Below, piece by piece: positions 1 to 64,000 of a stretch of 64,000 nt of DNA. The stretch is taken from positions 1 through 64,000 of the forward strand of contig NZ_FNTX01000001.1 in assembly GCF_900105765.1 (NCBI RefSeq). The letters are read 5' to 3'. The notes under the pieces were generated by a model. It worked only from the letters and a program-made list of their open reading frames with translations. It did no database searches and was not told where the DNA came from. Made by a program: the position numbers and the translations under genes. The stretch is from Ruania alba. GTDB taxonomy: Bacteria; Actinomycetota; Actinomycetes; Actinomycetales; Beutenbergiaceae. Every line of letters begins with the position of its first letter. The first letter of the stretch is position 1.

Positions 1-237
1 GGGGGAGTCGGAGACCGTGTAGTGATCCGGACCCTTGACCAGCAACACGTCACCCGGTACCAGCTCGAGCGGATCCTCTCCGTCGAAGGTCACCCACGCG
101 CGACCACGTGCCATCGCCACCAGCGCCAACGGTGCCTCGTCACCGACGCGGATCGACCACGGTGCGTCGAGCAGGCATCGGAGCACGAAGGCGCCCCGAG
201 CGCGGGGGCCGTCCAGCAGTGCGGAGAGGGCGTCCAT
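1..237 (-). CDS. AraC-type transcriptional regulator, N-terminal cupin part (partial)
   Basis: The reading frame starts at ATG (complement of 235-237) with MDALSALLDGPRARGAF and runs off the left edge, so only about 79 residues are visible. The sequence (FVLRCLLDAPWSIRV, then MARGRAWVTFDG, then LVPGDVLLVKGP) matches the cupin sensor domain of AraC regulators that carry an N-terminal AraC-binding/cupin_6 domain. The DNA-binding helix-turn-helix part would lie outside the window. It is divergent from the NmrA-like reductase at 318, an arrangement common for this regulator type controlling a neighbouring oxidoreductase. That regulatory link is inferred from context only. Confidence 0.62.
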   Translation of the reverse strand, partial: MDALSALLDGPRARGAFVLRCLLDAPWSIRVGDEAPLALVAMARGRAWVTFDGEDPLELVPGDVLLVKGPDHYTVSDSP

Positions 238-317
238 TCCCTGATGTTAGACGATCACGTATGCCATTGACCGTTCTGCCCATGGATCGTCTTGATTGGA
301 GCCGCTGAGATGAAGAC

Positions 318-1172
318 ATGGACACCACAGTGCAGACCCTCGCAGGAACGATCCTCATCACCGGCGCGCACGGCAAGACCGGCCGCCGGGTCGCGGCCAG
401 GCTCACTTCGGCCGGGCACCTTGTCCGGAGCGCCTCCCGCTCCGGTGACCATCCCTTCGACTGGACCAACCCACACACCTGGCCGGCCGCCGTCGACGGT
501 GTGGCAGCCGCCTACCTGACCTACAACCCGACCTGGCGCTGCCCGGCGCACGGGACGCCGTCACGGGTGTGGCGACGGCGCTCGCCGAGCGGGGCGTGCA
601 GCGGGTGGTGCTGCTCTCCCGGCCGTGGTGAGCCGCTGGCGCAGGAGTGTGAACGCGCGTTCCTGGACCTGGTGCCCACTGGCACAGTGGTGCGCTGCGC
701 GTTCTTCGACCAGAACTTCACCGAGGGTCCGTTCGCCCCAGCAGTCATCGACGGCGTGCTGGCGCTGCCGGGCGCGCCCGACGTTGCCGAACCGTTCCTG
801 GACGCCGAGGACATCGCCGACGTCGTGGTGACAGCCCTGCTGGCGGAGGGCACCGAGCACGAGGGGCGGGTGCTCGAGCTGACCGGACCTCGCGCGGTGC
901 CTCTCGTGGAGACCGCCCGGATCCTGGGAGATGCGGCCGGGCATCGCGTGCAGTACCAGCAGGTGAGTGCGGCGGATTTCGCTGCCGTGGCCGAAGCGGC
1001 AGGTCTGCCGACCGACGAGGCCCGCGGACTTGCCGAGCTGTTCGTGGACCTGCTCGACGGGCACAACAGCGCCACGACCACCACCGTGGCGGACGTGCTC
1101 GGCAGGCCGGCTCGCTCGCTGGAAGAGTTCGCGGCCGAGGCGGCGGCCGGCGGGGCTTGGGCTAGGGCATGA
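318..1172 (+). CDS. NmrA-like NAD(P)-binding oxidoreductase/sensor, with two compensating frameshifts
   Basis: An atypical short-chain dehydrogenase/NmrA-family protein of 284 residues. The N-terminal Rossmann motif is clear (ILITGAHGKTGRRVAARL, GxxGxxG), and the C-terminal half (DAEDIADVVVTALL, LELTGPRAV) is typical of NAD(P)H azoreductase/NmrA proteins. Between about residues 71 and 100 the open frame reads an unlikely Arg/Trp/Cys-rich stretch. The +1 frame there reads LALPGARDAVTGVATALAER followed by GVQRVVLLS, which is exactly the expected strand-helix-strand. A base is therefore missing near 530 and an extra C is present in the CCC run at 618-620. The two restore each other, so the frame stays open. 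Probably regulated by the divergent AraC-type gene. Confidence 0.8.
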   Translation: MDTTVQTLAGTILITGAHGKTGRRVAARLTSAGHLVRSASRSGDHPFDWTNPHTWPAAVDGVAAAYLTYNPTWRCPAHGTPSRVWRRRSPSGACSGWCCSPGRGEPLAQECERAFLDLVPTGTVVRCAFFDQNFTEGPFAPAVIDGVLALPGAPDVAEPFLDAEDIADVVVTALLAEGTEHEGRVLELTGPRAVPLVETARILGDAAGHRVQYQQVSAADFAAVAEAAGLPTDEARGLAELFVDLLDGHNSATTTTVADVLGRPARSLEEFAAEAAAGGAWARA

Positions 1173-1239
1173 GCGAGGCCGCATGGGCCCGATCTGGATA
1201 CGGTGGAACCAACCTCGTCGGTGCCCTGGCCCGCCGCAC

Positions 1240-1542
1240 TCAGGGTGTCCACGTCTCCTGGAAATCGGGGTGGTCGGAGTAGAGAGTCGCGAGGTGGCGT
1301 AGCCCTGAGGGGTACTCACCGACGCGTTCGAGCTCGTGCCAGTCACGAAACGCGCCGAACTCGTTCCCGGAGAGGCCTGCGGTCTCCCACAGTTCCTGGA
1401 CGAGTGCCCGTTTGACTGCGCACTCGGCGAGAATCCGCTCGCGTCCGAAGGGATGCAGGCCAGCGCCCACTCCGGCCGGGATTCGCAACGCCGCGGCCTC
1501 GTCGTCGTCGATCCGGGCATGGATGAACTCGGTGATGGTCAC
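1240..1542 (-). CDS. DUF6221-like small conserved actinobacterial protein
   Basis: A 100-residue protein starting at GTG with MTITEFIHARIDDDEAAALR. It continues with a segment rich in ECAVKRALVQELWE and ends with YSDHPDFQETW. The pattern (short N-terminal helix 'EFIHARIDDDE', central 'AECAVKR', C-terminal 'HPDF..TW') is that of DUF6221, a family of small actinobacterial proteins of unknown function. No signal peptide or membrane segment is visible, and no function can be assigned. It lies downstream of the lipoprotein gene on the same strand, and the frameshifted extension of that lipoprotein frame would overlap it. Confidence 0.72.
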   Translation of the reverse strand: MTITEFIHARIDDDEAAALRIPAGVGAGLHPFGRERILAECAVKRALVQELWETAGLSGNEFGAFRDWHELERVGEYPSGLRHLATLYSDHPDFQETWTP

Positions 1543-1671
1543 TCATCATGGTCGCACGGCACCACCAACCCCGCTCCTGCCGGCAGCGCGTGGACGTATC
1601 GACGGCGCTGAGTGAGTTGCTGCCAGATCTGGCACCAGTGGCCTGAGAGGCGTCGATACTTCCGCGGCCGG

Positions 1672-2218
1672 CTACTCGATGATCTCGCCCTCGGGAGAGG
1701 ACGTACCAGACGTCGTTCACGCCCTGGCCGGTGGTGTCGCCGGGGGCGGAGTCCTGCACCCAGTAGTACAGCGGCCAGCCGTTGTACGAGGCCTGGACCG
1801 TGCCGTCGGAGCGTTCGAGGCTGCCGAGCAGCGACGTGTCGATACCTTCGCCCGCCTCCGGTTCACCCTCCAGGGCCGGCCATGCTTCGAGGCAGTCGCC
1901 CTCGCAGTTGCTCACGCCTTCTTCGTCGTTGGTGAACATGTACAAGGTCATGCCCTCACCATCGACCAGGATCGTGCCGAGGTCGGTCTCGGCGGTGGTG
2001 ACAGTCGGGGCGGCGGCCATCTCGCCGTTGTCGCCTTCCTCGCCGCTCTCCTCGGTGGCCTCGCCCTCCTCGGTTGTCTCCTCCTCGGCAGGGGCGCCGC
2101 CTCCGTAGCCTCCGCCCGCGCCCTCGTCCGTGTCGCCCTCGTCGGCGGAGCCGCATCCTGCCAGCAGGAGGCCCGCGCCCATGAGGGTCGCCGTCAGTAT
2201 GGTCCGGGTCCGTCGCAT
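1672..2218 (-). CDS. COG4315-type secreted lipoprotein with a C-terminal frameshift
   Basis: Starts at ATG (complement of 2216-2218) with MRRTRTILTATLMGAG and a lipobox LLLAGC, so the product should be a lipid-anchored surface protein. A Gly/Glu/Thr-rich linker follows, then the domain of the 'secreted repeat' lipoproteins (GTILVDGEGMTLYMFTND, GDCLEAWPAL, YNGWPLYYWVQD, GVNDVWYVLS). After WYVLS the open frame changes to basic, low-quality sequence and runs on into the next gene to about 1343. Removing one base from the CCC run (GGG at 1693-1695 on the plus strand) gives WYVLSEGEIIE and a stop at 1672. I give the corrected end. The gene is divergent from an ECF sigma/anti-sigma pair and may belong to that regulon. 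Confidence 0.74.
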
Positions 2219-2357
2219 GGTCTTCTCCACTCGTCGTGCGTCAGCACCGGCCGAACGGCCGGCGTCGAGACGGGGACGAAGGGATTGCTCGAGCTGAGGA
2301 ACAGCGGGATCCGCGTACCGGCAATCCCTCCACCCGGGCTGAGCCGTATCGTGAAGT

Positions 2358-2945
2358 ATGGGAGCCATGTCACGCGCCGACCGGGCCGCCGACGCCGCCC
2401 TGCTGGCCGGGCTGGCGGTGGACGATCCCGGTGCGTCGGCGGCGTTCGTTCGGCGGTTCCAGAGCGCGGTGTTCGGGATGGCAGTGAGCATCACCCGCGA
2501 CGCGGCGCTCGCCGAGGACGTGAGCCAGGAGGTGTTCTTGCGTGCCTGGGGAGCGGCCGGCGGTTACGACGCACGGCGTGCTTCGGTGCTCACCTGGATC
2601 CTCACCATCGCCCGCAACGCCGCCATCGACGCCGTACGGGCCCGGCGCAGCACTCCCACCGAGGACGACGTCCTCGATCGGCTCGTGCAGGACACACTGA
2701 CCACCTCGCCGGACCTGGAGGAGACGGCCGTGCACCGCGTCGAGGCTGAGCGTGCGGTGCGCCGGCTGCACCGCCTCTCACCCGAGCAGGCGCGCGCCGT
2801 GGTGCTGGCCGTGCTCGGCGGGTGTACGGCCGCGGAGGTGAGTGTGCGGGAGAAGATCCCCCTGGGCACCGCCAAGACCCGGATCCGTGACGGGCTCAGG
2901 AAACTACGACGAGGTGTCGAGACCGAACAAGGAGGCGGATCATGA
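2358..2945 (+). CDS. ECF-family RNA polymerase sigma factor
   Basis: A 195-residue sigma-70 family factor of the extracytoplasmic function type. Region 2 is visible as FVRRFQSAVFGMAVSITRD followed by LAEDVSQEVFLRAW and SVLTWILTIARNAAIDAVRA. Region 4 is seen as RLHRLSPEQARAVVLAVLGG and LGTAKTRIRDGLRKLRR, the recognition helix for the -35 element. It should direct RNA polymerase to a small regulon when released from the anti-sigma factor encoded by the next gene, which overlaps it by 4 bp (ATGA). The ATG at 2367 is an alternative start. The SigK/SigL-like group is possible, but I cannot fix the subgroup by eye. Confidence 0.93.
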   Translation: MGAMSRADRAADAALLAGLAVDDPGASAAFVRRFQSAVFGMAVSITRDAALAEDVSQEVFLRAWGAAGGYDARRASVLTWILTIARNAAIDAVRARRSTPTEDDVLDRLVQDTLTTSPDLEETAVHRVEAERAVRRLHRLSPEQARAVVLAVLGGCTAAEVSVREKIPLGTAKTRIRDGLRKLRRGVETEQGGGS

Positions 2946-3625
2946 CGTCCAGCCGGAACGCCGAGTGGCACCCCGACGAGGACGCCCTCATCGAGGTGGC
3001 GCTCGATCACGCCGATGCCGACACCCGTATCCGGGTGAGTGACCACCTGGCCGCGTGCAGCGCCTGCCGCCACGACTACGACGAGCGCGCCGGTGCGATC
3101 GAGCAGGTGCTCCCCGCCGTACCCCGGCACGCACCGGGACCCGACTTCGAGTCCGACGTGCTGGCGCGGTTGCGGGCTGAGCGAACAGGGGAGCCCGGGA
3201 GAGGCGCGCCTCGCACCAGGGCGAGCGGCCGCCGTCGGGCCATCTTCGCCGTGGCAGCGGCATGGCTGTTGGGCCTCGCCCTGGGAGCGGGGGCGGTGGC
3301 GCTGCTGGACGGCGGAACGGAAGCCCCGCCATCAGCCGCCGCCGAGTGGTCGGCCCCCTTGCTGACCGCGGACGGCACCCGGATCGGGCAGGTGTCCCGC
3401 GGCTGGGGCCCGGACGGGCCGATGCTCGTGGTGGACGTGGCCGAGGGACCCGTGGGGGTGGAATACACCTGCCTCGTGGAGTACGCCGACGGTACGAAGG
3501 CGGACCTGGGAGCGTGGGCGCTGAGCGCGGACTCGCCGAACCGGTGGATCGTGGCCGATGACGGCGTCACGTCGGTGGATCTGGTGGCCGAGAGTGGGCA
3601 GGTGTGGTCCAGCGCCGAACTGTGA
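2942..3625 (+). CDS. Membrane-bound zinc-type anti-sigma factor
   Basis: A 227-residue protein translationally coupled to the sigma gene. The N-terminal cytosolic part carries a zinc anti-sigma motif (DHLAACSACRHDY; H-x3-C-x2-C), which normally holds the cognate ECF factor inactive. One membrane helix follows at about residues 100-120 ([20 protein letters not shown]). The C-terminal 100 residues, outside the membrane, resemble the anti-sigma-K (RskA-like) beta domain (GQVSRGWGPDGPMLVVDVAEGP). Release probably follows an envelope or redox signal; the sequence does not show which. Confidence 0.88.
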   Translation: MTSSRNAEWHPDEDALIEVALDHADADTRIRVSDHLAACSACRHDYDERAGAIEQVLPAVPRHAPGPDFESDVLARLRAERTGEPGRGAPRTRASGRRRAIFAVAAAWLLGLALGAGAVALLDGGTEAPPSAAAEWSAPLLTADGTRIGQVSRGWGPDGPMLVVDVAEGPVGVEYTCLVEYADGTKADLGAWALSADSPNRWIVADDGVTSVDLVAESGQVWSSAEL

Positions 3626-3666
3626 GGCATCCTCAAGGATCGAAGCAGTCCGGTTGAATCTCGGCC

Positions 3667-4656
3667 TTACCGCAGCCCGCCGCTCCTACGGGGAAGGCAG
3701 CCGCACGACTCACGCTCAGCCAGCGCATAGTTGGCAACGTTGATGGTCTGGACGAGCTCGTCCTTTCGCTGGTCCAGTGCCTCGATGGCCGCTCCGGCTA
3801 TGTCAATGGTCGGCGCGACCAGCGACGTCAGCGAGGGCACTGTGAACTGGGCAAGTTCTGTCGCGTTGGCGACGGCGAGTGCCAGATCGCCGGGCACCGC
3901 GACGCCACGCTCATACAGTCGACGCAGGACGCCGAACGCCTGAACGTCGGTTGCCACCAGTGCTGCGGTGGGAGCCGGGTCCATCGCGAGCAACTGCTCG
4001 ACGGCGTCGTAGCCGCCGGGTTCGGTCAGGGGCGCTGCGACGACATAGTCGTCGCCGGAATGTAGGTGGTTCTCGGCCATCACATCGCGCCAGCCCTCAT
4101 AGCGTCGTTGAGTGGAAACGATGCCCTCAGGGCCGCCGAGCAAGGCAATCTTCTTGTGGCCATGGCTGATCAGGTGCTGTGTCACCAGTGCTGATCCACG
4201 GACCGCGAACTCGGGTCGATCTACCACCACGATCGGTGTGCCCATCGCTGTATAGGGGCCGAAATCCTGATGCCGGTCCACGCTGACCACGATGATGCCT
4301 TCAACACGGCGTTCCACGAGAGCGCGAAGATTGGCCTGCTCCTTCGCCAGGTCCCAATCGGTCGTCGCGACCAAGAGCTCCAGTCCCTGCGTGAATGCCA
4401 GCGAAGAAATCGCCTGAGCGAGGCGTCCGAAGTAGGGCATCACGATGTCCGGAACCACGAGCCCGAGGGTCGATGAGCGCCCGAGAGCGAGCATCCGGGC
4501 GACGCCGTCGCGTTGATAGCCCAGGTCGTCGATCGCAGCCAGAACCTTGGCCCGTGCGGCCGATGAGACCGGCCGGGGCCCATTGTTGAGCACGTAGGAC
4601 ACCACGGCGGTCGACACCCCGGCCCGCAGTGCCACATCCTTCCTGGTTACTGCCAC
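3667..4656 (-). CDS. LacI-family transcriptional repressor of the adjacent sugar operon
   Basis: A 329-residue LacI/GalR repressor. The helix-turn-helix is at the N-terminus (VTRKDVALRAGVSTAVVSYV, then LNNGPRPVS) with the hinge helix ARAKVLAAIDDLGY. The periplasmic-binding-protein-like sensor domain follows (LGLVVPDI, YFGRLAQAI, GIIVVSVDR, PIVVVDRPE, HKKIALLGG). The start is GTG at 4656, the position that gives the usual family N-terminus. It is divergent from the ABC importer/hydrolase operon at 5056-10442, whose promoter carries a LacI-type inverted repeat. It is therefore probably the local repressor, released by an imported sugar or degradation product. Confidence 0.95.
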   Translation of the reverse strand: MAVTRKDVALRAGVSTAVVSYVLNNGPRPVSSAARAKVLAAIDDLGYQRDGVARMLALGRSSTLGLVVPDIVMPYFGRLAQAISSLAFTQGLELLVATTDWDLAKEQANLRALVERRVEGIIVVSVDRHQDFGPYTAMGTPIVVVDRPEFAVRGSALVTQHLISHGHKKIALLGGPEGIVSTQRRYEGWRDVMAENHLHSGDDYVVAAPLTEPGGYDAVEQLLAMDPAPTAALVATDVQAFGVLRRLYERGVAVPGDLALAVANATELAQFTVPSLTSLVAPTIDIAGAAIEALDQRKDELVQTINVANYALAERESCGCLPRRSGGLR

Positions 4657-4926
4657 AATTGATGGTAACTGTGGGCGATCGAGCGGAAGTCGGGGGACTG
4701 TAGCGGGTCCGCTCCGGATTGCACTGCCGTGGCTGCAGGTGCCACCCGGTTAGCTGGAGCACGGTGTGCGACGGCGGTGGCCTCACCGTCCGGGGCGGCC
4801 TGCCCGTCAAGAACCGCGCACGAGCGCGTCACCGACCGGTTTGGGGTTGGCGGCTGATCGCGGTCGGGCATCGGGCTCCTTTACGGCGAGAGGATCGCTG
4901 AGTAGCGGAGGAATGAATTGCGTCAG

Positions 4927-4963
4927 TCTACGCGGGTTGACCACGTGTGTCTACGCGGGTAGA
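4927..4963. promoter_or_regulatory. Candidate LacI-type operator pair
   Basis: Two copies of GTCTACGCGGGT lie 23 bp apart (4926-4937 and 4949-4960). The second copy extends into a near-perfect palindrome TCTACGCGGGTAGA (4950-4963; arms TCTAC/GTAGA around GCGG), the size and form of a LacI-family operator. The first copy (TCTACGCGGGTTGA) is a degenerate version. The second site covers the -10 box and the first covers the -35 box of the promoter below, so binding would block RNA polymerase. The remainder of the 399-bp gap (4657-5055) shows no further gene or structure that I can support. Confidence 0.5.
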
Positions 4964-4965
4964 GT
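4937..4965 (+). promoter_or_regulatory. Sigma-70-type promoter of the first sugar ABC operon
   Basis: TTGACC (4937-4942) and TAGAGT (4960-4965) are separated by exactly 17 bp. This gives a good housekeeping promoter about 90 bp upstream of the solute-binding-protein gene at 5056. A CACGTG palindrome (4942-4947) sits inside the spacer. Confidence 0.55.
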
Positions 4966-5055
4966 CCCATTCGATTTGCCCCAACGGAATGTGGACTTCA
5001 CTCGAGCAGACGCGCATCGCGGCGCTGTCTCCTACTACGGCAGTAAGGACGCACG

Positions 5056-6339
5056 ATGAACACAAACCCCATCCTGAATCGACGTAACTTCCTCGTGGCT
5101 GGCGCAGGTGCGGCGGGAGGCTTCCTCCTAGCGAGCTGCGCCGGCGGCAGTGCCGAGAGTGGTCCTGACGAGATCACCGGTGCCGGCTGGTCGGACGGCC
5201 TCAACGATCTCGTCTTCGGGCAGATCAAGACCGACTTCGAGGCAGCCAGCGGGCTGACTGTAACTCCGCAGGCCTCGGTGCCCTTCGACGACTACCAGAC
5301 CCGGTTCCGCACCCTGATCGCAGGTGGTTCGCCACCGGACCTGATGCGCCTCAATGACGACTTCCTCCGGGAGATGTCGGACAAGGAGTCGATCCTCGAC
5401 ATCGAGCCCTACCTGTCTGAGTCAGGCGTGGACACCTCGGACTACTTCGAAGGCGTGCTCGACTTCACGGCACTGCCGAACGGCCGGGCGGGCTTGGCCA
5501 TCGGAGCGCTGCCCCGAGTCATCTATTACAACAAGACGCTGTTCGAGGAGAAGGGCGTACCGCTCCCGCCTACGTCCTGGACATCTGACGGCTGGACCTG
5601 GGAGGACTTCCTGGAGACTGCCCGCGCGCTCACCGAAGGTGACACGTGGGGCGCATGCGTCGTCACCGATACTGCGTACGAGAACACCTGGGCAGTCAAC
5701 AATGGTGGGGAGGGCATCTTCTCGGCCGACGGGCGCTCCTTCGCCCTTGCCGAGCCGGAGGGCGTTGAAGCGCTGCAATGGGCGGCCGACCTCGCGCTCG
5801 TGCACGAGGTGGCGCCTCCATGGGCCGAGGTGTCTGGGGACGACTCCGAGCAGCAGCTATTCGTCGGTGGCCGGTGCGCGATGCTCTTCTCCTCGATGTC
5901 AGTCTCCAGTTACTTCAACGAGAATGTCACGGAGTTCGAGTGGGACATCGCCCCCGTCCCGGGCAACGTGAACCAGTTCAGCGAGTCCTCGATGGCCTTG
6001 ATGGTGATCCCGACGGCGGCAGCCAACCCCGACGGAGCCTGGGAGTTCCTGAAGTACGTCACCGGGCCCGAAGGTGGTCAGGCGATCGCGCAGAACCGCG
6101 TGGGTGTGCCGCTGAGCAGGACCGCCGCCGAGGCTCTTGAACCCGGTGGAGCCGGCCCTGCGAACATTCATCTGTTCACCGAAGCGGCCAAGAACAACCG
6201 AAGTGTGCATTCCACGACCGCCACCGCAGCGGCAGTGGCGATCTACCGGCCGGCGCTGGAACGTGCCCTGATCGGTGAGATCACGGTGGAGGAGGCACTG
6301 ACCGGCGCTCGCGAGCAGGTGGAAGCGGCTCTGGCGTGA
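5056..6339 (+). CDS. Sugar ABC transporter substrate-binding lipoprotein
   Basis: A 427-residue family 1 extracellular solute-binding protein. The N-terminus has a twin-arginine motif (LNRRNFLVAG), a hydrophobic stretch and a lipobox (LLASC), pointing to Tat export and lipid anchoring. The mature part has the family features: DYQTRFRTLIAGGSPPDLMRL, a central PRVIYYNKTLFEEKGVPLPP segment, and GGRCAMLFSS. It would capture an oligosaccharide for the two permeases encoded next. The first permease gene overlaps it by 4 bp. No ATPase gene is present in the operon, so a shared MsiK-type ATPase is probably used. Confidence 0.94.
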   Translation: MNTNPILNRRNFLVAGAGAAGGFLLASCAGGSAESGPDEITGAGWSDGLNDLVFGQIKTDFEAASGLTVTPQASVPFDDYQTRFRTLIAGGSPPDLMRLNDDFLREMSDKESILDIEPYLSESGVDTSDYFEGVLDFTALPNGRAGLAIGALPRVIYYNKTLFEEKGVPLPPTSWTSDGWTWEDFLETARALTEGDTWGACVVTDTAYENTWAVNNGGEGIFSADGRSFALAEPEGVEALQWAADLALVHEVAPPWAEVSGDDSEQQLFVGGRCAMLFSSMSVSSYFNENVTEFEWDIAPVPGNVNQFSESSMALMVIPTAAANPDGAWEFLKYVTGPEGGQAIAQNRVGVPLSRTAAEALEPGGAGPANIHLFTEAAKNNRSVHSTTATAAAVAIYRPALERALIGEITVEEALTGAREQVEAALA

Positions 6340-7271
6340 CGTCGACCAACGTCCCTATCGCGCGCGCAGGGTCGTCGACAGACAGCTCCGGCCGACGGCG
6401 CCGGCTCGGCAGGGGCGAACTCGCCGGTTGGTTGTTCATCGCCCCGCTGATATTCGGCATCCTCGCTTTCCAGCTTGTGCCGATCGTGGTCTCGATCGTC
6501 GCGTCGTTCACCAACTGGGACGGCATCACCACGCCGCAGTTCATCGGCGCTGACAACTACGCAGGACTGGCACAGGACGACCTGTTCTGGACCACCCTGA
6601 GGAACACCGTGCTGTTCACCCTCGGGGTGATACCGCTGACGACCGTGGGAGCCTTGCTCCTGGCGGTGCTGTGCCAGGGAAAGTCGCGTGTGTCCAATGT
6701 GGTCTTCCGGACGGCGTACTTCACGCCCTATGTGACCAGCATCGTGGCGATCGGGTTGGTCTGGAGCAAGCTTCTCGCACCGAGCGGGTTCATCAACAGC
6801 GTCTTCGCCATGGTGGGCGTCGAGGGGCCAGCGTGGCTCACCAACTCGACCTGGGCACTTCCTGCAGTGATCCTCATCTCGGCATGGCAGGGAATCGGGT
6901 ATCCGATGATCATCCTGCTCGGCGGCCTCCAGAGCATCGATGACTCACTCAATGAAGCCGCCAAGATCGATGGCGCAGGATCGAGACGACGCTTCTTCAG
7001 TATCACCCTGCCGTTGTTGACGCCTCAGATCTTCTTTGTTCTCGTGACGCAGTTCATCACCTCGTTCCAGGTCTTCGCGTTGATCTTTGTGCTGACCAGC
7101 GGAGGCCCCGGGAACGCGACAAATGTCTACATCTACTACCTCTATCAGAACGCTTTCACGTTCGGACAGTTGGGCTACGCCTCGGCCATGGCCTGGATCC
7201 TGTTCATCATCATCGGTGCCGTCACGTTCCTTCAGCTCAGGCTGCAGAAGCGCTGGGTCTTCTACAACTGA
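6336..7271 (+). CDS. Sugar ABC transporter permease (MalF/UgpA type)
   Basis: A 311-residue inner-membrane subunit with six predicted helices, from ELAGWLFIAPLIFGILAF to AMAWILFIIIGAVTFLQLRL. The cytoplasmic EAA loop that docks the ATPase reads EAAKIDGAGSRRRFFSITLP. The start is GTG at 6336, overlapping the stop of the binding-protein gene. It forms the translocation pore together with the permease encoded next. Confidence 0.94.
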   Translation: MTSTNVPIARAGSSTDSSGRRRRLGRGELAGWLFIAPLIFGILAFQLVPIVVSIVASFTNWDGITTPQFIGADNYAGLAQDDLFWTTLRNTVLFTLGVIPLTTVGALLLAVLCQGKSRVSNVVFRTAYFTPYVTSIVAIGLVWSKLLAPSGFINSVFAMVGVEGPAWLTNSTWALPAVILISAWQGIGYPMIILLGGLQSIDDSLNEAAKIDGAGSRRRFFSITLPLLTPQIFFVLVTQFITSFQVFALIFVLTSGGPGNATNVYIYYLYQNAFTFGQLGYASAMAWILFIIIGAVTFLQLRLQKRWVFYN

Positions 7272-7281
7272 TCGGGGAGAC

Positions 7282-8196
7282 ATGACACACCTGCAGATTC
7301 GACACGCGCCTGCGGCACGTGCACGGGAAACCCGGGTTGAGGCGTCTCGACGAACTGGAACCGTTCCCGAGCGAGGCGCCCGTCTGGCGCTGGCAGGGCG
7401 CGGTGGCAAGCTGATCCTGATGACGATGCTCGCCATCAGTTTTCTCACACCACTGAGCTGGATGCTCTCTGCGTCCTTGAAGACCGAGCAGGACATCGCC
7501 CAGAACCCGATGGGGTTCATCCCGCAGACCTGGGAGTGGCACAACTACGCTGCAGCGTTCGAATCGATCCGGCCGTTCTTCATCAACAGCGCGATGCTGG
7601 CCGTCATCAACGTCGTCGGAGTGCTCGCGGTCTCGTCAATCGCCGGATACGCCTTCGGCCGGCTCTCCTTCCGTGGCCGTGACCTTGCCTTCTCGCTCGT
7701 CCTAGCGACAGCGATCATCCCCGGGATCGTCCTGATCATCCCGCAGTACATCATCTTCCAGCAGATCGGCTGGGTGGACACCTTCTTCCCGCTGTGGGTG
7801 CCGCGCGTACTGACGCCGGTGTTCGGCACCTTCCTCCTCCGGCAAGCATTCATGACGCTGCCGAAGGAACTGGAGGAGGCCGCGAAGTTGGACGGCCTGA
7901 ACACCTTCATGATCTATGCACGAATCATGCTGCCACAGGTCAAGCCAGCGCTTGCCGCAGTGGGTGTGTTCACCTTCGTGGAGTCGTGGAACGACCTCTT
8001 CGGCCCATTGATTTTCATCAATTCCACGCACCTACAGACTCTCCCGATCGCACTGGCACAGTTCCAGGGTGAGTTCTTCTCCACCACGAACCTGCTGATG
8101 GCTGCATCGACGATCACGGTGGTGCCCGTGATCGTGATCTACCTGATCGCGCAGAAGTATTTCGTGCAGGGAATCGCCAGCTCCGGCTTGAAGTAG
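7282..8196 (+). CDS. Sugar ABC transporter permease (MalG/UgpE type)
   Basis: A 304-residue permease beginning at ATG 7282, ten bases after the previous stop and preceded by GGGGAGA. The frame is open further upstream, but that part overlaps the first permease and lacks homologous sequence. A basic N-terminal tail of about 45 residues precedes the first helix (LILMTMLAISFLTPLSWML). The EAA motif is LEEAAKLDGLNTFMIYARIM and the C-terminus ends GIASSGLK, typical of MalG-like subunits. It partners the permease at 6336. Confidence 0.94.
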   Translation: MTHLQIRHAPAARARETRVEASRRTGTVPERGARLALAGRGGKLILMTMLAISFLTPLSWMLSASLKTEQDIAQNPMGFIPQTWEWHNYAAAFESIRPFFINSAMLAVINVVGVLAVSSIAGYAFGRLSFRGRDLAFSLVLATAIIPGIVLIIPQYIIFQQIGWVDTFFPLWVPRVLTPVFGTFLLRQAFMTLPKELEEAAKLDGLNTFMIYARIMLPQVKPALAAVGVFTFVESWNDLFGPLIFINSTHLQTLPIALAQFQGEFFSTTNLLMAASTITVVPVIVIYLIAQKYFVQGIASSGLK

Positions 8197-8255
8197 ATCC
8201 ACTCATCTCCACGGCGTGGTCGAACACCACCCGTGCCCAACTAGGAAGGATTTCC

Positions 8256-10442
8256 ATGCCCGCGAACGAGCCGTGGTACCGAACGAGCCGACGATGGGGT
8301 CAGACCAACCTCGTCGAGATCGACCCCGAGCGATACGACGACGCGTGGTGGCGCAGGTACTGGCGAGATACTCGTATCGACGGTGTGATCGTCAATGCAG
8401 GTGGCATCGTCGCCTACTACCCATCCGAGTTCGAACTCCATCACCGTGCTGTCGGGATCTCCGAACAGAACGATCTGTATGGCCGCATCGTCGCCTCCGC
8501 GCGTGACGAGGGACTGGCGGTGGTCGCCCGGATGGACTCCAACCGCGTGGCCGAGGACTTCTTCATCGCGCACCCGGAGTGGATGGCCCGAGATGCTGAT
8601 GGCGAGCCCTATCGGGCTGCCGACAAGTGGATCACCTGCGTCAACAGCGGCTACTACAACGACTACCTGCTCCAAGTGCTCGCCGAGATCACCCGACGGT
8701 CTGCACCAGACGGCTTCGCCGACAACAGCTGGGCCGGTCTGCCACGGGACCGGATCTGCTACTGCGAGAACTGCGCCCGGATCTTCCGTGAAGCCAAGGG
8801 TAGCCCGCTGCCCGCCCAGATCGACTGGAGCGACCCTACCTACCGCGACTGGGTGCGCTGGAACTACGACCGGCGAGTAGAGATCTGGGAGTTGAACAAC
8901 AAGGCCACCCAGGCAGCCGGCGGCGAGCACTGCATCTGGATGGGGATGCTCAGCGGCGATCAGAAGCATGCTGCGAACAGGTTCAACGACCAACGGCGGA
9001 TCCTGCGTGGCTCCCCGTTCGCGATGCTCGATCATCAGTTCCGCTGGTTCGGGGAGAGCTTCCACCAGAACGCCGAGGCGGGCAAGCGCATCCATGAACT
9101 CGTTGGCTGGGACGCTGTGATGCCGGAGAGCATGCCCATGTACAGCCTGGGCCGCCCTGCCTTTCGCGTCGCCGCGATGCCGAAGGCTGAAGCTCAGCTG
9201 TGGTCGGCCAACGGCTTCGCCGGCGGCATCCAGCCGTGGTGGCACCACATCGGTTCCCACCACGAGGACCGCCGGCAATACTCGACCGCTCCGGAGATCT
9301 TCCAGTGGCACGAGAAGAACGAGGACGTCCTGTTCGACCGGACGCCAGTGGCCGATGTCGGCGTGGTGTGGTCCACAGACAACACCGACTTCTTTGGCCG
9401 TGATCAGATCGAAGAGCGGACTGCGAGCCCGTACCGCGGTGCGATCACCGCGCTCGTGCAGGCTGGGTTGACCTATGTACCGGTGCACGCAGACGACATA
9501 CACACGACCGCCAGCCGGTTCAGTGTTCTCCTGCTGCCGAACGTCGGCGCGATGGGTGACGCTCAACTTGAGGCTGTCCGCGAGTTCCACGCAGCTGGTG
9601 GCTCGGTCGTTGCGACGGGAGAGACATCGCTGTTCACCGAGGATGGGGAGCGGCGCGACGACTACGGCCTTGCTGACGTCCTTGGTGTCACCGCGGGCGA
9701 GTCCACCCACGGCGACTGGCGAGGCACAGACGTCAACATGGAGACAGCGGGCAACCACACCTACCTGCGCCTCCTGCCCGCTCGAAACTCCGATGGCGGC
9801 GGCACGGACGTCAAGGTGCGACGTCCCGCTCGGCACAGTGCGCTCGACGGCTTCGATGACACCGATATCGTGCCGTTCGGCGGTTACCTGCGGGAATCCC
9901 GTGTGCTCGACGGCTTTGAGACGTTGGCGACGTTCATCCCGAGGTTCCCCATCTATCCGCCCGAGACCTCATGGATGAGCACCCCGGAAACTAGCATTCC
10001 CGCCCTCGTGGTCAGCGAACGAGGGGAGTCCCGAACAGTCATGGTGCTCGCAGACCTGGATCGGTGCGGTGACCGGGACCAACAACCCGACGCCCGAGCG
10101 CTGCTCGCACGGGTGGTGCGGTGGGCCATAGGCGAGGAGTCCAAGGTCTCGGCGAAGACCCCTGGGGGAGTGGCAGTGAACGCCTACGCCCAACCCGGAC
10201 GGACGATCGTGCATCTGACCAACTCACTCGCGACAACGAACTTGGCAGCCCGCCAGGACCACCTCTACCCAGTTGGTCCGATCGAGGTACGCATCACCAG
10301 ACCAGAACCGGCCAGCGCGGTGAAGAGTGCTGCGCTGCGGGTAGCGGAGGCCGCAGCCACAGCCAAGGAAGATGGTGACGCCATCGTGGTCACTGTCGAT
10401 GTGGTCAAGGCACATGAAGTCGTCGTGATCGACTGGGCCTGA
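8256..10442 (+). CDS. Putative cytoplasmic glycoside hydrolase (GHL6 barrel plus GH42-like trimerisation domain)
   Basis: A 728-residue protein without signal peptide, last gene of the first ABC operon. The N-terminal ~330 residues look like a TIM barrel of the hypothetical glycosyl hydrolase GHL6 type: DGVIVNAGGIVAYYPSEF, a cysteine pair in RICYCENCARIFREA, and GGIQPWWHHIG. A flavodoxin-like domain as in GH42 beta-galactosidases follows (ADVGVVWSTDNTDFFG, then VLLLPNVGAMGDAQLEAVRE and GGSVVATGETSLF). The C-terminus is a beta domain. It probably cleaves the sugar imported by the preceding transporter. I cannot name the catalytic residues or the substrate. Confidence 0.75.
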   Translation: MPANEPWYRTSRRWGQTNLVEIDPERYDDAWWRRYWRDTRIDGVIVNAGGIVAYYPSEFELHHRAVGISEQNDLYGRIVASARDEGLAVVARMDSNRVAEDFFIAHPEWMARDADGEPYRAADKWITCVNSGYYNDYLLQVLAEITRRSAPDGFADNSWAGLPRDRICYCENCARIFREAKGSPLPAQIDWSDPTYRDWVRWNYDRRVEIWELNNKATQAAGGEHCIWMGMLSGDQKHAANRFNDQRRILRGSPFAMLDHQFRWFGESFHQNAEAGKRIHELVGWDAVMPESMPMYSLGRPAFRVAAMPKAEAQLWSANGFAGGIQPWWHHIGSHHEDRRQYSTAPEIFQWHEKNEDVLFDRTPVADVGVVWSTDNTDFFGRDQIEERTASPYRGAITALVQAGLTYVPVHADDIHTTASRFSVLLLPNVGAMGDAQLEAVREFHAAGGSVVATGETSLFTEDGERRDDYGLADVLGVTAGESTHGDWRGTDVNMETAGNHTYLRLLPARNSDGGGTDVKVRRPARHSALDGFDDTDIVPFGGYLRESRVLDGFETLATFIPRFPIYPPETSWMSTPETSIPALVVSERGESRTVMVLADLDRCGDRDQQPDARALLARVVRWAIGEESKVSAKTPGGVAVNAYAQPGRTIVHLTNSLATTNLAARQDHLYPVGPIEVRITRPEPASAVKSAALRVAEAAATAKEDGDAIVVTVDVVKAHEVVVIDWA

Positions 10443-10467
10443 CGGTTGCGCAACCACCATCGAGGGG

Positions 10468-10503
10468 CTCCCGCCCGGCTCGCACCCGTGAGCCAGGCGG
10501 GAG
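10468..10503 (+). terminator. Strong hairpin downstream of the first glycan operon
   Basis: Arms CTCCCGCCCGGCTC and GAGCCAGGCGGGAG (14 bp, one mismatch) around an 8-base loop, 25 bases after the stop codon at 10442. No U-tract follows, which is usual for high-GC actinobacteria. Confidence 0.62.
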
Positions 10504-10595
10504 TCGCAGTGGCCCCACCCGGGCCCCGGGATCTCGGCAGCCCGATGACCCCATCCAGCAATTCCATCGGAGCCGGGGTCGATCGTTCTGAGGAG

Positions 10596-10668
10596 TAGGC
10601 CCCCCGGGGCTCGAACCCGGAACCCACGGATTAAAAGTCCGTTGCTCTGCCAGTTGAGCTAGAGGCCC
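10596..10668 (-). tRNA. tRNA-Lys (anticodon TTT)
   Basis: A 73-nt cloverleaf on the minus strand. The acceptor stem is GGGCCTC/GGGGCCT, the D-arm contains AGCTCAACTGGCAGAGC, and the anticodon stem ACGGA/TCCGT encloses CTTTTAA (anticodon TTT, complement of 10633-10635). The T-arm is CCGGG-TTCGAGC-CCCGG. The CCA end is not encoded. The gene sits between the convergent hydrolase and sulfatase genes; the rest of the 316-bp gap (10443-10758) holds only the hairpin listed separately. Confidence 0.95.
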
Positions 10669-10758
10669 GCACGCCGCATGGTGCGGCGGCGACAAGCCTA
10701 CGCCAGGAGGGTGCGCCGTCAGGACTCGTCGGCGTGACGCCATGGCATGCGGTCGAGG

Positions 10759-12198
10759 TCAGTAACTCTGCGGCCGCCAGGTGCCCGCCTCCCACGCGGC
10801 CCACGAATGGTGCAGGGCACCTGCGTATTCGTAGGTGTCGAACTCGGCGCCACCGCCGGTCATCCGCGGGTCGCCGGTGGCGACGAGCTCGGCCCGCAGC
10901 ACGTCCTCGAGCTCGCTCACCAAGGACTTGTGCTCGGGGTGGTCGGCCAGGTTATCGATGCAGTGCGGGTCGCTCGGCAGGTGGTACAGCTCATGCTCCG
11001 GGCGCTTGCCGAATGCCAGGTCGTAGTAGGTGTCCTCGCCCGCCTCGTGCTGGGCGAGGATCGTCTCTTTGGTGGGGGAGGAGTCGACGTTGGTGAATCC
11101 TGTCTCCGGATTCCCGGCCGGCCACATGCTCGGCCGCAGGTTCCAGACGTAGAGGTAGTCACCACGGCGGATGCATCGCACGGGGTAGGAGCGGTCGCCT
11201 TCATACCCGAGATCGTGGCGCTCACGGCCGAAGAACACCCGGTCCCGGTCCGGGTCGACCTGCCCGGATTCCTCCGATCGCAGCACGTCCATCAGGGTGC
11301 GACCCACCATCTGTGGCGGGTGCTCGGTGATCCCTGCTGCATCCAGGAATGTGGGTGCGAGGTCGACGAAGCTGATCAGGTCCTCGATCACTCGTCCACT
11401 GGGTACGGTCCCTGGCCAGCACACGGCGAAGGGAAGGCGGGCGTCGGGGTCGAGCATCTGCCCCTTCACCCGTGGGAAGGGCATGCCGTTGTCGGAGGTG
11501 ACGACGATGAGGGTGTTCTCCAGCTCACCGGCCTGGGCGAGCTGGTCGATCATCAAGCCCAGATGACGATCGAACCACTCGATCTCGTAGGCGTAGTCCA
11601 GCAGGTCCTCGCGCACCTGTGGCACGTCCGGCAGGTACGGGGGAACCTGCACCGCGGCCGGGTCGAGGCCTGCGCGTGCCCCTTCGCCGGGCTCGTAGCG
11701 CCGGTGTGGCTCGAACCCGCCGTACCAGAAGCAGAACGGCTGGCGCTCATTGCGGTCGTTCAGGAATACGGCGAAGTTGGCGGCGTAGTCGATCTCGCTG
11801 ATACCGGTGCGTTCCGGTGGGGTGAGCCGGTGGTTGTTGTACGGGGTGCCGGCGGGGTTGCGGGTCAGTCCTTGGCGCGCCCAGTTCCCTGGCGCCCATC
11901 CTTTGCCGGTGTATCCCACGTGATACCCGGTGCCTTCGAGCAGGTCGGGGTAGCGGGCAAACTCGGCGGGGAAGATGCCGTTGTGATTGCCGGCTTCCTT
12001 GAGCTGCCAGGTGTGCATGCCGGTGAGGATGCTCGCCCGCGACGGTGCGCACTTGGGATTCGTGGTGTAGGCGTTGTGGCACAGCACCCCATGTTCGGCC
12101 ACCCAGTCGAAGGCAGGTGTGTGCACGAACGGGTGACCTTGCGCGCTCACGTGCGAGGCGTCGTCGGCTATCGCGAGCAAGATGTTCGGTCTGTTCAT
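10759..12198 (-). CDS. Type I sulfatase, heparan-N-sulfatase-like, cytoplasmic
   Basis: A 479-residue S1-family sulfatase. The formylglycine motif is CAPSRASILTG with Cys50, which a formylglycine-generating enzyme must convert. Metal ligands are expected in ADD (residues 11-13) and TSDNGMPFPR. The overall pattern, including DNGMPFPRVKG and HPFVHTPAFDW, recalls the sulfamidase (SGSH-like) branch, but assignment by eye is tentative. No signal peptide is visible, so it should act on imported sulfated sugars. It overlaps the upstream sulfatase gene by 4 bp (ATGA) and is the distal gene of a two-gene operon. Confidence 0.92.
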   Translation of the reverse strand: MNRPNILLAIADDASHVSAQGHPFVHTPAFDWVAEHGVLCHNAYTTNPKCAPSRASILTGMHTWQLKEAGNHNGIFPAEFARYPDLLEGTGYHVGYTGKGWAPGNWARQGLTRNPAGTPYNNHRLTPPERTGISEIDYAANFAVFLNDRNERQPFCFWYGGFEPHRRYEPGEGARAGLDPAAVQVPPYLPDVPQVREDLLDYAYEIEWFDRHLGLMIDQLAQAGELENTLIVVTSDNGMPFPRVKGQMLDPDARLPFAVCWPGTVPSGRVIEDLISFVDLAPTFLDAAGITEHPPQMVGRTLMDVLRSEESGQVDPDRDRVFFGRERHDLGYEGDRSYPVRCIRRGDYLYVWNLRPSMWPAGNPETGFTNVDSSPTKETILAQHEAGEDTYYDLAFGKRPEHELYHLPSDPHCIDNLADHPEHKSLVSELEDVLRAELVATGDPRMTGGGAEFDTYEYAGALHHSWAAWEAGTWRPQSY

Positions 12199-13745
12199 GC
12201 CCGGGCAATGCGCTGATAGGTGGTGGGTTGGCGGGCCAGCTCAGTGTCGATGGCGCGCAGAGCGAGCTGGTGGCGTAGGTCTTGGTGATCGGGGTGGTCG
12301 AAGAGGTTGTTCACCTCGCCGGGGTCGGTGTGCAGGTCGAACAGGTCGCCCCAGGGGTGCCCGCGGTAGACGGTGAGCTTGTACCGGCCGTCGATGTAGG
12401 TGCGCAGGTCGACGGCGGTGGGCTGGTGTCTGTTCTCGACGATCACGTGGTCTCGGGCTGTGTCGTGCTCACCGGTCCAGACGTCGAGCTGGTTCACCCC
12501 TTGCGTGGAGCCGGGGACGTCCAGACCGGCGGCGGTGAGCATGGTGGGGGCGAGGTCGATGAGGCCGAGCAGGGAGGAGGTGCGTGATCCTGCCGGGATG
12601 CGCTGAGGCCAGCGGGCCAGGAAGGGGACTCGAAGGAGGTCTTCGTAGTGGAAGGCGCCCTTGGCGACCAGGCCGTGCTGGCCGAGGAAGTGCCCGTGGT
12701 CGGAGGTGAAGATCACCAGGGTGTTCTCCGCCAATCCACGGGAGGCCAGGTGATCCAGGATGCGTCCGACCTGGTCGTCGATCAGGGTCATCATCCCGTA
12801 GTAGACGGCGATGTCCTTGCGGAGCTTGTCCTCGTCGGTGAGGTGGCTGTGGAACCCGTGGTTCTGGTGTGGTGTCTCCTGCCAGGGGGAGAAGTTCGGG
12901 TCGTGCTGTTGGGTGAGGGCGAACCAGGGGGCCATCTTCTCCAGCTCCCCGGGCTCGAGCCGGCCGGGTTCTACCTCGGCAGGGTCATACATCGAGGCGT
13001 ACGGTTCGGGCACCAGGTAGGGCGGGTGCGGGTCGTGGAAGCTGGCCCAGGTGAAGAACGGGTCGTCGGTGTCGGCGGCGCGGTCGATCGCGGCGATGGT
13101 GCGCTCGGCGGTCCAGGTGGAGTAGTGGTATTCGGCAGGAAGGTCCCAGGAGTGCTGCCGTTCGTCGCCACGAACCTCGGGCCAGGACTGGAAGTAGTCG
13201 GCCCAGTCGGTCAGGCCCTGCTCTTCCATCCAGATTGCGTAATGCTGGCCCACGTGGGACTCGTCGGCATGGTTGCGGGCGAGCTCGATGTGGTCGAAGC
13301 CGTAGTAGGGGCCGTGGAACTCGCGCCAGAAGTCCAGGTCGCGCAACGTCGGCTGTGCCTCGAGGGAGGTCTGCTCCGGAGTGGATGCCAGCGGCTGGAA
13401 GTGTGCTTTGCCGATCAGAGAGGTCTGGTAGCCCGCCTGGCCGAGCAGGTCACCAAGGAAGGTGCGTTCCTCCTCCAGCTTCGTCCCGATCGTCCAGCAC
13501 CCGTGCCAGGACGGGTATTCACCGGTGATGATCGAGGACCGGGAGGGTGAGCACAGCGGGTTGTTGCAATACGCCCGGTCCACTGTGACGCCGTCGGTAC
13601 CGATGCTGTCGATGTTCGGGGTGTCCAGCATCGGCGTCACTGACCCCAACGCGCTGTGGTGCTGCTGGTCCGTGGTGATCAGCAGGATGTTCGGGCGGGC
13701 GTCACCTGCATGATCTCCAGCGGTCGCGGAGAGTTCATGACTCAT
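12195..13745 (-). CDS. Type I sulfatase, cytoplasmic
   Basis: A 516-residue S1-family sulfatase with the formylglycine motif CSPSRSSIITG (Cys65), an N-terminal metal-binding ITTDQQHH, and a C-terminal FTSDHGHFLGQHGLVAKG. The last motif is typical of choline-sulfatase/iduronate-sulfatase-like enzymes that act on small sulfated sugars. The N-terminus (MSHELSATAGDHAGDARPNI) has no hydrophobic export signal. It is the first gene of the minus-strand sulfatase pair and is divergent from the GH51 gene. The exact sulfate ester is not predictable here. Confidence 0.94.
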   Translation of the reverse strand: MSHELSATAGDHAGDARPNILLITTDQQHHSALGSVTPMLDTPNIDSIGTDGVTVDRAYCNNPLCSPSRSSIITGEYPSWHGCWTIGTKLEEERTFLGDLLGQAGYQTSLIGKAHFQPLASTPEQTSLEAQPTLRDLDFWREFHGPYYGFDHIELARNHADESHVGQHYAIWMEEQGLTDWADYFQSWPEVRGDERQHSWDLPAEYHYSTWTAERTIAAIDRAADTDDPFFTWASFHDPHPPYLVPEPYASMYDPAEVEPGRLEPGELEKMAPWFALTQQHDPNFSPWQETPHQNHGFHSHLTDEDKLRKDIAVYYGMMTLIDDQVGRILDHLASRGLAENTLVIFTSDHGHFLGQHGLVAKGAFHYEDLLRVPFLARWPQRIPAGSRTSSLLGLIDLAPTMLTAAGLDVPGSTQGVNQLDVWTGEHDTARDHVIVENRHQPTAVDLRTYIDGRYKLTVYRGHPWGDLFDLHTDPGEVNNLFDHPDHQDLRHQLALRAIDTELARQPTTYQRIARA

Positions 13746-13838
13746 CTAGTGATTCCTTTCGTTGCACGTGCTGCGCTGGACGGCTCGGTTCCGCGGCGCG
13801 CTCAGGAGAGTGGCCCCTGCTGTGCTACTTTACCGTTA

Positions 13839-13852
13839 GGTCTGTAAATAAT
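13839..13852. promoter_or_regulatory. Shared operator-like motif GGTCTGTAAATAAT (copy 1)
   Basis: An AT-rich 14-mer in the 122-bp divergent region between the sulfatase pair and GH51, 16 bp before the GH51 start. A 13/14 match occurs at 21264-21277, in the other divergent control region of the island. It may be a site for the ROK protein encoded at 26812; that link is inference. Confidence 0.4.
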
Positions 13853-13867
13853 CCATCGAAGGGGAAC

Positions 13868-15403
13868 GTGGCTGTGCTGACCTCGACCATTACTGTCGAT
13901 CCGGCCTACGTGATCGGTGAGATCGACCCGCGGATGCGCGGGTCGTTCGTGGAGCACCTCGGCAGATGTGTCTACACCGGGATCTACGAGCCCGGCCACA
14001 CCACCGCCGACGGCGATGGGTTCCGGTTCGACGTTCGTGACCTCACCCGTGATCTGGGGGTGAGCATCGTGCGCTACCCAGGCGGGAACTTCGTCTCTGG
14101 CTATCGGTGGGAGGACGGGGTAGGTCCGCGGGAGGAGCGGCCCACAAAACTTGACCTCGCGTTCCAGTCGATCGAGACGAACGCCGTCGGTATCGGTGAA
14201 TTCATGGCATGGACCCGAACCGTGGGTGCTGAGGCAATGATGGCCGTCAATCTCGGCACTCGCGGCGTGGAGGAGGCGGCGGCTCTTGTCGAGTACTGCA
14301 ATCACCCCGGCGGTGGGTACTGGTCCGATCTGCGCCACCGGCATGGCCGCGCAGATCCCTACGGCATCGGCGTGTGGTGCCTCGGCAACGAGTTGGACGG
14401 ACCGTGGCAGATCGGGCGCAAACCCGCGCGGGAGTACGGGATCCTGGCCGCGGCAGCAGGTGCAGCGATGCGGCGCGTCGACCCCAGTATCCAGCTGGTC
14501 GCCTGTGGCTCGTCGGGGCGGCGGATGGCGACCTACGCCGCCTGGGAGGCGGAAGTGCTCGAGCACACCTACGAGGTCGTGGACTACATCTCCGTGCACG
14601 CCTATCACGGACCACGCGGTGACACCCGCGCCGACTACGTGGACTTCATGGCTGCCGGCGCCGACATGGACGCCATGATCACCCAAGTCATCGGAACCAG
14701 CGACTACGTGGGCGCGAAGCTGAAGTCCCGCAAACGCCTCAACCTCTCTTTCGACGAGTGGAACGTGCGACACACCCATGGGACGTGGCGTCAGGGTCAC
14801 GAGCCGTGGACTGTGGCACCGCCGCTCATCGAGGACACGCACTCGGTGACTGACGCGGTGGTCGTGGGATCGATGCTGAACAGCCTGCTCCGGCATGCGG
14901 ACCGCGTCACCATGAGCTGCTTCGCACAGCTGGTGAACATCCACGCCCCGATCCGGACGGCAGCCGGAGGACCGGCTTGGCGGCAGGCCTCCTACTACCC
15001 GATGCAGGCCGTCTTCGCCCACAGCCAGGGTCAGTCCATCCGGCTAGCCGTCGAGTCGCCACCGATGACCACCCAGTCGTACGGAGACGTGGACCAGGTC
15101 GACGCCGCCGCCACCCGTGATGAGGACGGATCGCTCACCGTGTTCGTCGTGAACCGCTCCCTCGACGACGCCGTGCTCAGTGACGTCGTCGTCCGCGCCA
15201 TGGGCCAGCCGCACGTGACTGAGCACGTCTTGCTTCATGACGATGACCCGGACGCGACCAATACCCATGACCATCCGGACCGGGTGCGTCCCCGTCACCT
15301 GGACCCGCCAGGTCTCGACGGCGGGCGTCTCCAGGTCATGCTTCCGCCACGCTCCTGGCAGATGATCCGCATCGTCGATGACGCCGGTAGGAGGAACGCA
15401 TGA
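13868..15403 (+). CDS. GH51 alpha-L-arabinofuranosidase, cytoplasmic
   Basis: A 511-residue retaining glycosidase of family GH51. The acid/base is Glu175 in CLGNELDGPWQ and the nucleophile is Glu297 in LSFDEWNV. Both numbers agree closely with characterised GH51 enzymes. Other family landmarks are RGSFVEHLGRCVYTGIYEPG and VRYPGGNFVSGYRWEDGVGP. It should remove terminal alpha-L-arabinofuranosyl groups from imported oligosaccharides. The start is GTG at 13868 after AAGGGGAAC. No signal peptide. The following sulfatase gene overlaps it by 4 bp, so the two are co-translated. Confidence 0.95.
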   Translation: MAVLTSTITVDPAYVIGEIDPRMRGSFVEHLGRCVYTGIYEPGHTTADGDGFRFDVRDLTRDLGVSIVRYPGGNFVSGYRWEDGVGPREERPTKLDLAFQSIETNAVGIGEFMAWTRTVGAEAMMAVNLGTRGVEEAAALVEYCNHPGGGYWSDLRHRHGRADPYGIGVWCLGNELDGPWQIGRKPAREYGILAAAAGAAMRRVDPSIQLVACGSSGRRMATYAAWEAEVLEHTYEVVDYISVHAYHGPRGDTRADYVDFMAAGADMDAMITQVIGTSDYVGAKLKSRKRLNLSFDEWNVRHTHGTWRQGHEPWTVAPPLIEDTHSVTDAVVVGSMLNSLLRHADRVTMSCFAQLVNIHAPIRTAAGGPAWRQASYYPMQAVFAHSQGQSIRLAVESPPMTTQSYGDVDQVDAAATRDEDGSLTVFVVNRSLDDAVLSDVVVRAMGQPHVTEHVLLHDDDPDATNTHDHPDRVRPRHLDPPGLDGGRLQVMLPPRSWQMIRIVDDAGRRNA

Positions 15404-16827
15404 GAACGGGCCGACCGAACATCCTGCTCGTCACCACCGACACTTCCCGCACCGACACCCTGGGCTGCTACGGCTCGACGCATGCCATATCCCCGCACCT
15501 GGATGCCCTCGCCGCGCAGGGTGTGGTGTTCGAGCAGGCGCACACCAACGCTCCCGTGTGCATGCCCGCCCGCACCAGCCTGCTCACCGGGACGCACACG
15601 CCCATCCACGGCACGGTGGAGAACGCCCTGCACCGGCGGCGCCATCTCACCCCGTGCACCGATCTCCTCGCCGACGTCGGCTACCGGACGATCATGGTCG
15701 GCAAGACACACTTCGGGCCGATGCCGGATTCGTTCGCGATCCAGCACCCGTTTGCCGGGGAGAAGGGTGGCCCTGTCCAGGACGAGTACGCCGATTTCCT
15801 CGCCGACCACGGGTACCAGCGGTCCGTCGCAGAGCCGGGGTTGCTGCCCGAGGAGCTCACCAGTGACGCGTGGGCCGTGGACACCGCGATCGCGGAGATC
15901 GATAAGGTCGGTGCAACGCCGTTCTTCCTGCACTGCTCCTTGCTCAGCCCTCACTCGCCTCTGGACCCGCCGCAGCGATGGATCGACGCCTTCGCCGACC
16001 GGGAGCTTCCTCCGGTGATCCCCGGGCCCGACGAACCGGATGAGCTGCCCCGACAACTGCGCGACCTGCTGGGTCTCGACGATGCCGACACACCCGACCC
16101 CGACGAGATCGACCGGCTGCGCCGCCTTTACTACGCCTCCGCAGCCGCTACTGACGCTCAGATCGGGCGGCTCGTCGACCACCTGGACCACGCGGGCCTG
16201 GCCGAGAACACCCTCGTCATTGTCACCAGTGACCACGGGCAGCAGTACTACGACCACGGGTTCAACGACAAGCACACCTTCTACGACGCGTCCTGGCGGA
16301 TCCCGCTCATCCTGCGGCAACCCGGAACCATCCCCGGCGGGGCGCGACAGGGCTTCGCCATGCTCACGGATGTGACCGCCACGATCCTGGCCGCAGCAGG
16401 AGTCGACTTCCCACCGGTGCAAGGCTTCGACCTGCTCCCGGCAGTGCGGGACGGCCGCGCGTCACCACGCCGGTGTGCCACCGCCGTGCTGTACCGATCG
16501 CTCGCCCTGTGCAACCGGCGGTGGAAGCTGGAGTATTACCCCGACGAGGATACGGGGCGGCTCTTCGACCGGATCGCCGACCCCGACGAACTCACCGACC
16601 TCTACCGCGATCCAACATGTCAGGGGGTGCGGGACGAGCTGCTCACCGCGTTACTGATCTGGCGGGCCGATCTCTGCGACGTCGAAGCCTTGCAGGTATC
16701 AGCCGGGCGCGGCGGGCCAGTGGCCAAGCGGGCCATGGCGATGAGCGCCGCCGTCCGCGGCGTCGATGCCGAAGCACGGGTCAGTGCACGCGCCGCAGTG
16801 ATCGACGACGGCGCCGAGCTCGCCTGA
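15400..16827 (+). CDS. Type I sulfatase (CMPAR motif variant), cytoplasmic
   Basis: A 475-residue S1-family sulfatase translationally coupled to GH51. The N-terminus is NILLVTTDTSRTDTLGCYG. The formylglycine motif reads CMPARTSLLTG (Cys54): the fourth position is Ala instead of the usual Ser, which is tolerated in part of the family. VTSDHGQQYYDHGFNDKH holds the second metal site. About 60 residues at the C-terminus (Ala- and Arg-rich) are unusual. No signal peptide. Coupling to an arabinofuranosidase suggests that both act on one sulfated oligosaccharide. Confidence 0.92.
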   Translation: MRTGRPNILLVTTDTSRTDTLGCYGSTHAISPHLDALAAQGVVFEQAHTNAPVCMPARTSLLTGTHTPIHGTVENALHRRRHLTPCTDLLADVGYRTIMVGKTHFGPMPDSFAIQHPFAGEKGGPVQDEYADFLADHGYQRSVAEPGLLPEELTSDAWAVDTAIAEIDKVGATPFFLHCSLLSPHSPLDPPQRWIDAFADRELPPVIPGPDEPDELPRQLRDLLGLDDADTPDPDEIDRLRRLYYASAAATDAQIGRLVDHLDHAGLAENTLVIVTSDHGQQYYDHGFNDKHTFYDASWRIPLILRQPGTIPGGARQGFAMLTDVTATILAAAGVDFPPVQGFDLLPAVRDGRASPRRCATAVLYRSLALCNRRWKLEYYPDEDTGRLFDRIADPDELTDLYRDPTCQGVRDELLTALLIWRADLCDVEALQVSAGRGGPVAKRAMAMSAAVRGVDAEARVSARAAVIDDGAELA

Positions 16828-16847
16828 GTCCGACGCCGCCGCGGGCC

Positions 16848-19007
16848 TCATGCGTCGCGCAGCAGCGCCAGGCCGTCCGTGCCGCCCAGGGTGACCGAGG
16901 TGCCCACCAGGGACCCGTCGTTCGTGGCGGGGTCCTGCTCAGGTGTGCCCTGCAACCGCCGGACGCGGTCCTCCGGAAACAGGCTCGCCAAGTCCACCTG
17001 GTATGGCGACTCGGAGGGGTTCGCCAGCACTAGCCCGTGCTCGAACTCGCGCACCATCGCATCGGCCCCGGCGTGCAGCCGCAGGTCCCGTAGAGTCAGC
17101 GACCCGGTTCCCTCGGCGAGGAACCTCAGGTCGATCGGGCCATGGGCGACGTCCGGGAAGTACAGCACCACGTGCTGCGGTTCGGTGTCGATATAGGTCA
17201 GCATGACGTCGTCGGAATCGGTACTCCCGGCCGGTGTCACGGCCACCTTCAGCAACCGGCCGATACCGGACGAGTACTCATCCAGCTCCTCACCCGAGAC
17301 GGTCAGCGCCACCACCAGATCGCCGTCGGGAACATCCACGTTCGCCAGCGTGAACGAAGCTCCCGGTAGGAACGTGAAGAACCGCGTGAGGCGGGCGGGA
17401 AACTCACTGTCGTCCGAGTTCGAGTCGAATGAGATCCGGAGGGCCGAGCCGCCGTCGGTGACTCGCTCGAAGGACACACCGGGGCCGGCGAACCGGTCCA
17501 CGAAGTGCTTCGGCCAGCCCACGCCGGCGCCACGCAGCAGGTCCGGTGACCGCTCGGCGAGATGCTGGGCCGGTCGCAACGGCCGCCCGAGCCAGTTCAA
17601 CTGGTGCTCTGCACCTGCCCACACCTCGTCCAGGACGCCCACGGCTGCGTCGTCGGGTTTGTCCGGCTCGTCGAAGAAGGTGACGGCGATCCCGGCCAGC
17701 TGCGCCGCGGCGAACACCAGCCGCATGTCCGAGTAGTCGACCGGGCCGTCATGCCGGGGACGGCGGTGGTTGATATAGCTGAACGCCGGCTCCCGGGAGT
17801 GCGTCTGAACGTAGTCCAGACTGCCCAGGACCGATGACCACCAGCGGTAGTCACTGACCTCCACACCGGGAAAAGCTTCCTTCTCGATCCCGTTGATCAT
17901 CGTCAGGTCGGGGCGCTGACCGACGTCGTCCCGCCGTCCGGTCAGGCGTGCTCCGTCAGTGAGGATGAGCTTGTCCGGGAGCCGTTCCCGCAGGCGGCGG
18001 ATCGCTTCGATCTGCCCGACGCCGTAGCGGTTGATGCCGTCGATCACTCCTTCATCGGCGATGCCGTCACCGTCCAGGTCGGCGAACCGCCGGAACGTGC
18101 CGATCGTGAAGGTGAAGATGTCGAACTGGACACCGTCGATGATCTCGAGCTCGCCGCCCGGTCCGAGGCGGAGGGCCATGTCCTCGACGAAGGCGTCGAT
18201 ACCGTTGCGGCCGCGGGCATCGCGTGGACCGTCCGGGTCGAAGTTGATCCACCAGACCAGGCCCGCGTCCTCCGATCCCCACGGTCCGGTCACGATGTGC
18301 GGGGCGACGTACGCACCTGCCGGGAAGGCGAGCGGCTCCGTGCCATAGCGTCCGCGGTCGACAGTGATGGTCCCCGCCTCGTCATCGATATCGACGAGGG
18401 TCACCTGTTCGCTCACGTGCCAGTCGGGGAGACCGTCTGCGCCCGTCGCGGCGATGCCGATGTCGTCGTGCACGGTGCCCTCTCGCCCGACGTCGAGGCG
18501 GAAGATCGAGGTGTCGGCCACGTGCAGCACGGTACGGGTGGCGTCCGGCTGTGTCGCCGCAGTGAGCGTGGTGCCGGCACGGTAGGTCCAGTGCCCACCG
18601 AAGGTGAACACGCCGTACGGATCGAAGTCCGGACGGCGCAGCCTGCCGTTGAAGTGGAGGAGCACCAGCTGGTCGGGGTGCTCGCGCTTGAACCGGGTGA
18701 CGTACTCGACGTTCGCCTCGCCGGTGGTGGTGGGCTTCTCCTCCTGAACGACCTTGCCGACGATTCCGTTCAGCGTGGAGAACTGCTGTGCCCATTCCTC
18801 GTATGCCATGGAGTGCACCAGCAGTTCGGACTGCCGGAAGTGGAAGGACCGGGGGAAGCCGGCGGTCAGGATCGTTGGGGCACTGCCACTCGGTACGGCC
18901 GCCGCCGGAGCAGGGCCGGCGCCCAGGGCGATTCCGGCACCCACTCCGGTGGCACTGGCCGCCAGGAACGCTCGCCTGCTCAGATCGATGTGGCTCGAGG
19001 GGGTCAT
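16848..19007 (-). CDS. Tat-exported putative glycoside-hydrolase-like protein, paralogue B
   Basis: About 719 residues from the ATG at 19007, chosen because GAAAGGA precedes it; an ATG codon at 19031 is the upstream alternative. A Tat signal (DLSRRAFLAASATG, then a hydrophobic stretch and APAAA) predicts export. The mature protein has a barrel-like core (TILTAGFPRSFHFRQSE, LVWWINFDPDGPRDARGR, IDGVQFDIFTFTIG) with an EF-hand-like loop DLDGDGIADEG that probably binds calcium, and a C-terminal beta-sandwich ending in VREFEHGLVLANPSESP. This resembles hypothetical glycoside hydrolases such as GHL15, but I do not recognise the family with certainty. It lies 20 bp behind its paralogue. Confidence 0.7.
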   Translation of the reverse strand: MTPSSHIDLSRRAFLAASATGVGAGIALGAGPAPAAAVPSGSAPTILTAGFPRSFHFRQSELLVHSMAYEEWAQQFSTLNGIVGKVVQEEKPTTTGEANVEYVTRFKREHPDQLVLLHFNGRLRRPDFDPYGVFTFGGHWTYRAGTTLTAATQPDATRTVLHVADTSIFRLDVGREGTVHDDIGIAATGADGLPDWHVSEQVTLVDIDDEAGTITVDRGRYGTEPLAFPAGAYVAPHIVTGPWGSEDAGLVWWINFDPDGPRDARGRNGIDAFVEDMALRLGPGGELEIIDGVQFDIFTFTIGTFRRFADLDGDGIADEGVIDGINRYGVGQIEAIRRLRERLPDKLILTDGARLTGRRDDVGQRPDLTMINGIEKEAFPGVEVSDYRWWSSVLGSLDYVQTHSREPAFSYINHRRPRHDGPVDYSDMRLVFAAAQLAGIAVTFFDEPDKPDDAAVGVLDEVWAGAEHQLNWLGRPLRPAQHLAERSPDLLRGAGVGWPKHFVDRFAGPGVSFERVTDGGSALRISFDSNSDDSEFPARLTRFFTFLPGASFTLANVDVPDGDLVVALTVSGEELDEYSSGIGRLLKVAVTPAGSTDSDDVMLTYIDTEPQHVVLYFPDVAHGPIDLRFLAEGTGSLTLRDLRLHAGADAMVREFEHGLVLANPSESPYQVDLASLFPEDRVRRLQGTPEQDPATNDGSLVGTSVTLGGTDGLALLRDA

Positions 19008-19027
19008 GGAGTTTCCTTTCGTGGTCA

Positions 19028-21190
19028 TCACGAGCGCCGCAGGGCCAGCCCGTCGAGCGCCGCCAGCGTGACGTTCGCGCCGACAGGGGAGCCGTCATTG
19101 GTGTTCGGATCCTGCTCGGGGGTTCCTTGCAGCCGCCGGAACGCGTGGTCCGGAAAGAGCGCGGAGAGGTCGAAGGTGTGCGGTGCTCCGGAGGGATTGG
19201 CCAGGACGAGGCCGTGCTCGAATTCGCGAATCATCACATCGGGTCCGGCATGCAGCCTGAGGTTGTGCAGGGTGACCGATCCGGGACCCTCAGCGAGGAA
19301 TCGGAGGTCGATCGAGCCAGCCGCGATGTTCTGGAAGTAGAGGGTCGCCTGGCGCGGGGTGCTGTCGATGTAGGTGAGGAGTACGTCGTCGGTGTCCAGG
19401 CTGCCGGCCGGGGTCACGGCGACTTTCAGCAGCCGCCCGATGTCAGGGGAGTAAGAGTCGAGGTTCTCGCCCGAGACCGTCATCGCGAGTACGAGGTCAC
19501 CGCCAGGGACCTCGACCTCCGGGATCACGAAGGACGATCCGGGCAGGTAGGTGAAGAACTGCGCGTACTGCGCCGGAAACTCGGAGTCGCCGGCATCCGG
19601 CCCGAACGCGACGCGCATCGAGGCGCCACCGGCGCCGGTTCGCCGGTGCGCACTCGCCCCTGGGCCGTCAATGCGGCTGGTGAACCGGCCGGGCCACCCG
19701 ACCCCGCCGCCCTGGAGTAGATCGGGGGAGCGTTCGGCGAGGTGCTGCGCCGGGCGCAACGGGTGGCCGAGCCAGTTCGGCTGCTTGTCCGTTCCAGCCC
19801 AGACCTCGTCGAGCACACCGGCCAGGGCGTCGGCAGGCTTGTCCGGCTCGGACTTCGGTGCGTAGTTGATGGCGATACCGACCATCTGGGCCGCGGCGAA
19901 CTCGAGCCGGAGGTCGGCGTAGTCCCGCTCGTCGTTGCGGACGTGGTTGATGAAGCTCAGTGATGGCTCCCGGGAGCGCTGCTGCGCGAACTCCAGGCTG
20001 CCCAGGACGGTCGACCACCAGCGGTACTGCCAGCGACGGAACCCGGGGAAGCCCTCCTTCTCGATCCCGTTGATCATCGACAGTTCCGGGCGCTGGCCCA
20101 GATCGTGACGGCGTGGGGCGATGCGTGCGCCGTCAGTGAGGATGAGCTTGTCCGGGAGTTGTTCGCGCAGGCGACGGATCGCCTCGATCTGGCCGAGACC
20201 GTAGGCGTTCACGCCGTCGATGACGCCCTGGTCGATCTCGCCGTCGCCGTCGAGGTCGGCGAAGAGCCGGAACTTCTCGATGGTGAAGGTGAAGATGTCG
20301 AACTGGACGCCGTCGATGATCTCGAGCTCGCCACCTGGGCCTAGGCGGCGTGTCATGTCCTCGACGAAGCAATCGATGCCGTTGCGCCCGTGGGAGTCGC
20401 GCGGTGCATCGAGGTGGAAGTTGATCCACCAGATCAGACCGGCATCCTCGCTCCCCCAGGGGCCCGTGACGATGTGTGCGGCGAGGTACGACCCGGCCGG
20501 GAACGCGAGCGGCTCGGTGCCGTACCTGCCCCGCCGGACGGTGATCGTGCCTGCCGCGGCGTCGATGTCGACGAGACTGACCTGCTCGCTGTGGTGCCAG
20601 TCCGGGAGGCCGTCGTTGCCCATCAATGCGATACCGATGTCGTCGTGCACAGTGCCGATCCGGCCTACGTCCATCTGGAAGACCGAGGTGTCGGCGACGT
20701 GCAGGACGACCTCATCAGCGTCAGCGATGACGGCCCGGGTCAGCTGTGTGCCTGCGCGGTAGGTCCAGTGCCCGCCGAATGTGAACAGGCCGTACGGGTC
20801 GTAGTCGGGACGGCGGAGGCGCCCGTTGTAGTGCATGAGCACCAGCTGGTCGGGGTGGTCCCGTTTGAACCGGGTGAAGTACTCCACGTTCTGCTGCCCG
20901 GTGGTCGAGATCTTCTCCTCCGGCACGATCTTGCCGATGATGCCGTTGAGGGAGGAGAACTCCTCGGCCCACTGCTCGTACGGGGTGGTCGCGACTGTGA
21001 ACTCGCTCTGCCGGTAGTGGAACGAGCGTGGAAAGCCCGCAGTGAAGATGGCGGGAAGGGTAACGCCGTTCCGCGTGGGCGCTGCCGATGCGGCCGGAGT
21101 GCCGGTGGCGAGTCCGGCGAGGGTGCCGGCAGCAGCACCGGCTGCGAGGAACTGTCGTCTGTTCAGGTCTGTGTGGACGCCATCGGTCAT
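19028..21190 (-). CDS. Tat-exported putative glycoside-hydrolase-like protein, paralogue A
   Basis: A 720-residue protein starting at ATG 21190, eight bases after AAGGAGG. The longer open frame to 21262 has no such site. The Tat signal is DLNRRQFLAAGAAAG. The sequence parallels the downstream gene along its whole length: AIFTAGFPRSFHYRQSE, LIWWINFHLDAPRDSHGR, IDGVQFDIFTFTIE, DLDGDGEIDQGVID, MIREFEHGLVLANPSG. The pair therefore arose by duplication. Function unknown; export, calcium-type loop, barrel-like segments and position in a sulfatase/ABC island suggest an extracellular glycan-cleaving enzyme. The gene is divergent from the second ABC operon, with a shared 208-bp control region. Confidence 0.7.
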   Translation of the reverse strand: MTDGVHTDLNRRQFLAAGAAAGTLAGLATGTPAASAAPTRNGVTLPAIFTAGFPRSFHYRQSEFTVATTPYEQWAEEFSSLNGIIGKIVPEEKISTTGQQNVEYFTRFKRDHPDQLVLMHYNGRLRRPDYDPYGLFTFGGHWTYRAGTQLTRAVIADADEVVLHVADTSVFQMDVGRIGTVHDDIGIALMGNDGLPDWHHSEQVSLVDIDAAAGTITVRRGRYGTEPLAFPAGSYLAAHIVTGPWGSEDAGLIWWINFHLDAPRDSHGRNGIDCFVEDMTRRLGPGGELEIIDGVQFDIFTFTIEKFRLFADLDGDGEIDQGVIDGVNAYGLGQIEAIRRLREQLPDKLILTDGARIAPRRHDLGQRPELSMINGIEKEGFPGFRRWQYRWWSTVLGSLEFAQQRSREPSLSFINHVRNDERDYADLRLEFAAAQMVGIAINYAPKSEPDKPADALAGVLDEVWAGTDKQPNWLGHPLRPAQHLAERSPDLLQGGGVGWPGRFTSRIDGPGASAHRRTGAGGASMRVAFGPDAGDSEFPAQYAQFFTYLPGSSFVIPEVEVPGGDLVLAMTVSGENLDSYSPDIGRLLKVAVTPAGSLDTDDVLLTYIDSTPRQATLYFQNIAAGSIDLRFLAEGPGSVTLHNLRLHAGPDVMIREFEHGLVLANPSGAPHTFDLSALFPDHAFRRLQGTPEQDPNTNDGSPVGANVTLAALDGLALRRS

Positions 21191-21263
21191 CTCGTGAGCC
21201 TCCTTGCTCTGACGGAACCCTGCGGTCGGCGCCAGTGAAGCACAGCCCAGCAGGTTGCGCAAT

Positions 21264-21277
21264 GGTCTGTAACTAAT
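21264..21277. promoter_or_regulatory. Shared operator-like motif GGTCTGTAACTAAT (copy 2)
   Basis: This matches copy 1 (13839-13852) at 13 of 14 positions. A weaker version, GGTCTAAAAGTAAT (11/14), occurs at 21311-21324 within the spacer of the promoter of the plus-strand operon. Confidence 0.4.
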
Positions 21278-21300
21278 TGGTCTCTGTCTGTCGCCAGGGG

Positions 21301-21329
21301 TTTACATAAAGGTCTAAAAGTAATAGAAC
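21301..21329 (+). promoter_or_regulatory. Promoter of the second sugar ABC operon
   Basis: TTTACA (21301-21306) and TAGAAC (21324-21329) with a 17-bp spacer, about 70 bp before the ATG at 21399. The spacer contains the degenerate third copy of the shared motif, so a bound regulator would cover the promoter. Confidence 0.5.
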
Positions 21330-21398
21330 GGTCCTACTCGCCGCCGCTCGTTGGCCAGCGGGAACCACGCCAGAGCTGTCGTCACAAGGAGTCCAGAG

Positions 21399-22754
21399 AT
21401 GTCCGGAAACGTTGGAGGTAGGAGCCTCGATCGCCGTCACTTCCTCGGCGGCGGTCTGGCAGGCGCTGCCCTGCTTGGCGCGGCTGCGTGCCGCGGAGCC
21501 CCGAGCGGCAACGGCGGTGGTGGCAACGGCGGCGGTGGAGACGGCGGTGGCGAGGTCTCTCTCTCCGCCATGTGGTGGGGCGAGGCCTCCCGCAGCGAGA
21601 TGTTCGCCGAAGCGGTGGAGTTGTTCGCCGGCCAGCACGAGGATGTGACGATCAACTCGGAGTACTCCGGGTTCGGTGGCTACTTCGACAAGCTCGCCAC
21701 CCGTGTGGCGGGCGGGAACCAGCCGAGCATCTTCCAGCTGCACGCGGTCTCGATGGGGGACTACGTGAGCCGTGGTGTGGTGCGAGAGCTCGATGACCTC
21801 CTTGCTGACCCGCTCGGCCTGGACACGTTGCCTGACTACGTCAAGGACAGCTGCACCTTCGACGGGTCGTTCATGCTCGTTCCCCTCGGGCTCGCCACGG
21901 CTCCGGCCATGGTGGTGAACACCGCAGTCCTGGAGCGTCTCGGTGTGGATCTGCCACCGGCGGACTGGACCTTCGAGGACTTCGGTGCACTGGTGCGCGC
22001 TGTCAACGCCGCTGATTCGGAGATGTTCGGTAGCGTGGATGCCAGTGCGAAGTTCGTCGCCTTCGAACACTTCGTACGCAGCCGTGAGCAAGGGGCGAAC
22101 CTGTTCACGCCGGACGGGGAGATCGCCTTCACGGTCGACGACGCCACGGAGTGGTTTGCGACGTGGGAAGAACTCCGTGCTGACGGTGCCGTGCCACCGA
22201 TGGAGACCACCTCGGCCGCACAGGGCTTCGAGGCGGATCCGATGGTCACTGGTCTCGCGGCCATGACGATGGCGGCCTCCAGCAAGGGCATCGAGGGGCA
22301 TCAGCGGCTGGTCGAGGACCAGCTGGCCCTGTTCCAGTTCCCCACCCGGAACGTGGAGGCCTCGCTTCTGGCACCGGTGGAATGGTTCGCGCTGTCTGCC
22401 GACCTCTCCGACGAGGAGGCACGGGTGGCGGCAGAGATGTGTCACTTCATCCTCACCGACACCGAAGCCATGTCGACCGTCGAACTGCACCACGGCGTCC
22501 CTCTCTTCGAGGAGGGGCGTGAGTTCCTCCGCGCGGAGATCGACACACCCGTGGTCCAGCAGATCTTCGACAACGTCGATGAGGTGGCAGCCACTGACCC
22601 TTGGGCCCGAGTGTCTTACCCGGCAGGGATGGGGAGCCAGATCGCCGACCTGATGCGGCGGACCGGCGAACAGATCGGATTCGGTGAGGTCAGCGTGGAG
22701 GACGGGTCGGCGCAGTTCGTCGAAGATGCCGAACAACTGGCTGCTGAGGCATAA
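21399..22754 (+). CDS. Sugar ABC transporter substrate-binding lipoprotein (second system)
   Basis: A 451-residue family 1 solute-binding protein. The start ATG at 21399 follows AAGGAG; the open frame to 21351 is not needed. The signal has twin arginines (LDRRHFLGGG) and a lipobox (LGAAAC), then a Gly/Asn-rich linker. The mature part starts VSLSAMWWGEASRSEMFAEA and includes YFDKLATRVAGGNQPSIFQL. It is first in an operon of binding protein, two permeases, DUF624 protein and sulfatase, so its ligand is probably a sulfated oligosaccharide. Confidence 0.93.
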   Translation: MSGNVGGRSLDRRHFLGGGLAGAALLGAAACRGAPSGNGGGGNGGGGDGGGEVSLSAMWWGEASRSEMFAEAVELFAGQHEDVTINSEYSGFGGYFDKLATRVAGGNQPSIFQLHAVSMGDYVSRGVVRELDDLLADPLGLDTLPDYVKDSCTFDGSFMLVPLGLATAPAMVVNTAVLERLGVDLPPADWTFEDFGALVRAVNAADSEMFGSVDASAKFVAFEHFVRSREQGANLFTPDGEIAFTVDDATEWFATWEELRADGAVPPMETTSAAQGFEADPMVTGLAAMTMAASSKGIEGHQRLVEDQLALFQFPTRNVEASLLAPVEWFALSADLSDEEARVAAEMCHFILTDTEAMSTVELHHGVPLFEEGREFLRAEIDTPVVQQIFDNVDEVAATDPWARVSYPAGMGSQIADLMRRTGEQIGFGEVSVEDGSAQFVEDAEQLAAEA

Positions 22755-22761
22755 CCGGCCG

Positions 22762-23697
22762 ATGACGAGTTCCGCAGCACTACACCGCCCACCCGCTCGA
22801 CCCTCCAGGAGACGCCGTCGTCGTCATCGCGACAACGGCTGGGGATACCTTTTCCTCGCACCGTGGTTGGCAGGACTGTTCCTGCTCACGCTCGGCCCGA
22901 TGCTGGCGTCGCTGTACCTGGCCTTCACTGACTTCGACCTGTTCACCACCCCGGAGTGGGTCGGGGCGAGCAACTTCATCACGATGTTCACAGACGACGA
23001 GAGCTTCCTCGCGTCGCTGCGGGTCACGGCCACCTACGTGGCGATCGGCGTTCCGCTGGAACTCCTGATGGCGCTCGGCGTCGCGCTCGCGCTCAACCGG
23101 GGGTTGCGTGGCCTGAGTCTGTACCGCTCGGTGTACTACCTCCCGTCGCTCCTCGGCGGCAGTGTGGCGATCGCCGTGCTGTGGCGGCAGGTGTTCGGCG
23201 GGGACGGGCTCGTGAACCAGTTCCTCGCGATGTTCGGTATCCACGGACCGAGCTGGATCTCGGACCCCGATTACGCGCTGCACACCCTGATCGTGCTGCA
23301 CGTCTGGCAGTTCGGCGCGCCGATGGTGATCTTTCTGGCAGGTCTTCGGCAGATCCCGCAGGAACTCTACGACGCAGCTTCGGTGGACGGTGCGGGCCGC
23401 CTCGCGAAGTTTATCAAGGTCACCATTCCGATGCTCAGTCCGGTGATCTTCTTCAACCTGGTGCTGCGCCTGATCAACTCGTTCCAGGCGTTCACACCTG
23501 CCTACATCATCAGCGGCGGATCCGGCGGACCGGTCGACTCCACGCTCTTCTACACGCTTTACCTGTATAAGGAGGGGTTCGTGAACTTCCGGATGGGATA
23601 TGCCTCGGCATTGGCATGGTTCCTCCTCGCAGTGATCGCCATCCTCACCGCGATCAACTTCCTGGCTTCGAAGTACTGGGTGCACTATGAGCGCTGA
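22762..23697 (+). CDS. Sugar ABC transporter permease (MalF/UgpA type, second system)
   Basis: A 311-residue permease starting at ATG 22762 (MTSSAALHRPPARP), seven bases after the binding-protein stop. A highly basic N-terminus (RRRRRRHR) precedes the first helix (YLFLAPWLAGLFLLTLGPML). The EAA loop is seen as LYDAASVDGAGRLAKFIKVT. Its partner is encoded next; the genes overlap by 11 bp. Confidence 0.93.
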   Translation: MTSSAALHRPPARPSRRRRRRHRDNGWGYLFLAPWLAGLFLLTLGPMLASLYLAFTDFDLFTTPEWVGASNFITMFTDDESFLASLRVTATYVAIGVPLELLMALGVALALNRGLRGLSLYRSVYYLPSLLGGSVAIAVLWRQVFGGDGLVNQFLAMFGIHGPSWISDPDYALHTLIVLHVWQFGAPMVIFLAGLRQIPQELYDAASVDGAGRLAKFIKVTIPMLSPVIFFNLVLRLINSFQAFTPAYIISGGSGGPVDSTLFYTLYLYKEGFVNFRMGYASALAWFLLAVIAILTAINFLASKYWVHYER

Positions 23698-24553
23698 GGT
23701 GCGTGCGCCGTCCCGGGCGCAGACGATCGGGCGCCGCCGGCGGCGGCTGGCACACGTGCTGCTGATCCTCGGTGCGGTCGTGATGACCTACCCGCTGCTG
23801 TGGATGCTGGCCAGCTCCCTGAAGCCGGAGACTGAGATCTTCACCCAGCCGGACCTGTGGCCGAACGACTGGGACTTCGGCAACTATGCCGAGGGCTGGC
23901 GGGGGATCGGGGAGACATTCGGGCTGTTCCTGATCAACTCCACCTACATCTCGGCGTTCTCGATCATCGGCAACGTACTGTCCTGCTCGATGGCGGCATA
24001 CGCCTTTGCTCGGCTGGACTTCCGGTTCAAGAAGATCTGGTTCGCTGCGATGCTGGCCACAGTGATGCTGCCGAATCACGTCACGTTGGTTCCGCAGTAC
24101 ACGATCTTCAATTCGCTGGGCTGGATCAACTCCTACCTGCCGCTGATCGTTCCGAACTTCCTCGGCACCGCGGCGTTCTTCATCTTCCTCATGGTGCAAT
24201 TCATCCGCGGCCTGCCCGGTGACCTGGACGACGCTGCCCGGGTGGACGGCTGCGGCCCGTTCAAGACGTACCTGTACATCATCATGCCGCTGCTGACTCC
24301 GGCCCTGGTGACCACGACGATCTTCACCTTCATCTGGTCCTACAACGACTTCTTCAGCCAGTTGATCTACATCAGCGACACGAGCCTGTTCACCGTGCCT
24401 CTGGGTCTACGCCTCTTCCTCGATGCAGCAGGTGAATCCTCCTGGGGGCCAATGCTTGCGATGGGCGTGCTCGCCCTGGTGCCCGTGTTCGTGCTGTTCC
24501 TCGCCTTCCAGCGGTTGATCGTCGAAGGCATCGCCACCACGGGGCTGAAATGA
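23687..24553 (+). CDS. Sugar ABC transporter permease (MalG/UgpE type, second system)
   Basis: A 288-residue permease with six helices, starting at ATG 23687 inside the end of the previous gene. The EAA loop is LDDAARVDGCGPFKTYLYII and the C-terminus is GIATTGLK, as in MalG. It overlaps the DUF624 gene by 4 bp (ATGA). No ATP-binding subunit is encoded anywhere in the island. Confidence 0.93.
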   Translation: MSAEVRAPSRAQTIGRRRRRLAHVLLILGAVVMTYPLLWMLASSLKPETEIFTQPDLWPNDWDFGNYAEGWRGIGETFGLFLINSTYISAFSIIGNVLSCSMAAYAFARLDFRFKKIWFAAMLATVMLPNHVTLVPQYTIFNSLGWINSYLPLIVPNFLGTAAFFIFLMVQFIRGLPGDLDDAARVDGCGPFKTYLYIIMPLLTPALVTTTIFTFIWSYNDFFSQLIYISDTSLFTVPLGLRLFLDAAGESSWGPMLAMGVLALVPVFVLFLAFQRLIVEGIATTGLK

Positions 24554-25209
24554 CCACGACGCACGCGCCTCACGGGTGGGTGCCGCACGGGAGCATCCGC
24601 CGTCTCTCGGTGCTCGCCCTCGGAGCCACCTGGCTGGTCTACCTCGCGCTGCTGTGGGTACTGGCGTGCATTCCGGTGGTGACGGCGCCCGCCGCCACAG
24701 TGGCGCTCGTGGAACGGGTCCGGGCGTGGGACACCGACGGCGATGTGCCGAGTTGTCGACGATTCCTCGCCTCGATGGGGCGCCACGGGGTAGCGCGCAG
24801 CGCCACAGTGGTGGGGGTTCTCGTGGTCTACGCCGTCCTGGCGGCCGACCTTCATGCCCTCGGGCTGATGGAGCAGGGCCGCCGCGCGGCCGTGCTGATC
24901 TGGTTCGCCGTCTCCATCACCGCCGCTTTGCTCACCGCGTTCGTGCTGCCCACGCTCGCCAACAGCGTGGTGGGCCTGGCGGCATTGAAGCGTTCCGCGT
25001 TGCTCGCGATCGCACGCGCACCCCTCGCGGCGGCGGTCGTGGCCGCGACCGGGGTGGCGGCCCTGATTGTTGTCAGTGTTCCGCTCTCGGCCCCCGCGGT
25101 GGCCGTCGCCCTCGCGTGGCTCGTGGGCCGGATCCATTCCCGCGCCGTCGATTCCGTGCGCGTCCAGTCAATTGCCGACAGGCGCACCGAGGGAGAGGGA
25201 CACACATGA
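24550..25209 (+). CDS. DUF624 (YesL-like) membrane protein
   Basis: A 219-residue membrane protein with about five helices. LALLWVLACIPVVTAPAATVAL is the characteristic DUF624/YesL segment. These proteins are found next to sugar ABC importers and glycoside hydrolases; their molecular role is not established, though transporter assembly or regulation is suspected. Here the gene is sandwiched, with 4-bp overlaps, between a permease and a sulfatase, so it is an integral part of this importer operon. Confidence 0.86.
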   Translation: MTTTHAPHGWVPHGSIRRLSVLALGATWLVYLALLWVLACIPVVTAPAATVALVERVRAWDTDGDVPSCRRFLASMGRHGVARSATVVGVLVVYAVLAADLHALGLMEQGRRAAVLIWFAVSITAALLTAFVLPTLANSVVGLAALKRSALLAIARAPLAAAVVAATGVAALIVVSVPLSAPAVAVALAWLVGRIHSRAVDSVRVQSIADRRTEGEGHT

Positions 25210-26798
25210 GGCCAGCACCGGACCGGCCACGGCGACCCAACGTCGTCATCATTCTCGCCGACGATCTCGGGTACTCCGACATCGGCAGCTACGGCGGTGA
25301 GATCAACACCCCGAACCTGGACGCTCTTGCCGCCCGTGGCGTGCGGATGTCGCAGTTCTACAACACTGCCCGGTGCGCACCATCGCGAGCCTCGCTGCTG
25401 ACTGGGCTGCATCCGCACCAGACCGGGATCGGCGTACTGGTCAACGACGACGGCCCAGGCGGCTATCCGGGCAGATTGAATGACCGGTGCGTGACGATCG
25501 CGGAGGTGCTCGGCGGTGCCGGCTACTCGACCTACATGTGCGGGAAGTGGCACGTCACCGGCGAACGAGACCGGCCCGACGACTCCTGGCCGACCCGTCG
25601 CGGTTTCGATCACTTCTTCGGCACGATCGACGGTGCGGCGAACTACTGGAACCCGGTCACACTGACACGTGATGAGACACCCGTCGCGGAGCGTGAGCTC
25701 CCGGAGGACTTCTTCTACACCGACGCCATCAGTGATGCCGCCGCTGAGTTCATCACAGCGCACGACGGCGAGGATCCGTTCTTCATGTACGTCGCCTACA
25801 CCGCCCCGCACTGGCCCCTGCATGCCCGGGAGGAGGACATCGAGGCCTACCGGGGACGCTACGACGGCGGGTGGGACGAACTACGTCGGCAGCGGCACGA
25901 TCGGCTGAAGTCAGAAGGCATCGTGAAGGAGCACTGGCCGCTCTCGGAACGGGATCCTGACGTGCCGGCGTGGGACGAGGTCGACCAGAAGGAGTGGCAG
26001 GCCCGTCGGATGGAGGTGTACGCGGCGCAGGTGGAGGTGATGGACGCCGGCATCGGCCGCATCATCGCGACTCTCGAGGACCAGGAGGTGGGCGAGGACA
26101 CGATCGTGTTGTTCCTCTCCGACAACGGCGGCTGTGCCGAGGGCATGCGGCCGGGTTACCTCGACGAAGCGCCCAGCCGGCTGGCGAGCATGCTGCCGTA
26201 CACCCGCGACGGCGAGCGCGTCTTCCGCGGCAACGTTCCCGAGGTGATGCCCGGGCCGGAGTCGACCTATGCAAGCTACGGGCGCGGCTGGGCGAATCTG
26301 TCCAACACGCCGTTCCGGGAGTACAAGCACTGGGTGCACGAAGGCGGGATCGCCACCCCACTCATCGCCAGCTGGCCGGCGGGCCTCACCGCTCCGGGTG
26401 TGGTCCGCGAACGTCCGCACCAGCTGCCCGACATCATGGCCACGATCCTGGAGGTCACCGGTGCCACCTATCCGCGGGAGCGTGGCGGCCATCCGGTGCA
26501 TGCGCTCGAGGGGATCAGCATGCTCGCGACCTGGCGGGGAGAGGCAGATGGTCCAGAACGCCCGTTGTTCTGGGAGCACGAGGGGAATGCGGCCCTGCGC
26601 CATGGCCGGTGGAAGCTTGTACGCAAGTATCCCGGGCTCTGGGAGCTGTACGACATAGAGACTGATCGCACCGAGCGGCACGACCTGGCGTCGGTGCGGC
26701 CGGACATGGTCGATCGTCTGGCCGATGCCTACCAGGAATGGGCCGACCGGTGCGGGGTGATCCCTCGAGACCGGATCCTTGCACTCGCCGAGAGGTGA
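25206..26798 (+). CDS. Type I arylsulfatase (S1_4-like), cytoplasmic
   Basis: A 530-residue arylsulfatase-A-like enzyme starting at ATG 25206 within the last codons of the DUF624 gene. The frame is open upstream to 24576, but that part is only a shadow of the DUF624 gene. Metal ligands are Asp19-Asp20 in VVIILADDLGYSDIGSYGG and the later FLSDNGGC. The formylglycine motif is CAPSRASLLTG (Cys57). HPHQTGIG and CGKWHVTGE are conserved active-site segments. No signal peptide. As the last gene of the importer operon it probably desulfates the imported ligand. Confidence 0.95.
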   Translation: MRPAPDRPRRPNVVIILADDLGYSDIGSYGGEINTPNLDALAARGVRMSQFYNTARCAPSRASLLTGLHPHQTGIGVLVNDDGPGGYPGRLNDRCVTIAEVLGGAGYSTYMCGKWHVTGERDRPDDSWPTRRGFDHFFGTIDGAANYWNPVTLTRDETPVAERELPEDFFYTDAISDAAAEFITAHDGEDPFFMYVAYTAPHWPLHAREEDIEAYRGRYDGGWDELRRQRHDRLKSEGIVKEHWPLSERDPDVPAWDEVDQKEWQARRMEVYAAQVEVMDAGIGRIIATLEDQEVGEDTIVLFLSDNGGCAEGMRPGYLDEAPSRLASMLPYTRDGERVFRGNVPEVMPGPESTYASYGRGWANLSNTPFREYKHWVHEGGIATPLIASWPAGLTAPGVVRERPHQLPDIMATILEVTGATYPRERGGHPVHALEGISMLATWRGEADGPERPLFWEHEGNAALRHGRWKLVRKYPGLWELYDIETDRTERHDLASVRPDMVDRLADAYQEWADRCGVIPRDRILALAER

Positions 26799-26811
26799 GT
26801 GACGCCCTGGA

Positions 26812-28068
26812 TCACAGATCGATGTAATCGACCGGGTCGCGGTAGAAGTCGTCCAGGAGCACGGCGGCCGGGGACACGGTGAACTCTTGGTTCCCGAACG
26901 AGGGCGCACGCACCAGCGTCTGGACGTCACGCGTCACCCGGGAGTCGAGCGCTTCCTCCACCCCGGCCCAGATGTCGGTCAGGTACGTCGGTGTGTCCAG
27001 GGTGCCGCCGACGACCAGGATCTCGGGGTCGAAGAGCTCGATCAGGCGAGCGGCGGCGCGGCCGACGCGATGGGCCCGCTGGTGCAGCAGGGCAGCGGCG
27101 GCCGCGTTGCCGTCGTCGGCCGCCTCGAGCAGGTGGTCCATCGGATCGGTGTCATGGGGTGCCAGGAGGCCCGCCTCGGTGGCGTCGGCCACCACCGCCA
27201 TCTGGCTCGTGGCAGCGTTCAGGCAGTCCATCCGTCCACACCGGCACCGGTGTGCTGTCTCCTCACCGACACTGAGGTGGTCCACCACCCCGGCAGCATG
27301 GTGGGCCCCTTGCACAATCCGACCGTGGGAGAGCGCCGCCATCGCGACGACGTTGCCGACGAACAGGTAGACGAGGTTCTCCACGTGCGGGCTGTTGCCG
27401 AACAGCCGCTCTGCCAGCACGCCGGCGAACTCGTTGGCGGCCACCCGGGTCGGCAGCCCGGTCGCATGCTCGAGCTCGCCGGTGACGGGCACGTCGCGCC
27501 AGTCCATGGTCGGGTGCTCGATGATCCGTCCGCTCTGATGGTTCACCCAACCGCCGGTGGAGACGCCGATCCCAATCACCGTCTGGGGGATCCGCGCGAT
27601 GAGGGCCCGCACGGCGGCGATGATCTGTGGCAGCTCGCGTTCGGCGCTGCTGTCCCGGTGCGGGGAGTGCTCGGTATGGCTGACCCGCCCGAGCAGGTCC
27701 ACGACGCCCAGCCGCGTCGAGAGCGCGCCGATATGCACCGCGATCACCACATAGTCCCCACTGATCCGGACCGGCACGAGCGGGCGCCCGGGCGAACCGC
27801 TGGGGACGGCCGCATCCTCGACCAGCACGCCCTTCTGCAGCAGCGTGCCGGTGAGACGGGTGACGGTGGCCGTCGTCAGACCGGTGCGGGTGGCGAGCTG
27901 GGACCGCGCCAGCCCGGCGCCGTACCTCAACTCCGCGAGCACCGCAGCGAGGTTGGCCCGGCGCAGGACGGCGGTCGTGGCGTAGCCGCTCGTCGCCTCC
28001 TGGTCGGGGCCGGAGGGCCGGCCGGCACGGAATTGGTTCACATACGACAATTTATCAGCGCGCCGCAC
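26812..28068 (-). CDS. ROK-family transcriptional regulator
   Basis: A 418-residue ROK (NagC/XylR-type) regulator. A winged helix is at residues 30-90 (VLRRANLAAVLAELRYGAGL, SQLATRTGLTTATVTRLTG), followed by the sugar-kinase-like fold. The ROK zinc motif appears as HRCRCGRMDCLNA and the sugar site as VIGIGVSTGGWVNHQSGRI. The kinase-like part is probably only a sensor. It faces the end of the ABC/sulfatase operon and likely controls the island. The start is GTG at 28068. Confidence 0.93.
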   Translation of the reverse strand: MRRADKLSYVNQFRAGRPSGPDQEATSGYATTAVLRRANLAAVLAELRYGAGLARSQLATRTGLTTATVTRLTGTLLQKGVLVEDAAVPSGSPGRPLVPVRISGDYVVIAVHIGALSTRLGVVDLLGRVSHTEHSPHRDSSAERELPQIIAAVRALIARIPQTVIGIGVSTGGWVNHQSGRIIEHPTMDWRDVPVTGELEHATGLPTRVAANEFAGVLAERLFGNSPHVENLVYLFVGNVVAMAALSHGRIVQGAHHAAGVVDHLSVGEETAHRCRCGRMDCLNAATSQMAVVADATEAGLLAPHDTDPMDHLLEAADDGNAAAAALLHQRAHRVGRAAARLIELFDPEILVVGGTLDTPTYLTDIWAGVEEALDSRVTRDVQTLVRAPSFGNQEFTVSPAAVLLDDFYRDPVDYIDL

Positions 28069-28080
28069 TGTGACCGGAGG

Positions 28081-28731
28081 CTACTCCTGTCCGGCCTCGC
28101 GCTGGGCGGTCGCCTCGTCCAACCCAGGCTCCTCCTCGTCCGGCCGCCCGCGCAGCACCAGCCACGTCGCCACCGCCAACCCGAGCCCGCCGACCACCGC
28201 CACCGCGGCACCGGTCCCAGAGGGAAGCAGGTCGGCGAGCAATCGACGGCTGGGGGAGTCCGGGTTCACCAGCACCACGGTGGAGAAGGCCAGCACCAGC
28301 ACGGCGGCGATCCCGCGCGGCAGCACCGGGCGCACCCGTTCCACCCGGTTCACCAGCACCTGGCCGGAGCGCAGGATCCGGCGCACGCCGAGCACCCGCA
28401 GCGCCGCGACCACCCGCACCAGCCGCAGGATCTGCACCGGGCCCAGCGCCAGCACCACGCCGATGACGATGAGCACGGTGAGCAGCACCAGCCACCACTG
28501 CCGTCGCAGCCAGGCCCGCTTGTCCGCCGAGACCACGAACAGCACCACCGTCTCGGCAGTGAGCACCGCACCGGAGACGATATTGACCACCAGACCCACC
28601 GTCGTCCACGGCTCCGGCAGCAGGGTGAGGAACAGGGCAGGTACCGCCGCCAGCGCAGCCACCAGCACCGGCAGCCCGAACCTGCGGGCCCACTTCTCCT
28701 GCGTTGTCTCCTCGGGTGCCGTGTCCGTCAC
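28081..28731 (-). CDS. Voltage-sensor-like membrane protein without an ion-selectivity filter
   Basis: A 216-residue membrane protein, GTG start, overlapping the preceding transglutaminase gene by 4 bp. Five or six helices are seen at about residues 20-38, 42-67, 79-98, 139-156 and 174-193. Residues 99-121 form an arginine-repeat helix (LRLVRVVAALRVLGVRRILR; Arg103, 106, 112, 117, 118, 121) like the S4 voltage sensor of ion channels. No TVGYG-type filter or pore helix lies between the last two helices. It could be a pore-less voltage-sensor protein or a degenerate channel. Function unknown. Confidence 0.7.
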   Translation of the reverse strand: MTDTAPEETTQEKWARRFGLPVLVAALAAVPALFLTLLPEPWTTVGLVVNIVSGAVLTAETVVLFVVSADKRAWLRRQWWLVLLTVLIVIGVVLALGPVQILRLVRVVAALRVLGVRRILRSGQVLVNRVERVRPVLPRGIAAVLVLAFSTVVLVNPDSPSRRLLADLLPSGTGAAVAVVGGLGLAVATWLVLRGRPDEEEPGLDEATAQREAGQE

Positions 28732-29561
28732 GGCATCCGCACCGCCGCGCCCCGGTCCTCGACCGGAAGCTGCCCGTCCACGGTGGCCGTCACGGCCTGC
28801 TTCCCCATCCGGATCCCGGCACCGTAGGCGGACAGGAACGCGGTATCCGCCGCGTCCCTCCCGGTGGCCACCCGCAGCAGCGCCCGGCGCGGCGCCAGCC
28901 GGGTGGCGTCCACCACGTGCCAGTGCCCGTCCACCCACGCCTCGGCCACAGCGTGAAAGTCCATCGGGCGCAGCCCCGGCGCATACACCGCAGCCAGCCG
29001 CGCCGGCACGTCCATCGACCGCAGCACTGCAACCACCAGGTGGGCGTAGTCCCGGCACACTCCCTGCCCCTGCAGGAACGTCGAGACCGCGCCGTCGGTC
29101 ACCCGGCTGGACCCGGGCACGTAGAACAGGCGCTCGCCCACCCAGTCGGCCACCGCGTGCACCAGCTCCAGGCCGCTCGTCCCCGCGAACTCCCGCCGCG
29201 CCGTGGGCAACAGCTGGTCGGACTCGGCGTACCGGCTCGGGCGCAGGTAGGTCAGCAGGTCGGTGGCACCCGGCTCAGGCGACTGCTCGGCGGCATCGGC
29301 GGGATCGCCGTCCACCTGGGCGCGATACCGCACGGTCACGGCTCCAGCAGCACCGTCGGCACGGGTCAGGTCCACCAGGTGCAGCACACCGCAGTGCGGG
29401 GTGCCCACGTCCACCACGTCCACGGGCGCACCGTCCATGTGCACGGCGAGTTCGTCGTCGATCGCCAGCCCGGGCACGTGCGCCACGGCGATCATCAGCG
29501 CCAGCTGGGTGGAGCCGACCCCAGCGGTGAGGTTCAGCTCAGTGGTGACGGTGCGGCGCAC
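28728..29561 (-). CDS. Transglutaminase-like cysteine protease family protein
   Basis: A 277-residue protein from GTG 29561, six bases behind AAGGAG. The catalytic triad is visible: Cys169 in GQGVCRDYAHL, His203 in MDFHAVAEAWV, and Asp218 in HVVDATRLAP. The N-terminal part (VTTELNLTAGVGSTQLALMI) forms the usual beta domain. No signal peptide. Bacterial members are thought to act as proteases or amidases on peptides; the substrate is unknown. It is translationally coupled to the voltage-sensor-like gene downstream. Confidence 0.87.
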   Translation of the reverse strand: MRRTVTTELNLTAGVGSTQLALMIAVAHVPGLAIDDELAVHMDGAPVDVVDVGTPHCGVLHLVDLTRADGAAGAVTVRYRAQVDGDPADAAEQSPEPGATDLLTYLRPSRYAESDQLLPTARREFAGTSGLELVHAVADWVGERLFYVPGSSRVTDGAVSTFLQGQGVCRDYAHLVVAVLRSMDVPARLAAVYAPGLRPMDFHAVAEAWVDGHWHVVDATRLAPRRALLRVATGRDAADTAFLSAYGAGIRMGKQAVTATVDGQLPVEDRGAAVRMP

Positions 29562-29592
29562 GCGCAACTCCTTGTCGACGGACGACGCGATG

Positions 29593-30915
29593 TTACCGGT
29601 CCAGCCGGCCCAGCACATGATCGGTGTACTCATTGCCGAACAACCACGGCCCGACGGCGGCCCGCACCCTTTGCACGTCTGCCCACCTCGGATAGGTGGT
29701 CGCCAGGTCTGAGGCCCGACGGCGGTGCAGCTTCCCCCAGTGCGGGCGCCCGTCGTAGCCGCGCATGATGGCCTCCACTGCGCGGAAGTACCGGGCGTGG
29801 GGGAGGCGGTGGTATTGGTGCACTGCCACGTAGGCGGTCGGGCGACCGTACGCCGTCGAGAGCCACACCTGGTCGGCGGCGGCAAACCGCACCTCGATCG
29901 GGAAGGGGACGTTCTCCCCGCTACGGTGCAGCCACTGCTGGATCTCCCGCAGCGCCGGCACCACCGCCTCGGCGGGAATCGCATACTCCATCTCCGTGAA
30001 CCGCACCCGGCGCGGGGAGACGAAGACCTCGTGCGAGGTGGCCGTGTAGCGACGTGTCGAGAGCGCACGGGAGGCGAGCCGGTTCAGGTGCGGGGTCAGG
30101 GACGGCGCCGCGGTCGCGATCCGGTTCGTCACCTCGAACAGGCCGTTGCTGATCACCTCGTCCTCGAGGAACCGGCGGGCGGGAGGCAGCGGCGGAGCCG
30201 AGGAGCCGCGGGTGTTCGTCTTCGTCAGCGCCAGCTCGGTGTGCGGGAACCAGTAGAACTCGAAGTGGTCGGCGGCAACCAGATCGTCCAGCGACTCCAG
30301 CACGTGGTCCAGGCGCTTCGGCGTCTCGGTCGCGGTGAGCGTGAAGGCAGGCACGCAACGCAGCGTGACCGCGGTGAGCACCCCGGCTGTACCCAGCCCG
30401 AGGCGAGCCAGCTCGAAGAGGGAGGCTCCGCCGTCGGGAGACTCCGGCCCGACCTCGCGAACCTGACCATCGGCGGTGACCACCCGCAGCCCACGCACCT
30501 GCGTGGCCAACCCGCCCAGACGGGCCCCGGTGCCGTGGGTGCCGGTGGAGATCGCGCCCGCCAGGGACTGGGCGTCGATATCACCCATGTTCTCCATCGC
30601 CAGCCCGCGCTGGGCGAGCTCGCGGCACAGGGCGCGCAGCCGGATCCCGGCGCCCACCTGCACCAGCCGGGACCCGTCCGGTGCCGGGGTGCCGGTATGT
30701 TCGACGGCGTCCAGGTGGTCCAGGTGCAGCAAGATGCCGTCAGTGGCCGCGGCCGGGGTGAAGGAGTGCCCGGCCCCGACCACTCGGATGCGGGATCCGG
30801 TCTCGGCAGCGTGCCGGACGGCGTCGGCGACTTCGCCCTCGTCCCGTGGCGCGAGCACCCGCACCGGGTGCGCGGTGACCGTGCCGGACCAGTTCCGCCA
30901 GGTGTGCGCCGTCAT
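29593..30915 (-). CDS. D-arabinono-1,4-lactone oxidase-type FAD enzyme
   Basis: A 440-residue vanillyl-alcohol-oxidase-family flavoprotein. The FAD-binding PP-loop reads RIRVVGAGHSFTPAAATDGI and is followed by ISTGTHGTGARLGGLATQV. The C-terminal ALO domain ends with YDGRPHWGKLHRR, whose HWGK motif is diagnostic of aldonolactone oxidases (L-gulono/D-arabinono/L-galactono type). It oxidises a sugar lactone with reduction of oxygen or another acceptor. Arabinose-derived lactones are plausible given GH51 nearby, but the enzyme lies outside that operon. Confidence 0.9.
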   Translation of the reverse strand: MTAHTWRNWSGTVTAHPVRVLAPRDEGEVADAVRHAAETGSRIRVVGAGHSFTPAAATDGILLHLDHLDAVEHTGTPAPDGSRLVQVGAGIRLRALCRELAQRGLAMENMGDIDAQSLAGAISTGTHGTGARLGGLATQVRGLRVVTADGQVREVGPESPDGGASLFELARLGLGTAGVLTAVTLRCVPAFTLTATETPKRLDHVLESLDDLVAADHFEFYWFPHTELALTKTNTRGSSAPPLPPARRFLEDEVISNGLFEVTNRIATAAPSLTPHLNRLASRALSTRRYTATSHEVFVSPRRVRFTEMEYAIPAEAVVPALREIQQWLHRSGENVPFPIEVRFAAADQVWLSTAYGRPTAYVAVHQYHRLPHARYFRAVEAIMRGYDGRPHWGKLHRRRASDLATTYPRWADVQRVRAAVGPWLFGNEYTDHVLGRLDR

Positions 30916-30954
30916 CGGGCCATTGTGCCCGGCAGAGGCCCAGACGACGAAGGT

Positions 30955-30996
30955 GGCCTGAATGTCGCCGGATCGGCCGATCGCGACATCCAGGCC
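30955..30996 (-). terminator. Hairpin terminating the cys operon
   Basis: Arms GGCCTG-A-ATGTCGC and GCGACAT-C-CAGGCC with an inner loop of alternating GC, located 16 bases after the cysN stop and before the next minus-strand gene. Confidence 0.5.
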
Positions 30997-31011
30997 CCCC
31001 TCGTGGACGTT

Positions 31012-32424
31012 CTACGGGGTGCCGACCATCCCCGCGGCGAGGGTGTTCCCGTCGTGGGCGTCGATCAGCAGGAACGCACCGGTGCGGCGGGAGCGCTTGT
31101 AGTCCTCCGCCACGACGGCGTCCGCCAGCTTGATCCGCAGCGTGCCGATGTCGTTCAGCTCCAGCTGCTCGGCCGGCTCCGGGGCGGCGCTGAGCAGGTC
31201 GAGCCGCCCGGTCACCTCGGAGACGATCGCGCGCACGGTGCGGGTGGTCTGCTTGAGCAGCACCCGGGCGCCGGGGCGCAACGGCTGATCGCTGAGCCAG
31301 CTCACCGTGCCGGTGATCTCCTTGGTGCCCGACGGCGCCCCCTCAGCGGCCGCGATCAGATCACCGCGCGCGATGTCGATCTCGTCGCTCAACCGCAGAC
31401 TCACCGACTGTGGCGCGAACGCCTCCGCCAGCTCGCCGTCCGGGGTGTCGATCCCCTCCACCTGGGTGTACTTGCCACTGGGCAGCACCACCACGGTGTC
31501 GCCCACCCGCACCACACCAGCGGCAATCTGGCCGGCGTACCCGCGGTACTCCCGGTACTCCTCCGAGACGGCGGCTGCCTGGGGGCGCAGCACCGACTGC
31601 ACCGGCAGCCGGAACGGTTCGCCACCGGGGCTGTCGGCCACCGGGAGCGCCTCCAGCAGCTCCAGGAGGCTCGGGCCCTCGTACCAGGGCATCGAGTCGG
31701 TCGCCGGGGTCACCACGTTGTCGCCCACCAGCGCCGAGACCGGGATCGGGTGCACGTGCGGCACCCCGAGCGCGGTGGCGGCGTCGCGAATCTCCTCGGC
31801 GAGCTCGGTGAACCGCTCACGTGAGTAGTCCACCAGGTCGATCTTGTTCACGGCCACCACCACGTGCGGCACCCGGAGCAGGCCCACGACGGCGAGGTGG
31901 CGCCTGGTCTGCTCGAGCACCCCCTTGCGGGCGTCGATCAGCAGCACCACGGCATCCGCTGTGGAGGCACCGGTCACCGTGTTCCGGGTGTACTGCACGT
32001 GCCCGGGGCAATCGGCCAGGATGAAGGAACGCGTGGCAGTGGCGAAGTACCGGTAGGCCACGTCGATCGTGATGCCCTGCTCGCGCTCGGCACGCAGCCC
32101 GTCGGTCAGCAGGGCCAGGTCGGCGGTGTCCTGACCACGGTCGGTGGACACCCGCTCGATCGACTCCCACTGGTCGGCCAGCACCGACTTGGAGTCGTAC
32201 AGCAGCCGGCCCACCAGGGTCGACTTGCCGTCGTCCACCGAACCGGCGGTGGCCAGGCGCAGCAGCGTCCCGGCCGCCGTGGGGTCCACCGCGTCCGGGT
32301 CGACGGCGGTCGGGTCCGTGGCCAGGTCGTGCTCGCTGGTCGTGGCTTGCTCGGTCACAGTGCTCCAGGTGAGAGTGCCGGGGGAGGAGGTGTCGCCTGT
32401 CGTGGTGTCGGTGGTGGCGCCCAT
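31012..32424 (-). CDS. cysN: Sulfate adenylyltransferase subunit 1 (GTPase)
   Basis: A 470-residue GTPase subunit of ATP sulfurylase. GTP hydrolysis drives formation of adenylyl sulfate by CysD. G1 is AGSVDDGKST (residues 60-69), then DCPGH, then NKID. Beta-barrel domains 2 and 3 follow (PVQSVLRP, RGYAGQIAAGVVRVGDTVVV). The length shows that no APS kinase (CysC) domain is fused, which fits the direct APS reductase route in this operon. A 50-residue Thr/Asp-rich N-terminal extension is present. The start overlaps the cysD stop (ATGA). Confidence 0.96.
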   Translation of the reverse strand: MGATTDTTTGDTSSPGTLTWSTVTEQATTSEHDLATDPTAVDPDAVDPTAAGTLLRLATAGSVDDGKSTLVGRLLYDSKSVLADQWESIERVSTDRGQDTADLALLTDGLRAEREQGITIDVAYRYFATATRSFILADCPGHVQYTRNTVTGASTADAVVLLIDARKGVLEQTRRHLAVVGLLRVPHVVVAVNKIDLVDYSRERFTELAEEIRDAATALGVPHVHPIPVSALVGDNVVTPATDSMPWYEGPSLLELLEALPVADSPGGEPFRLPVQSVLRPQAAAVSEEYREYRGYAGQIAAGVVRVGDTVVVLPSGKYTQVEGIDTPDGELAEAFAPQSVSLRLSDEIDIARGDLIAAAEGAPSGTKEITGTVSWLSDQPLRPGARVLLKQTTRTVRAIVSEVTGRLDLLSAAPEPAEQLELNDIGTLRIKLADAVVAEDYKRSRRTGAFLLIDAHDGNTLAAGMVGTP

Positions 32425-33431
32425 CAGAAGTACCCCTCCTTCTTGCGGTCCTCCATGGCTGCTTCGGACATCCGGTCGTCGGCGCGGGTGGCGCCTCGTT
32501 CGGTGATCCGTGTCGCAGCCACCTCGGCCACCACGTCCTCCGGAGTCGCCGCCTCGGAGAGCACCGCACCGGTGCAGCTCATGTCACCGACCGTGCGGTA
32601 GCGCACCCGTTCGGTGCGCACGCTGGCACGCTCGGCCTCGGTCTTCGGCTGGGCGTGCTCCCCGACGGCGAGCAGCATCCCGTCGCGGTCGAAAACCTCC
32701 CGCTCGTGGGCGTAGTAGAGGGCGGGCAGCTCGATGCCCTCTGCCGCGATGTAGGCCCACACGTCCAGCTCGGTCCAGTTCGACAGCGGGAAGGCGCGCA
32801 CGTGCTCACCGGGCCGGTGCTTGCCGTTGTAGAGGTTCCACAGCTCGGGCCGCTGGTTGCGCGGGTCCCACTGGCCGAACTCGTCGCGCAGGGAGATCAC
32901 GCGCTCCTTGGCCCGGGCCTTCTCCTCATCCCGCCGGCCACCGCCGAACACGGCGTCGAACTTGTTCCCGGTGATGGCGTCCAGCAGCGGCTGGGTCTGC
33001 AGCGGGTTGCGCGTGCCGTCGGAGCGCTCCCGCAACCGGCCGTCGTCGATGTAGTCCTGCACCTTCGCCACGTTCAGCTTGACGTCGAGACGCGCAGCGG
33101 TGGAGTCGCGGTACTCGAGCACCTCGGGGAAGTTGTGCCCGGTGTCCACGTGCAGCACACCGAAAGGCACCTTGCCGGGCCAGAACGCCTTCGCCGCCAG
33201 GTGCAGCATCACCACCGAGTCCTTGCCGCCGGAGAACAGCAGCACCGGTCGCTCGAACTCGGCCACCACCTCACGGATCAGGTGGATGCTCTCGGTCTCC
33301 AGGGCCTCGGCCCGGGGCAGGCGGAATTGTCCGCGGTCCGAGGCGCTCGCGGTGGTCACGCCATCCGTGGTGCCGGTCGTCGATCGGTGGCCCGTCGTGT
33401 GCTCCACCAGTGTGGTCAGGTCAGTGTTCAT
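32424..33431 (-). CDS. cysD: Sulfate adenylyltransferase subunit 2
   Basis: A 335-residue catalytic subunit of ATP sulfurylase (ATP + sulfate to APS + PPi), acting with CysN. The PP-loop SGGKDS lies in RPVLLFSGGKDSVVMLHLA, and HVDTGHNFPEV, FGGGRRDEEKARAKER and the C-terminal DRKKEGYF are family signatures. A 35-residue Thr/Ser-rich N-terminal extension precedes the core. The ATG at 33431 overlaps the cysH stop. The frame is open further upstream but only as a cysH shadow. Confidence 0.96.
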   Translation of the reverse strand: MNTDLTTLVEHTTGHRSTTGTTDGVTTASASDRGQFRLPRAEALETESIHLIREVVAEFERPVLLFSGGKDSVVMLHLAAKAFWPGKVPFGVLHVDTGHNFPEVLEYRDSTAARLDVKLNVAKVQDYIDDGRLRERSDGTRNPLQTQPLLDAITGNKFDAVFGGGRRDEEKARAKERVISLRDEFGQWDPRNQRPELWNLYNGKHRPGEHVRAFPLSNWTELDVWAYIAAEGIELPALYYAHEREVFDRDGMLLAVGEHAQPKTEAERASVRTERVRYRTVGDMSCTGAVLSEAATPEDVVAEVAATRITERGATRADDRMSEAAMEDRKKEGYF

Positions 33432-34276
33432 GTGTGCAGCCCGCATTCGGTCTTGTCCAGGCCGGCCCACCGGCCGGATCGTGGGTCGGCGCCGGGTGCG
33501 ACACGCGCCGTGCACGGTGCGCACCCGATCGAGGGATAGCCGTCGTTCAGCAGGGGATTGAGGATGACCCCGTGTGCGTCGGCGTAGTTCTGCAGGTCCT
33601 CGGTGGACCAGGACGCCACCGGGTTGATCTTCACCAGTCCGTTCTTCTCGTCCCAGGTCACCAGGGGAGTGTTCGCGCGGGTCGGCGCTTCCTCCCGGCG
33701 CACGCCAGTCACCCAGGCCTCGTACCCGGCGAGCGTGCGCTGCAGCGGCTCCACCTTGCGCATCGCGCAGCACGCGGCCGGGTCCCGGGCGAACAAGTCC
33801 TTGCCGTACTCGGCATCCTGCTCCGCCACGGTCAGCTTCGGCAGCACGTCCACCACGGTCACGTCCATCTCGTGCGCGACTCGTTCGCGAGTGCCGACAG
33901 TCTCGGCGAAGTGATATCCGGTCTCGAGGAAGAGCACATCCACCCACGGCGCCGCCTGGGACACCAGGTGCGGCAGCGCCGCATCCGCCATCGAGCACGC
34001 CACCGCCAGCGAGGTGCCGAACTCCTCCGCGGCCCACGCGGCCACCTCGGCGGGGCTCGCCTCGTCGTCGGCGCCGATCCCGGAACCATGAAGCAGCTGC
34101 TGGCCGCGCGCCACGATCTCCTTCAGCTCCGCCTCGGACCGCTTCGGCGGCGCGGCGGCACGGCGCTCGGCGTGCGCAGCACGGGCAGCCTCCCGGGCTG
34201 CCTGACGTTCCTGTGCGATGCGCCGGGCCGTCGCCAGCGGGCTGGCGTCGACCTCCGTGTGTGCACTGGTACTCAC
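33428..34276 (-). CDS. cysH: Adenylyl-sulfate (APS) reductase, [4Fe-4S] type
   Basis: A 282-residue reductase converting APS to sulfite with thioredoxin. Cys169-Cys170 (AACCAMRKVEPL) and Cys252/Cys255 (GCAPC) form the four-cysteine iron-sulfur site that marks APS rather than PAPS specificity. The catalytic Cys278 is in the C-terminal ECGLHT. Absence of CysC in the operon agrees. A 45-residue basic, Ala-rich N-terminal extension is present. The GTG start overlaps the sulfite reductase stop by 4 bp. Confidence 0.95.
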   Translation of the reverse strand: MSTSAHTEVDASPLATARRIAQERQAAREAARAAHAERRAAAPPKRSEAELKEIVARGQQLLHGSGIGADDEASPAEVAAWAAEEFGTSLAVACSMADAALPHLVSQAAPWVDVLFLETGYHFAETVGTRERVAHEMDVTVVDVLPKLTVAEQDAEYGKDLFARDPAACCAMRKVEPLQRTLAGYEAWVTGVRREEAPTRANTPLVTWDEKNGLVKINPVASWSTEDLQNYADAHGVILNPLLNDGYPSIGCAPCTARVAPGADPRSGRWAGLDKTECGLHT

Positions 34277-36003
34277 TTCAGGACCTCCTCGTCCGCACGG
34301 CGAGCCCAGGAGGCGAACGACTCACGTTCGGCCTCGGCACCTGGCTCGGTCTCGGACAGGTATCGCCGGGTCACCCGCTCGACGTAGTCTGGCAGATCGT
34401 CGCTGGTGACCTTCAGACCTCGCACGGTGCGTCCCAGACCGGCCTCTTCCCGGTCCTCGGACGCCAGCCCCCCGCCCAGGTGCACCTGGAAACCCGGGAC
34501 CTGCTCGCCGTCGTCGTTCATCACCAGCTGGCCCTTGAGGCCGATATCGGCGGTCTGGATCCGGGCGCAGGAGTTCGGGCACCCGTTCAGGTGCAGGGTG
34601 AGCGGACGCAGGTCCGGCACGTCGGCGAGGCGCTCCTCCAACTCGTCGATCGCCCGGGCCGCGGTGGCCTTGGTCTCGACGATCGCGAGCTTGCAGTACT
34701 CGATGCCGGTGCAGGCGATGGTGCTGCGGCGGAACGGGCTCGGCTTCGGGTCCAGCCCGAGGTCCCGCAGCCCCCGCGTCACCGGCTCCAGGGACTCCTC
34801 GGGGATGTCCAGCACAAGCAGCTTCTGGTGCGGGGTGAGGCGCACCCGCTGCGAGCCCACCGACTCGGCCAGATCCGCAACTGCCGCGAGTGTCTCGCCG
34901 TTGACCCGGCCCACGTACGGGGCCGCACCCACGTAGTAGCGGCCGTCCTTCTGCGCGTGCACCCCCACGTGGTCGCCGGGCATCCGCGGCTGCGGGGCCG
35001 GTGGCCCGTCGGGGAGGTCGTACCCGAGGTACTCGTCCTGCAGTACCTGGCGGAACTTCTCCGGCCCCCAGTCGGCGAGCAGGAACTTCAGGCGGGCCTT
35101 GTTGCGCAGCCGGCGGTAGCCGTAGTCGCGGAAGATCGACGCCACGCCGTGCCACACGTCGGGGGCCTGCTCGGCCGTGGCGAACACTCCGAGCCGCTCA
35201 CCCAGTCGAGGGTTCGCGGACAACCCACCACCGACCCACACATCGAATCCAGCGCCCAGCTCGGGATGCTCGAGCCCGACGAAGGCGACGTCGTTGATCT
35301 CGTGCACCACGTCCTGGCTCGGATGACCGGTCAGGGCCGTCTTGAACTTGCGTGGCAGGTTCGCCAGCTCGGGCACGCCGAGGTAGCGCCGGTTGATCTC
35401 CTCGATCACCGGGCTGGGGTCGAGGATCTCGTCCGCGGCGATTCCGGCCACCGGGCTGCCGAGCACCACCCGCGGCACATCACCACATGCCTCCGTGGTG
35501 CCCAGGCCGACGGCCTCGAGGCGGCGCCAGATCTCGGGCACGTCCTCCACCTGCACCCAGTGCAGCTGGATGTTCTGCCGGTCGGTGATGTCGGCGGAGT
35601 CACGCGCGAACTCGGTGGAGATCGTCGCGATCACGCGCAACTGTTCGGTGGTGAGCGCGCCGCCGTCGATGCGCACGCGGAGCATGAAGAACTTGTCCTC
35701 GAGCTCGTGCGGTTCGAGGGTGGCGGTCCGGCCGCCGTCGATACCGGGCTTGCGCTGGGTGTACAGACCCCACCAGCGGAACCGGCCGTGCAGGTCATCA
35801 CCGGGGATCGAGTCGAACCCCTCCTTGCTGTAGACCTGCTCGATGCGCTCGCGCACGTTCAGGCCGTTGTCCTCCTGCTTGAAGGCCTCGTTGTGATTCA
35901 GCGGCTCCTTGCCGTCCACGAGCCACTGGCCGTTGGGGCGCTTCGGGCGGGCAGGACGGGGTGCAGCGGCGGGCCGTTCGGTGGTGGCGGTCTGGCCGGT
36001 CAT
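34273..36003 (-). CDS. sir: Ferredoxin-dependent sulfite reductase (siroheme, SirA type)
   Basis: A 576-residue enzyme reducing sulfite to sulfide. The four cysteines that bind the [4Fe-4S]-siroheme centre are Cys431 and Cys437 (CTGIEYC) and Cys475 and Cys479 (NGCPNSC). Tyr81 (RWWGLYTQ) and Cys173 (TEACGD) are 92 residues apart. In Mycobacterium tuberculosis SirA, Tyr69 and Cys161, also 92 apart, form a covalent thioether next to the siroheme, so the same cross-link is expected. The start ATG at 36003 follows GAGGAG. First enzyme gene of the sulfate assimilation operon, preceded by the cysteine-rich leader ORF. Confidence 0.95.
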   Translation of the reverse strand: MTGQTATTERPAAAPRPARPKRPNGQWLVDGKEPLNHNEAFKQEDNGLNVRERIEQVYSKEGFDSIPGDDLHGRFRWWGLYTQRKPGIDGGRTATLEPHELEDKFFMLRVRIDGGALTTEQLRVIATISTEFARDSADITDRQNIQLHWVQVEDVPEIWRRLEAVGLGTTEACGDVPRVVLGSPVAGIAADEILDPSPVIEEINRRYLGVPELANLPRKFKTALTGHPSQDVVHEINDVAFVGLEHPELGAGFDVWVGGGLSANPRLGERLGVFATAEQAPDVWHGVASIFRDYGYRRLRNKARLKFLLADWGPEKFRQVLQDEYLGYDLPDGPPAPQPRMPGDHVGVHAQKDGRYYVGAAPYVGRVNGETLAAVADLAESVGSQRVRLTPHQKLLVLDIPEESLEPVTRGLRDLGLDPKPSPFRRSTIACTGIEYCKLAIVETKATAARAIDELEERLADVPDLRPLTLHLNGCPNSCARIQTADIGLKGQLVMNDDGEQVPGFQVHLGGGLASEDREEAGLGRTVRGLKVTSDDLPDYVERVTRRYLSETEPGAEAERESFASWARRADEEVLK

Positions 36004-36092
36004 GGTGCTCCTCGACGGGGCCTGGATGGCGGGCTGGGCAGGTGCTGCCGCGCGATGAGTGCTCGCTCGGCGATGGGGCTGGCTGGGGTGAT

Positions 36093-36176
36093 TCAGCAGC
36101 AGCGACAGCAACAGCCGGGCATTCGGCCCGGGCCACCGACGTCGGTGGGCTGCGGGTGCACGAGGCGGGCGAACAT
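36093..36176 (-). CDS. Polycysteine leader peptide, candidate cysteine attenuator of the sulfate operon
   Basis: A 27-codon ORF upstream of sir. It reads MFARLVHPQPTDVGGPG and ends MPGCCCRCC before TGA (cysteine codons at 36096-36113 on the plus coordinate). A -10-like TACCGT (complement of 36184-36189) ends exactly 7 bases before the ATG, so transcription could begin at the A of ATG and the mRNA would be leaderless. Leaderless polycysteine ORFs that act as cysteine-responsive attenuators before sulfur genes are described in mycobacteria. Low Cys-tRNA would stall ribosomes here and change expression of sir-cysHDN. Ninety bases separate it from sir. Confidence 0.68.
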   Translation of the reverse strand: MFARLVHPQPTDVGGPGRMPGCCCRCC

Positions 36177-36275
36177 GATGGCGACGGTAGCCCGCCGGCT
36201 CAGCCCGATGGGGAACACCCCTGCAGAGTCCGCATCGTGGACCCACGGGTGTCGGACCTGGGTGAGAATGAGTAG

Positions 36276-37550
36276 ATGAGTCGTATCGGCAGGGTGGGGG
36301 CCACAGACGCGGGAGGCCGGCCGCGGTCCGGTGTGGGCAGGGCGCCACGGCCGGCGCCGTGGCGGGACGCGACCCGCTCGTTGTCCGCGCCGATCGCGGT
36401 GGTCGACCTCGACGCCTTCGATGCGAACGCCGCCGATCTGCTCGCGCGGGCCGGTGGGGTGCCGCTGCGGGTCGCATCGAAGTCGGTGCGGGTCCGTCAC
36501 CTCGTCCGCCGCGCGCTCGATCGGGGGTTCGCCTCCGTGATGGCGTACTCCCTCGCGGAGGCGCTGTGGCTCGCCGAGGACGGCGTGCGCGACATCCTGG
36601 TCGGCTATCCCAGCGTGGACACCGCCGCGCTGGTCCGGCTCGCCCAGGACCCGGTTGCCCGTGAGGCGATCACCGTGATGGTCGACGACGTCTCCCAGGT
36701 GGCGCTGCTCGAGCGTGCATTCATGCGGGCCGAAGGCGGTGAGAGTGCCGCTGTGAGCGGGGCGCCGATCAACGTGTGCCTGGATGTGGATGCCTCGCTG
36801 CGGCTCGGCCTCGGACCGCTCTCGGCCCACCTGGGCGTGCGTCGCTCACCCTTGCGCACCCCCGAGGACGTGGTGCGACTGGCGCGGGCCACTGAACGCA
36901 CCGGACGGTTGCGGGTCCGTGGCGTGATGTTCTACGAGGCGCAGGTGGCCGGTGTGCCGGACGGTTCCGGGTGGCGCAACCCGGGGGTGCAGGTGATGAA
37001 AGGGCTCTCGTTGCGCGATCTGGCCCGGCGTCGACCGGCCGTGGTGGCTGCGCTGGAGGATCACCTCGGCCGGGACGTGCTCGTGAACGGAGGCGGTACC
37101 GGCTCGTTGCAGCAGACGGCGACCGACCCCACGGTCACCGAGCTCACCGCCGGGTCAGGGCTGCTGTGCCCGACGTTGTTCGACTCCTACGATGCCTTCG
37201 ACTCCCGCCCGGCCGCGTTCTTCGGGCTGGACGTGGTGCGCCGCCCCGCCGCCCGCATCGCCACAGCCTTCGGTGGTGGCTACGTCGCGTCCGGGCCCGC
37301 CCACGCGAGCAGGTTGCCCCGACCGGTCGACGGTGCGCGGCTGCTGGGTTCCGAGGGTGCCGGTGAGGTGCAGACACCGTTGCGTTACCGGCCACGGAGG
37401 TCGGTGCCCGCGGTGGGCGCGCGGGTGTGGTTGCGCCATGCCAAGGCCGGCGAGCTGATGGAGCGCTTCGACCAGGTACGACTGGTGCGCGGTGCGGCGG
37501 TGGTCGACGCGGTGCCGACGTATCGTGGTGAGGGCCAGAACTTCGGCTGA
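36276..37550 (+). CDS. PLP-dependent amino-acid deaminase/aldolase (alanine-racemase-like N-terminal barrel)
   Basis: A 424-residue fold-type III PLP enzyme. The PLP lysine is in VASKSVRVRHLVRRALDRG. The barrel continues with VMAYSLAEALWLAEDGV and ILVGYPSVDT, and the phosphate-binding loop is probably VNGGGTGS. The C-terminal beta domain ends VPTYRGEGQNFG. Similar to D-threonine aldolase/D-serine dehydratase-like proteins annotated 'amino acid deaminase/aldolase'; reaction and substrate are uncertain. It is divergent from the sulfur operon and shares its 100-bp control region with the leader ORF. Confidence 0.84.
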   Translation: MSRIGRVGATDAGGRPRSGVGRAPRPAPWRDATRSLSAPIAVVDLDAFDANAADLLARAGGVPLRVASKSVRVRHLVRRALDRGFASVMAYSLAEALWLAEDGVRDILVGYPSVDTAALVRLAQDPVAREAITVMVDDVSQVALLERAFMRAEGGESAAVSGAPINVCLDVDASLRLGLGPLSAHLGVRRSPLRTPEDVVRLARATERTGRLRVRGVMFYEAQVAGVPDGSGWRNPGVQVMKGLSLRDLARRRPAVVAALEDHLGRDVLVNGGGTGSLQQTATDPTVTELTAGSGLLCPTLFDSYDAFDSRPAAFFGLDVVRRPAARIATAFGGGYVASGPAHASRLPRPVDGARLLGSEGAGEVQTPLRYRPRRSVPAVGARVWLRHAKAGELMERFDQVRLVRGAAVVDAVPTYRGEGQNFG

Positions 37551-37595
37551 CTACGGGCAGGCGCCCGAGGCGGCCACGACCGACGAGGAGGGTGT

Positions 37596-38258
37596 GTGGC
37601 CAGCGGTTCCTTCCGCCGTCCGGCGATGCTCAGCCCCGAGGTGGCCGAGGCCATCCCGGGTGAACCGGATCCGGCCGAGCGCAACGAGCTCGCGCACGCC
37701 ACGGCGGCGGCGCTCGTGCACGGTGGCCGAGCGAGCATGCCCGGGCCCCGGCCCGGGACCGATCCGGAGGACGAGGCGGCGATGGTGCGCCGCCTGATCG
37801 AGCTGGTGGACACCGAGGGGCTGGATCTGCTGGCCCAGCTCTGGGCGTCCAGCCCGGCCGACACCCTCCCCGGTGCCCTGTGGCGGCTCTACGTGCTGCG
37901 CGAGTGGACCCGGCGCGATCCGCGCACCATCGCCGAGCGGTACCACCTGGGGGTGCACCAGGCGGAAGTGGCCGGTGTGGTCGCCGGTGTCGGCTCCCCA
38001 CCCGGACCGGACCAGATCCAAGAGCTCGCCGATGCCGTGCTGCACGGGGTGTTTCGGGGAGAACTGGACGTGGCGCTCGACCGGGCCGGGGCGTTCCTGC
38101 GCGTGCTGGCCGCCGGCTCGGCGATGGACGCGGACTGGGTGGAGCTCTCCGACGACGCCCGCGCGAGCGAGCTGACCCAGCGTGCCGGAACGCTGATGGA
38201 GACCGCGGAGGATCTCGAGCAGGCCGCCGCGCTGTGGCGCGCCGGGAAGCTGGACTGA
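37596..38258 (+). CDS. Conserved actinobacterial protein of unknown function upstream of mshD
   Basis: A 220-residue soluble, acidic, helix-rich protein. The GTG start follows GAGGAGG. Segments such as GALWRLYVLREWTRRDPRTI and the acidic C-terminus are visible. No catalytic motif, membrane segment or signal peptide is visible, and I do not recognise the family. The stop overlaps the mshD start (TGATG), so it is co-translated with mycothiol synthase. Confidence 0.75.
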   Translation: MASGSFRRPAMLSPEVAEAIPGEPDPAERNELAHATAAALVHGGRASMPGPRPGTDPEDEAAMVRRLIELVDTEGLDLLAQLWASSPADTLPGALWRLYVLREWTRRDPRTIAERYHLGVHQAEVAGVVAGVGSPPGPDQIQELADAVLHGVFRGELDVALDRAGAFLRVLAAGSAMDADWVELSDDARASELTQRAGTLMETAEDLEQAAALWRAGKLD

Positions 38259-39142
38259 TGCCCGGCGAACTGAGCACGACGGCGTCCCTCGCCTCCGCCG
38301 AATCCGTCGCCGTGCGAGCGCTCGCCCAGGCCGCCGAGGAGACCGACGGGATCGAGGCGCTCTCCGAGCAGACCCTGCTCAACCTGGCCCCAGCAGATCG
38401 GGACCTCACGCACCTGTTGGTGCGGTCGCCGTCGGGCCAGGTGCTGGGCTACGCCCAGCACGACGTAGCAGGCGGCTCGGCGGAGCTGGCGGTGCACCCT
38501 GAACACCGCCGGCAGGGAATCGGCCGGAGGCTGCTGGAGGAGGTGCTGCGGGCGCCGGACGTGGCCGTCTGGGCGCACGGCGACCTGCCGGCGGCGCAAG
38601 CGCTCGCCCATGCCGAACAGCTGCGCCGGGTCCGGGATCTGTGGGTGATGACGGCGCCGCCGCCGACGGGCGAGGACCTGACGATCCCGCAGCGTGACGG
38701 GCTGCGAGTGCGGACCTTCGAGGTGGGCCGGGACGAGGACGCGTGGGTACAGGTGAACGCGCTCGCGTTCGCCGACCATCCCGAGCAGGGGCGGCTCACC
38801 CGCGCCGACCTGGAGCAACGAGAGGCGCAGAACTGGTTCGACCCCGAGGTCTTCTTCCTCGCCGAGGACGTGAACACCCGGGAACTGCTCGGCAGCCTGT
38901 GGGTGAAGATCGAGGGAAATCCCGGACACCAGGTCGGCGAGATCTATGCGCTCGGCGTGCACCCGCAGGCGCAGGGCCGCGGCGTGGGTGGGGTGCTCAC
39001 CGCCCATGCGATGGCCGCCTTCGCCGCCCGGAATCTCGTGCGGATCGAGCTGTACGTGGAGGGGGAGAACACCGCGGCGATCCGCACCTACACCCGCGCC
39101 GGGTTCACCCGCGAACGCGCCGACGTGCAGTACGCACGCTGA
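38258..39142 (+). CDS. mshD: Mycothiol synthase
   Basis: A 294-residue acetyltransferase with two GNAT domains, performing the last step of mycothiol synthesis (acetyl-CoA + Cys-GlcN-Ins). Domain 1 has [19 protein letters not shown]. Domain 2 has the active acetyl-CoA loop ([19 protein letters not shown]) and NAIRTY-like [33 protein letters not shown] and [14 protein letters not shown] are typical MshD signatures. ATG at 38258 was chosen as it gives the family length. Mycothiol is found only in actinobacteria, which supports the host assignment. Confidence 0.94.
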
Positions 39143-39201
39143 GGCGATCACGCACTGGAACCAGTTCCCACCCGTGGGAGCGAGGTGACACGATAGGCGC
39201 C

Positions 39202-41544
39202 ATGAGCGAGCAGGTCGGATCGATGCACGGGGCGGATGGCGGCCGGCCGTCCGGGCAGTCCTTCTTCCGGTCGGGCAAGGCCCCGGTGACTGCTCACGCC
39301 CGGTCTGCCGTGTCCGGCTCCGCGAACGTGACAGCACTGGACGGGTCGGTGACCCCTCATCCGAGCGTTCCCCCGGTCGAGCGAGACACGGGTGCAGTGC
39401 CGGCTGAACCGTCCGATCGGGAACTGCCATCTGACCGGTTCGCCGACCGGGAGCTGAGCTGGCTGCAGTTCAACGAGCGGGTGCTCGAGCTTGCCGAGGA
39501 TCCGGATCTGCCCCTGCTGGAGCGGGTGCGGTTCCTGGCGATCTTCGCCTCCAACCTGGACGAGTTCTTCATGGTCCGCGTGGCCGGGCTGAAGCGTCGT
39601 ATCGCAACCGGAATGGCTGTTCAGGCCGCGTCGGGCCTGCTGCCGCGGCAGGTGCTGGAGAGCATCTCCACGAAGGCGCACGAGCTCACCGATCGGCACG
39701 CGGCGGTGTTCGCCGACCACGTGCAGCCGGCGCTCGCGGCGGAGGGCATCACGCTGGTGCACTTCGATCAGCTGCACGACAGTGAGCGGGACCGGCTGCA
39801 CAAGTACTTCCGGAAGATGATCTTCCCGGTGCTCACGCCGCTGGCGGTCGATCCGGCGCACCCGTTCCCCTACATCTCCGGGCTCTCGCTGAACCTGGCC
39901 GTGCTGCTGCGCAACCCGACCACCGGCAAGGAGCACTTCGCCCGGGTGAAGGTGCCACCCCTGCTGCCCCGGTTCATCGCGGTGGACGCCCGCGGACGAC
40001 CGCACCGCCCAGAGGACGCCCCCGACGACGACGGGTACCGCTCGTTCGTGCCGATCGAGGACGTCATCTCGTCCTTCCTCTACTACCTGTTCCCCGGGAT
40101 GGACGTGGTGGAGCACCACGTGTTCCGGGTGACCCGCAACGAAGACCTCGAGGTGGAGGAGGACGACGCGGAGAACCTGCTCAAGGCGCTGGAGAAGGAG
40201 CTGCTGCGCCGCCGGTTCGGTCCGCCCGTGCGGCTCGAGCTGGCCACCGGGTTCACCCCGCGGCTGCGCGAGATGCTGATCCGCGAGCTCGATATCTCCG
40301 AGCCGGACGTGTACGAACTGCCGATGCCGCTGGATCTGACCGGGCTCAACCTGGTGGCAGACCTCGACCGCCCCGAGCTGCACTATCCCAAGCACGTGGC
40401 CATCACCCCGCGCGGGCTGGCCGAGGTGGAGAGTGCCACACCCACCGACATCTTCCAGGCGATCCGTGGCCGGGACATCTTGCTCCACCACCCCTACGAC
40501 TCGTTCTCCACGAGCGTGCAGCAGTTCGTCGCCCAGGCTGCGGCCGACCCCAAGGTGCTGGCGATCAAGCAGACCCTCTACCGCACCTCTGGCGACTCGC
40601 CGATCGTGGACTCCCTCATCGATGCCGCAGAGGCGGGCAAGCAGGTGCTCGCGATCGTGGAGATCAAGGCTCGCTTCGACGAGGAGGCGAACATCTCCTG
40701 GGCCCGCAAGCTCGAGCAGGCGGGTGTGCACGTGGTCTACGGGATCGTCGGGCTGAAGACGCACTGCAAGCTCTCCCTCGTCGTGCGTCAGGAAGCTGAC
40801 GGCCTGCGCCGCTACTGCCACGTCGGTACCGGGAACTATCACCCCAAGACGGCGCGTCTGTACGAGGATCACGGACTACTCACCTGCAACCCGGAGGTGG
40901 GCCAGGACCTGACGCGGTTGTTCAACCAGCTTTCCGGCTACGCGCCGAAGAGCCGGTTCCATCGGTTGCTGGTGGCACCGCGGGGGATCCGGCGCGGACT
41001 GGTCGAGCGCGTGGAGAAGGAGATCGCGAACGCGCGGTCGGGCAAGCCCGCCTGGGTGAAGTTCAAGGTCAACTCGGTGGTGGACGAGCAGACGATCGAC
41101 GCCCTGTACCGGGCTTCCCAGGCGGGCGTGCCGGTCGATGTGGTGGTGCGCGGGATCTGCGCGATCAAGGCGGGTGTGCCGGGTTTGAGCGAGAACATCC
41201 GGGTGCGTTCCGTCCTCGGCCGATTCCTCGAGCATTCCCGGGTGTATGCCTTCGCGAACGGCGGTGAGCCGGAGGTGTTCTTCGGGTCGGCCGACCTGAT
41301 GCACCGCAATCTTGACCGCCGGGTGGAGGTGCTGGTGCGGGTGGTCGACCCCGACCAGATCGCCGACCTGGTCGGACTGATCGACACATCGACAGCTGAA
41401 GGGACGTCGTCGTGGCATCTGAGTACCGATCCCGACGGTGATCCGCAATGGGAACGACACCATCGCGATGAGGAGGGCGCACCACTCCTCGATCTGCAGG
41501 AGCACCTGATGTCGGTGCATCGCCGGCGAAGCGCGGACAGCTGA
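39202..41544 (+). CDS. ppk: Polyphosphate kinase 1
   Basis: A 780-residue kinase that reversibly polymerises ATP gamma-phosphate into polyphosphate. The core starts at [19 protein letters not shown] after an 80-residue low-complexity N-terminal extension. [18 protein letters not shown] and ARFDEEANI belong to the PLD-like catalytic domains. The autophosphorylated histidine lies in [14 protein letters not shown]. The start ATG at 39202 is chosen over the open frame to 38743, which only shadows mshD. It lies in a phosphate block with pst genes. Confidence 0.96.
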
Positions 41545-41547
41545 GTC

Positions 41548-42528
41548 ATGGCGTCCTCGGGTCGCGTCGTTCGTGCGGCCGGGGCGTTGGTCTGGCGGAT
41601 CGTCGGACGACACCTCGAGGTGCTGCTGATTCACCGCCCCCGCTACGACGACTGGTCGTGGCCGAAGGGCAAGCTGGATTCTCCGCACGAGAGCCTGCCG
41701 ATGTGCGCCGTGCGGGAGGTCCAGGAGGAGACCGGGATCCCGGTGGTGCTGGGGCTGCCACTGCCGACAGTGAGCTACAAACTCGCGGGTGGCGTGCGCA
41801 AGGTGTGCCACTACTGGGCCGCCACCCCTGCCGACGTGGACGGCGTGGACGTGGCCGCCCTGAACGCACGTCCGCGGATCAAACCTGCCTCCAAGCACGA
41901 GGTGGACGAGGCCCGCTGGGTGGAGGCGAAGAAGGCGCGCAAGCTGCTCACCCGGTCCGATGATCTCGAGCCGCTCGGGGCACTGATGGACTACTTTGAG
42001 GACGGCCTGTTGCGCACCTGGACTCTGCTCCTGGTGCGGCACGGGCGAGCGAAGAAGCGGTCGGCCTGGACCGGTGGCGAGGCCAGTCGGCCGTTGACGC
42101 CGGTGGGCCGGGACCAGGCGAAGGCGCTCGTCCCGATCTTCGCGGCGTACGGGGTGCACGAGGTGATCTCCTCGCCCTGGTTACGGTGTCGCGCCACGAT
42201 GACCCCGTACTCGGATGCGTGCGACACGGTGATCGTGTCCGCGCCGCAGGTCACCGAGGCGGCTGCCCGGGATCGGCCGGCAGGCGTACGCGCACTGGTC
42301 GGAGACCTGCTCGGGAGGCCACGCGAGGCGACGGCGGTGTGCACGCACCGTCCGGTGTTCCCGTTCGTGCTGGAGGCGGTCGAGGCCCGCAGCCCGCACC
42401 GGGTGGCCAAACAACTGCCCCAGGAGAACCCGTACCTGCGTACCGGTGAGGTGCTCGTGGTGCACGTGTCGCGCCGGGAGAACCGGCGCGCCCGGGTGGT
42501 GGCCGTGGAGCGGCACCGACCCTCCTGA
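41548..42528 (+). CDS. Nudix hydrolase fused to a histidine phosphatase (MutT1 type)
   Basis: A 326-residue two-domain enzyme starting 3 bp after ppk. The Nudix box is GKLDSPHESLPMCAVREVQE followed by ETG (residues 45-67). The C-terminal phosphoglycerate-mutase-like domain has LLVRHGRAKK at about residue 163 and THRPVFP near the end. Mycobacterial MutT1 has this layout and hydrolyses 8-oxo-GTP/dGTP and dinucleoside polyphosphates. Sanitation of oxidised nucleotides or diadenosine polyphosphate breakdown is therefore likely; the fused phosphatase domain could remove the remaining phosphate. Confidence 0.91.
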   Translation: MASSGRVVRAAGALVWRIVGRHLEVLLIHRPRYDDWSWPKGKLDSPHESLPMCAVREVQEETGIPVVLGLPLPTVSYKLAGGVRKVCHYWAATPADVDGVDVAALNARPRIKPASKHEVDEARWVEAKKARKLLTRSDDLEPLGALMDYFEDGLLRTWTLLLVRHGRAKKRSAWTGGEASRPLTPVGRDQAKALVPIFAAYGVHEVISSPWLRCRATMTPYSDACDTVIVSAPQVTEAAARDRPAGVRALVGDLLGRPREATAVCTHRPVFPFVLEAVEARSPHRVAKQLPQENPYLRTGEVLVVHVSRRENRRARVVAVERHRPS

Positions 42529-42569
42529 TTCGGAGGATGTGGCGGGAATCACGCCGGGTGTCGATGCTC

Positions 42570-42613
42570 GTTCACCGAATGTTCACCTGATCCCGGACGG
42601 GAGGTCACCCGGC
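42570..42613 (+). promoter_or_regulatory. PHO box upstream of pstS
   Basis: Two adjacent 11-bp repeats, GTTCACCGAAT (42570-42580) and GTTCACCTGAT (42581-42591), and in register two units later GGTCACCCGGC (42603-42613). This matches the direct-repeat PhoP-binding unit known from actinobacteria. It lies about 100 bp before the pstS start and predicts induction by phosphate starvation. Confidence 0.78.
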
Positions 42614-42689
42614 TTCCCTACCGTCGAGCCTGGTTGCGGATTCGTCATGTACCGCATTCCCCCAGACCTCGACAGAAATGGGAACGACC

Positions 42690-43817
42690 GTGAAGCTTGC
42701 ACTTGGCCGCCGTATGGCGGGTATCTCCGCGATCGGCGCGCTCGCGCTCACCCTCGCGGCCTGTGGCGACAGTGCCTCTGGTGACGGCGACGGCACCACC
42801 GACAGCACCGACAGCAGCGAAGGCAGCGAGCTGTCCGGCACCATCGCCGGCTCCGGCGCGAGCTCCCAGGAGAACGCGGTGCAGGGCTGGCTGGCCGGCT
42901 TCATGGAGGCCAACCCGGGCGCGAACGTCACCTATGACCCGACGGGCTCGGGCACCGGCCGCGAGCAGTTCATCAACGGCACCGTCCAGTTCGCCGGATC
43001 CGACGCCGCCCTGGACGGCGAGGAGCTCACCGCTGCGCAGGAGCGGTGCGGCGGCGACGTCATCGAGCTGCCGCTCTACATCAGCCCGATCGCCGTGGTC
43101 TACAACATCCCTGACCTGAACGACACCAACATCAACCTCGGTCCGGACACCATCGCCGGCATCTTCAACGGTGATATCACCAACTGGAACGACCCCGCGA
43201 TCGTCGAGGCCAACCCCGACATCGAACTTCCCGACCTGGAGATCGTCCCGGTCAACCGTTCCGACGACTCGGGCACCACCGAGAACTTCACCGAGTACCT
43301 CGCCGCGGCCGCACCCGAGGTCTGGACCCACGAGCCGTCCGGCCTGTGGCCGGTCGAGGGAACCCAGTCCGGTGCGCAGACCTCCGGTGTGCTCGGTGTG
43401 GTCGAGGGCGCCGAAGGCACCATCGGCTACGTCGACGCCTCCCGCGTCGGTGAGCTGGGCAGCGTGGCGGTCGGCGTGGGCGACGAGTTCGTGCCCTTCT
43501 CCCCGGAGGCCGCCGCGAACGTCGTGGACGTCTCCCCGGCCGCCGAGGACGCGACCGACACGATCCTGACGATCGACCTGGCCCGCGACACTCAGGAGTC
43601 GGGCGCCTACCCGATCGTGCTGGTCTCCTACTCCCTCGCCTGCGGTACCTACGACAGCGAGGAGCACGCCTCGCTGGTTCAGGGCTACCTGACCTACGTG
43701 GCCAGCGAAGAGGGCCAGAACCGCGCCGCCCAGCCGGACGTCGCGGGTTCCGCCCCGATCTCCGAGGGCATGCGCGAGCGGGTGACCGCAGCGCTCGACA
43801 CCATCTCCGCCGGCTGA
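42690..43817 (+). CDS. pstS: Phosphate ABC transporter substrate-binding lipoprotein
   Basis: A 375-residue phosphate receptor. The signal peptide ends in the lipobox LTLAAC, followed by an Asp/Ser/Thr-rich linker. Phosphate-binding segments are visible as GSGASSQENAVQ, DPTGSGTGREQF, FAGSDAAL and NRSDDSGTTENF. GTG 42690 is preferred because GGGAACGACC precedes it; ATG 42678 is the in-frame alternative (379 residues). It is controlled by the upstream PHO box and separated from pstC by a strong hairpin. Confidence 0.95.
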   Translation: MKLALGRRMAGISAIGALALTLAACGDSASGDGDGTTDSTDSSEGSELSGTIAGSGASSQENAVQGWLAGFMEANPGANVTYDPTGSGTGREQFINGTVQFAGSDAALDGEELTAAQERCGGDVIELPLYISPIAVVYNIPDLNDTNINLGPDTIAGIFNGDITNWNDPAIVEANPDIELPDLEIVPVNRSDDSGTTENFTEYLAAAAPEVWTHEPSGLWPVEGTQSGAQTSGVLGVVEGAEGTIGYVDASRVGELGSVAVGVGDEFVPFSPEAAANVVDVSPAAEDATDTILTIDLARDTQESGAYPIVLVSYSLACGTYDSEEHASLVQGYLTYVASEEGQNRAAQPDVAGSAPISEGMRERVTAALDTISAG

Positions 43818-43833
43818 TCCAGCGCTACTCTCA

Positions 43834-43881
43834 CCTCAGGCGGGTCGGCAGTGGCGATCGCCACCGCCGACCCGCCTGAGG
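43834..43881 (+). terminator. Long intercistronic hairpin between pstS and pstC
   Basis: CCTCAGGCGGGTCGGC pairs with GCCGACCCGCCTGAGG (16 bp), separated by single unpaired bases from a second stem GTGGC/GCCAC around the GATC centre. The near-perfect 48-nt stem may partly terminate transcription or protect the pstS message, giving more PstS than PstCAB. Confidence 0.7.
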
Positions 43882-43912
43882 CACGTTTCCACTCGTAGAC
43901 GACGGAGGAACT

Positions 43913-44884
43913 GTGGCAACCACCACGCCCCCGCAGGATCGGACCAGGCCGGCGCGCGCCGAGCACGCGCCGGGACGGCTCGGGAATGTCATCTTCAAGG
44001 GCATCTCCACCACCAGTGGCGTGATGATCCTGGTGACGCTGGCCGCCGTGGCGATCTTCCTGCTGTATCGCGCCTGGCCGGCGTTGGTGGCGAACGCCGA
44101 GGAGTTCGCCGACGTCAACTTCATCGACGGCAATCTCTGGGCCTGGGTGGCGCCACTGCTGTTCGGTACCGTGCTCGCCTCGATCATCGCCCTGCTCGTG
44201 GCCCTGCCGTTGAGCATCGGGATCGCGCTGTTCATCTCGCACTACGCCCCACGGCGGCTCGCGCAGCTGCTCGGCTACATCATCGACCTGCTCGCCGCCA
44301 TCCCCTCGGTGATCGTCGGGCTGTGGGGAGCCAGCTGGTTGATGCCGCTGGTGGACCCGCTCTTCACCTGGTTGAGCTCGAACCTCGGGTTCATCCCCCT
44401 GTTTGCCGACTACACCCCGCCGGCCCGGAACATCACCACCGGTGGCCTGGTGCTCGCGATCATGATCGTGCCGATCATCACGGCGACCATTCGTGAAGTG
44501 TTCCTGCAGACCCCGCGCCTGCACGAAGAGGCCTCGCTGGCGCTCGGTTCCACCCGCTGGGAGATGATCCGCCAGGCGGTGCTGCCGTTCGGACGCTCCG
44601 GCATCATCTCCGCCGCCATGCTTGGCCTCGGCCGTGCGCTCGGCGAGACGATGGCGATCCTGCTGATCCTCTCACCGGGATACTCCATCAACCTCAACCT
44701 GCTTCAGGCCGGTCAGCACAACACCATCGCGGCGAACATCGCCCTGCACTTCCCGGAGTCCAGCGGGATCGCCGTCGACGCGCTGATCGCCTCCGGGCTC
44801 ATCCTGTTCGCGGTGACCTTCGGGGTCAATCTCCTCGCCCGCTGGATCATCAACCGTCGCGCCGAGTTCTCCGGAGCCAACTGA
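43913..44884 (+). CDS. pstC: Phosphate ABC transporter permease PstC
   Basis: A 323-residue membrane subunit, GTG start after GGAGGA. Six helices from MILVTLAAVAIFLLYRAWPA to GLILFAVTFGVNLLARWI. PSVIVGLWG and the EAA-type loop LHEEASLALGSTRWEMIRQA are PstC signatures. It forms the phosphate channel with PstA, whose ATG overlaps the pstC stop by one base. Confidence 0.95.
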   Translation: MATTTPPQDRTRPARAEHAPGRLGNVIFKGISTTSGVMILVTLAAVAIFLLYRAWPALVANAEEFADVNFIDGNLWAWVAPLLFGTVLASIIALLVALPLSIGIALFISHYAPRRLAQLLGYIIDLLAAIPSVIVGLWGASWLMPLVDPLFTWLSSNLGFIPLFADYTPPARNITTGGLVLAIMIVPIITATIREVFLQTPRLHEEASLALGSTRWEMIRQAVLPFGRSGIISAAMLGLGRALGETMAILLILSPGYSINLNLLQAGQHNTIAANIALHFPESSGIAVDALIASGLILFAVTFGVNLLARWIINRRAEFSGAN

Positions 44885-45933
44885 TGACCGTCGCAGCACC
44901 TCCCGTCCCCACCCGGCGCACCCGGCGGCTGCCCGGGTGGGCGCCGTACGCCATCCTTGCGGCCTCGCTCGCCGCGACCGCCGGGATCCTGCTCGCGCTC
45001 GACGCGTTGAGCATCGCCTCGTTCTTCTTCGTGGGAGCGATCGTCTACGCCGTCGCCATCACCGTCACCTCCACCGTGGTGGAGGGGCGACGGTGGGCGA
45101 ACGATCGCCTCGCGACGACACTGGTGACCTTCGCCTTCCTGCTGGCGGTCATCCCGCTGATTTCCCTGCTGTGGATCGTGGTGGGTGACGGCATCAAGCG
45201 GTTCGGCCCGACCTTCCTCACCACGGACATGGTGGGCATCTTCGGCTCGATGGTCGAAGGTGGTGTGGCACACGCGATCGTCGGCACCGTCTACGTCACC
45301 GGGATCGCCGGCATCATCTCGGTCCCCTTGGGGATCTTCACGGCCATCTATCTGGTCGAATACGGCGGCGGCCCGATCAAGCGAGGGATCACCCTGCTTG
45401 TCGACGTGATGACGGGCATCCCGTCCATCGTGGCCGGTCTGTTTGCCTACACCGCGTTCCTGGTGCTCTTCGGATCGGCGTACAAGTCGGCCCTCATCGG
45501 TGGTATCGCCCTTGCGGTTCTGATGACGCCCTACGTCATCCGCAGCGTCGAGGAGATGCTGAAGCTGGTGCCGAACGAGCTCCGCGAGGCCTCCTACGCG
45601 CTCGGCGTGCCGAAGTGGCTGACGATCGTCAAGGTGGTGCTGCGCACCGCCGTCGCCGGCATCACCTCCGGCATCATGATCGCCACCGCCCGCGTGATCG
45701 GTGAGACGGCGCCGCTGCTCGTGACCGTCGGGACCATCCAGGCGATGAACTGGAACCCCGTGGACGGGCGAATCGAAACCCTCCCGGTCTTCGTGTTCCG
45801 CCAGTACGCGCAGGGAGGTGAGGCCGCCGACCGGGCCTGGGCCGGCGCGCTCACCCTGCTCCTGATCGTGATGCTGCTCAACCTCATCGGCCGCCTGGTG
45901 AGCAAGTTCTTCTCCCCCCAGGGTGGACGATGA
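44884..45933 (+). CDS. pstA: Phosphate ABC transporter permease PstA
   Basis: A 349-residue permease. Beyond the usual six helices it has an N-terminal extension with two additional helices (APYAILAASLAATAGILLAL, ASFFFVGAIVYAVAITV), a form common in actinobacteria. The core shows VPLGIFTAIYLVEYGGG, GIPSIVAGLFAY, the EAA loop LREASYALGVPKWLTIVKVV and RVIGETAPLL. Confidence 0.95.
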   Translation: MTVAAPPVPTRRTRRLPGWAPYAILAASLAATAGILLALDALSIASFFFVGAIVYAVAITVTSTVVEGRRWANDRLATTLVTFAFLLAVIPLISLLWIVVGDGIKRFGPTFLTTDMVGIFGSMVEGGVAHAIVGTVYVTGIAGIISVPLGIFTAIYLVEYGGGPIKRGITLLVDVMTGIPSIVAGLFAYTAFLVLFGSAYKSALIGGIALAVLMTPYVIRSVEEMLKLVPNELREASYALGVPKWLTIVKVVLRTAVAGITSGIMIATARVIGETAPLLVTVGTIQAMNWNPVDGRIETLPVFVFRQYAQGGEAADRAWAGALTLLLIVMLLNLIGRLVSKFFSPQGGR

Positions 45934-46026
45934 TGACTGACCATGCTGGCCGCGTTGGCCACCCTGCCCCCTCGCCCCGCTGCTCCCGCCGCGCGACCCT
46001 CGCGGCCCCTTCCGGAAGGACTGCCC

Positions 46027-46806
46027 GTGTCTAAGCGAATCGACGTCAGCGACCTGAACGTCTACTACGGCGACTTCATGGCCGTCGAGGGCGTCAACAT
46101 GACCATCGAGGCACGCTCGGTCACGGCGCTGATCGGGCCCTCAGGCTGCGGCAAGTCCACCTTCCTGCGCACCCTGAACCGGATGCACGAGGTGATCCCC
46201 GGCGCCCGCGTGAAGGGCAAGGCGGTGATGGACGGGTACGACCTGTACGGCCCGGGGGTGGACCCGGTGGAGGTGCGCCGGCAGATCGGCATGGTGTTCC
46301 AGCGCCCGAACCCGTTCCCCACGATGTCCATCGCGGACAACGTGCTGGCCGGGGTGAAGCTGAACAACCGCCGGATCTCCAAGTCCGGCGCTGCCGACCT
46401 GGTGGAGCGTTCCCTCACCGGGGCTAACCTCTGGAATGAGGTGAAGGACCGGCTGGAACGCCCCGGTTCCTCGCTCTCCGGTGGCCAGCAGCAGCGCCTG
46501 TGCATCGCCCGGGCGATCGCCGTGCAGCCGGACGTCCTGCTGATGGACGAGCCGTGCTCCGCGCTGGACCCGATCTCCACCCTGGCCATCGAGGAACTGA
46601 TCCACGAGCTGAAGAACGACTACACGATCGTGATCGTCACGCACAACATGCAGCAGGCCGCACGCGTCTCGGACCGCACCGGTTTCTTCAACATCGAGGG
46701 GACGGGCAAGCCGGGCCGCCTCATCGAGATGGACGAGACCACCACGATGTTCTCCTCACCGTCGGTCAAGGCCACGGAGGACTACATCTCGGGCCGCTTC
46801 GGCTGA
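46027..46806 (+). CDS. pstB: Phosphate ABC transporter ATP-binding protein
   Basis: A 259-residue ATPase that powers PstSCA. Walker A is GPSGCGKST (residues 37-45), the signature is LSGGQQQRL, Walker B is [12 protein letters not shown], and the switch histidine is in [11 protein letters not shown] 46027 follows GGAAGGA and gives the family N-terminus; the open frame to 45943 is unlikely. The 93 bp between pstA and this start contain no further gene. Confidence 0.96.
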
Positions 46807-46851
46807 GGCGCCCGCACGACCGAGGGGACCGGGGAGTACCGGAGGGGTACG

Positions 46852-46888
46852 ACGAAGGGCCGCACGCAGACTGCGTGCGGCCCTTCGT
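46852..46888. terminator. Bidirectional terminator after pstB
   Basis: A perfect 16-bp stem, ACGAAGGGCCGCACGC/GCGTGCGGCCCTTCGT, with a five-base loop between convergent genes. On the plus strand a short TC tail follows. Confidence 0.85.
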
Positions 46889-46907
46889 TCACGTTCAGCG
46901 GGGCTGA

Positions 46908-47363
46908 TCAGAGGCCGGAGCCCTCGAAGGATTCGGTGGTCGTGGTGCCGTCGTTCAGGTAGACGATGCACAGCACCTCGCGGTCGTTCGCCTGGTCCCA
47001 GGTCTCCTGGGTCGGCGCGATGAAGTTCCCAAACAGCGCCGACTCCTGGTAGGGGGTGCCGACGAAGTTCTCGAACTCGCTCATGCATCCTTCTTCGGCA
47101 GCAGTCTGCACACCGTCGTTGCCGGGGAAGTCGCCGTCCGGCAGGTCGAACTTGTGGAAGAACTGCGCGTCGTGCTCCTCGGAGCAGTCCACAGTGGGGA
47201 TCTCGGTGATTTCGTCGCTCTGCAGGTCGGCGATCTGCGTGCACTCGCCCACCTCAGCGGTGGCGACCTGGCCGCCGAGAAGACTGCAGGCGCTCATCGA
47301 GACGGCCACGCCGACCACGCCGACGGCGGCCAGTGCAGAGCGTGTGATGGCACGGGTGTTCAT
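46908..47363 (-). CDS. Septum_form-type secreted lipoprotein
   Basis: A 151-residue protein starting at ATG 47363 with GGGGAG upstream. The signal peptide has the lipobox-like VSMSAC. The mature domain has four cysteines and the pattern VGECTQIAD...VDCSEEHDAQFF..., typical of the Septum_form (PF13845-like) domain found in actinobacterial envelope proteins. It ends with VLCIVYLNDG. The precise role is unknown; the domain name derives from a cell-division-associated protein. Confidence 0.8.
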   Translation of the reverse strand: MNTRAITRSALAAVGVVGVAVSMSACSLLGGQVATAEVGECTQIADLQSDEITEIPTVDCSEEHDAQFFHKFDLPDGDFPGNDGVQTAAEEGCMSEFENFVGTPYQESALFGNFIAPTQETWDQANDREVLCIVYLNDGTTTTESFEGSGL

Positions 47364-47484
47364 GGTCTCTCCCCAAGTCATGGTGCTCCGGGATCGGATA
47401 CCCCCGGAACTCGTGGCTTTAGCCTAAGGGAATTTCCGTGGCCGTTGCGCCGCTCGTGGTGGGCTGAACTCCCCATCCGGTGTC

Positions 47485-48477
47485 TCACATGAACAGCGAG
47501 AACACCAGGTACAGCAGCGCTGCCACGCATCCGGCGGCCGGGATGGTGAGCACCCACGCGGCACCGATGGTGCGGGCCACCCCCCAGCGCACGGCGGAGA
47601 GTCGCTTGGTGGCGCCCACCCCCATGATCGCTGAGGTGATCGTGTGCGTCGTCGAGATAGGAGCATGCAGCACGAAGGCGGTGCTGTAGAGCACGCCGGC
47701 GGCGACCGACTCCGCCACGAAACCGCGCGCAGGGTCCAGCTCGATCACCCGCCGGCCGAGGGTACGCATGATCCGCCAGCCGCCGGAGTAGGTGCCCAGG
47801 GAGATCGCACTCGCGGCGGCGAGTTTCACCCACAGCGGGATCTCGTAGTCGCTCTGCAGCCCGCCGGCCACCAGGGCGAGCACGATCACCCCCATCGTCT
47901 TCTGCGCGTCCTGCAGGCCGTGCCCGAGCGCCATCGCGGCGGCCGAGACGGTCTGCGCGAGCCGGAACCGGCGCGTGGTGCGGCCCGGGGCAGCGTTCCG
48001 GACCACCCAGAGCACCCCCACCATGACCACGTAGGCGATCAGGAAGCCGACCAGCGGTGAAGCAATCATCGGGATGGCGACCTTGTCGAGGATCACGCTC
48101 CAGTGCACCGTCGCGGCGGAGGCGACGCCGGCACCGGTCAAGCCACCGATCAGGGCGTGCGAGGAGGAGGATGGCAGTCCCTTCCACCATGTGATGAGGT
48201 TCCACGCGATCGCACCGAGCAGCCCGGCGAGGACCACCACGAGCCCGGCGCTGCCGAGGGGGGCGTCGATGATCCCGCTGCCGATGGTCTCCGCCACGCC
48301 CGTGCCCAGCAGGGCACCGACGAAGTTCATGACGGCGGCCAGCACCAGGGCAGCATGGGGCGTGAGTGCGCGGGTGGAGACTGAGGTCGCGATCGCGTTC
48401 GCGGCGTCGTGGAAGCCGTTCGTGTAGTCGAACGTGAGGGCGATGACCACCACGAGGAGGACGAGGGCGAGCTCCAC
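47485..48477 (-). CDS. pit: Inorganic phosphate transporter, PiT family
   Basis: A 330-residue low-affinity phosphate permease with about ten helices. Both duplicated PiT signatures are present: FDYTNGFHDAANAIATSVST near the N-terminus and MALGHGLQDAQKTMGVIVLA in the second half. SSSSHALIGGLTGAG and STTHTITSAIMGVGATKR complete the paired motifs. The start is GTG at 48477, 4 bp after the DUF47 gene, so the two form an operon. Confidence 0.95.
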   Translation of the reverse strand: MELALVLLVVVIALTFDYTNGFHDAANAIATSVSTRALTPHAALVLAAVMNFVGALLGTGVAETIGSGIIDAPLGSAGLVVVLAGLLGAIAWNLITWWKGLPSSSSHALIGGLTGAGVASAATVHWSVILDKVAIPMIASPLVGFLIAYVVMVGVLWVVRNAAPGRTTRRFRLAQTVSAAAMALGHGLQDAQKTMGVIVLALVAGGLQSDYEIPLWVKLAAASAISLGTYSGGWRIMRTLGRRVIELDPARGFVAESVAAGVLYSTAFVLHAPISTTHTITSAIMGVGATKRLSAVRWGVARTIGAAWVLTIPAAGCVAALLYLVFSLFM

Positions 48478-48481
48478 CGGT

Positions 48482-49123
48482 TCAGGATTCCTTGAGGAAG
48501 AGGGCCTCGACCTGGTGCGCGACCGTCTCGAAGGAGTCAGCGGCTTGCTCCAGGGTGTCGATCACATCCTTGAGCTTGACCATCTCGATCACCGCGGCGG
48601 GGCTCTCCTGGTACTTCGGGCTCTGGAACAGCAGCGCCAGCAAGTCTCGGTAGGCCCGGTCGGCCTCGTTCTCCAGCCGGTTGATCTCGATCCAGTAGGC
48701 CCGGACCTCCTCGCCCATGGTGCGCAGCTTCGGCATCACGTCCGCGGTCAGCTCGGCCGCCCGCTGCAGGGTCGCCACCTGGGTGCCCACCTCCTCCGGC
48801 AGGTCGTCCACCTGGTAGAGAACGATCAGGTCTCCGGCCGCTTCCATGGCGTCCATGCAGTCGTCCAGGGCCGAGGCGAGGCGGTAGATGTCGTCTCGGT
48901 CGAAGGGCGTCACGAACGTCTGGTTCAGCCGTCGCATGATCTCGTGCGCCGACTGGTCCGCCTCGTGCTCGGCATCACGGAGGCGTTCGGCGAATCGCAG
49001 TCGGTCCGGCGGGGGAGCGGCGATGAGCTGAGCGAGCAGGTCTGCGCCCACCACCAGCTGGCTCCCCGAGGCGGCGAAGAGGTCGAAGAACGCGACGTCA
49101 CGCGGGGTCAGGCGAAAGCGCAC
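48482..49123 (-). CDS. DUF47 (PhoU-like) regulator of the PiT transporter
   Basis: A 213-residue all-helical protein of the DUF47 family, which pairs with PiT transporters. It starts VRFRLTPRDVAFFDLFAASG at GTG 49123 behind GGGAG. The frame extends to 49156, but conserved sequence begins here. Acidic metal-binding motifs of PhoU type are visible (EHEADQSAHEIM, ENEADRAY). It probably modulates phosphate uptake by the transporter encoded directly downstream. Confidence 0.92.
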   Translation of the reverse strand: MRFRLTPRDVAFFDLFAASGSQLVVGADLLAQLIAAPPPDRLRFAERLRDAEHEADQSAHEIMRRLNQTFVTPFDRDDIYRLASALDDCMDAMEAAGDLIVLYQVDDLPEEVGTQVATLQRAAELTADVMPKLRTMGEEVRAYWIEINRLENEADRAYRDLLALLFQSPKYQESPAAVIEMVKLKDVIDTLEQAADSFETVAHQVEALFLKES

Positions 49124-49168
49124 CGCGGCTCCCAGAGGATCGGACAACGCGAACAAGCGAGGGCAAGA

Positions 49169-49196
49169 GTGAACGCGAACAGGCTAGAGCATGAAC
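49169..49196 (-). promoter_or_regulatory. Weak PHO-box-like repeats upstream of DUF47-pit
   Basis: On the minus strand GTTCAT (49196-49191) and GTTCAC (49174-49169) are 22 bases apart, the period of two PHO units, with GTTCGC directly before the second. The unit between is not conserved. The rest of the 288-bp gap to glnR shows nothing I can name. Confidence 0.25.
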
Positions 49197-49411
49197 GTGA
49201 CGGAGCGGGAGCCTGCCCGGAGTGAGGACGTCGGGCCGCCCAGCGCCTGACGGCGCGAAGGCCGCTCGAAGCGGCAAATGTTGGAGCCCGGGGCTAGTGC
49301 GACCCGACGTCGCCGCCCAGTGTGACATATGCCGTGGGGGTGCACGAAAGTGCCGCCGACCTCGGCCGTGACGAGGTGCCGCCGACGCCATCACCGGAGT
49401 TTTCCCAGCCC

Positions 49412-50119
49412 TCAGTCGTCGGAGTCGCCGGCACTGTCCGCGATGTGCCGAGGCAGGTCGAACCGGTAGCCCACGTTGCGCACCGTGCCGATCATCTGGT
49501 CGTGCTCCGGGCCGAGCTTGGCCCGCAGGCGCCGGATGTGCACGTCCACGGTGCGGGTGCCGCCGAAGTAGTCGTAGCCCCACACCTCCTGCAGCAGCTG
49601 AGCCCGGGTGAACACCCGGCCGGGATGCTGGCTGAGGTACTTGAGCAGCTCGAACTCCTTGAACGTGAGGTCGAGCGCCTGGCCGCGCAACCGCGCCGTG
49701 TACCCACCGGCGTCGATCGTCAGGTCGCCCACCTCGATCTGCTCCGGGTCGTCGCTCTCCCCGCCGAGCTGGGAGCGGCCGGCGACCAGGCGCAGGCGGG
49801 CGTCCACCTCGGCGGGTCCGGCGTCGGCCAGCACGATGTCGTCGGTGCCCCAGTCGGGGCGGACCACGGACAGGCCACCCTCTCCGAGCACGAGGATGAC
49901 CGGAACATCGATCCCGGTGGACCGCAGCAGCTGACAGGTGGCACGGGCACGAGCGAGATCCTGGCGGGCGTCGATCAGCACGACGTCCGAGTCGGGTGCG
50001 TCCAGCAGGGCGGCGGGCTCGGTCGGGACGACCCGCACCCGGTGGGTGAGCAGCGTCAATGCGGGAAGCACGCGGGCTGAGCCGCCGGCCTCGGACGTCA
50101 GCAGCAGAAGGTCCGCCAC
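49412..50119 (-). CDS. glnR: Orphan OmpR-type response regulator GlnR
   Basis: A 235-residue winged-helix regulator of nitrogen metabolism. The receiver domain is of the atypical GlnR kind: [40 protein letters not shown] and [20 protein letters not shown]. The DNA-binding domain is almost the GlnR consensus ([40 protein letters not shown]). Start GTG 50119 lies behind GGAGGAGG. No kinase gene is nearby. glnR, mshD, pst and pit are also clustered in mycobacteria, so the locus is conserved. Confidence 0.92.
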
Positions 50120-50281
50120 AGGTCCTCCTCCGGTTGAAATCGTGTGCAACTCTATTGCAGGTCCGGGACCACCTCGTTCCCACCGCATGGAGCACCCCGA
50201 CTGCGACGCTCCTCACGGGTGAAGTCCTCGCACGCCTCGAGCGCAATGTGACACGATCAGCCACGTGAGGTGGAGCGGCGC

Positions 50282-51010
50282 ATGATCAGTGGAGCGTTCC
50301 GCGCCGTCGTCACGGCGGTGGCGGCAGCCGGTATCGGCATCACCGCCTTTGGCGACCGCCCGCTCCTGGTGGGCACGATCGCGGGCATCGTGACGGTGTT
50401 CGCCGTCGGGTGGCCCACGCTGCTCGGGCTCCCCGCGCGCCGTGGCGCGGTAGCCGTGCTACTCCTGACCGCTGCCGCCGGCCTGACGGCACTGCTGGTC
50501 TGGGAGGATCTGCTGTACGTGGCCGTGGCGTTGGGGCTCGGTGTGGTCGGTGCGTTCGTGCACGAGATGCTCCGACGGGACGGGCGCCCCCGTCTGGTGG
50601 AGTCCGTCTCCGGGGTGGTGACGGGCGCCGTCGTGGTGGCCTCCGCTGCCGGGTGGCTCGCCGTGGGCAGCGGACCGGTCGCCGTCGCCCTGCTCCTGGT
50701 CGGGGCCGTCACCCTGACGGCAGGCTCGGCCTGCACGGCGCTGCCGATCCCGGGGTGGCTCGGTTCGGCCACCACGATCGTGATCGCGGCCGCGGCAGGT
50801 CTGCTGGTCGGTTCGCTGATCGAGGCGGTCGGACTGCTCGCCGGTGGCCTGATCGGCCTCTCCGCCGGGGTGTTGATCGCCGCGGTGCACGCCCTGTTCG
50901 GGCAATTCCCCGCCTCCGGACGTCCGACGGCGGCCCTCGCCGCCGCGATGCTGCCGGTGGCCGTGTCCGGGGTGCCGGTCTATGTGCTCGGCCGGGTGCT
51001 GCTGGGCTGA
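50282..51010 (+). CDS. Hydrophobic conserved membrane protein of unknown function
   Basis: A 242-residue protein that is almost entirely membrane helices (about seven), rich in Ala, Val, Gly and Leu, with only short loops such as HEMLRRDGRPRLVES. ATG 50282 follows GGAG; GTG 50270 is an alternative. No recognised motif. It is divergent from glnR across a 162-bp gap and stands just before the nitrobindin-like gene. Confidence 0.75.
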   Translation: MISGAFRAVVTAVAAAGIGITAFGDRPLLVGTIAGIVTVFAVGWPTLLGLPARRGAVAVLLLTAAAGLTALLVWEDLLYVAVALGLGVVGAFVHEMLRRDGRPRLVESVSGVVTGAVVVASAAGWLAVGSGPVAVALLLVGAVTLTAGSACTALPIPGWLGSATTIVIAAAAGLLVGSLIEAVGLLAGGLIGLSAGVLIAAVHALFGQFPASGRPTAALAAAMLPVAVSGVPVYVLGRVLLG

Positions 51011-51028
51011 CGCCTAGACTGGGCTCCC

Positions 51029-51604
51029 ATGAGTTTCGCGATCCCTGACGGCCTCGCCCCGGAGACATACCCGCTCGCCTGGCTGCTGGGCACCTGGCGG
51101 GGGCCGGGCTTCCTCGGCTACCCGGGTATCGAGGAGCGGCCGATCCTGATGGAGGCCACGTTCACCTCCGACGGCGGCCCCTACCTCGCCTACACCTCCA
51201 CCACCTGGCTGCTCGAGAACCCGCCCGCATCCCTCGAGGGTGAGATCGACGTGGCCTCGCTGGAGGCAGGAGAGGTCTGGTCGACCGAGTCCGGACACTG
51301 GCGGGTTCCGCCCCAGGAGGGCGCATCCGACGCCGGCAGCGGGACGACCCCACCGGCCACCGAGCTCGAGGTGCTGCTCAGCGAACCGACCGGGCACGTC
51401 AGCGTCTACCTCGGTGTGGTGCAGGGCCCGCGGATCACACTCGCCACCGACCTGCTCGCTCGCACCGCCACCGCAGCCGAGATCACCGCCGCTCGGAGGA
51501 TGTACGGCATGGTCAACTCCGAGCTCATGTGGGCCACCGATCTGGCCGCGTTCGGGCAGGAGATGCAGTCCTACTCCTCCGGCCGCCTGCAGCGGCAGGA
51601 GTGA
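51029..51604 (+). CDS. Nitrobindin-like FABP-family protein lacking the usual heme histidine
   Basis: A 191-residue beta-barrel protein. The signature GxWxGxG is LLGTWRGPGFLGYPGIEE (residues 19-36). Related actinobacterial nitrobindins bind heme and isomerise peroxynitrite, using a histidine near the C-terminus in a GQxLQxH context. Here the corresponding segment reads FGQEMQSYSSGRLQRQE, with Tyr where the histidine is expected. It may bind heme through Tyr, bind another ligand, or be heme-free. Confidence 0.86.
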   Translation: MSFAIPDGLAPETYPLAWLLGTWRGPGFLGYPGIEERPILMEATFTSDGGPYLAYTSTTWLLENPPASLEGEIDVASLEAGEVWSTESGHWRVPPQEGASDAGSGTTPPATELEVLLSEPTGHVSVYLGVVQGPRITLATDLLARTATAAEITAARRMYGMVNSELMWATDLAAFGQEMQSYSSGRLQRQE

Positions 51605-51626
51605 ACGAGAGTATCGACGGTACTCA

Positions 51627-51658
51627 GCACACAGGTGCTGTATCGGGCACTTGTGTGC
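51627..51658 (+). terminator. Hairpin after the nitrobindin-like gene
   Basis: GCACACAGGTGC and GCACTTGTGTGC (11 of 12 paired) around an 8-base loop, 23 bases after the stop at 51604 and before the ygfZ gene. Confidence 0.5.
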
Positions 51659-51721
51659 TCAGGACAGTCGATTCTTCCGAGATCCTGGAATCACCACGAT
51701 GCAGGGAGTGTTGAGGTGTCC

Positions 51722-52831
51722 ATGAGCCCATCTATTTTGCTCACCCGCCCCGGCGCGGTCGCGGCCACCGGCCCCGACGACGGGGTGGCCGCTCACTATG
51801 GGCACCCGGTCACCGAGCAGCGTGCCCTGGAGCGTGGCATCGGCGTGGTCGACCTCCCCCTCGTCGCCGTGACGGTGACTGGCCCGGATCGGCTCACGTG
51901 GCTGAACACCCTCTCCTCCCAAGTGATCACCGACCTGGTGCCCGGCGGCAGCACCGAACTGCTGCTGCTCGACCCGAACGGGCGCATCGAGCACGCGGCC
52001 GCCGTGCTCGACGACGGTGAGAGCGCCTGGCTGATCACCGAGCGCCAGGCCGCTGAGCCGCTGGCGGCCTTCCTCGACTCGATGCGCTTCATGCTCCGCG
52101 TGGAGGTGGCGCAGCAGCCGGACACCGCCGTGCTCGGCACCAGCGCCGCCGGCCCGGACCTGCGCGGCCTCGCCCCCGAGGGCAGCCGCCCGGCACTGAC
52201 CTGGACCGACCCGTGGCCGGACACCGCCCCCGGATCCACCCGGTACGGCCACCCCGATGCCGACCACCCGGGCACGCAGTGGCGCGCCCGGCTCACCCTC
52301 GTGCAGCGGGACCACCTGACCGAGGTGGTCACCGCGGCCGAGGCCGCCGGGGCTCGACTCGCGGGCGCCTGGGCGTGGGAAGCGATGCGGGTTTCCGCGT
52401 GGCGGCCCCGGCTGGCACGCGAAGTGGACGAGCGTACGATCCCGCACGAGCTCGACTGGCTGCGCACCGCCGTCCACCTGGAAAAGGGCTGTTACCGCGG
52501 CCAGGAGACCATCGCTCGGGTGTTCAACATGGGACGCCCGCCACGGCGCCTGGTGCTGCTGCACCTGGACGGCAGCGAGCACGTCACCCCCGAGCCCGGG
52601 GAAGAGGTGCACTCCGGTGAGCGCGTCGTCGGCCGGGTGACCTCCGTGGTGCGCCACCACGAGCTCGGCCCGGTCGCGCTCGCGATGGTGAAGCGGAACC
52701 TGGCGGCAGATGCCCCACTCACCGTCGCCGGGATCGCCGCCGCCCAGGAGATCGTCGTCAGCCCCGACGGCATGGGGACCGGCCGCCCCGAGCCGTCGCA
52801 GGGACCGGCACTGCGCCGCCGCACCCTCTAG
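51722..52831 (+). CDS. ygfZ: Folate-binding protein YgfZ (Fe-S cluster maintenance)
   Basis: A 369-residue GcvT-like protein. The diagnostic YgfZ motif KGCYRGQE lies in HLEKGCYRGQETIARVFNMG. The N-terminal half shows VTVTGPDRLTWLNTLSSQ and LLLLDPNGRIEHAA. The family binds tetrahydrofolate and supports assembly or repair of certain iron-sulfur enzymes and tRNA modification. ATG 51722 is used; GTG 51716 in frame is possible. Confidence 0.93.
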   Translation: MSPSILLTRPGAVAATGPDDGVAAHYGHPVTEQRALERGIGVVDLPLVAVTVTGPDRLTWLNTLSSQVITDLVPGGSTELLLLDPNGRIEHAAAVLDDGESAWLITERQAAEPLAAFLDSMRFMLRVEVAQQPDTAVLGTSAAGPDLRGLAPEGSRPALTWTDPWPDTAPGSTRYGHPDADHPGTQWRARLTLVQRDHLTEVVTAAEAAGARLAGAWAWEAMRVSAWRPRLAREVDERTIPHELDWLRTAVHLEKGCYRGQETIARVFNMGRPPRRLVLLHLDGSEHVTPEPGEEVHSGERVVGRVTSVVRHHELGPVALAMVKRNLAADAPLTVAGIAAAQEIVVSPDGMGTGRPEPSQGPALRRRTL

Positions 52832-52880
52832 CGATCCAGGTCGGGGGCCACGCGCCTGGCCGACCACTAGGCTCAGCCAG

Positions 52881-54044
52881 GTGACCACACGCCCGGCCGG
52901 AGGGGCCCCACCGCCCCGCGGAGTGCGTGCGGCGCGGTTGCTGCTCTCCGGGCGGGTGCGGCGTGGCTGGCGCAGGCTGCGCGGTGACGCCTGGCCGATC
53001 CTCACCGGTGCGCTTGCCGCGGGCGTCGCGTACGGCATCGCCTACTGGTTGGTCGGGCACGAGATCCCGGTGTTCGCCGCGATCGCAGCCTGGATCTCCC
53101 TCGGCTTCAGCGCCGATCGGCACCCGCGCAAGGTCGCCGAACTGGCCCTCGGCGTCACGGTTGGCGTGGCTCTCGGGGAGCTCGTGGGTGCCCTGATCGG
53201 CTCCGGACCAGTGCAGATCGCGGTGGTGCTCGCGATGGCGGTGGCAATCGCCCGCCTCATCGACGGTGCCGCGATGTTCGCCATGCAGGCTGGGGTGCAG
53301 GCGGTGGTCGTGGTGGCACTGCCAGCCACTCTCGGCGGCGACGGCGTGGGCCGATGGCTGGACGCCTTGATCGGTGGGGCGGTGGCGCTGCTGGTGGCCG
53401 CACTGCTCCCGGTGGACGTGCGCCGCCGGGTCCGGGTGCTGGCCTCGTCCGGTCTCACCGAAATCGCGCTCACCCTCGCCGACGTGGCCCGTGGCATGCG
53501 CGAGGGCGACGAAGAGATCGTCGACGACGCCCTGACCAGGGCCCGGGGCTCCCAAGGGGTGATCGACGAGTGGAGCTCTCTGGTTCAGGGCGCGCTCGCG
53601 GCCACCCGGTTCACCCCGTCCCGGCTCAAGCACGACGGCGAGCTGCTCCGCCTGCAACGCGCAGCCACCCTGTGCGACCGGGCGATGCGCAACACCCGAG
53701 TGATCGCCCGCCGCGCCTGGTCCGCGACTCAGGGCAAGACCAGCCAGGAGCGGGTCAGCCGCCTGGTGCAGCGCCTCTCCGAGTCCGCCGACGACCTCGC
53801 CGCCGCCCTGGGCTCCGACTCCGACCCGAGCGGACTGCGCCGCCAGCTCCTCGATGTGGCGGGCGAGCTCGACCCGCCCTCGTTCACCGGCTGGCCGGCG
53901 CAGACGCTGGTGGTGCTGATGCGCTCGCTCGTGGTGGACCTGCTCCAGCTCACCGGGATGTCGGGTGAGCAGGCACGCAGGGAGCTGGCCGCGGTGGATG
54001 CCCGGGATGAGGGGGACACCGATTCGCCTACGCTGCTCGGGTGA
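52881..54044 (+). CDS. FUSC-like aromatic-acid/unknown exporter membrane protein
   Basis: A 387-residue protein starting at GTG 52881. A basic N-terminus is followed by about six helices (PILTGALAAGVAYGIAYWLV, ALGVTVGVALGELVGALIG, AVVVVALPATLGG, ALIGGAVALLVAALLPVDV). A long cytoplasmic helical domain of 200 residues with RLVQRLSESADDLAAAL follows. GFSADRHPRKVAELALG is typical of FUSC/DUF939-like proteins. Substrate unknown. It overlaps the threonine aldolase gene by 4 bp. Confidence 0.84.
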   Translation: MTTRPAGGAPPPRGVRAARLLLSGRVRRGWRRLRGDAWPILTGALAAGVAYGIAYWLVGHEIPVFAAIAAWISLGFSADRHPRKVAELALGVTVGVALGELVGALIGSGPVQIAVVLAMAVAIARLIDGAAMFAMQAGVQAVVVVALPATLGGDGVGRWLDALIGGAVALLVAALLPVDVRRRVRVLASSGLTEIALTLADVARGMREGDEEIVDDALTRARGSQGVIDEWSSLVQGALAATRFTPSRLKHDGELLRLQRAATLCDRAMRNTRVIARRAWSATQGKTSQERVSRLVQRLSESADDLAAALGSDSDPSGLRRQLLDVAGELDPPSFTGWPAQTLVVLMRSLVVDLLQLTGMSGEQARRELAAVDARDEGDTDSPTLLG

Positions 54045-55096
54045 GCCAGTTCGCCTCGGACAACTACGCCGCCATGCACCCGGAGGTGCTCAGCGCCCTC
54101 GCGAACCTGCCGGCCGAACCGGCCGGCGCCTACGGCGCCGATCCCACGACGGCGTCCCTCACCGAGGTGGTCCGCGGCACCTTCGGTGAGCAGGCCCAGG
54201 TGTACCCGGTGCTCACCGGCACCGGCGCGAACGTGGTGGCACTCTCGGCGATGCTGCCCCGCTGGGGTGCGGTGATCGCCACCGAGCACGCGCACCTGCA
54301 CACCGATGAGAACGGGGCGCCGGAGCGGGTCGGCGGGATCAAGGTGCTACCTGTGGCAGCCCCGGACGCCCGGCTCACCGCCGACGCCGTGCGCGCCTGT
54401 GCCGGCGACCTCGGCGACATCCACCGTGCCCAGCCGCTGGCGGTCTCCCTCACCCAGGCCACCGAGCTCGGCACCGTCTACACCCCGGACCAGGTCCGCT
54501 CGGTGGCCGAGGCGGCCCACGCCGTCGGGATAGCCGTGCACCTGGACGGGGCACGGCTGGCGAACGCGGCCGCCTCATTGGGGTGCTCCCTGCGCGCGAT
54601 CACCACGGATGTGGGGGTAGACGTGCTCTCCTTCGGCGGCACCAAGAACGGTGCGGCGATCGCGGAGTCGGTGATCGTGCTGAACCCCGAGGCGGTCCAC
54701 GGGATGGAGTTCGTGCGCAAGGCAGCCATGCAGCTGGCATCCAAGCAGCGCTACATCTCGGCCCAGCTGTTGGCACTCCTGACGGACCCGGCGGGAGCAG
54801 GGGAGCCGCTCTGGTGGCGCAACGCCCGGCATGCGAACGCGATGGCGAGACGCCTGCGGGAGGCGATGGTCGCCGTCGGGCAGGTGCGGCTGACCCAGCC
54901 CACCGAGGCGAACGTGGTCTTCGCCGAGGTGTCGCGGCGCCTGGCCGAGCGACTGCGCAATGAGCACGGCCAGCACTTCTACGACTGGGCCCCCGGTGAT
55001 CGGCCGGACCGGGTGGAGGTGCGGTGGATGTGTTCGTGGGACACCCGGCCGGCTGATGTGGACGAGCTGGCCGCGGCGGTGGGCGCGCTCGCGTAG
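54041..55096 (+). CDS. Low-specificity L-threonine aldolase (PLP)
   Basis: A 351-residue fold-type I PLP enzyme cleaving L-threonine/allo-threonine to glycine and acetaldehyde. The family N-terminus FASDNYAAMHPEVLSAL is present. The PLP-binding Asp and Arg lie in VHLDGARLANAAASLG and the Schiff-base lysine in VLSFGGTKNGA. The start is GTG at 54041, overlapping the preceding exporter gene. Confidence 0.93.
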   Translation: MSQFASDNYAAMHPEVLSALANLPAEPAGAYGADPTTASLTEVVRGTFGEQAQVYPVLTGTGANVVALSAMLPRWGAVIATEHAHLHTDENGAPERVGGIKVLPVAAPDARLTADAVRACAGDLGDIHRAQPLAVSLTQATELGTVYTPDQVRSVAEAAHAVGIAVHLDGARLANAAASLGCSLRAITTDVGVDVLSFGGTKNGAAIAESVIVLNPEAVHGMEFVRKAAMQLASKQRYISAQLLALLTDPAGAGEPLWWRNARHANAMARRLREAMVAVGQVRLTQPTEANVVFAEVSRRLAERLRNEHGQHFYDWAPGDRPDRVEVRWMCSWDTRPADVDELAAAVGALA

Positions 55097-55105
55097 GCTC
55101 GTGCC

Positions 55106-55426
55106 GTGCAGGTGATCGGACTCATCCAGGGGTACCTCTTCCTCATTCTCGCGCTCGCCGCGTTCGCGTTGGCGCTGTGGGCGCTGATCGATGCTGCCGT
55201 GCGGCCGGCGCAGGCCTACCTGAGTGCGGACAAGCGCACCAAGGGATTCTGGCTCGCGGTGACCGGGCTGGCGACACTGCTGACGTTCCTCGCCGTCCCC
55301 AGTGGTGGGGGTGGTGGCGTGCTGTTCCTGATGCTGCTCGGTGGGGTGCCGGCCGGGGTGTACCTGGCGGATGTGCGCCCCGCGGTGCGGTCCTACGGGG
55401 GCGGGTCCGGCGGGAGCCGGTGGTGA
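55106..55426 (+). CDS. DUF2516 small membrane protein
   Basis: A 106-residue protein with two to three helices (GYLFLILALAAFALALWALI, GFWLAVTGLATLLTFLAV, VLFLMLLGGVPAGVYLADV). The segment IDAAVRPAQAYLSADKRTKG matches actinobacterial DUF2516. Function unknown. GTG start; its stop overlaps the GTG of the asparaginase gene. Confidence 0.86.
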   Translation: MQVIGLIQGYLFLILALAAFALALWALIDAAVRPAQAYLSADKRTKGFWLAVTGLATLLTFLAVPSGGGGGVLFLMLLGGVPAGVYLADVRPAVRSYGGGSGGSRW

Positions 55427-56427
55427 CAGCGTCCATGTTCCGGGCTCCGGCCGCCGGTGAGGTGCTGGCGTGGGTGATCCGCGGGACGCTGGTCGAATCG
55501 GTGCACGCCGGCCACCTGCTGGTGCGATCTGCTGACGGTGCCGAGGTGCTGCGCCGTGGTGACCCGGACCAGGAGATCTACGCTCGCTCCTCGCTGAAAC
55601 CGTTGCAGGCCGTCGGAATGCTGCGTGCTGGGGTACGGCTGGACGACGCCCAGCTCGCCCTCGCCTGCGCCTCGCACAACGGTGAGTTGCGGCACCGGGA
55701 GGTGGCGCTGAGCATCCTCGACTCGGTGGGGCTGACCGCGGCGGACCTGGACAACACGCCCGACCTGCCGCTGGAGCCCTCCGCGGCCGCGGCCTGGCGC
55801 GCCGAGGGGAACGATGCGGCGCCGCTCACCCAGAACTGTTCCGGCAAGCACGCGGCGATGCTCTCCACCTGCGTGGCCGCCGGGTGGCCTATCGACGGCT
55901 ATCGCGGCGCCGACCACCCGCTGCAACGGCACCTGGTGGAGACCGTCGCCGAGCTCACCGGTGAGCCGGTGCGGCACGTGGCGGTCGACGGGTGCGGGGC
56001 GGCGCAGCCGTCATCCACGGTGCGTGGGCTGGCGCGCGGGTTCGCCCGCCTGGCCACCGCAGCCGACGGCACCCCGGAGCACCGGGTGGCCGAGGCGATG
56101 CGTGCCGACCCGTTCCTGGTGGCCGGTACCGGCCGCGAGGACACCGAGGCGATGCGCAGCGTGCCCGGCCTGATCATCAAGGGAGGTGCCGATGGTGTGC
56201 ACGCGGCCGCCCTGCCCGACGGCGCAACGGTGGCTTTCAAGGTCTCCGACGGTGCCGCTCGCCCTCGCCCGACCGTGCTGGCCGCGGGGTTGCGTCTGCT
56301 GGGGGCCGACGGGGACTGGCCCTGGGCGCAGGTGCCGGTGCTCGGTCACGGGCAGCCGGTGGGTGCCGTGCTGGCCGCGTTCGGCCCGGACGCACCGGCG
56401 GTCACCGGGGCCGGCGTGCACGGCTGA
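55423..56427 (+). CDS. L-asparaginase II-type protein
   Basis: A 334-residue protein of the PF06089 (asparaginase II) family: [49 protein letters not shown] and [12 protein letters not shown] are its conserved blocks. It should hydrolyse L-asparagine to aspartate and ammonia, although some members of the family are poorly characterised. The GTG start at 55423 overlaps DUF2516; ATG 55435 is an alternative. Confidence 0.92.
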
Positions 56428-56849
56428 TGCGCGCGGTGCTGCAGCGGGTCACCCGGGCGTCGGTGACCGTGGACGGAGCAGTGGTCGGGTCGATCGGTGC
56501 TGGTCTGGTGGCCCTGGTGGGCGTGACCCACGAGGACACACCCGCGCAGGCGGCGACGGTGGCACGCAAGATCGCCGAGTTGCGGATCCTGCGCGAAGAA
56601 CGGTCGGTGACTGACGCCGGGGCAGAGGTGCTCGTGGTCAGTCAGTTCACGCTGTACGGGTCCACGAAGAAGGGACGGCGCCCGTCCTGGACCGCGGCTG
56701 CTCCCGGCCCCGTGGCCGAACCGTTGGTGGCGGCGGTGGTGGCCGACCTGCGCGAGCGGGGAATCGCGGTGGCGACGGGGGTGTTCGGCGCGGACATGGC
56801 TGTGGACCTTGCGGGTGACGGGCCGGTGACGGTGCTGGTGGAGGCGTAG
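56427..56849 (+). CDS. dtd: D-aminoacyl-tRNA deacylase
   Basis: A 140-residue homodimeric proofreading enzyme that removes D-amino acids and glycine wrongly attached to tRNA. It begins [17 protein letters not shown]; the active-site motif is [17 protein letters not shown]. The C-terminal partner motif is [10 protein letters not shown] in place of the common NxGPVT, a mild change. ATG overlaps the asparaginase stop (TGATG). Confidence 0.95.
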
Positions 56850-56946
56850 CACCGCCCCGGACGACGGGGATACGTCGCGGTAGGCGCCCCTGGTGCGGAC
56901 GCTGACGTATGACCGTCACTTCGGACAGTGGTGGCAGAGTAGAAGG

Positions 56947-57462
56947 ATGCGACTCGAGGCCATCGTCGGTGACATCACCACCCAGGCGGTGGACGCCGTC
57001 GTGAATGCGGCCAACTCCAGCCTGCTCGGTGGTGGTGGTGTGGACGGGGCGATCCATCGCGCTGCCGGGCCGGAACTGCTGCAGGAGTGCCGGGCGCTGC
57101 GCGCGGGTGACCTGCCGGACGGGCTTCCGGTGGGACAGGCAGTGGCGACCGGCGCCGGCGAGCTGCCGGCCCGGTGGGTGATCCACACGGTCGGACCCAA
57201 CGCGAATGCCGGGCAGACCGATCCGGCCCTGCTTGCCTCCTGCTTCATCGAAAGTCTGCGGGTGGCTGAGGAACTCAGCGCGGCATCGGTGGCGTTCCCG
57301 GCGGTGAGCGGCGGCGTCTACGGGTGGGCGATGAGCGATGTCGCCCGGATCGCCGTTCAGGCCGTGTCCGGCTTTCCGGCGCGCTCAGTGGAGCTGGTGC
57401 GGTTCGTCCTGTTCAGCAGCGACGCGAAGGCGGTTTTCGATCGGCGTGTGGACATCGCATGA
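56947..57462 (+). CDS. Macrodomain O-acetyl-ADP-ribose deacetylase
   Basis: A 171-residue MacroD-type protein: MRLEAIVGDITTQAVDAVVN, NAANSSLLGGGGVDGAIHRA and FPAVSGGVYGWAMSDVARIA contain the ADP-ribose-binding loops and catalytic Asn/Asp. It removes acetyl from O-acetyl-ADP-ribose or ADP-ribose from proteins. ATG 56947 is the conserved start; the extended frame to 56893 has none of the family sequence. Confidence 0.94.
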   Translation: MRLEAIVGDITTQAVDAVVNAANSSLLGGGGVDGAIHRAAGPELLQECRALRAGDLPDGLPVGQAVATGAGELPARWVIHTVGPNANAGQTDPALLASCFIESLRVAEELSAASVAFPAVSGGVYGWAMSDVARIAVQAVSGFPARSVELVRFVLFSSDAKAVFDRRVDIA

Positions 57463-57606
57463 ACGGTTGAGGTACTGCCGGTTGAACGCTAGATGAAAGG
57501 TCGGGCACCTGTGCCCGGACCCCTTGTCGCGTAAAGAAAGACCCAATAGAGTCGGGCGAAGGTAAATCAATTCCATGGCCCAGGGTCGGGCCTCCAGGAG
57601 GTCCCG

Positions 57607-60600
57607 ATGGGTCGACGAATGACGTCCGCGATTGCACTCGGGTGCCTGATCGGGATGGCTGGTCTCCAGCCGCTCGCTCAACCCGCAGCGGCGGAGGAGC
57701 CCGACCGTCCTGCCTACCTGGACCGCGAGCTCTTCACCGGCGAGTTCCACTCCCACACGTCGGTGAGTGACGGTGTGCACCTGCCCCCGGATGCATTCGA
57801 CCATGTCGCCGCGGAGACCGAGGCGGACTTCTTTGCCGTGAGCGAGCACGACGTGATGTGGGACATCCGCAACGGTGACGACTTCATCGACGACTGGCGG
57901 GACGCGGACTCCGAGGAATGGCGGTGGGTGCACGAGCAGGCCGAGGCGTACAACGCCAGCCAGGACGACCTCGTGGCCGTACCGTCGATCGAGAACACCT
58001 GGTACGACGGCACCGGCCACATCAACGTGTTCAACACCGACTGGCACGCCACGGCTCGTGCGACGGAGCAGGGCAGCAACGACGGCTTCGGCAACAGCTT
58101 CGGCACTGGTGACCTGAAGTACGACATGTACACCTTCTTCGCCCGCCTCAAGCTGGACCCGGACGCGATCGCGCAGTTCAACCACCCCCGGTCCACGGGC
58201 AAGGGGAACTTCTTCGACTTCAACGGCCTGGACCCGGTCGTCGACGAACGCATCGAGCTCATCGAGGTCCGGGACGAGGCGCAGTTCGCCGAGTTCCAGA
58301 GCGCCCTGGACACCGGCTGGCACCTCGGACCGGTGTGGAACGGAGACGAGCACTCCGCCAACTGGGTGACCTCGAGCGAGTCGATCACCGGCATCTGGGC
58401 GAGGGAACAATCTCTGGACGGGCTGTACGCCGCCATGCAGGACCGCAGCGTCTACTCGACGCAGGACGTCAACACCGTCCTCGCTTTCGGGGCCGGAGAC
58501 GCCATCATGGGCTCCGTCCTCCCGGCTGGGACGACTTCGACGACTTTCGACGTCCGTCTCACGGAACCGGACGCCGGTGAAGCGTTCACCTCGGTCCAGC
58601 TGCTCACCAACGGGGGCGAGGTCGCCCATAGTTTCGACGACGTCAGCGGGAACACCCTCGAGCTGTCCGTCGACCTCGCGCTCGCCGATGGTGACTTCTA
58701 CTACGTCCGTGCCGACCAGGCTGACGGCGATTTCGTGGTCTCGGCACCGATCTGGGTGGGTGAGACAACCCGCGGGGCCAACTACGCCCCAGTGATCACC
58801 ATCGCCGGGGACGTCGCGGACCATGCCGTGTACGGCCAGGAGATCGCGCTGCCTGCAGCTACCGCGACCGACGACTCGGGTGAGACACCCACGGTCAGCT
58901 TCGAGGTGTACGACGCAGCCGGTGAGGTCCCGGTGACCGACGGCTCGTTCCAGGTGCGCAGCTACGACGACCACTTCGTGGTGGTGAAGGCGGAAGACGC
59001 GACCGGGAACATCAACGCCGAACTGCTGCGGATCACGATCGACACCGAGGTGCTCGATCCAGACGGGGTGTTCCAGTACTTCGGCAGTACCGCGGCCGTG
59101 TCCGATCAGCCAGGAGGCACCGGGATCGCGGTCTCGACCGACCGGAGCATCGAGGAGGTGTACGCCCAGGTCGTCCCGGCGGGAGCGGACTGGTCGGGCG
59201 CCGAGGTGCTGACCTCGACGAACGACCGCCCGTACGAGGTGAACACGATCGGCAACGAGGAGCCGGTGTACCAGCACTCCATCACCGGGCAGACGCTGCG
59301 CAGCCACGAGTTCGGCGTGACCGGGCTGGAGCACGGCGAGCGTTATGTCTACCGGTTCGGTGTCGCAGTGGACGGCGCCGCTCCCGAGGCGAGCCACGAG
59401 TCCGCCTGGACAGAGGTCCAGGGCGAGTTCGTCGCCGCGGGCGGTCAGAACGAACCCGTCTACGTCGTCGGCGACCTGCAGGTCAACTCCCATGACACCG
59501 ACGAGCTCGGACTGCTGCGTGATGTGCTCGACCGCCTGCAGACCGAGGTGCCCGGCGGCGGAACTGTGCTGCAGACCGGCGACCTGGTGGACAACGGTGG
59601 TCGTGGACAGTACTGGGACGAGGTCTTCGAGCACGTCTACGACGGGCTCGACCTCCAGGTGGCCCCGGTCGCCGGGAACCATGAGACCTACGGCGACCCC
59701 GACTACAACTCCCAGACCGCCGAGCGGACGGCGATCTTCTCGAACATGTACGACCTGCCCGAGGGTGGGGCGATCGGGGAGAGCAACTACTCGTTCGACC
59801 GCGGCGATATCCACTTCGCCGTGCTCAACTCGACCGCGGGGATCGATGCCCAGCTCGCGTGGCTGACCGAGGACATCCGTTCATCGACGCAGGACTGGAA
59901 CGTGGTGGTCGGCCACTACTCCTACTACGGCGGCTACCACGCCGAGGATGCCGCGCTCGCGGCCGACCGCCCCAAGATCACCGCTGCGCTCGAGACACTG
60001 GGGGTCGACCTCTACATCGGGGCGCACGACCACGTGTACAAGCGGTCCACCATCTACGACGACCGGCTCGCCGAGACGCCTGAGGAGGAGGCCCTCGGCA
60101 CCACGGTGGTGACCATGGGATCGGCCGGTCCCAAGTTCCGCGACAACGCGGAGCAGTGGTGGGACGACGTGGTCTTCGACGAAGACACGCAGATGGGCAG
60201 TGTGCTGGAGGTCACCGACGCGGGCCTGCAGATGACCGCGTACACCCTCGACGGTCGGACCGTGGACACCTTCACCGTGACCAAACCGACGGACCACTGG
60301 CAGGTCACCTCGACCGACATCGTCGATCGCCAGATGGAGGGGGTGGGACTCCTCAGTTACGCCGGAAGCCCGGACGGTCTCACCGTCGCCGCTGCGACCT
60401 ATGACCGCGACCAGGAGCAGATGGTGGATCTGCGCACGGTCGACGTCGCACTGGACCACCGGGGCCGCGAGCAGTTCGTCACCTTCGACAGCCCGCTACC
60501 GGTCGAGCCCAGCGAGACGGTGCGCCTGTTCGTCTGGGACAGTCTTGCCTCCGCAGCGCCGTTGATCCCGGCGGTGACCGTGCGTGAAGGCCTGGACGGC

Positions 60601-63600
60601 GGTGGGACGGCAGAGGACCCGTACCTCCTCCAGAGCGCCGCCGATCTGCCGAAGATCGCCCACGACCCCGCCGGTGAGTACCTCCTCACCACCGACATCG
60701 ACCTCACTGACGTGGCCATGTCCCAGCTCGGTCGCCTGGTGACGTTCACCGGGGTGTTCGACGGCGGGGGGCACACGATCAGCGGCTACACAGCGCCACC
60801 GGGGGAGGGCGTGGGCCTGTTCGCCGACAACCACGGCACGATCCGCGGCCTGGTCGTCCATGGTGAGGTGACCGCCGAGGTGACGAACGCCGGTCTCCTC
60901 GCCGATGTCAACCACGGCACGATCGAACAGGTCCGTACGGCGGGGACCTTGACCGCTTCCTCGCGTGTCGGCGGGATCGTCGGCGACCATCACGGCACCG
61001 TCGTGGACAGCTACTCCACGGCAGACGTCCGGGCCACCGGCCTGTATGCGGGCGGCACCGTCGGCATCGCCCGAAGCGGGTCGGTCACGGCGAACGTGCT
61101 GGCCACTGGCGCCGTCGTTGCCGACACCCGGAACGCGGGTGGCGTGGTGAGCTACGGCTACGAGGAGACAGCAGTCCAGCACGTCGTCTCGCTGAACTCA
61201 CTGGTGTCCGCGCCGAGCTATGCGCACGCAGTGATCGGCAGGGTCGGCAGCGGGCAGGTGGCCCTGCTGGCGGACAACTACGTGAGCGCAGCCGTCCCGG
61301 TGAGTGGGGAGAGTCTGAGCGAGCCGCCTGCCGCGGACAACTGGAAGGGCGCCGTCGTGAGTGTTCCTCAGGTTCGCACCCAGGCGTTCTTCGAGGGCCT
61401 CGGCTGGGACTTCGCCACCGTGTGGGGCTGGAGCGGCGATGGTCGACGGCCGATCCTGCGTGCAGCCCCGGAGGACGTGCCACCCGTTCCGCTCCCGGAC
61501 CTGCCGCAGGACGACGACGGCGCGCACATCGTCGACGACGTGGCGGACCTGGAGCAGATCGGACAGTTCCCGGAGTACGACTACGTGCTCGCCGCCGATC
61601 TCGACCTCACTGGCGCCACACCCCCGAGCGCGGGGACGGCTGCCTTCACCGGGACCTTGGATGGCGCCGGGCACACGATCAGCGGGCTGAGCTCCTCCAC
61701 CGGTGGACTCTTCGGTGTCCTGGCCGGTTCCGTGCACGACCTCGCGCTCGTTGACGCAGCCATCGTGAGCGAGGAGCGGATGGTCGGCATCGTCGCCAAC
61801 GAGTCGACGGCGGAGAGCCGGATCGAACGCGTCTTCACCTCCGGTTCTGTGCAGGGGGCGAGTTACGTGGCCGGGATGGTCGGCAGTCACAGTGGGCTGA
61901 TCGCCGACAGCTACTCCCTCGCCGATGTCACGGCATCCGGCGGCCGCTACTCCGGCGGCATCGCGGCCGTCCCACGTGCCGGCAGCAGCATCGAACGCAC
62001 CTATGCGATGGGGGCTGTCCATACGGTCGGTGACCAGTCCGCGGGCGGTATCGCGGGGTACTCCTACGCAGGCACGGTGGTGCGGGACAACCTCGCCCTC
62101 AATCCGTCGGTCACGGCGTCCGCCTATGCACAGCGCGTCGTTGCGCGCACCCGCTCGGGTGAGACCCCCACGTTGGCGAACAACTACGCGGTGGAGACCC
62201 TTGTTCCGGCGGTGCAGAGCGACGCGGCGACCGGATCGGCGACGCTGAACGGCGAGACACGATCCGTCCAGGACGCTCAGTCCCGGACGACCTGGGAGGA
62301 CGACCTGAGTTGGGACTTCGACGCGGTGTGGCAGTGGAGCTCGGCCGCGCAGCGACCGATTCTGCGCTCGGCGGTCGAGGACGTGACCTCCGGCCCGACC
62401 GAGCCCGAGGGTCCGGCGCTGGAACAGGACGCCGAGGGCGTCTACCTGCTCAGTAACGCTGCCGACCTCGAGGAAGTCGCGGAATGGCCGACGGAGCGCT
62501 ACCGGCTGACCGCGGACCTCGACGTGACCGGTATCGACGGCCCGCAGCTGGGCGTGATCGCACCGTTCACCGGTGACCTCGACGGTGCAGGGCACGTGCT
62601 GACGGGCTTCACCTCGGACTCCGGCGGCCTGTTCCGATCGATCGGTGCAGAGGGGGTCGTCCACGACCTCGGTATCACCGGAACGGTGACGAGCGCGTCC
62701 AGCGACGCCGGGATCCTGGTGAACGTCCACCGGGGGACGCTCGAGCGGGTGCACACCGACGGATCCGTGGCGGGCCCGTCCCGAGTGGGCGGGATCGCCG
62801 GGACGTCGTTCGGGACGATCCGCGACTCGTACTCGACGGCAGACGTGACCGCGACGGTGACCAACTACGCGGGCGGGATCATCGGCGTCGCAGACAGCCC
62901 GAGTCTGACCGAGCGGGTGCTTGCGACAGGGGTGGTCGAAGCGACGGGCACGACAGCCGGTGGCATCACCGGGTATGCACGGGACAGCGAGACCGTCGTG
63001 CGCTCGAGCGTTGCGCTCAACCCCACGGTGACGGCGGGGGCGTACGCGCAGCGGGTCGTTGCTCGTTCTGCGTCCGGTCAGACCGCGACGCTCGACGGCA
63101 ACCATGCCGTGGAGACCCTGGTTGCCGCGACGCAGAGCAACACCGACCAAGGGCCGACGACGCTGAACGGACAGACCCTGACGGCAGCGGAGGTGGAATC
63201 CGCCTCCACCTGGTCCACCGCACTGGGGTGGGACCTCGAGACGGTCTGGGCCTGGGACGAAAGCGTCCAGCGTCCGGTGCTCGGCGGTGCCGCGCCGGAG
63301 ACGGCCCAGGTCGTCGGTGCGCCGGTCGACACCGCTCCGATCACTGGACCGCCGGTCATGAGCGCCCGGTCCGTGGGACCAGTCGCCACTGACCGGGATC
63401 GCCCGGGCGGACCCGGACGGCAGATTGACCACGAGGCTGTCAGTGGGCAGGACGGAGTGACGACGGTGACCCTGCACGCGGGCGCCGACGCTGCCGGCGA
63501 GCAGATCGGCCTCTTCATCGTCGCGAGCCCTGCGGACGCTCGCCGACCCTCAGCTCAGGACATCGTCTTCCTCAACGAGGCCACGGCGGACGATTCAGGA

Positions 63601-63714
63601 GACGCCACGGTGCAGATCGCCCTACCGGCCCCGGGCCGTGGGAGCGGCTTCTGGATCGTGGCGGGCACGTCCACCGGGTCCACCCCCTATGTCGCTCGAC
63701 TGGACGCCGACTGA
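57607..63714 (+). CDS. Giant secreted PHP hydrolase / calcineurin-like phosphoesterase / GLUG-repeat protein
   Basis: A 2035-residue exported protein with start ATG behind AGGAGG. A signal peptide covers residues 1-29 (cleavage near AAAE). Residues ~41-330 form a PHP-type metal hydrolase (GEFHSHTSVSDG, FFAVSEHD, QFNHPRS). An Ig-like segment and a purple-acid-phosphatase-like N-domain (~485-610) precede a calcineurin-like phosphoesterase (~613-830) with GDLQ, GDLVDNGG, GNHET, VVGHYSYYGG and GAHDHVYK. From ~997 to ~1895 three blocks of about 305 residues carry GLUG-type repeats, each ending W-D-x-VW-x-W...RPIL. The last 140 residues form a beta domain. No LPXTG sorting signal. Both hydrolase sites look complete. 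Possible role: attached to the surface, releasing phosphate from organic polymers. Confidence 0.9.
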   Translation: MGRRMTSAIALGCLIGMAGLQPLAQPAAAEEPDRPAYLDRELFTGEFHSHTSVSDGVHLPPDAFDHVAAETEADFFAVSEHDVMWDIRNGDDFIDDWRDADSEEWRWVHEQAEAYNASQDDLVAVPSIENTWYDGTGHINVFNTDWHATARATEQGSNDGFGNSFGTGDLKYDMYTFFARLKLDPDAIAQFNHPRSTGKGNFFDFNGLDPVVDERIELIEVRDEAQFAEFQSALDTGWHLGPVWNGDEHSANWVTSSESITGIWAREQSLDGLYAAMQDRSVYSTQDVNTVLAFGAGDAIMGSVLPAGTTSTTFDVRLTEPDAGEAFTSVQLLTNGGEVAHSFDDVSGNTLELSVDLALADGDFYYVRADQADGDFVVSAPIWVGETTRGANYAPVITIAGDVADHAVYGQEIALPAATATDDSGETPTVSFEVYDAAGEVPVTDGSFQVRSYDDHFVVVKAEDATGNINAELLRITIDTEVLDPDGVFQYFGSTAAVSDQPGGTGIAVSTDRSIEEVYAQVVPAGADWSGAEVLTSTNDRPYEVNTIGNEEPVYQHSITGQTLRSHEFGVTGLEHGERYVYRFGVAVDGAAPEASHESAWTEVQGEFVAAGGQNEPVYVVGDLQVNSHDTDELGLLRDVLDRLQTEVPGGGTVLQTGDLVDNGGRGQYWDEVFEHVYDGLDLQVAPVAGNHETYGDPDYNSQTAERTAIFSNMYDLPEGGAIGESNYSFDRGDIHFAVLNSTAGIDAQLAWLTEDIRSSTQDWNVVVGHYSYYGGYHAEDAALAADRPKITAALETLGVDLYIGAHDHVYKRSTIYDDRLAETPEEEALGTTVVTMGSAGPKFRDNAEQWWDDVVFDEDTQMGSVLEVTDAGLQMTAYTLDGRTVDTFTVTKPTDHWQVTSTDIVDRQMEGVGLLSYAGSPDGLTVAAATYDRDQEQMVDLRTVDVALDHRGREQFVTFDSPLPVEPSETVRLFVWDSLASAAPLIPAVTVREGLDGGGTAEDPYLLQSAADLPKIAHDPAGEYLLTTDIDLTDVAMSQLGRLVTFTGVFDGGGHTISGYTAPPGEGVGLFADNHGTIRGLVVHGEVTAEVTNAGLLADVNHGTIEQVRTAGTLTASSRVGGIVGDHHGTVVDSYSTADVRATGLYAGGTVGIARSGSVTANVLATGAVVADTRNAGGVVSYGYEETAVQHVVSLNSLVSAPSYAHAVIGRVGSGQVALLADNYVSAAVPVSGESLSEPPAADNWKGAVVSVPQVRTQAFFEGLGWDFATVWGWSGDGRRPILRAAPEDVPPVPLPDLPQDDDGAHIVDDVADLEQIGQFPEYDYVLAADLDLTGATPPSAGTAAFTGTLDGAGHTISGLSSSTGGLFGVLAGSVHDLALVDAAIVSEERMVGIVANESTAESRIERVFTSGSVQGASYVAGMVGSHSGLIADSYSLADVTASGGRYSGGIAAVPRAGSSIERTYAMGAVHTVGDQSAGGIAGYSYAGTVVRDNLALNPSVTASAYAQRVVARTRSGETPTLANNYAVETLVPAVQSDAATGSATLNGETRSVQDAQSRTTWEDDLSWDFDAVWQWSSAAQRPILRSAVEDVTSGPTEPEGPALEQDAEGVYLLSNAADLEEVAEWPTERYRLTADLDVTGIDGPQLGVIAPFTGDLDGAGHVLTGFTSDSGGLFRSIGAEGVVHDLGITGTVTSASSDAGILVNVHRGTLERVHTDGSVAGPSRVGGIAGTSFGTIRDSYSTADVTATVTNYAGGIIGVADSPSLTERVLATGVVEATGTTAGGITGYARDSETVVRSSVALNPTVTAGAYAQRVVARSASGQTATLDGNHAVETLVAATQSNTDQGPTTLNGQTLTAAEVESASTWSTALGWDLETVWAWDESVQRPVLGGAAPETAQVVGAPVDTAPITGPPVMSARSVGPVATDRDRPGGPGRQIDHEAVSGQDGVTTVTLHAGADAAGEQIGLFIVASPADARRPSAQDIVFLNEATADDSGDATVQIALPAPGRGSGFWIVAGTSTGSTPYVARLDAD

Positions 63715-63720
63715 GTTCTC

Positions 63721-63760
63721 GCGGCGATCCATCCGCCTGCTGGTCGGGATGGATCGCCGC
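63721..63760. terminator. Bidirectional terminator between the giant gene and the MFS gene
   Basis: A 14-bp stem, GCGGCGATCCATCC/GGATGGATCGCCGC, with a 12-base loop. It starts 6 bp after the plus-strand stop and directly abuts the minus-strand stop at 63761. Confidence 0.8.
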
Positions 63761-64000
63761 TCAGATCAGCGCCCGCTCCCGTGCCCGCTGCTCGGCAAGG
63801 ATCGCAGCCCCGGTCACGACCAGCCCGGCCACCGCCAGCACCGCCCCGGCCCAGGCGGGCGCCAGGTACCCGAACCCGGCGGCGATCACCGCACCGCCGA
63901 TCCACGCACCCGTGGCGTTGCCGATGTTCAGGGCCGAGTGGTGCAGGGCGGCGGCCAGGGACGGTGCGTCCGGGGAGGCGTCCAGCAGCCTGGTCTGCAA
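63761..64000 (-). CDS. MFS transporter, C-terminal part (partial)
   Basis: The last 80 residues of a major facilitator superfamily permease whose 5' part lies beyond the right edge. LHHSALNIGNATGAWIGGAV and two closing helices (FGYLAPAWAGAVLAVAGLVV) are typical of the C-terminal half of drug/arabinose-efflux-type MFS proteins (AraJ/Cmx group). Substrate unknown. Confidence 0.82.
   Translation of the reverse strand: MQTRLLDASPDAPSLAAALHHSALNIGNATGAWIGGAVIAAGFGYLAPAWAGAVLAVAGLVVTGAAILAEQRARERALI

Follow-up and report, generated by a model that had tools for sequence, protein, structure and literature searches.

We consider it probable that a short upstream open reading frame (uORF) ahead of the sulfate assimilation genes sir-cysHDN of Ruania alba specifies a leader peptide and serves this operon as a cysteine-responsive, ribosome-mediated attenuator, working like the leader of mycobacterial nirA. 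The control would be a known kind of attenuation that takes an unusual form here, the uORF with its Cys codons most likely being a gauge of cysteine supply that the ribosome reads. Below, the window refers to the whole 64,000-nucleotide stretch of DNA that we analyzed.

Direct reading of the sequence bore out the 27-codon ORF that had been predicted ahead of sir. On the minus strand it starts with an ATG at 36176..36174 and runs through a CCCRCC tail to a TGA ending at 36093. The TACCGT hexamer that had been reported 7 nt 5′ of this ATG is indeed there, and a TANNNT box closely 5′ of an ATG is the established geometry of leaderless starts in actinobacteria. The position upstream of sir was also right, although the gap, given as 90 bp, is 89 nt, the sir ATG lying at 36003. 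The genes 3′ of the uORF follow in the order sir-cysH-cysD-cysN (Table 1). The sir product matched PF01077 and PF03460, with every NCBIfam match under its cut-off, and is presumably of the ferredoxin type. An Rfam search of 28000..42000 returned no match at gathering thresholds.

Table 1. Features of the sir-cysHDN leader region and operon in the window
Feature	Positions	Strand	Basis
Leaderless-type uORF, 27 codons, MFARLVHPQPTDVGGPGRMPGCCCRCC	36093..36176	-	sequence, locus scans, shuffles
-10 promoter hexamer TACCGT, 7 nt (CGCCATC) 5′ of uORF ATG	36184..36189	-	sequence
Sensor tract TGT TGC TGT CGC TGC TGC (Cys22-Cys27)	36096..36113	-	sequence; UGU bias
Predicted 9-bp helix, 5′ arm UGCUGUCGC, within Cys tract	36102..36110	-	fold
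Predicted 9-bp helix, 3′ arm GCGGCAGCA, in spacer	36043..36051	-	fold
89-nt spacer, C-rich and G-poor (C 0.48, G 0.25), possible Rho-loading stretch	36004..36092	-	composition
Shine-Dalgarno GAGGAG of sir	36008..36013	-	sequence
sir, sulfite reductase, ferredoxin type (NirA/SirA-like), presumed	34273..36003	-	Pfam NIR_SIR and NIR_SIR_ferr
cysH, phosphoadenylyl-sulfate reductase	33428..34276	-	NF002537 above cut-off
cysD, sulfate adenylyltransferase small subunit	32424..33305	-	TIGR02039 above cut-off; start approximate, from model match
cysN, sulfate adenylyltransferase large subunit	31012..32424	-	TIGR02034 above cut-off
Imperfect palindrome TCCACGATGCGGA (also written TCCACNATGYGGA), candidate operator, ~60 bp upstream of uORF ATG	36229..36241	-	1 window match vs shuffle mean 0.03

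Leaderless-type geometry with a Cys run ahead of sir was seen again across related genera, as the original prediction would have it. We scanned sir loci for TANNNT placed 6-8 nt before an ATG or GTG, the short ORF opened there having to stop ahead of sir or shortly past its start. Among the 80 named nearest sir loci, which we take to be nearly all from Micrococcales, a leaderless-type uORF containing two or more Cys occurs at 16: three from Oerskovia, two from Sanguibacter, two from Cellulosimicrobium, and one each from Sediminihabitans, Luteimicrobium, Cellulomonas bogoriensis, Myceligenerans, Promicromonospora, Antribacter, Pengzhenrongella, Isoptericola and a MAG, species that share descent and are thus not independent. 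The MAG locus L053 would add a seventeenth if a non-consensus CACTCT box, recognized by eye and kept outside the count, were allowed. In the 20 uORF loci that were scored, TANNNT stands 6-7 nt 5′ of the start, the scan itself requiring 6-8 nt. The expected conservation of Cys codons among relatives held for the Cys-rich tail, which recurs across genera, but not for the exact Cys positions, which vary. At the 68 loci that have no such uORF (64 named and four more), TANNNT lies 5-8 nt before a candidate sir start in 40, and 30 of these show the Arthrobacter-type TACAGT 6 nt before the chosen ATG; judging from this arrangement, the mRNA of those 40 loci appears to begin directly with sir, as a leaderless gene.

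The attenuator model that we infer covers the transcription start, translation, and stalling with its direction. Transcription would start at or beside the ATG at 36176, so that a ribosome would load on the 5′ AUG without a Shine-Dalgarno. When cysteine is plentiful, this ribosome would cross the six-codon tail, stop at 36093, and leave. When charged tRNA-Cys is short, it would stall on Cys22-Cys27, first at the UGU codon of Cys22, and the stall would raise expression of the sir operon. Stalling on Cys codons as a means of sensing is ordinary attenuator logic. By position, the uORF is analogous to HVDL-type leaders before sir in other actinobacteria and to the mycobacterial nirA/Msmeg_4527 leader described in excerpts of PMC4633059.

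How a stall would reach sir in the window is a matter of nearly even evidence, and we lean slightly toward the view that Rho-dependent termination in the C-rich spacer is lost, rather than that a closed ribosome-binding site is freed. A classical attenuator with an intrinsic terminator was rejected, since a consensus scan of 35900..36400 found no hairpin followed by a T run between the uORF and sir. Mean C minus G amounted to 0.19 in the spacers vs 0.07 in the promoters and 0.06 in the uORFs (n = 20, near-duplicates kept); it was 0.03 in 130-nt stretches upstream of sir at the 68 uORF-less loci, an imperfect control because many of these stretches are promoters. Because an intrinsic terminator is lacking and the spacers are C-rich and G-poor, a Rho-type output would fit, the fit being one of base composition. 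Compared with its shuffles, the window leader shows no extra stability (z of -1.02 and -0.42), despite the predicted 9-bp pairing of tract and spacer.

The competing reading of this step is translational attenuation as in Mycobacterium smegmatis, in which the leader would fold so as to close the sir ribosome-binding site until stalling within the Cys tract opens it; we regard it as quite possible, if somewhat short of even. It shares its sensor with the Rho reading and differs in the output step. Structural detail of translational attenuation in M. smegmatis is reportedly found in Canestrari 2020. Excerpts of PMC9031893 and PMC13236596 cite the same work for regulation of downstream translation by the leader. 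We folded 20 loci under constraint, placing the ribosome either on the first Cys of the tail or on the stop codon; for L007 and L018 the sir start used is doubtful. On stalling, predicted Shine-Dalgarno accessibility rose by at least 0.1 in 6 of the 20 (L009, L011, L018, L083, L084, and L086). Three of these are the other uORF members of the window's genus, where it went from 0.47 to 0.66 (L083), 0.36 to 0.51 (L084), and 0.27 to 0.55 (L086), a rise that counts partly against the Rho reading, and in each of the four genus leaders the sir Shine-Dalgarno and ATG are predicted to lie within a hairpin. That hairpin, however, shows variation at a single pair, confined to one of its sides, and it overlaps the beginning of the coding region. 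Predicted accessibility in the window is flat (0.63 free, 0.65 stalled, and 0.64 with the ribosome at the stop), the change is below 0.1 at 13 of the 20 loci, accessibility falls at one other (L007), and the site is predicted to be closed in L014 (0.03) and L012 (0.13) and to stay shut on stalling (0.03 and 0.07). RNAalifold, run on nine longer-spacer and four genus leaders, predicted at the sir start no helix that is backed by changes on both strands. Opening of the sir site in the window was set aside, as constrained folding shows no change there, and translational attenuation was kept as a rival on account of the other loci. As a separate observation, the Cys of L014 (Antribacter) and L012 (Myceligenerans) lie mid-peptide, and the site opens in the model with the ribosome at the stop (0.26 and 0.52), not at the Cys codons; in L014, sequence just 3′ of the uORF stop is predicted to close the sir Shine-Dalgarno.

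Whichever output step applies, the Cys codons themselves follow a pattern. Across 18 distinct polycysteine uORFs (near-duplicates L003 and L086 were dropped, and L053 and L085 are not included), UGU accounts for 47 of 79 Cys codons. For comparison, UGU stands for 2 of 101 cysteines in sir at the 20 loci concerned and for 6 of 420 in sir of L002-L081, and among the remaining twofold NNY codons that these uORFs contain, 3 of 58 end in U. UGU is concentrated toward the stop, with 39 of 49 in the last six codons vs 8 of 30 earlier; every one of the 18 uORFs has at least one UGU, and the very last Cys is UGU in 14, the window uORF ending on UGC. The HVDL-type sir leaders, a set largely separate from the polycysteine uORFs, have UGU for the Cys at H+11 in 88 of the 88 distinct sequences with Cys at that position (3 of 91 lack it), and this core UGU spans 22 of the 30 family groups sampled. 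Off the core, UGU makes up 30 of 61 Cys codons in these leaders, and in the sir genes of L208-L236 it makes up 3 of 152. The p-values of the UGU bias overstate independence because the sequences are related by descent, so the family-group count is the sounder measure.

One account, which we place barely under an even chance, is that UGU is the obligatory sensor codon of actinobacterial cysteine attenuators, selected since wobble would make the time that a ribosome spends on the codon respond more steeply to charged tRNA-Cys; the codon, not the peptide, would then do the sensing. Codon bias in attenuators has been explained by selective charging of isoaccepting tRNAs (excerpts of PMC1183508). 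That account is ruled out here because the genome, with 45 tRNA matches, has only one tRNA-Cys, anticodon GCA, which serves UGC as well as UGU, the latter by wobble. So far as our literature searches reach, the UGU rule is new: we found no statement of it, Canestrari 2020 could contain it, the text of PMC4046918 has no UGU, and the rule is absent from the excerpts of PMC1262725, PMC4633059, PMC8079986, PMC9031893, PMC13236596, PMC8632094, PMC9094748, PMC9386245, PMC1183508, and PMC3848588.

The bias could instead come from a constraint on the RNA that needs the third-base U, be it a small hairpin CAGC:GCUG, GCUG over the stop codon, or a protein site, an explanation that we think conceivable but rather less than an even prospect. 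In its favor, AGC encodes the H+8 Ser in 72 of 78 HVDL-type leaders, and all four CAGC:GCUG pairs are possible in 44 of 91 HVDL leaders and three in another 22. G never follows the core UGU, the next base among L208-L355 being C in 63, U in 17, A in 8, and G in 0 (n = 88); it follows UGU in 1 of 47 cases in the polycysteine uORFs and Cys codons in 167 of 420 cases in the sir genes. Against such a constraint, UGU is also enriched off the core and in polycysteine tails, and the window has no CAGC ahead of its tract.

To place the peptide among known leaders, we drew on a class-wide search that found sir in 151 of 197 genomes, our own included. Upstream DNA was taken for 148 of the other 150 (in 6 cases under 400 nt), and in 98 of these 148 class members (91 distinct) sir is preceded by a leader that fits [RK].?H[VI]D[LMF]. 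When three HVDL-type peptides were compared with the NCBIfam model NF042934 (cis_reg_atten, cut-off 27 bits), two scored above the cut-off and one just under. The window peptide and four relatives had no NCBIfam match at E up to 10, neither to this model nor to NF042936 (Ms4527A family, cut-off 45 bits), which agrees with the earlier view that the peptide is unlike mycobacterial leaders; nor do the eight genomes of the window's genus hold an NF042934 match above cut-off. Common descent with HVDL leaders was not borne out by a home-made profile of 84 HVDL peptides, which gave E 21 for the window peptide; its best E against the polycysteine peptides was 0.038 (L014). By sequence, then, the polycysteine leader of the window's clade is a divergent form that lacks the HVDL core and occupies the same position before sir, and two marks of the functional class, a run of Cys codons near the stop (CCCRCC-stop) and a location upstream of a sulfur assimilation operon, can be read directly from the DNA.

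Likeness to described systems goes only so far. The Ms4527A leader before mycobacterial nirA/Msmeg_4527 (excerpts of PMC4633059) is likewise a short ORF with clustered Cys before a sulfite reductase gene, and its leaderless start parallels the one predicted for the window uORF, but the window peptide falls outside its model. Leaders of group f8, mycobacterial to judge by leader type, mostly have an RRH(V/I)D(L/F)KRV core ahead of the Cys, which the window peptide lacks. With HVDL-type leaders it shares the place before sir, the UGU codon, and their typical UGA stop (76 of 91), whereas these usually carry one or two Cys and a core like LVxRRHVDLxRVxSAxC that is missing here. The uORFC-8-2 motif before cysS of Rhodobacterales (excerpts of PMC8632094) resembles it in having tandem Cys codons in a regulatory uORF and differs in its dominant UGC, its intrinsic terminator, and its gene. 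The cys leaders of Seliverstov 2005 from Mycobacterium, Propionibacterium acnes, and Bifidobacterium longum (excerpts of PMC1262725) are alike in the Cys run near the stop, the missing terminator, and the proposal of Rho, which was made for mycobacteria; they belong to other lineages, and the excerpts mention neither a leaderless start nor a UGU bias. Since Cys-run leaders had thus been predicted for P. acnes and B. longum in 2005, and HVDL-type leaders also precede sir in so many other class members, the window does not provide the first extension beyond mycobacteria that the original prediction had anticipated.

Within the window's genus, sir is present in 5 of 8 genomes and the uORF in 4 of those 5. 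The tails read CCCRCC, CRCR, CRCRCH, and CRCRCH, and beyond MF at the start and RMPGC the peptide body is little conserved. In G020 (L085), sir, promoter, palindrome, and uORF ATG are kept, the Cys tract and most of the spacer are lost, and the uORF runs into sir, overlapping its start. A role for the Cys-rich peptide in its own right, such as metal or redox binding, would suit the CCCRCC tail but is very improbable given a body so little conserved while position, start geometry, and Cys tail recur. The gene itself is patchy in the genus, with no sir match in G015, G017, and G021 (3 of 8), one of which is 92 percent complete. The window sir is about 80 percent identical to Oerskovia and Sediminihabitans genes and about 70 percent to that of another genus of its own family, and gene transfer is possible.

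We also asked how often such an ORF arises at random. When the 450 nt ahead of the window sir were dinucleotide-shuffled 3,000 times, no leaderless-type ORF with at least three Cys in the last 14 codons appeared. By this stricter rule, 14 of the 80 named loci score vs none of 3,160 shuffles (79 loci x 40; L033, with only 11 nt upstream, was left out of shuffling). Under relaxed limits the window holds four leaderless-type short ORFs, and at least two tail Cys occur in this uORF only. Over 797,258 bases (window and loci, overlapping window copies included and L135-L164 left out), the scan found 61 leaderless-type short ORFs, and those with at least three tail Cys always lie ahead of sir, with L010 1155..1099 as the sole exception. 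Although GCTGCTGA strings are common and TGYTGYTRA alone has 258 matches in the genome, a chance ORF in GC-rich DNA is excluded for practical purposes by these shuffles and by recurrence in other genera. With so many matches, the bare Cys-Cys-stop pattern proved useless as a search tool. Its leaderless version, which fixes spacing, start, and last codons so that other forms could escape, occurs twice in the genome, at this uORF and on contig C2, and once in G015; the locus scan found no qualifying ORF at L167 (the C2 place) or L166 (the G015 place), and a genome-wide set of such leaders was accordingly dismissed. None of the 30 loci from a PALP search and 30 from a rhodanese search, which covered 3 of the genome's 5 PALP matches and 6 of its 7 rhodanese matches, has such a leader.

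Further upstream, the palindrome TCCACGATGCGGA is identical in all five sir-bearing genus genomes, and its 14-base form TCCRCNATGYGGAC matches once in the whole genome; it may be a site for a sulfur regulator. In five genus genomes the 14-base form has 10 matches. Four lie before sir and two before a gene for an SDF symporter, recognized by Pfam at L202 and by eye at L200, one of these two being in G021, which is without sir; no sir or SDF symporter context was seen at the other 4. Separately, four genomes of the window's family (L400-L403) carry RRAVDLxRxASAxC leaders before an SDF symporter gene (PF00375). Against NF042934, three of these leaders scored above cut-off and one just under, and the core Cys is UGU in all four. 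Our guess is that this symporter carries cystine.

Taken as a whole, leaderless polycysteine control of sulfur assimilation would be carried here into a lineage and a peptide form that annotation is likely to overlook because the current NCBI leader models do not match the peptide. The UGU rule is sharp at the core position (88 of 88) and bears on why attenuators choose particular synonymous codons. If UGU is the sensor codon, the window's clade, having no HVDL core, has kept or multiplied only the codon-level sensor, which would show that the codon, not the peptide, senses.
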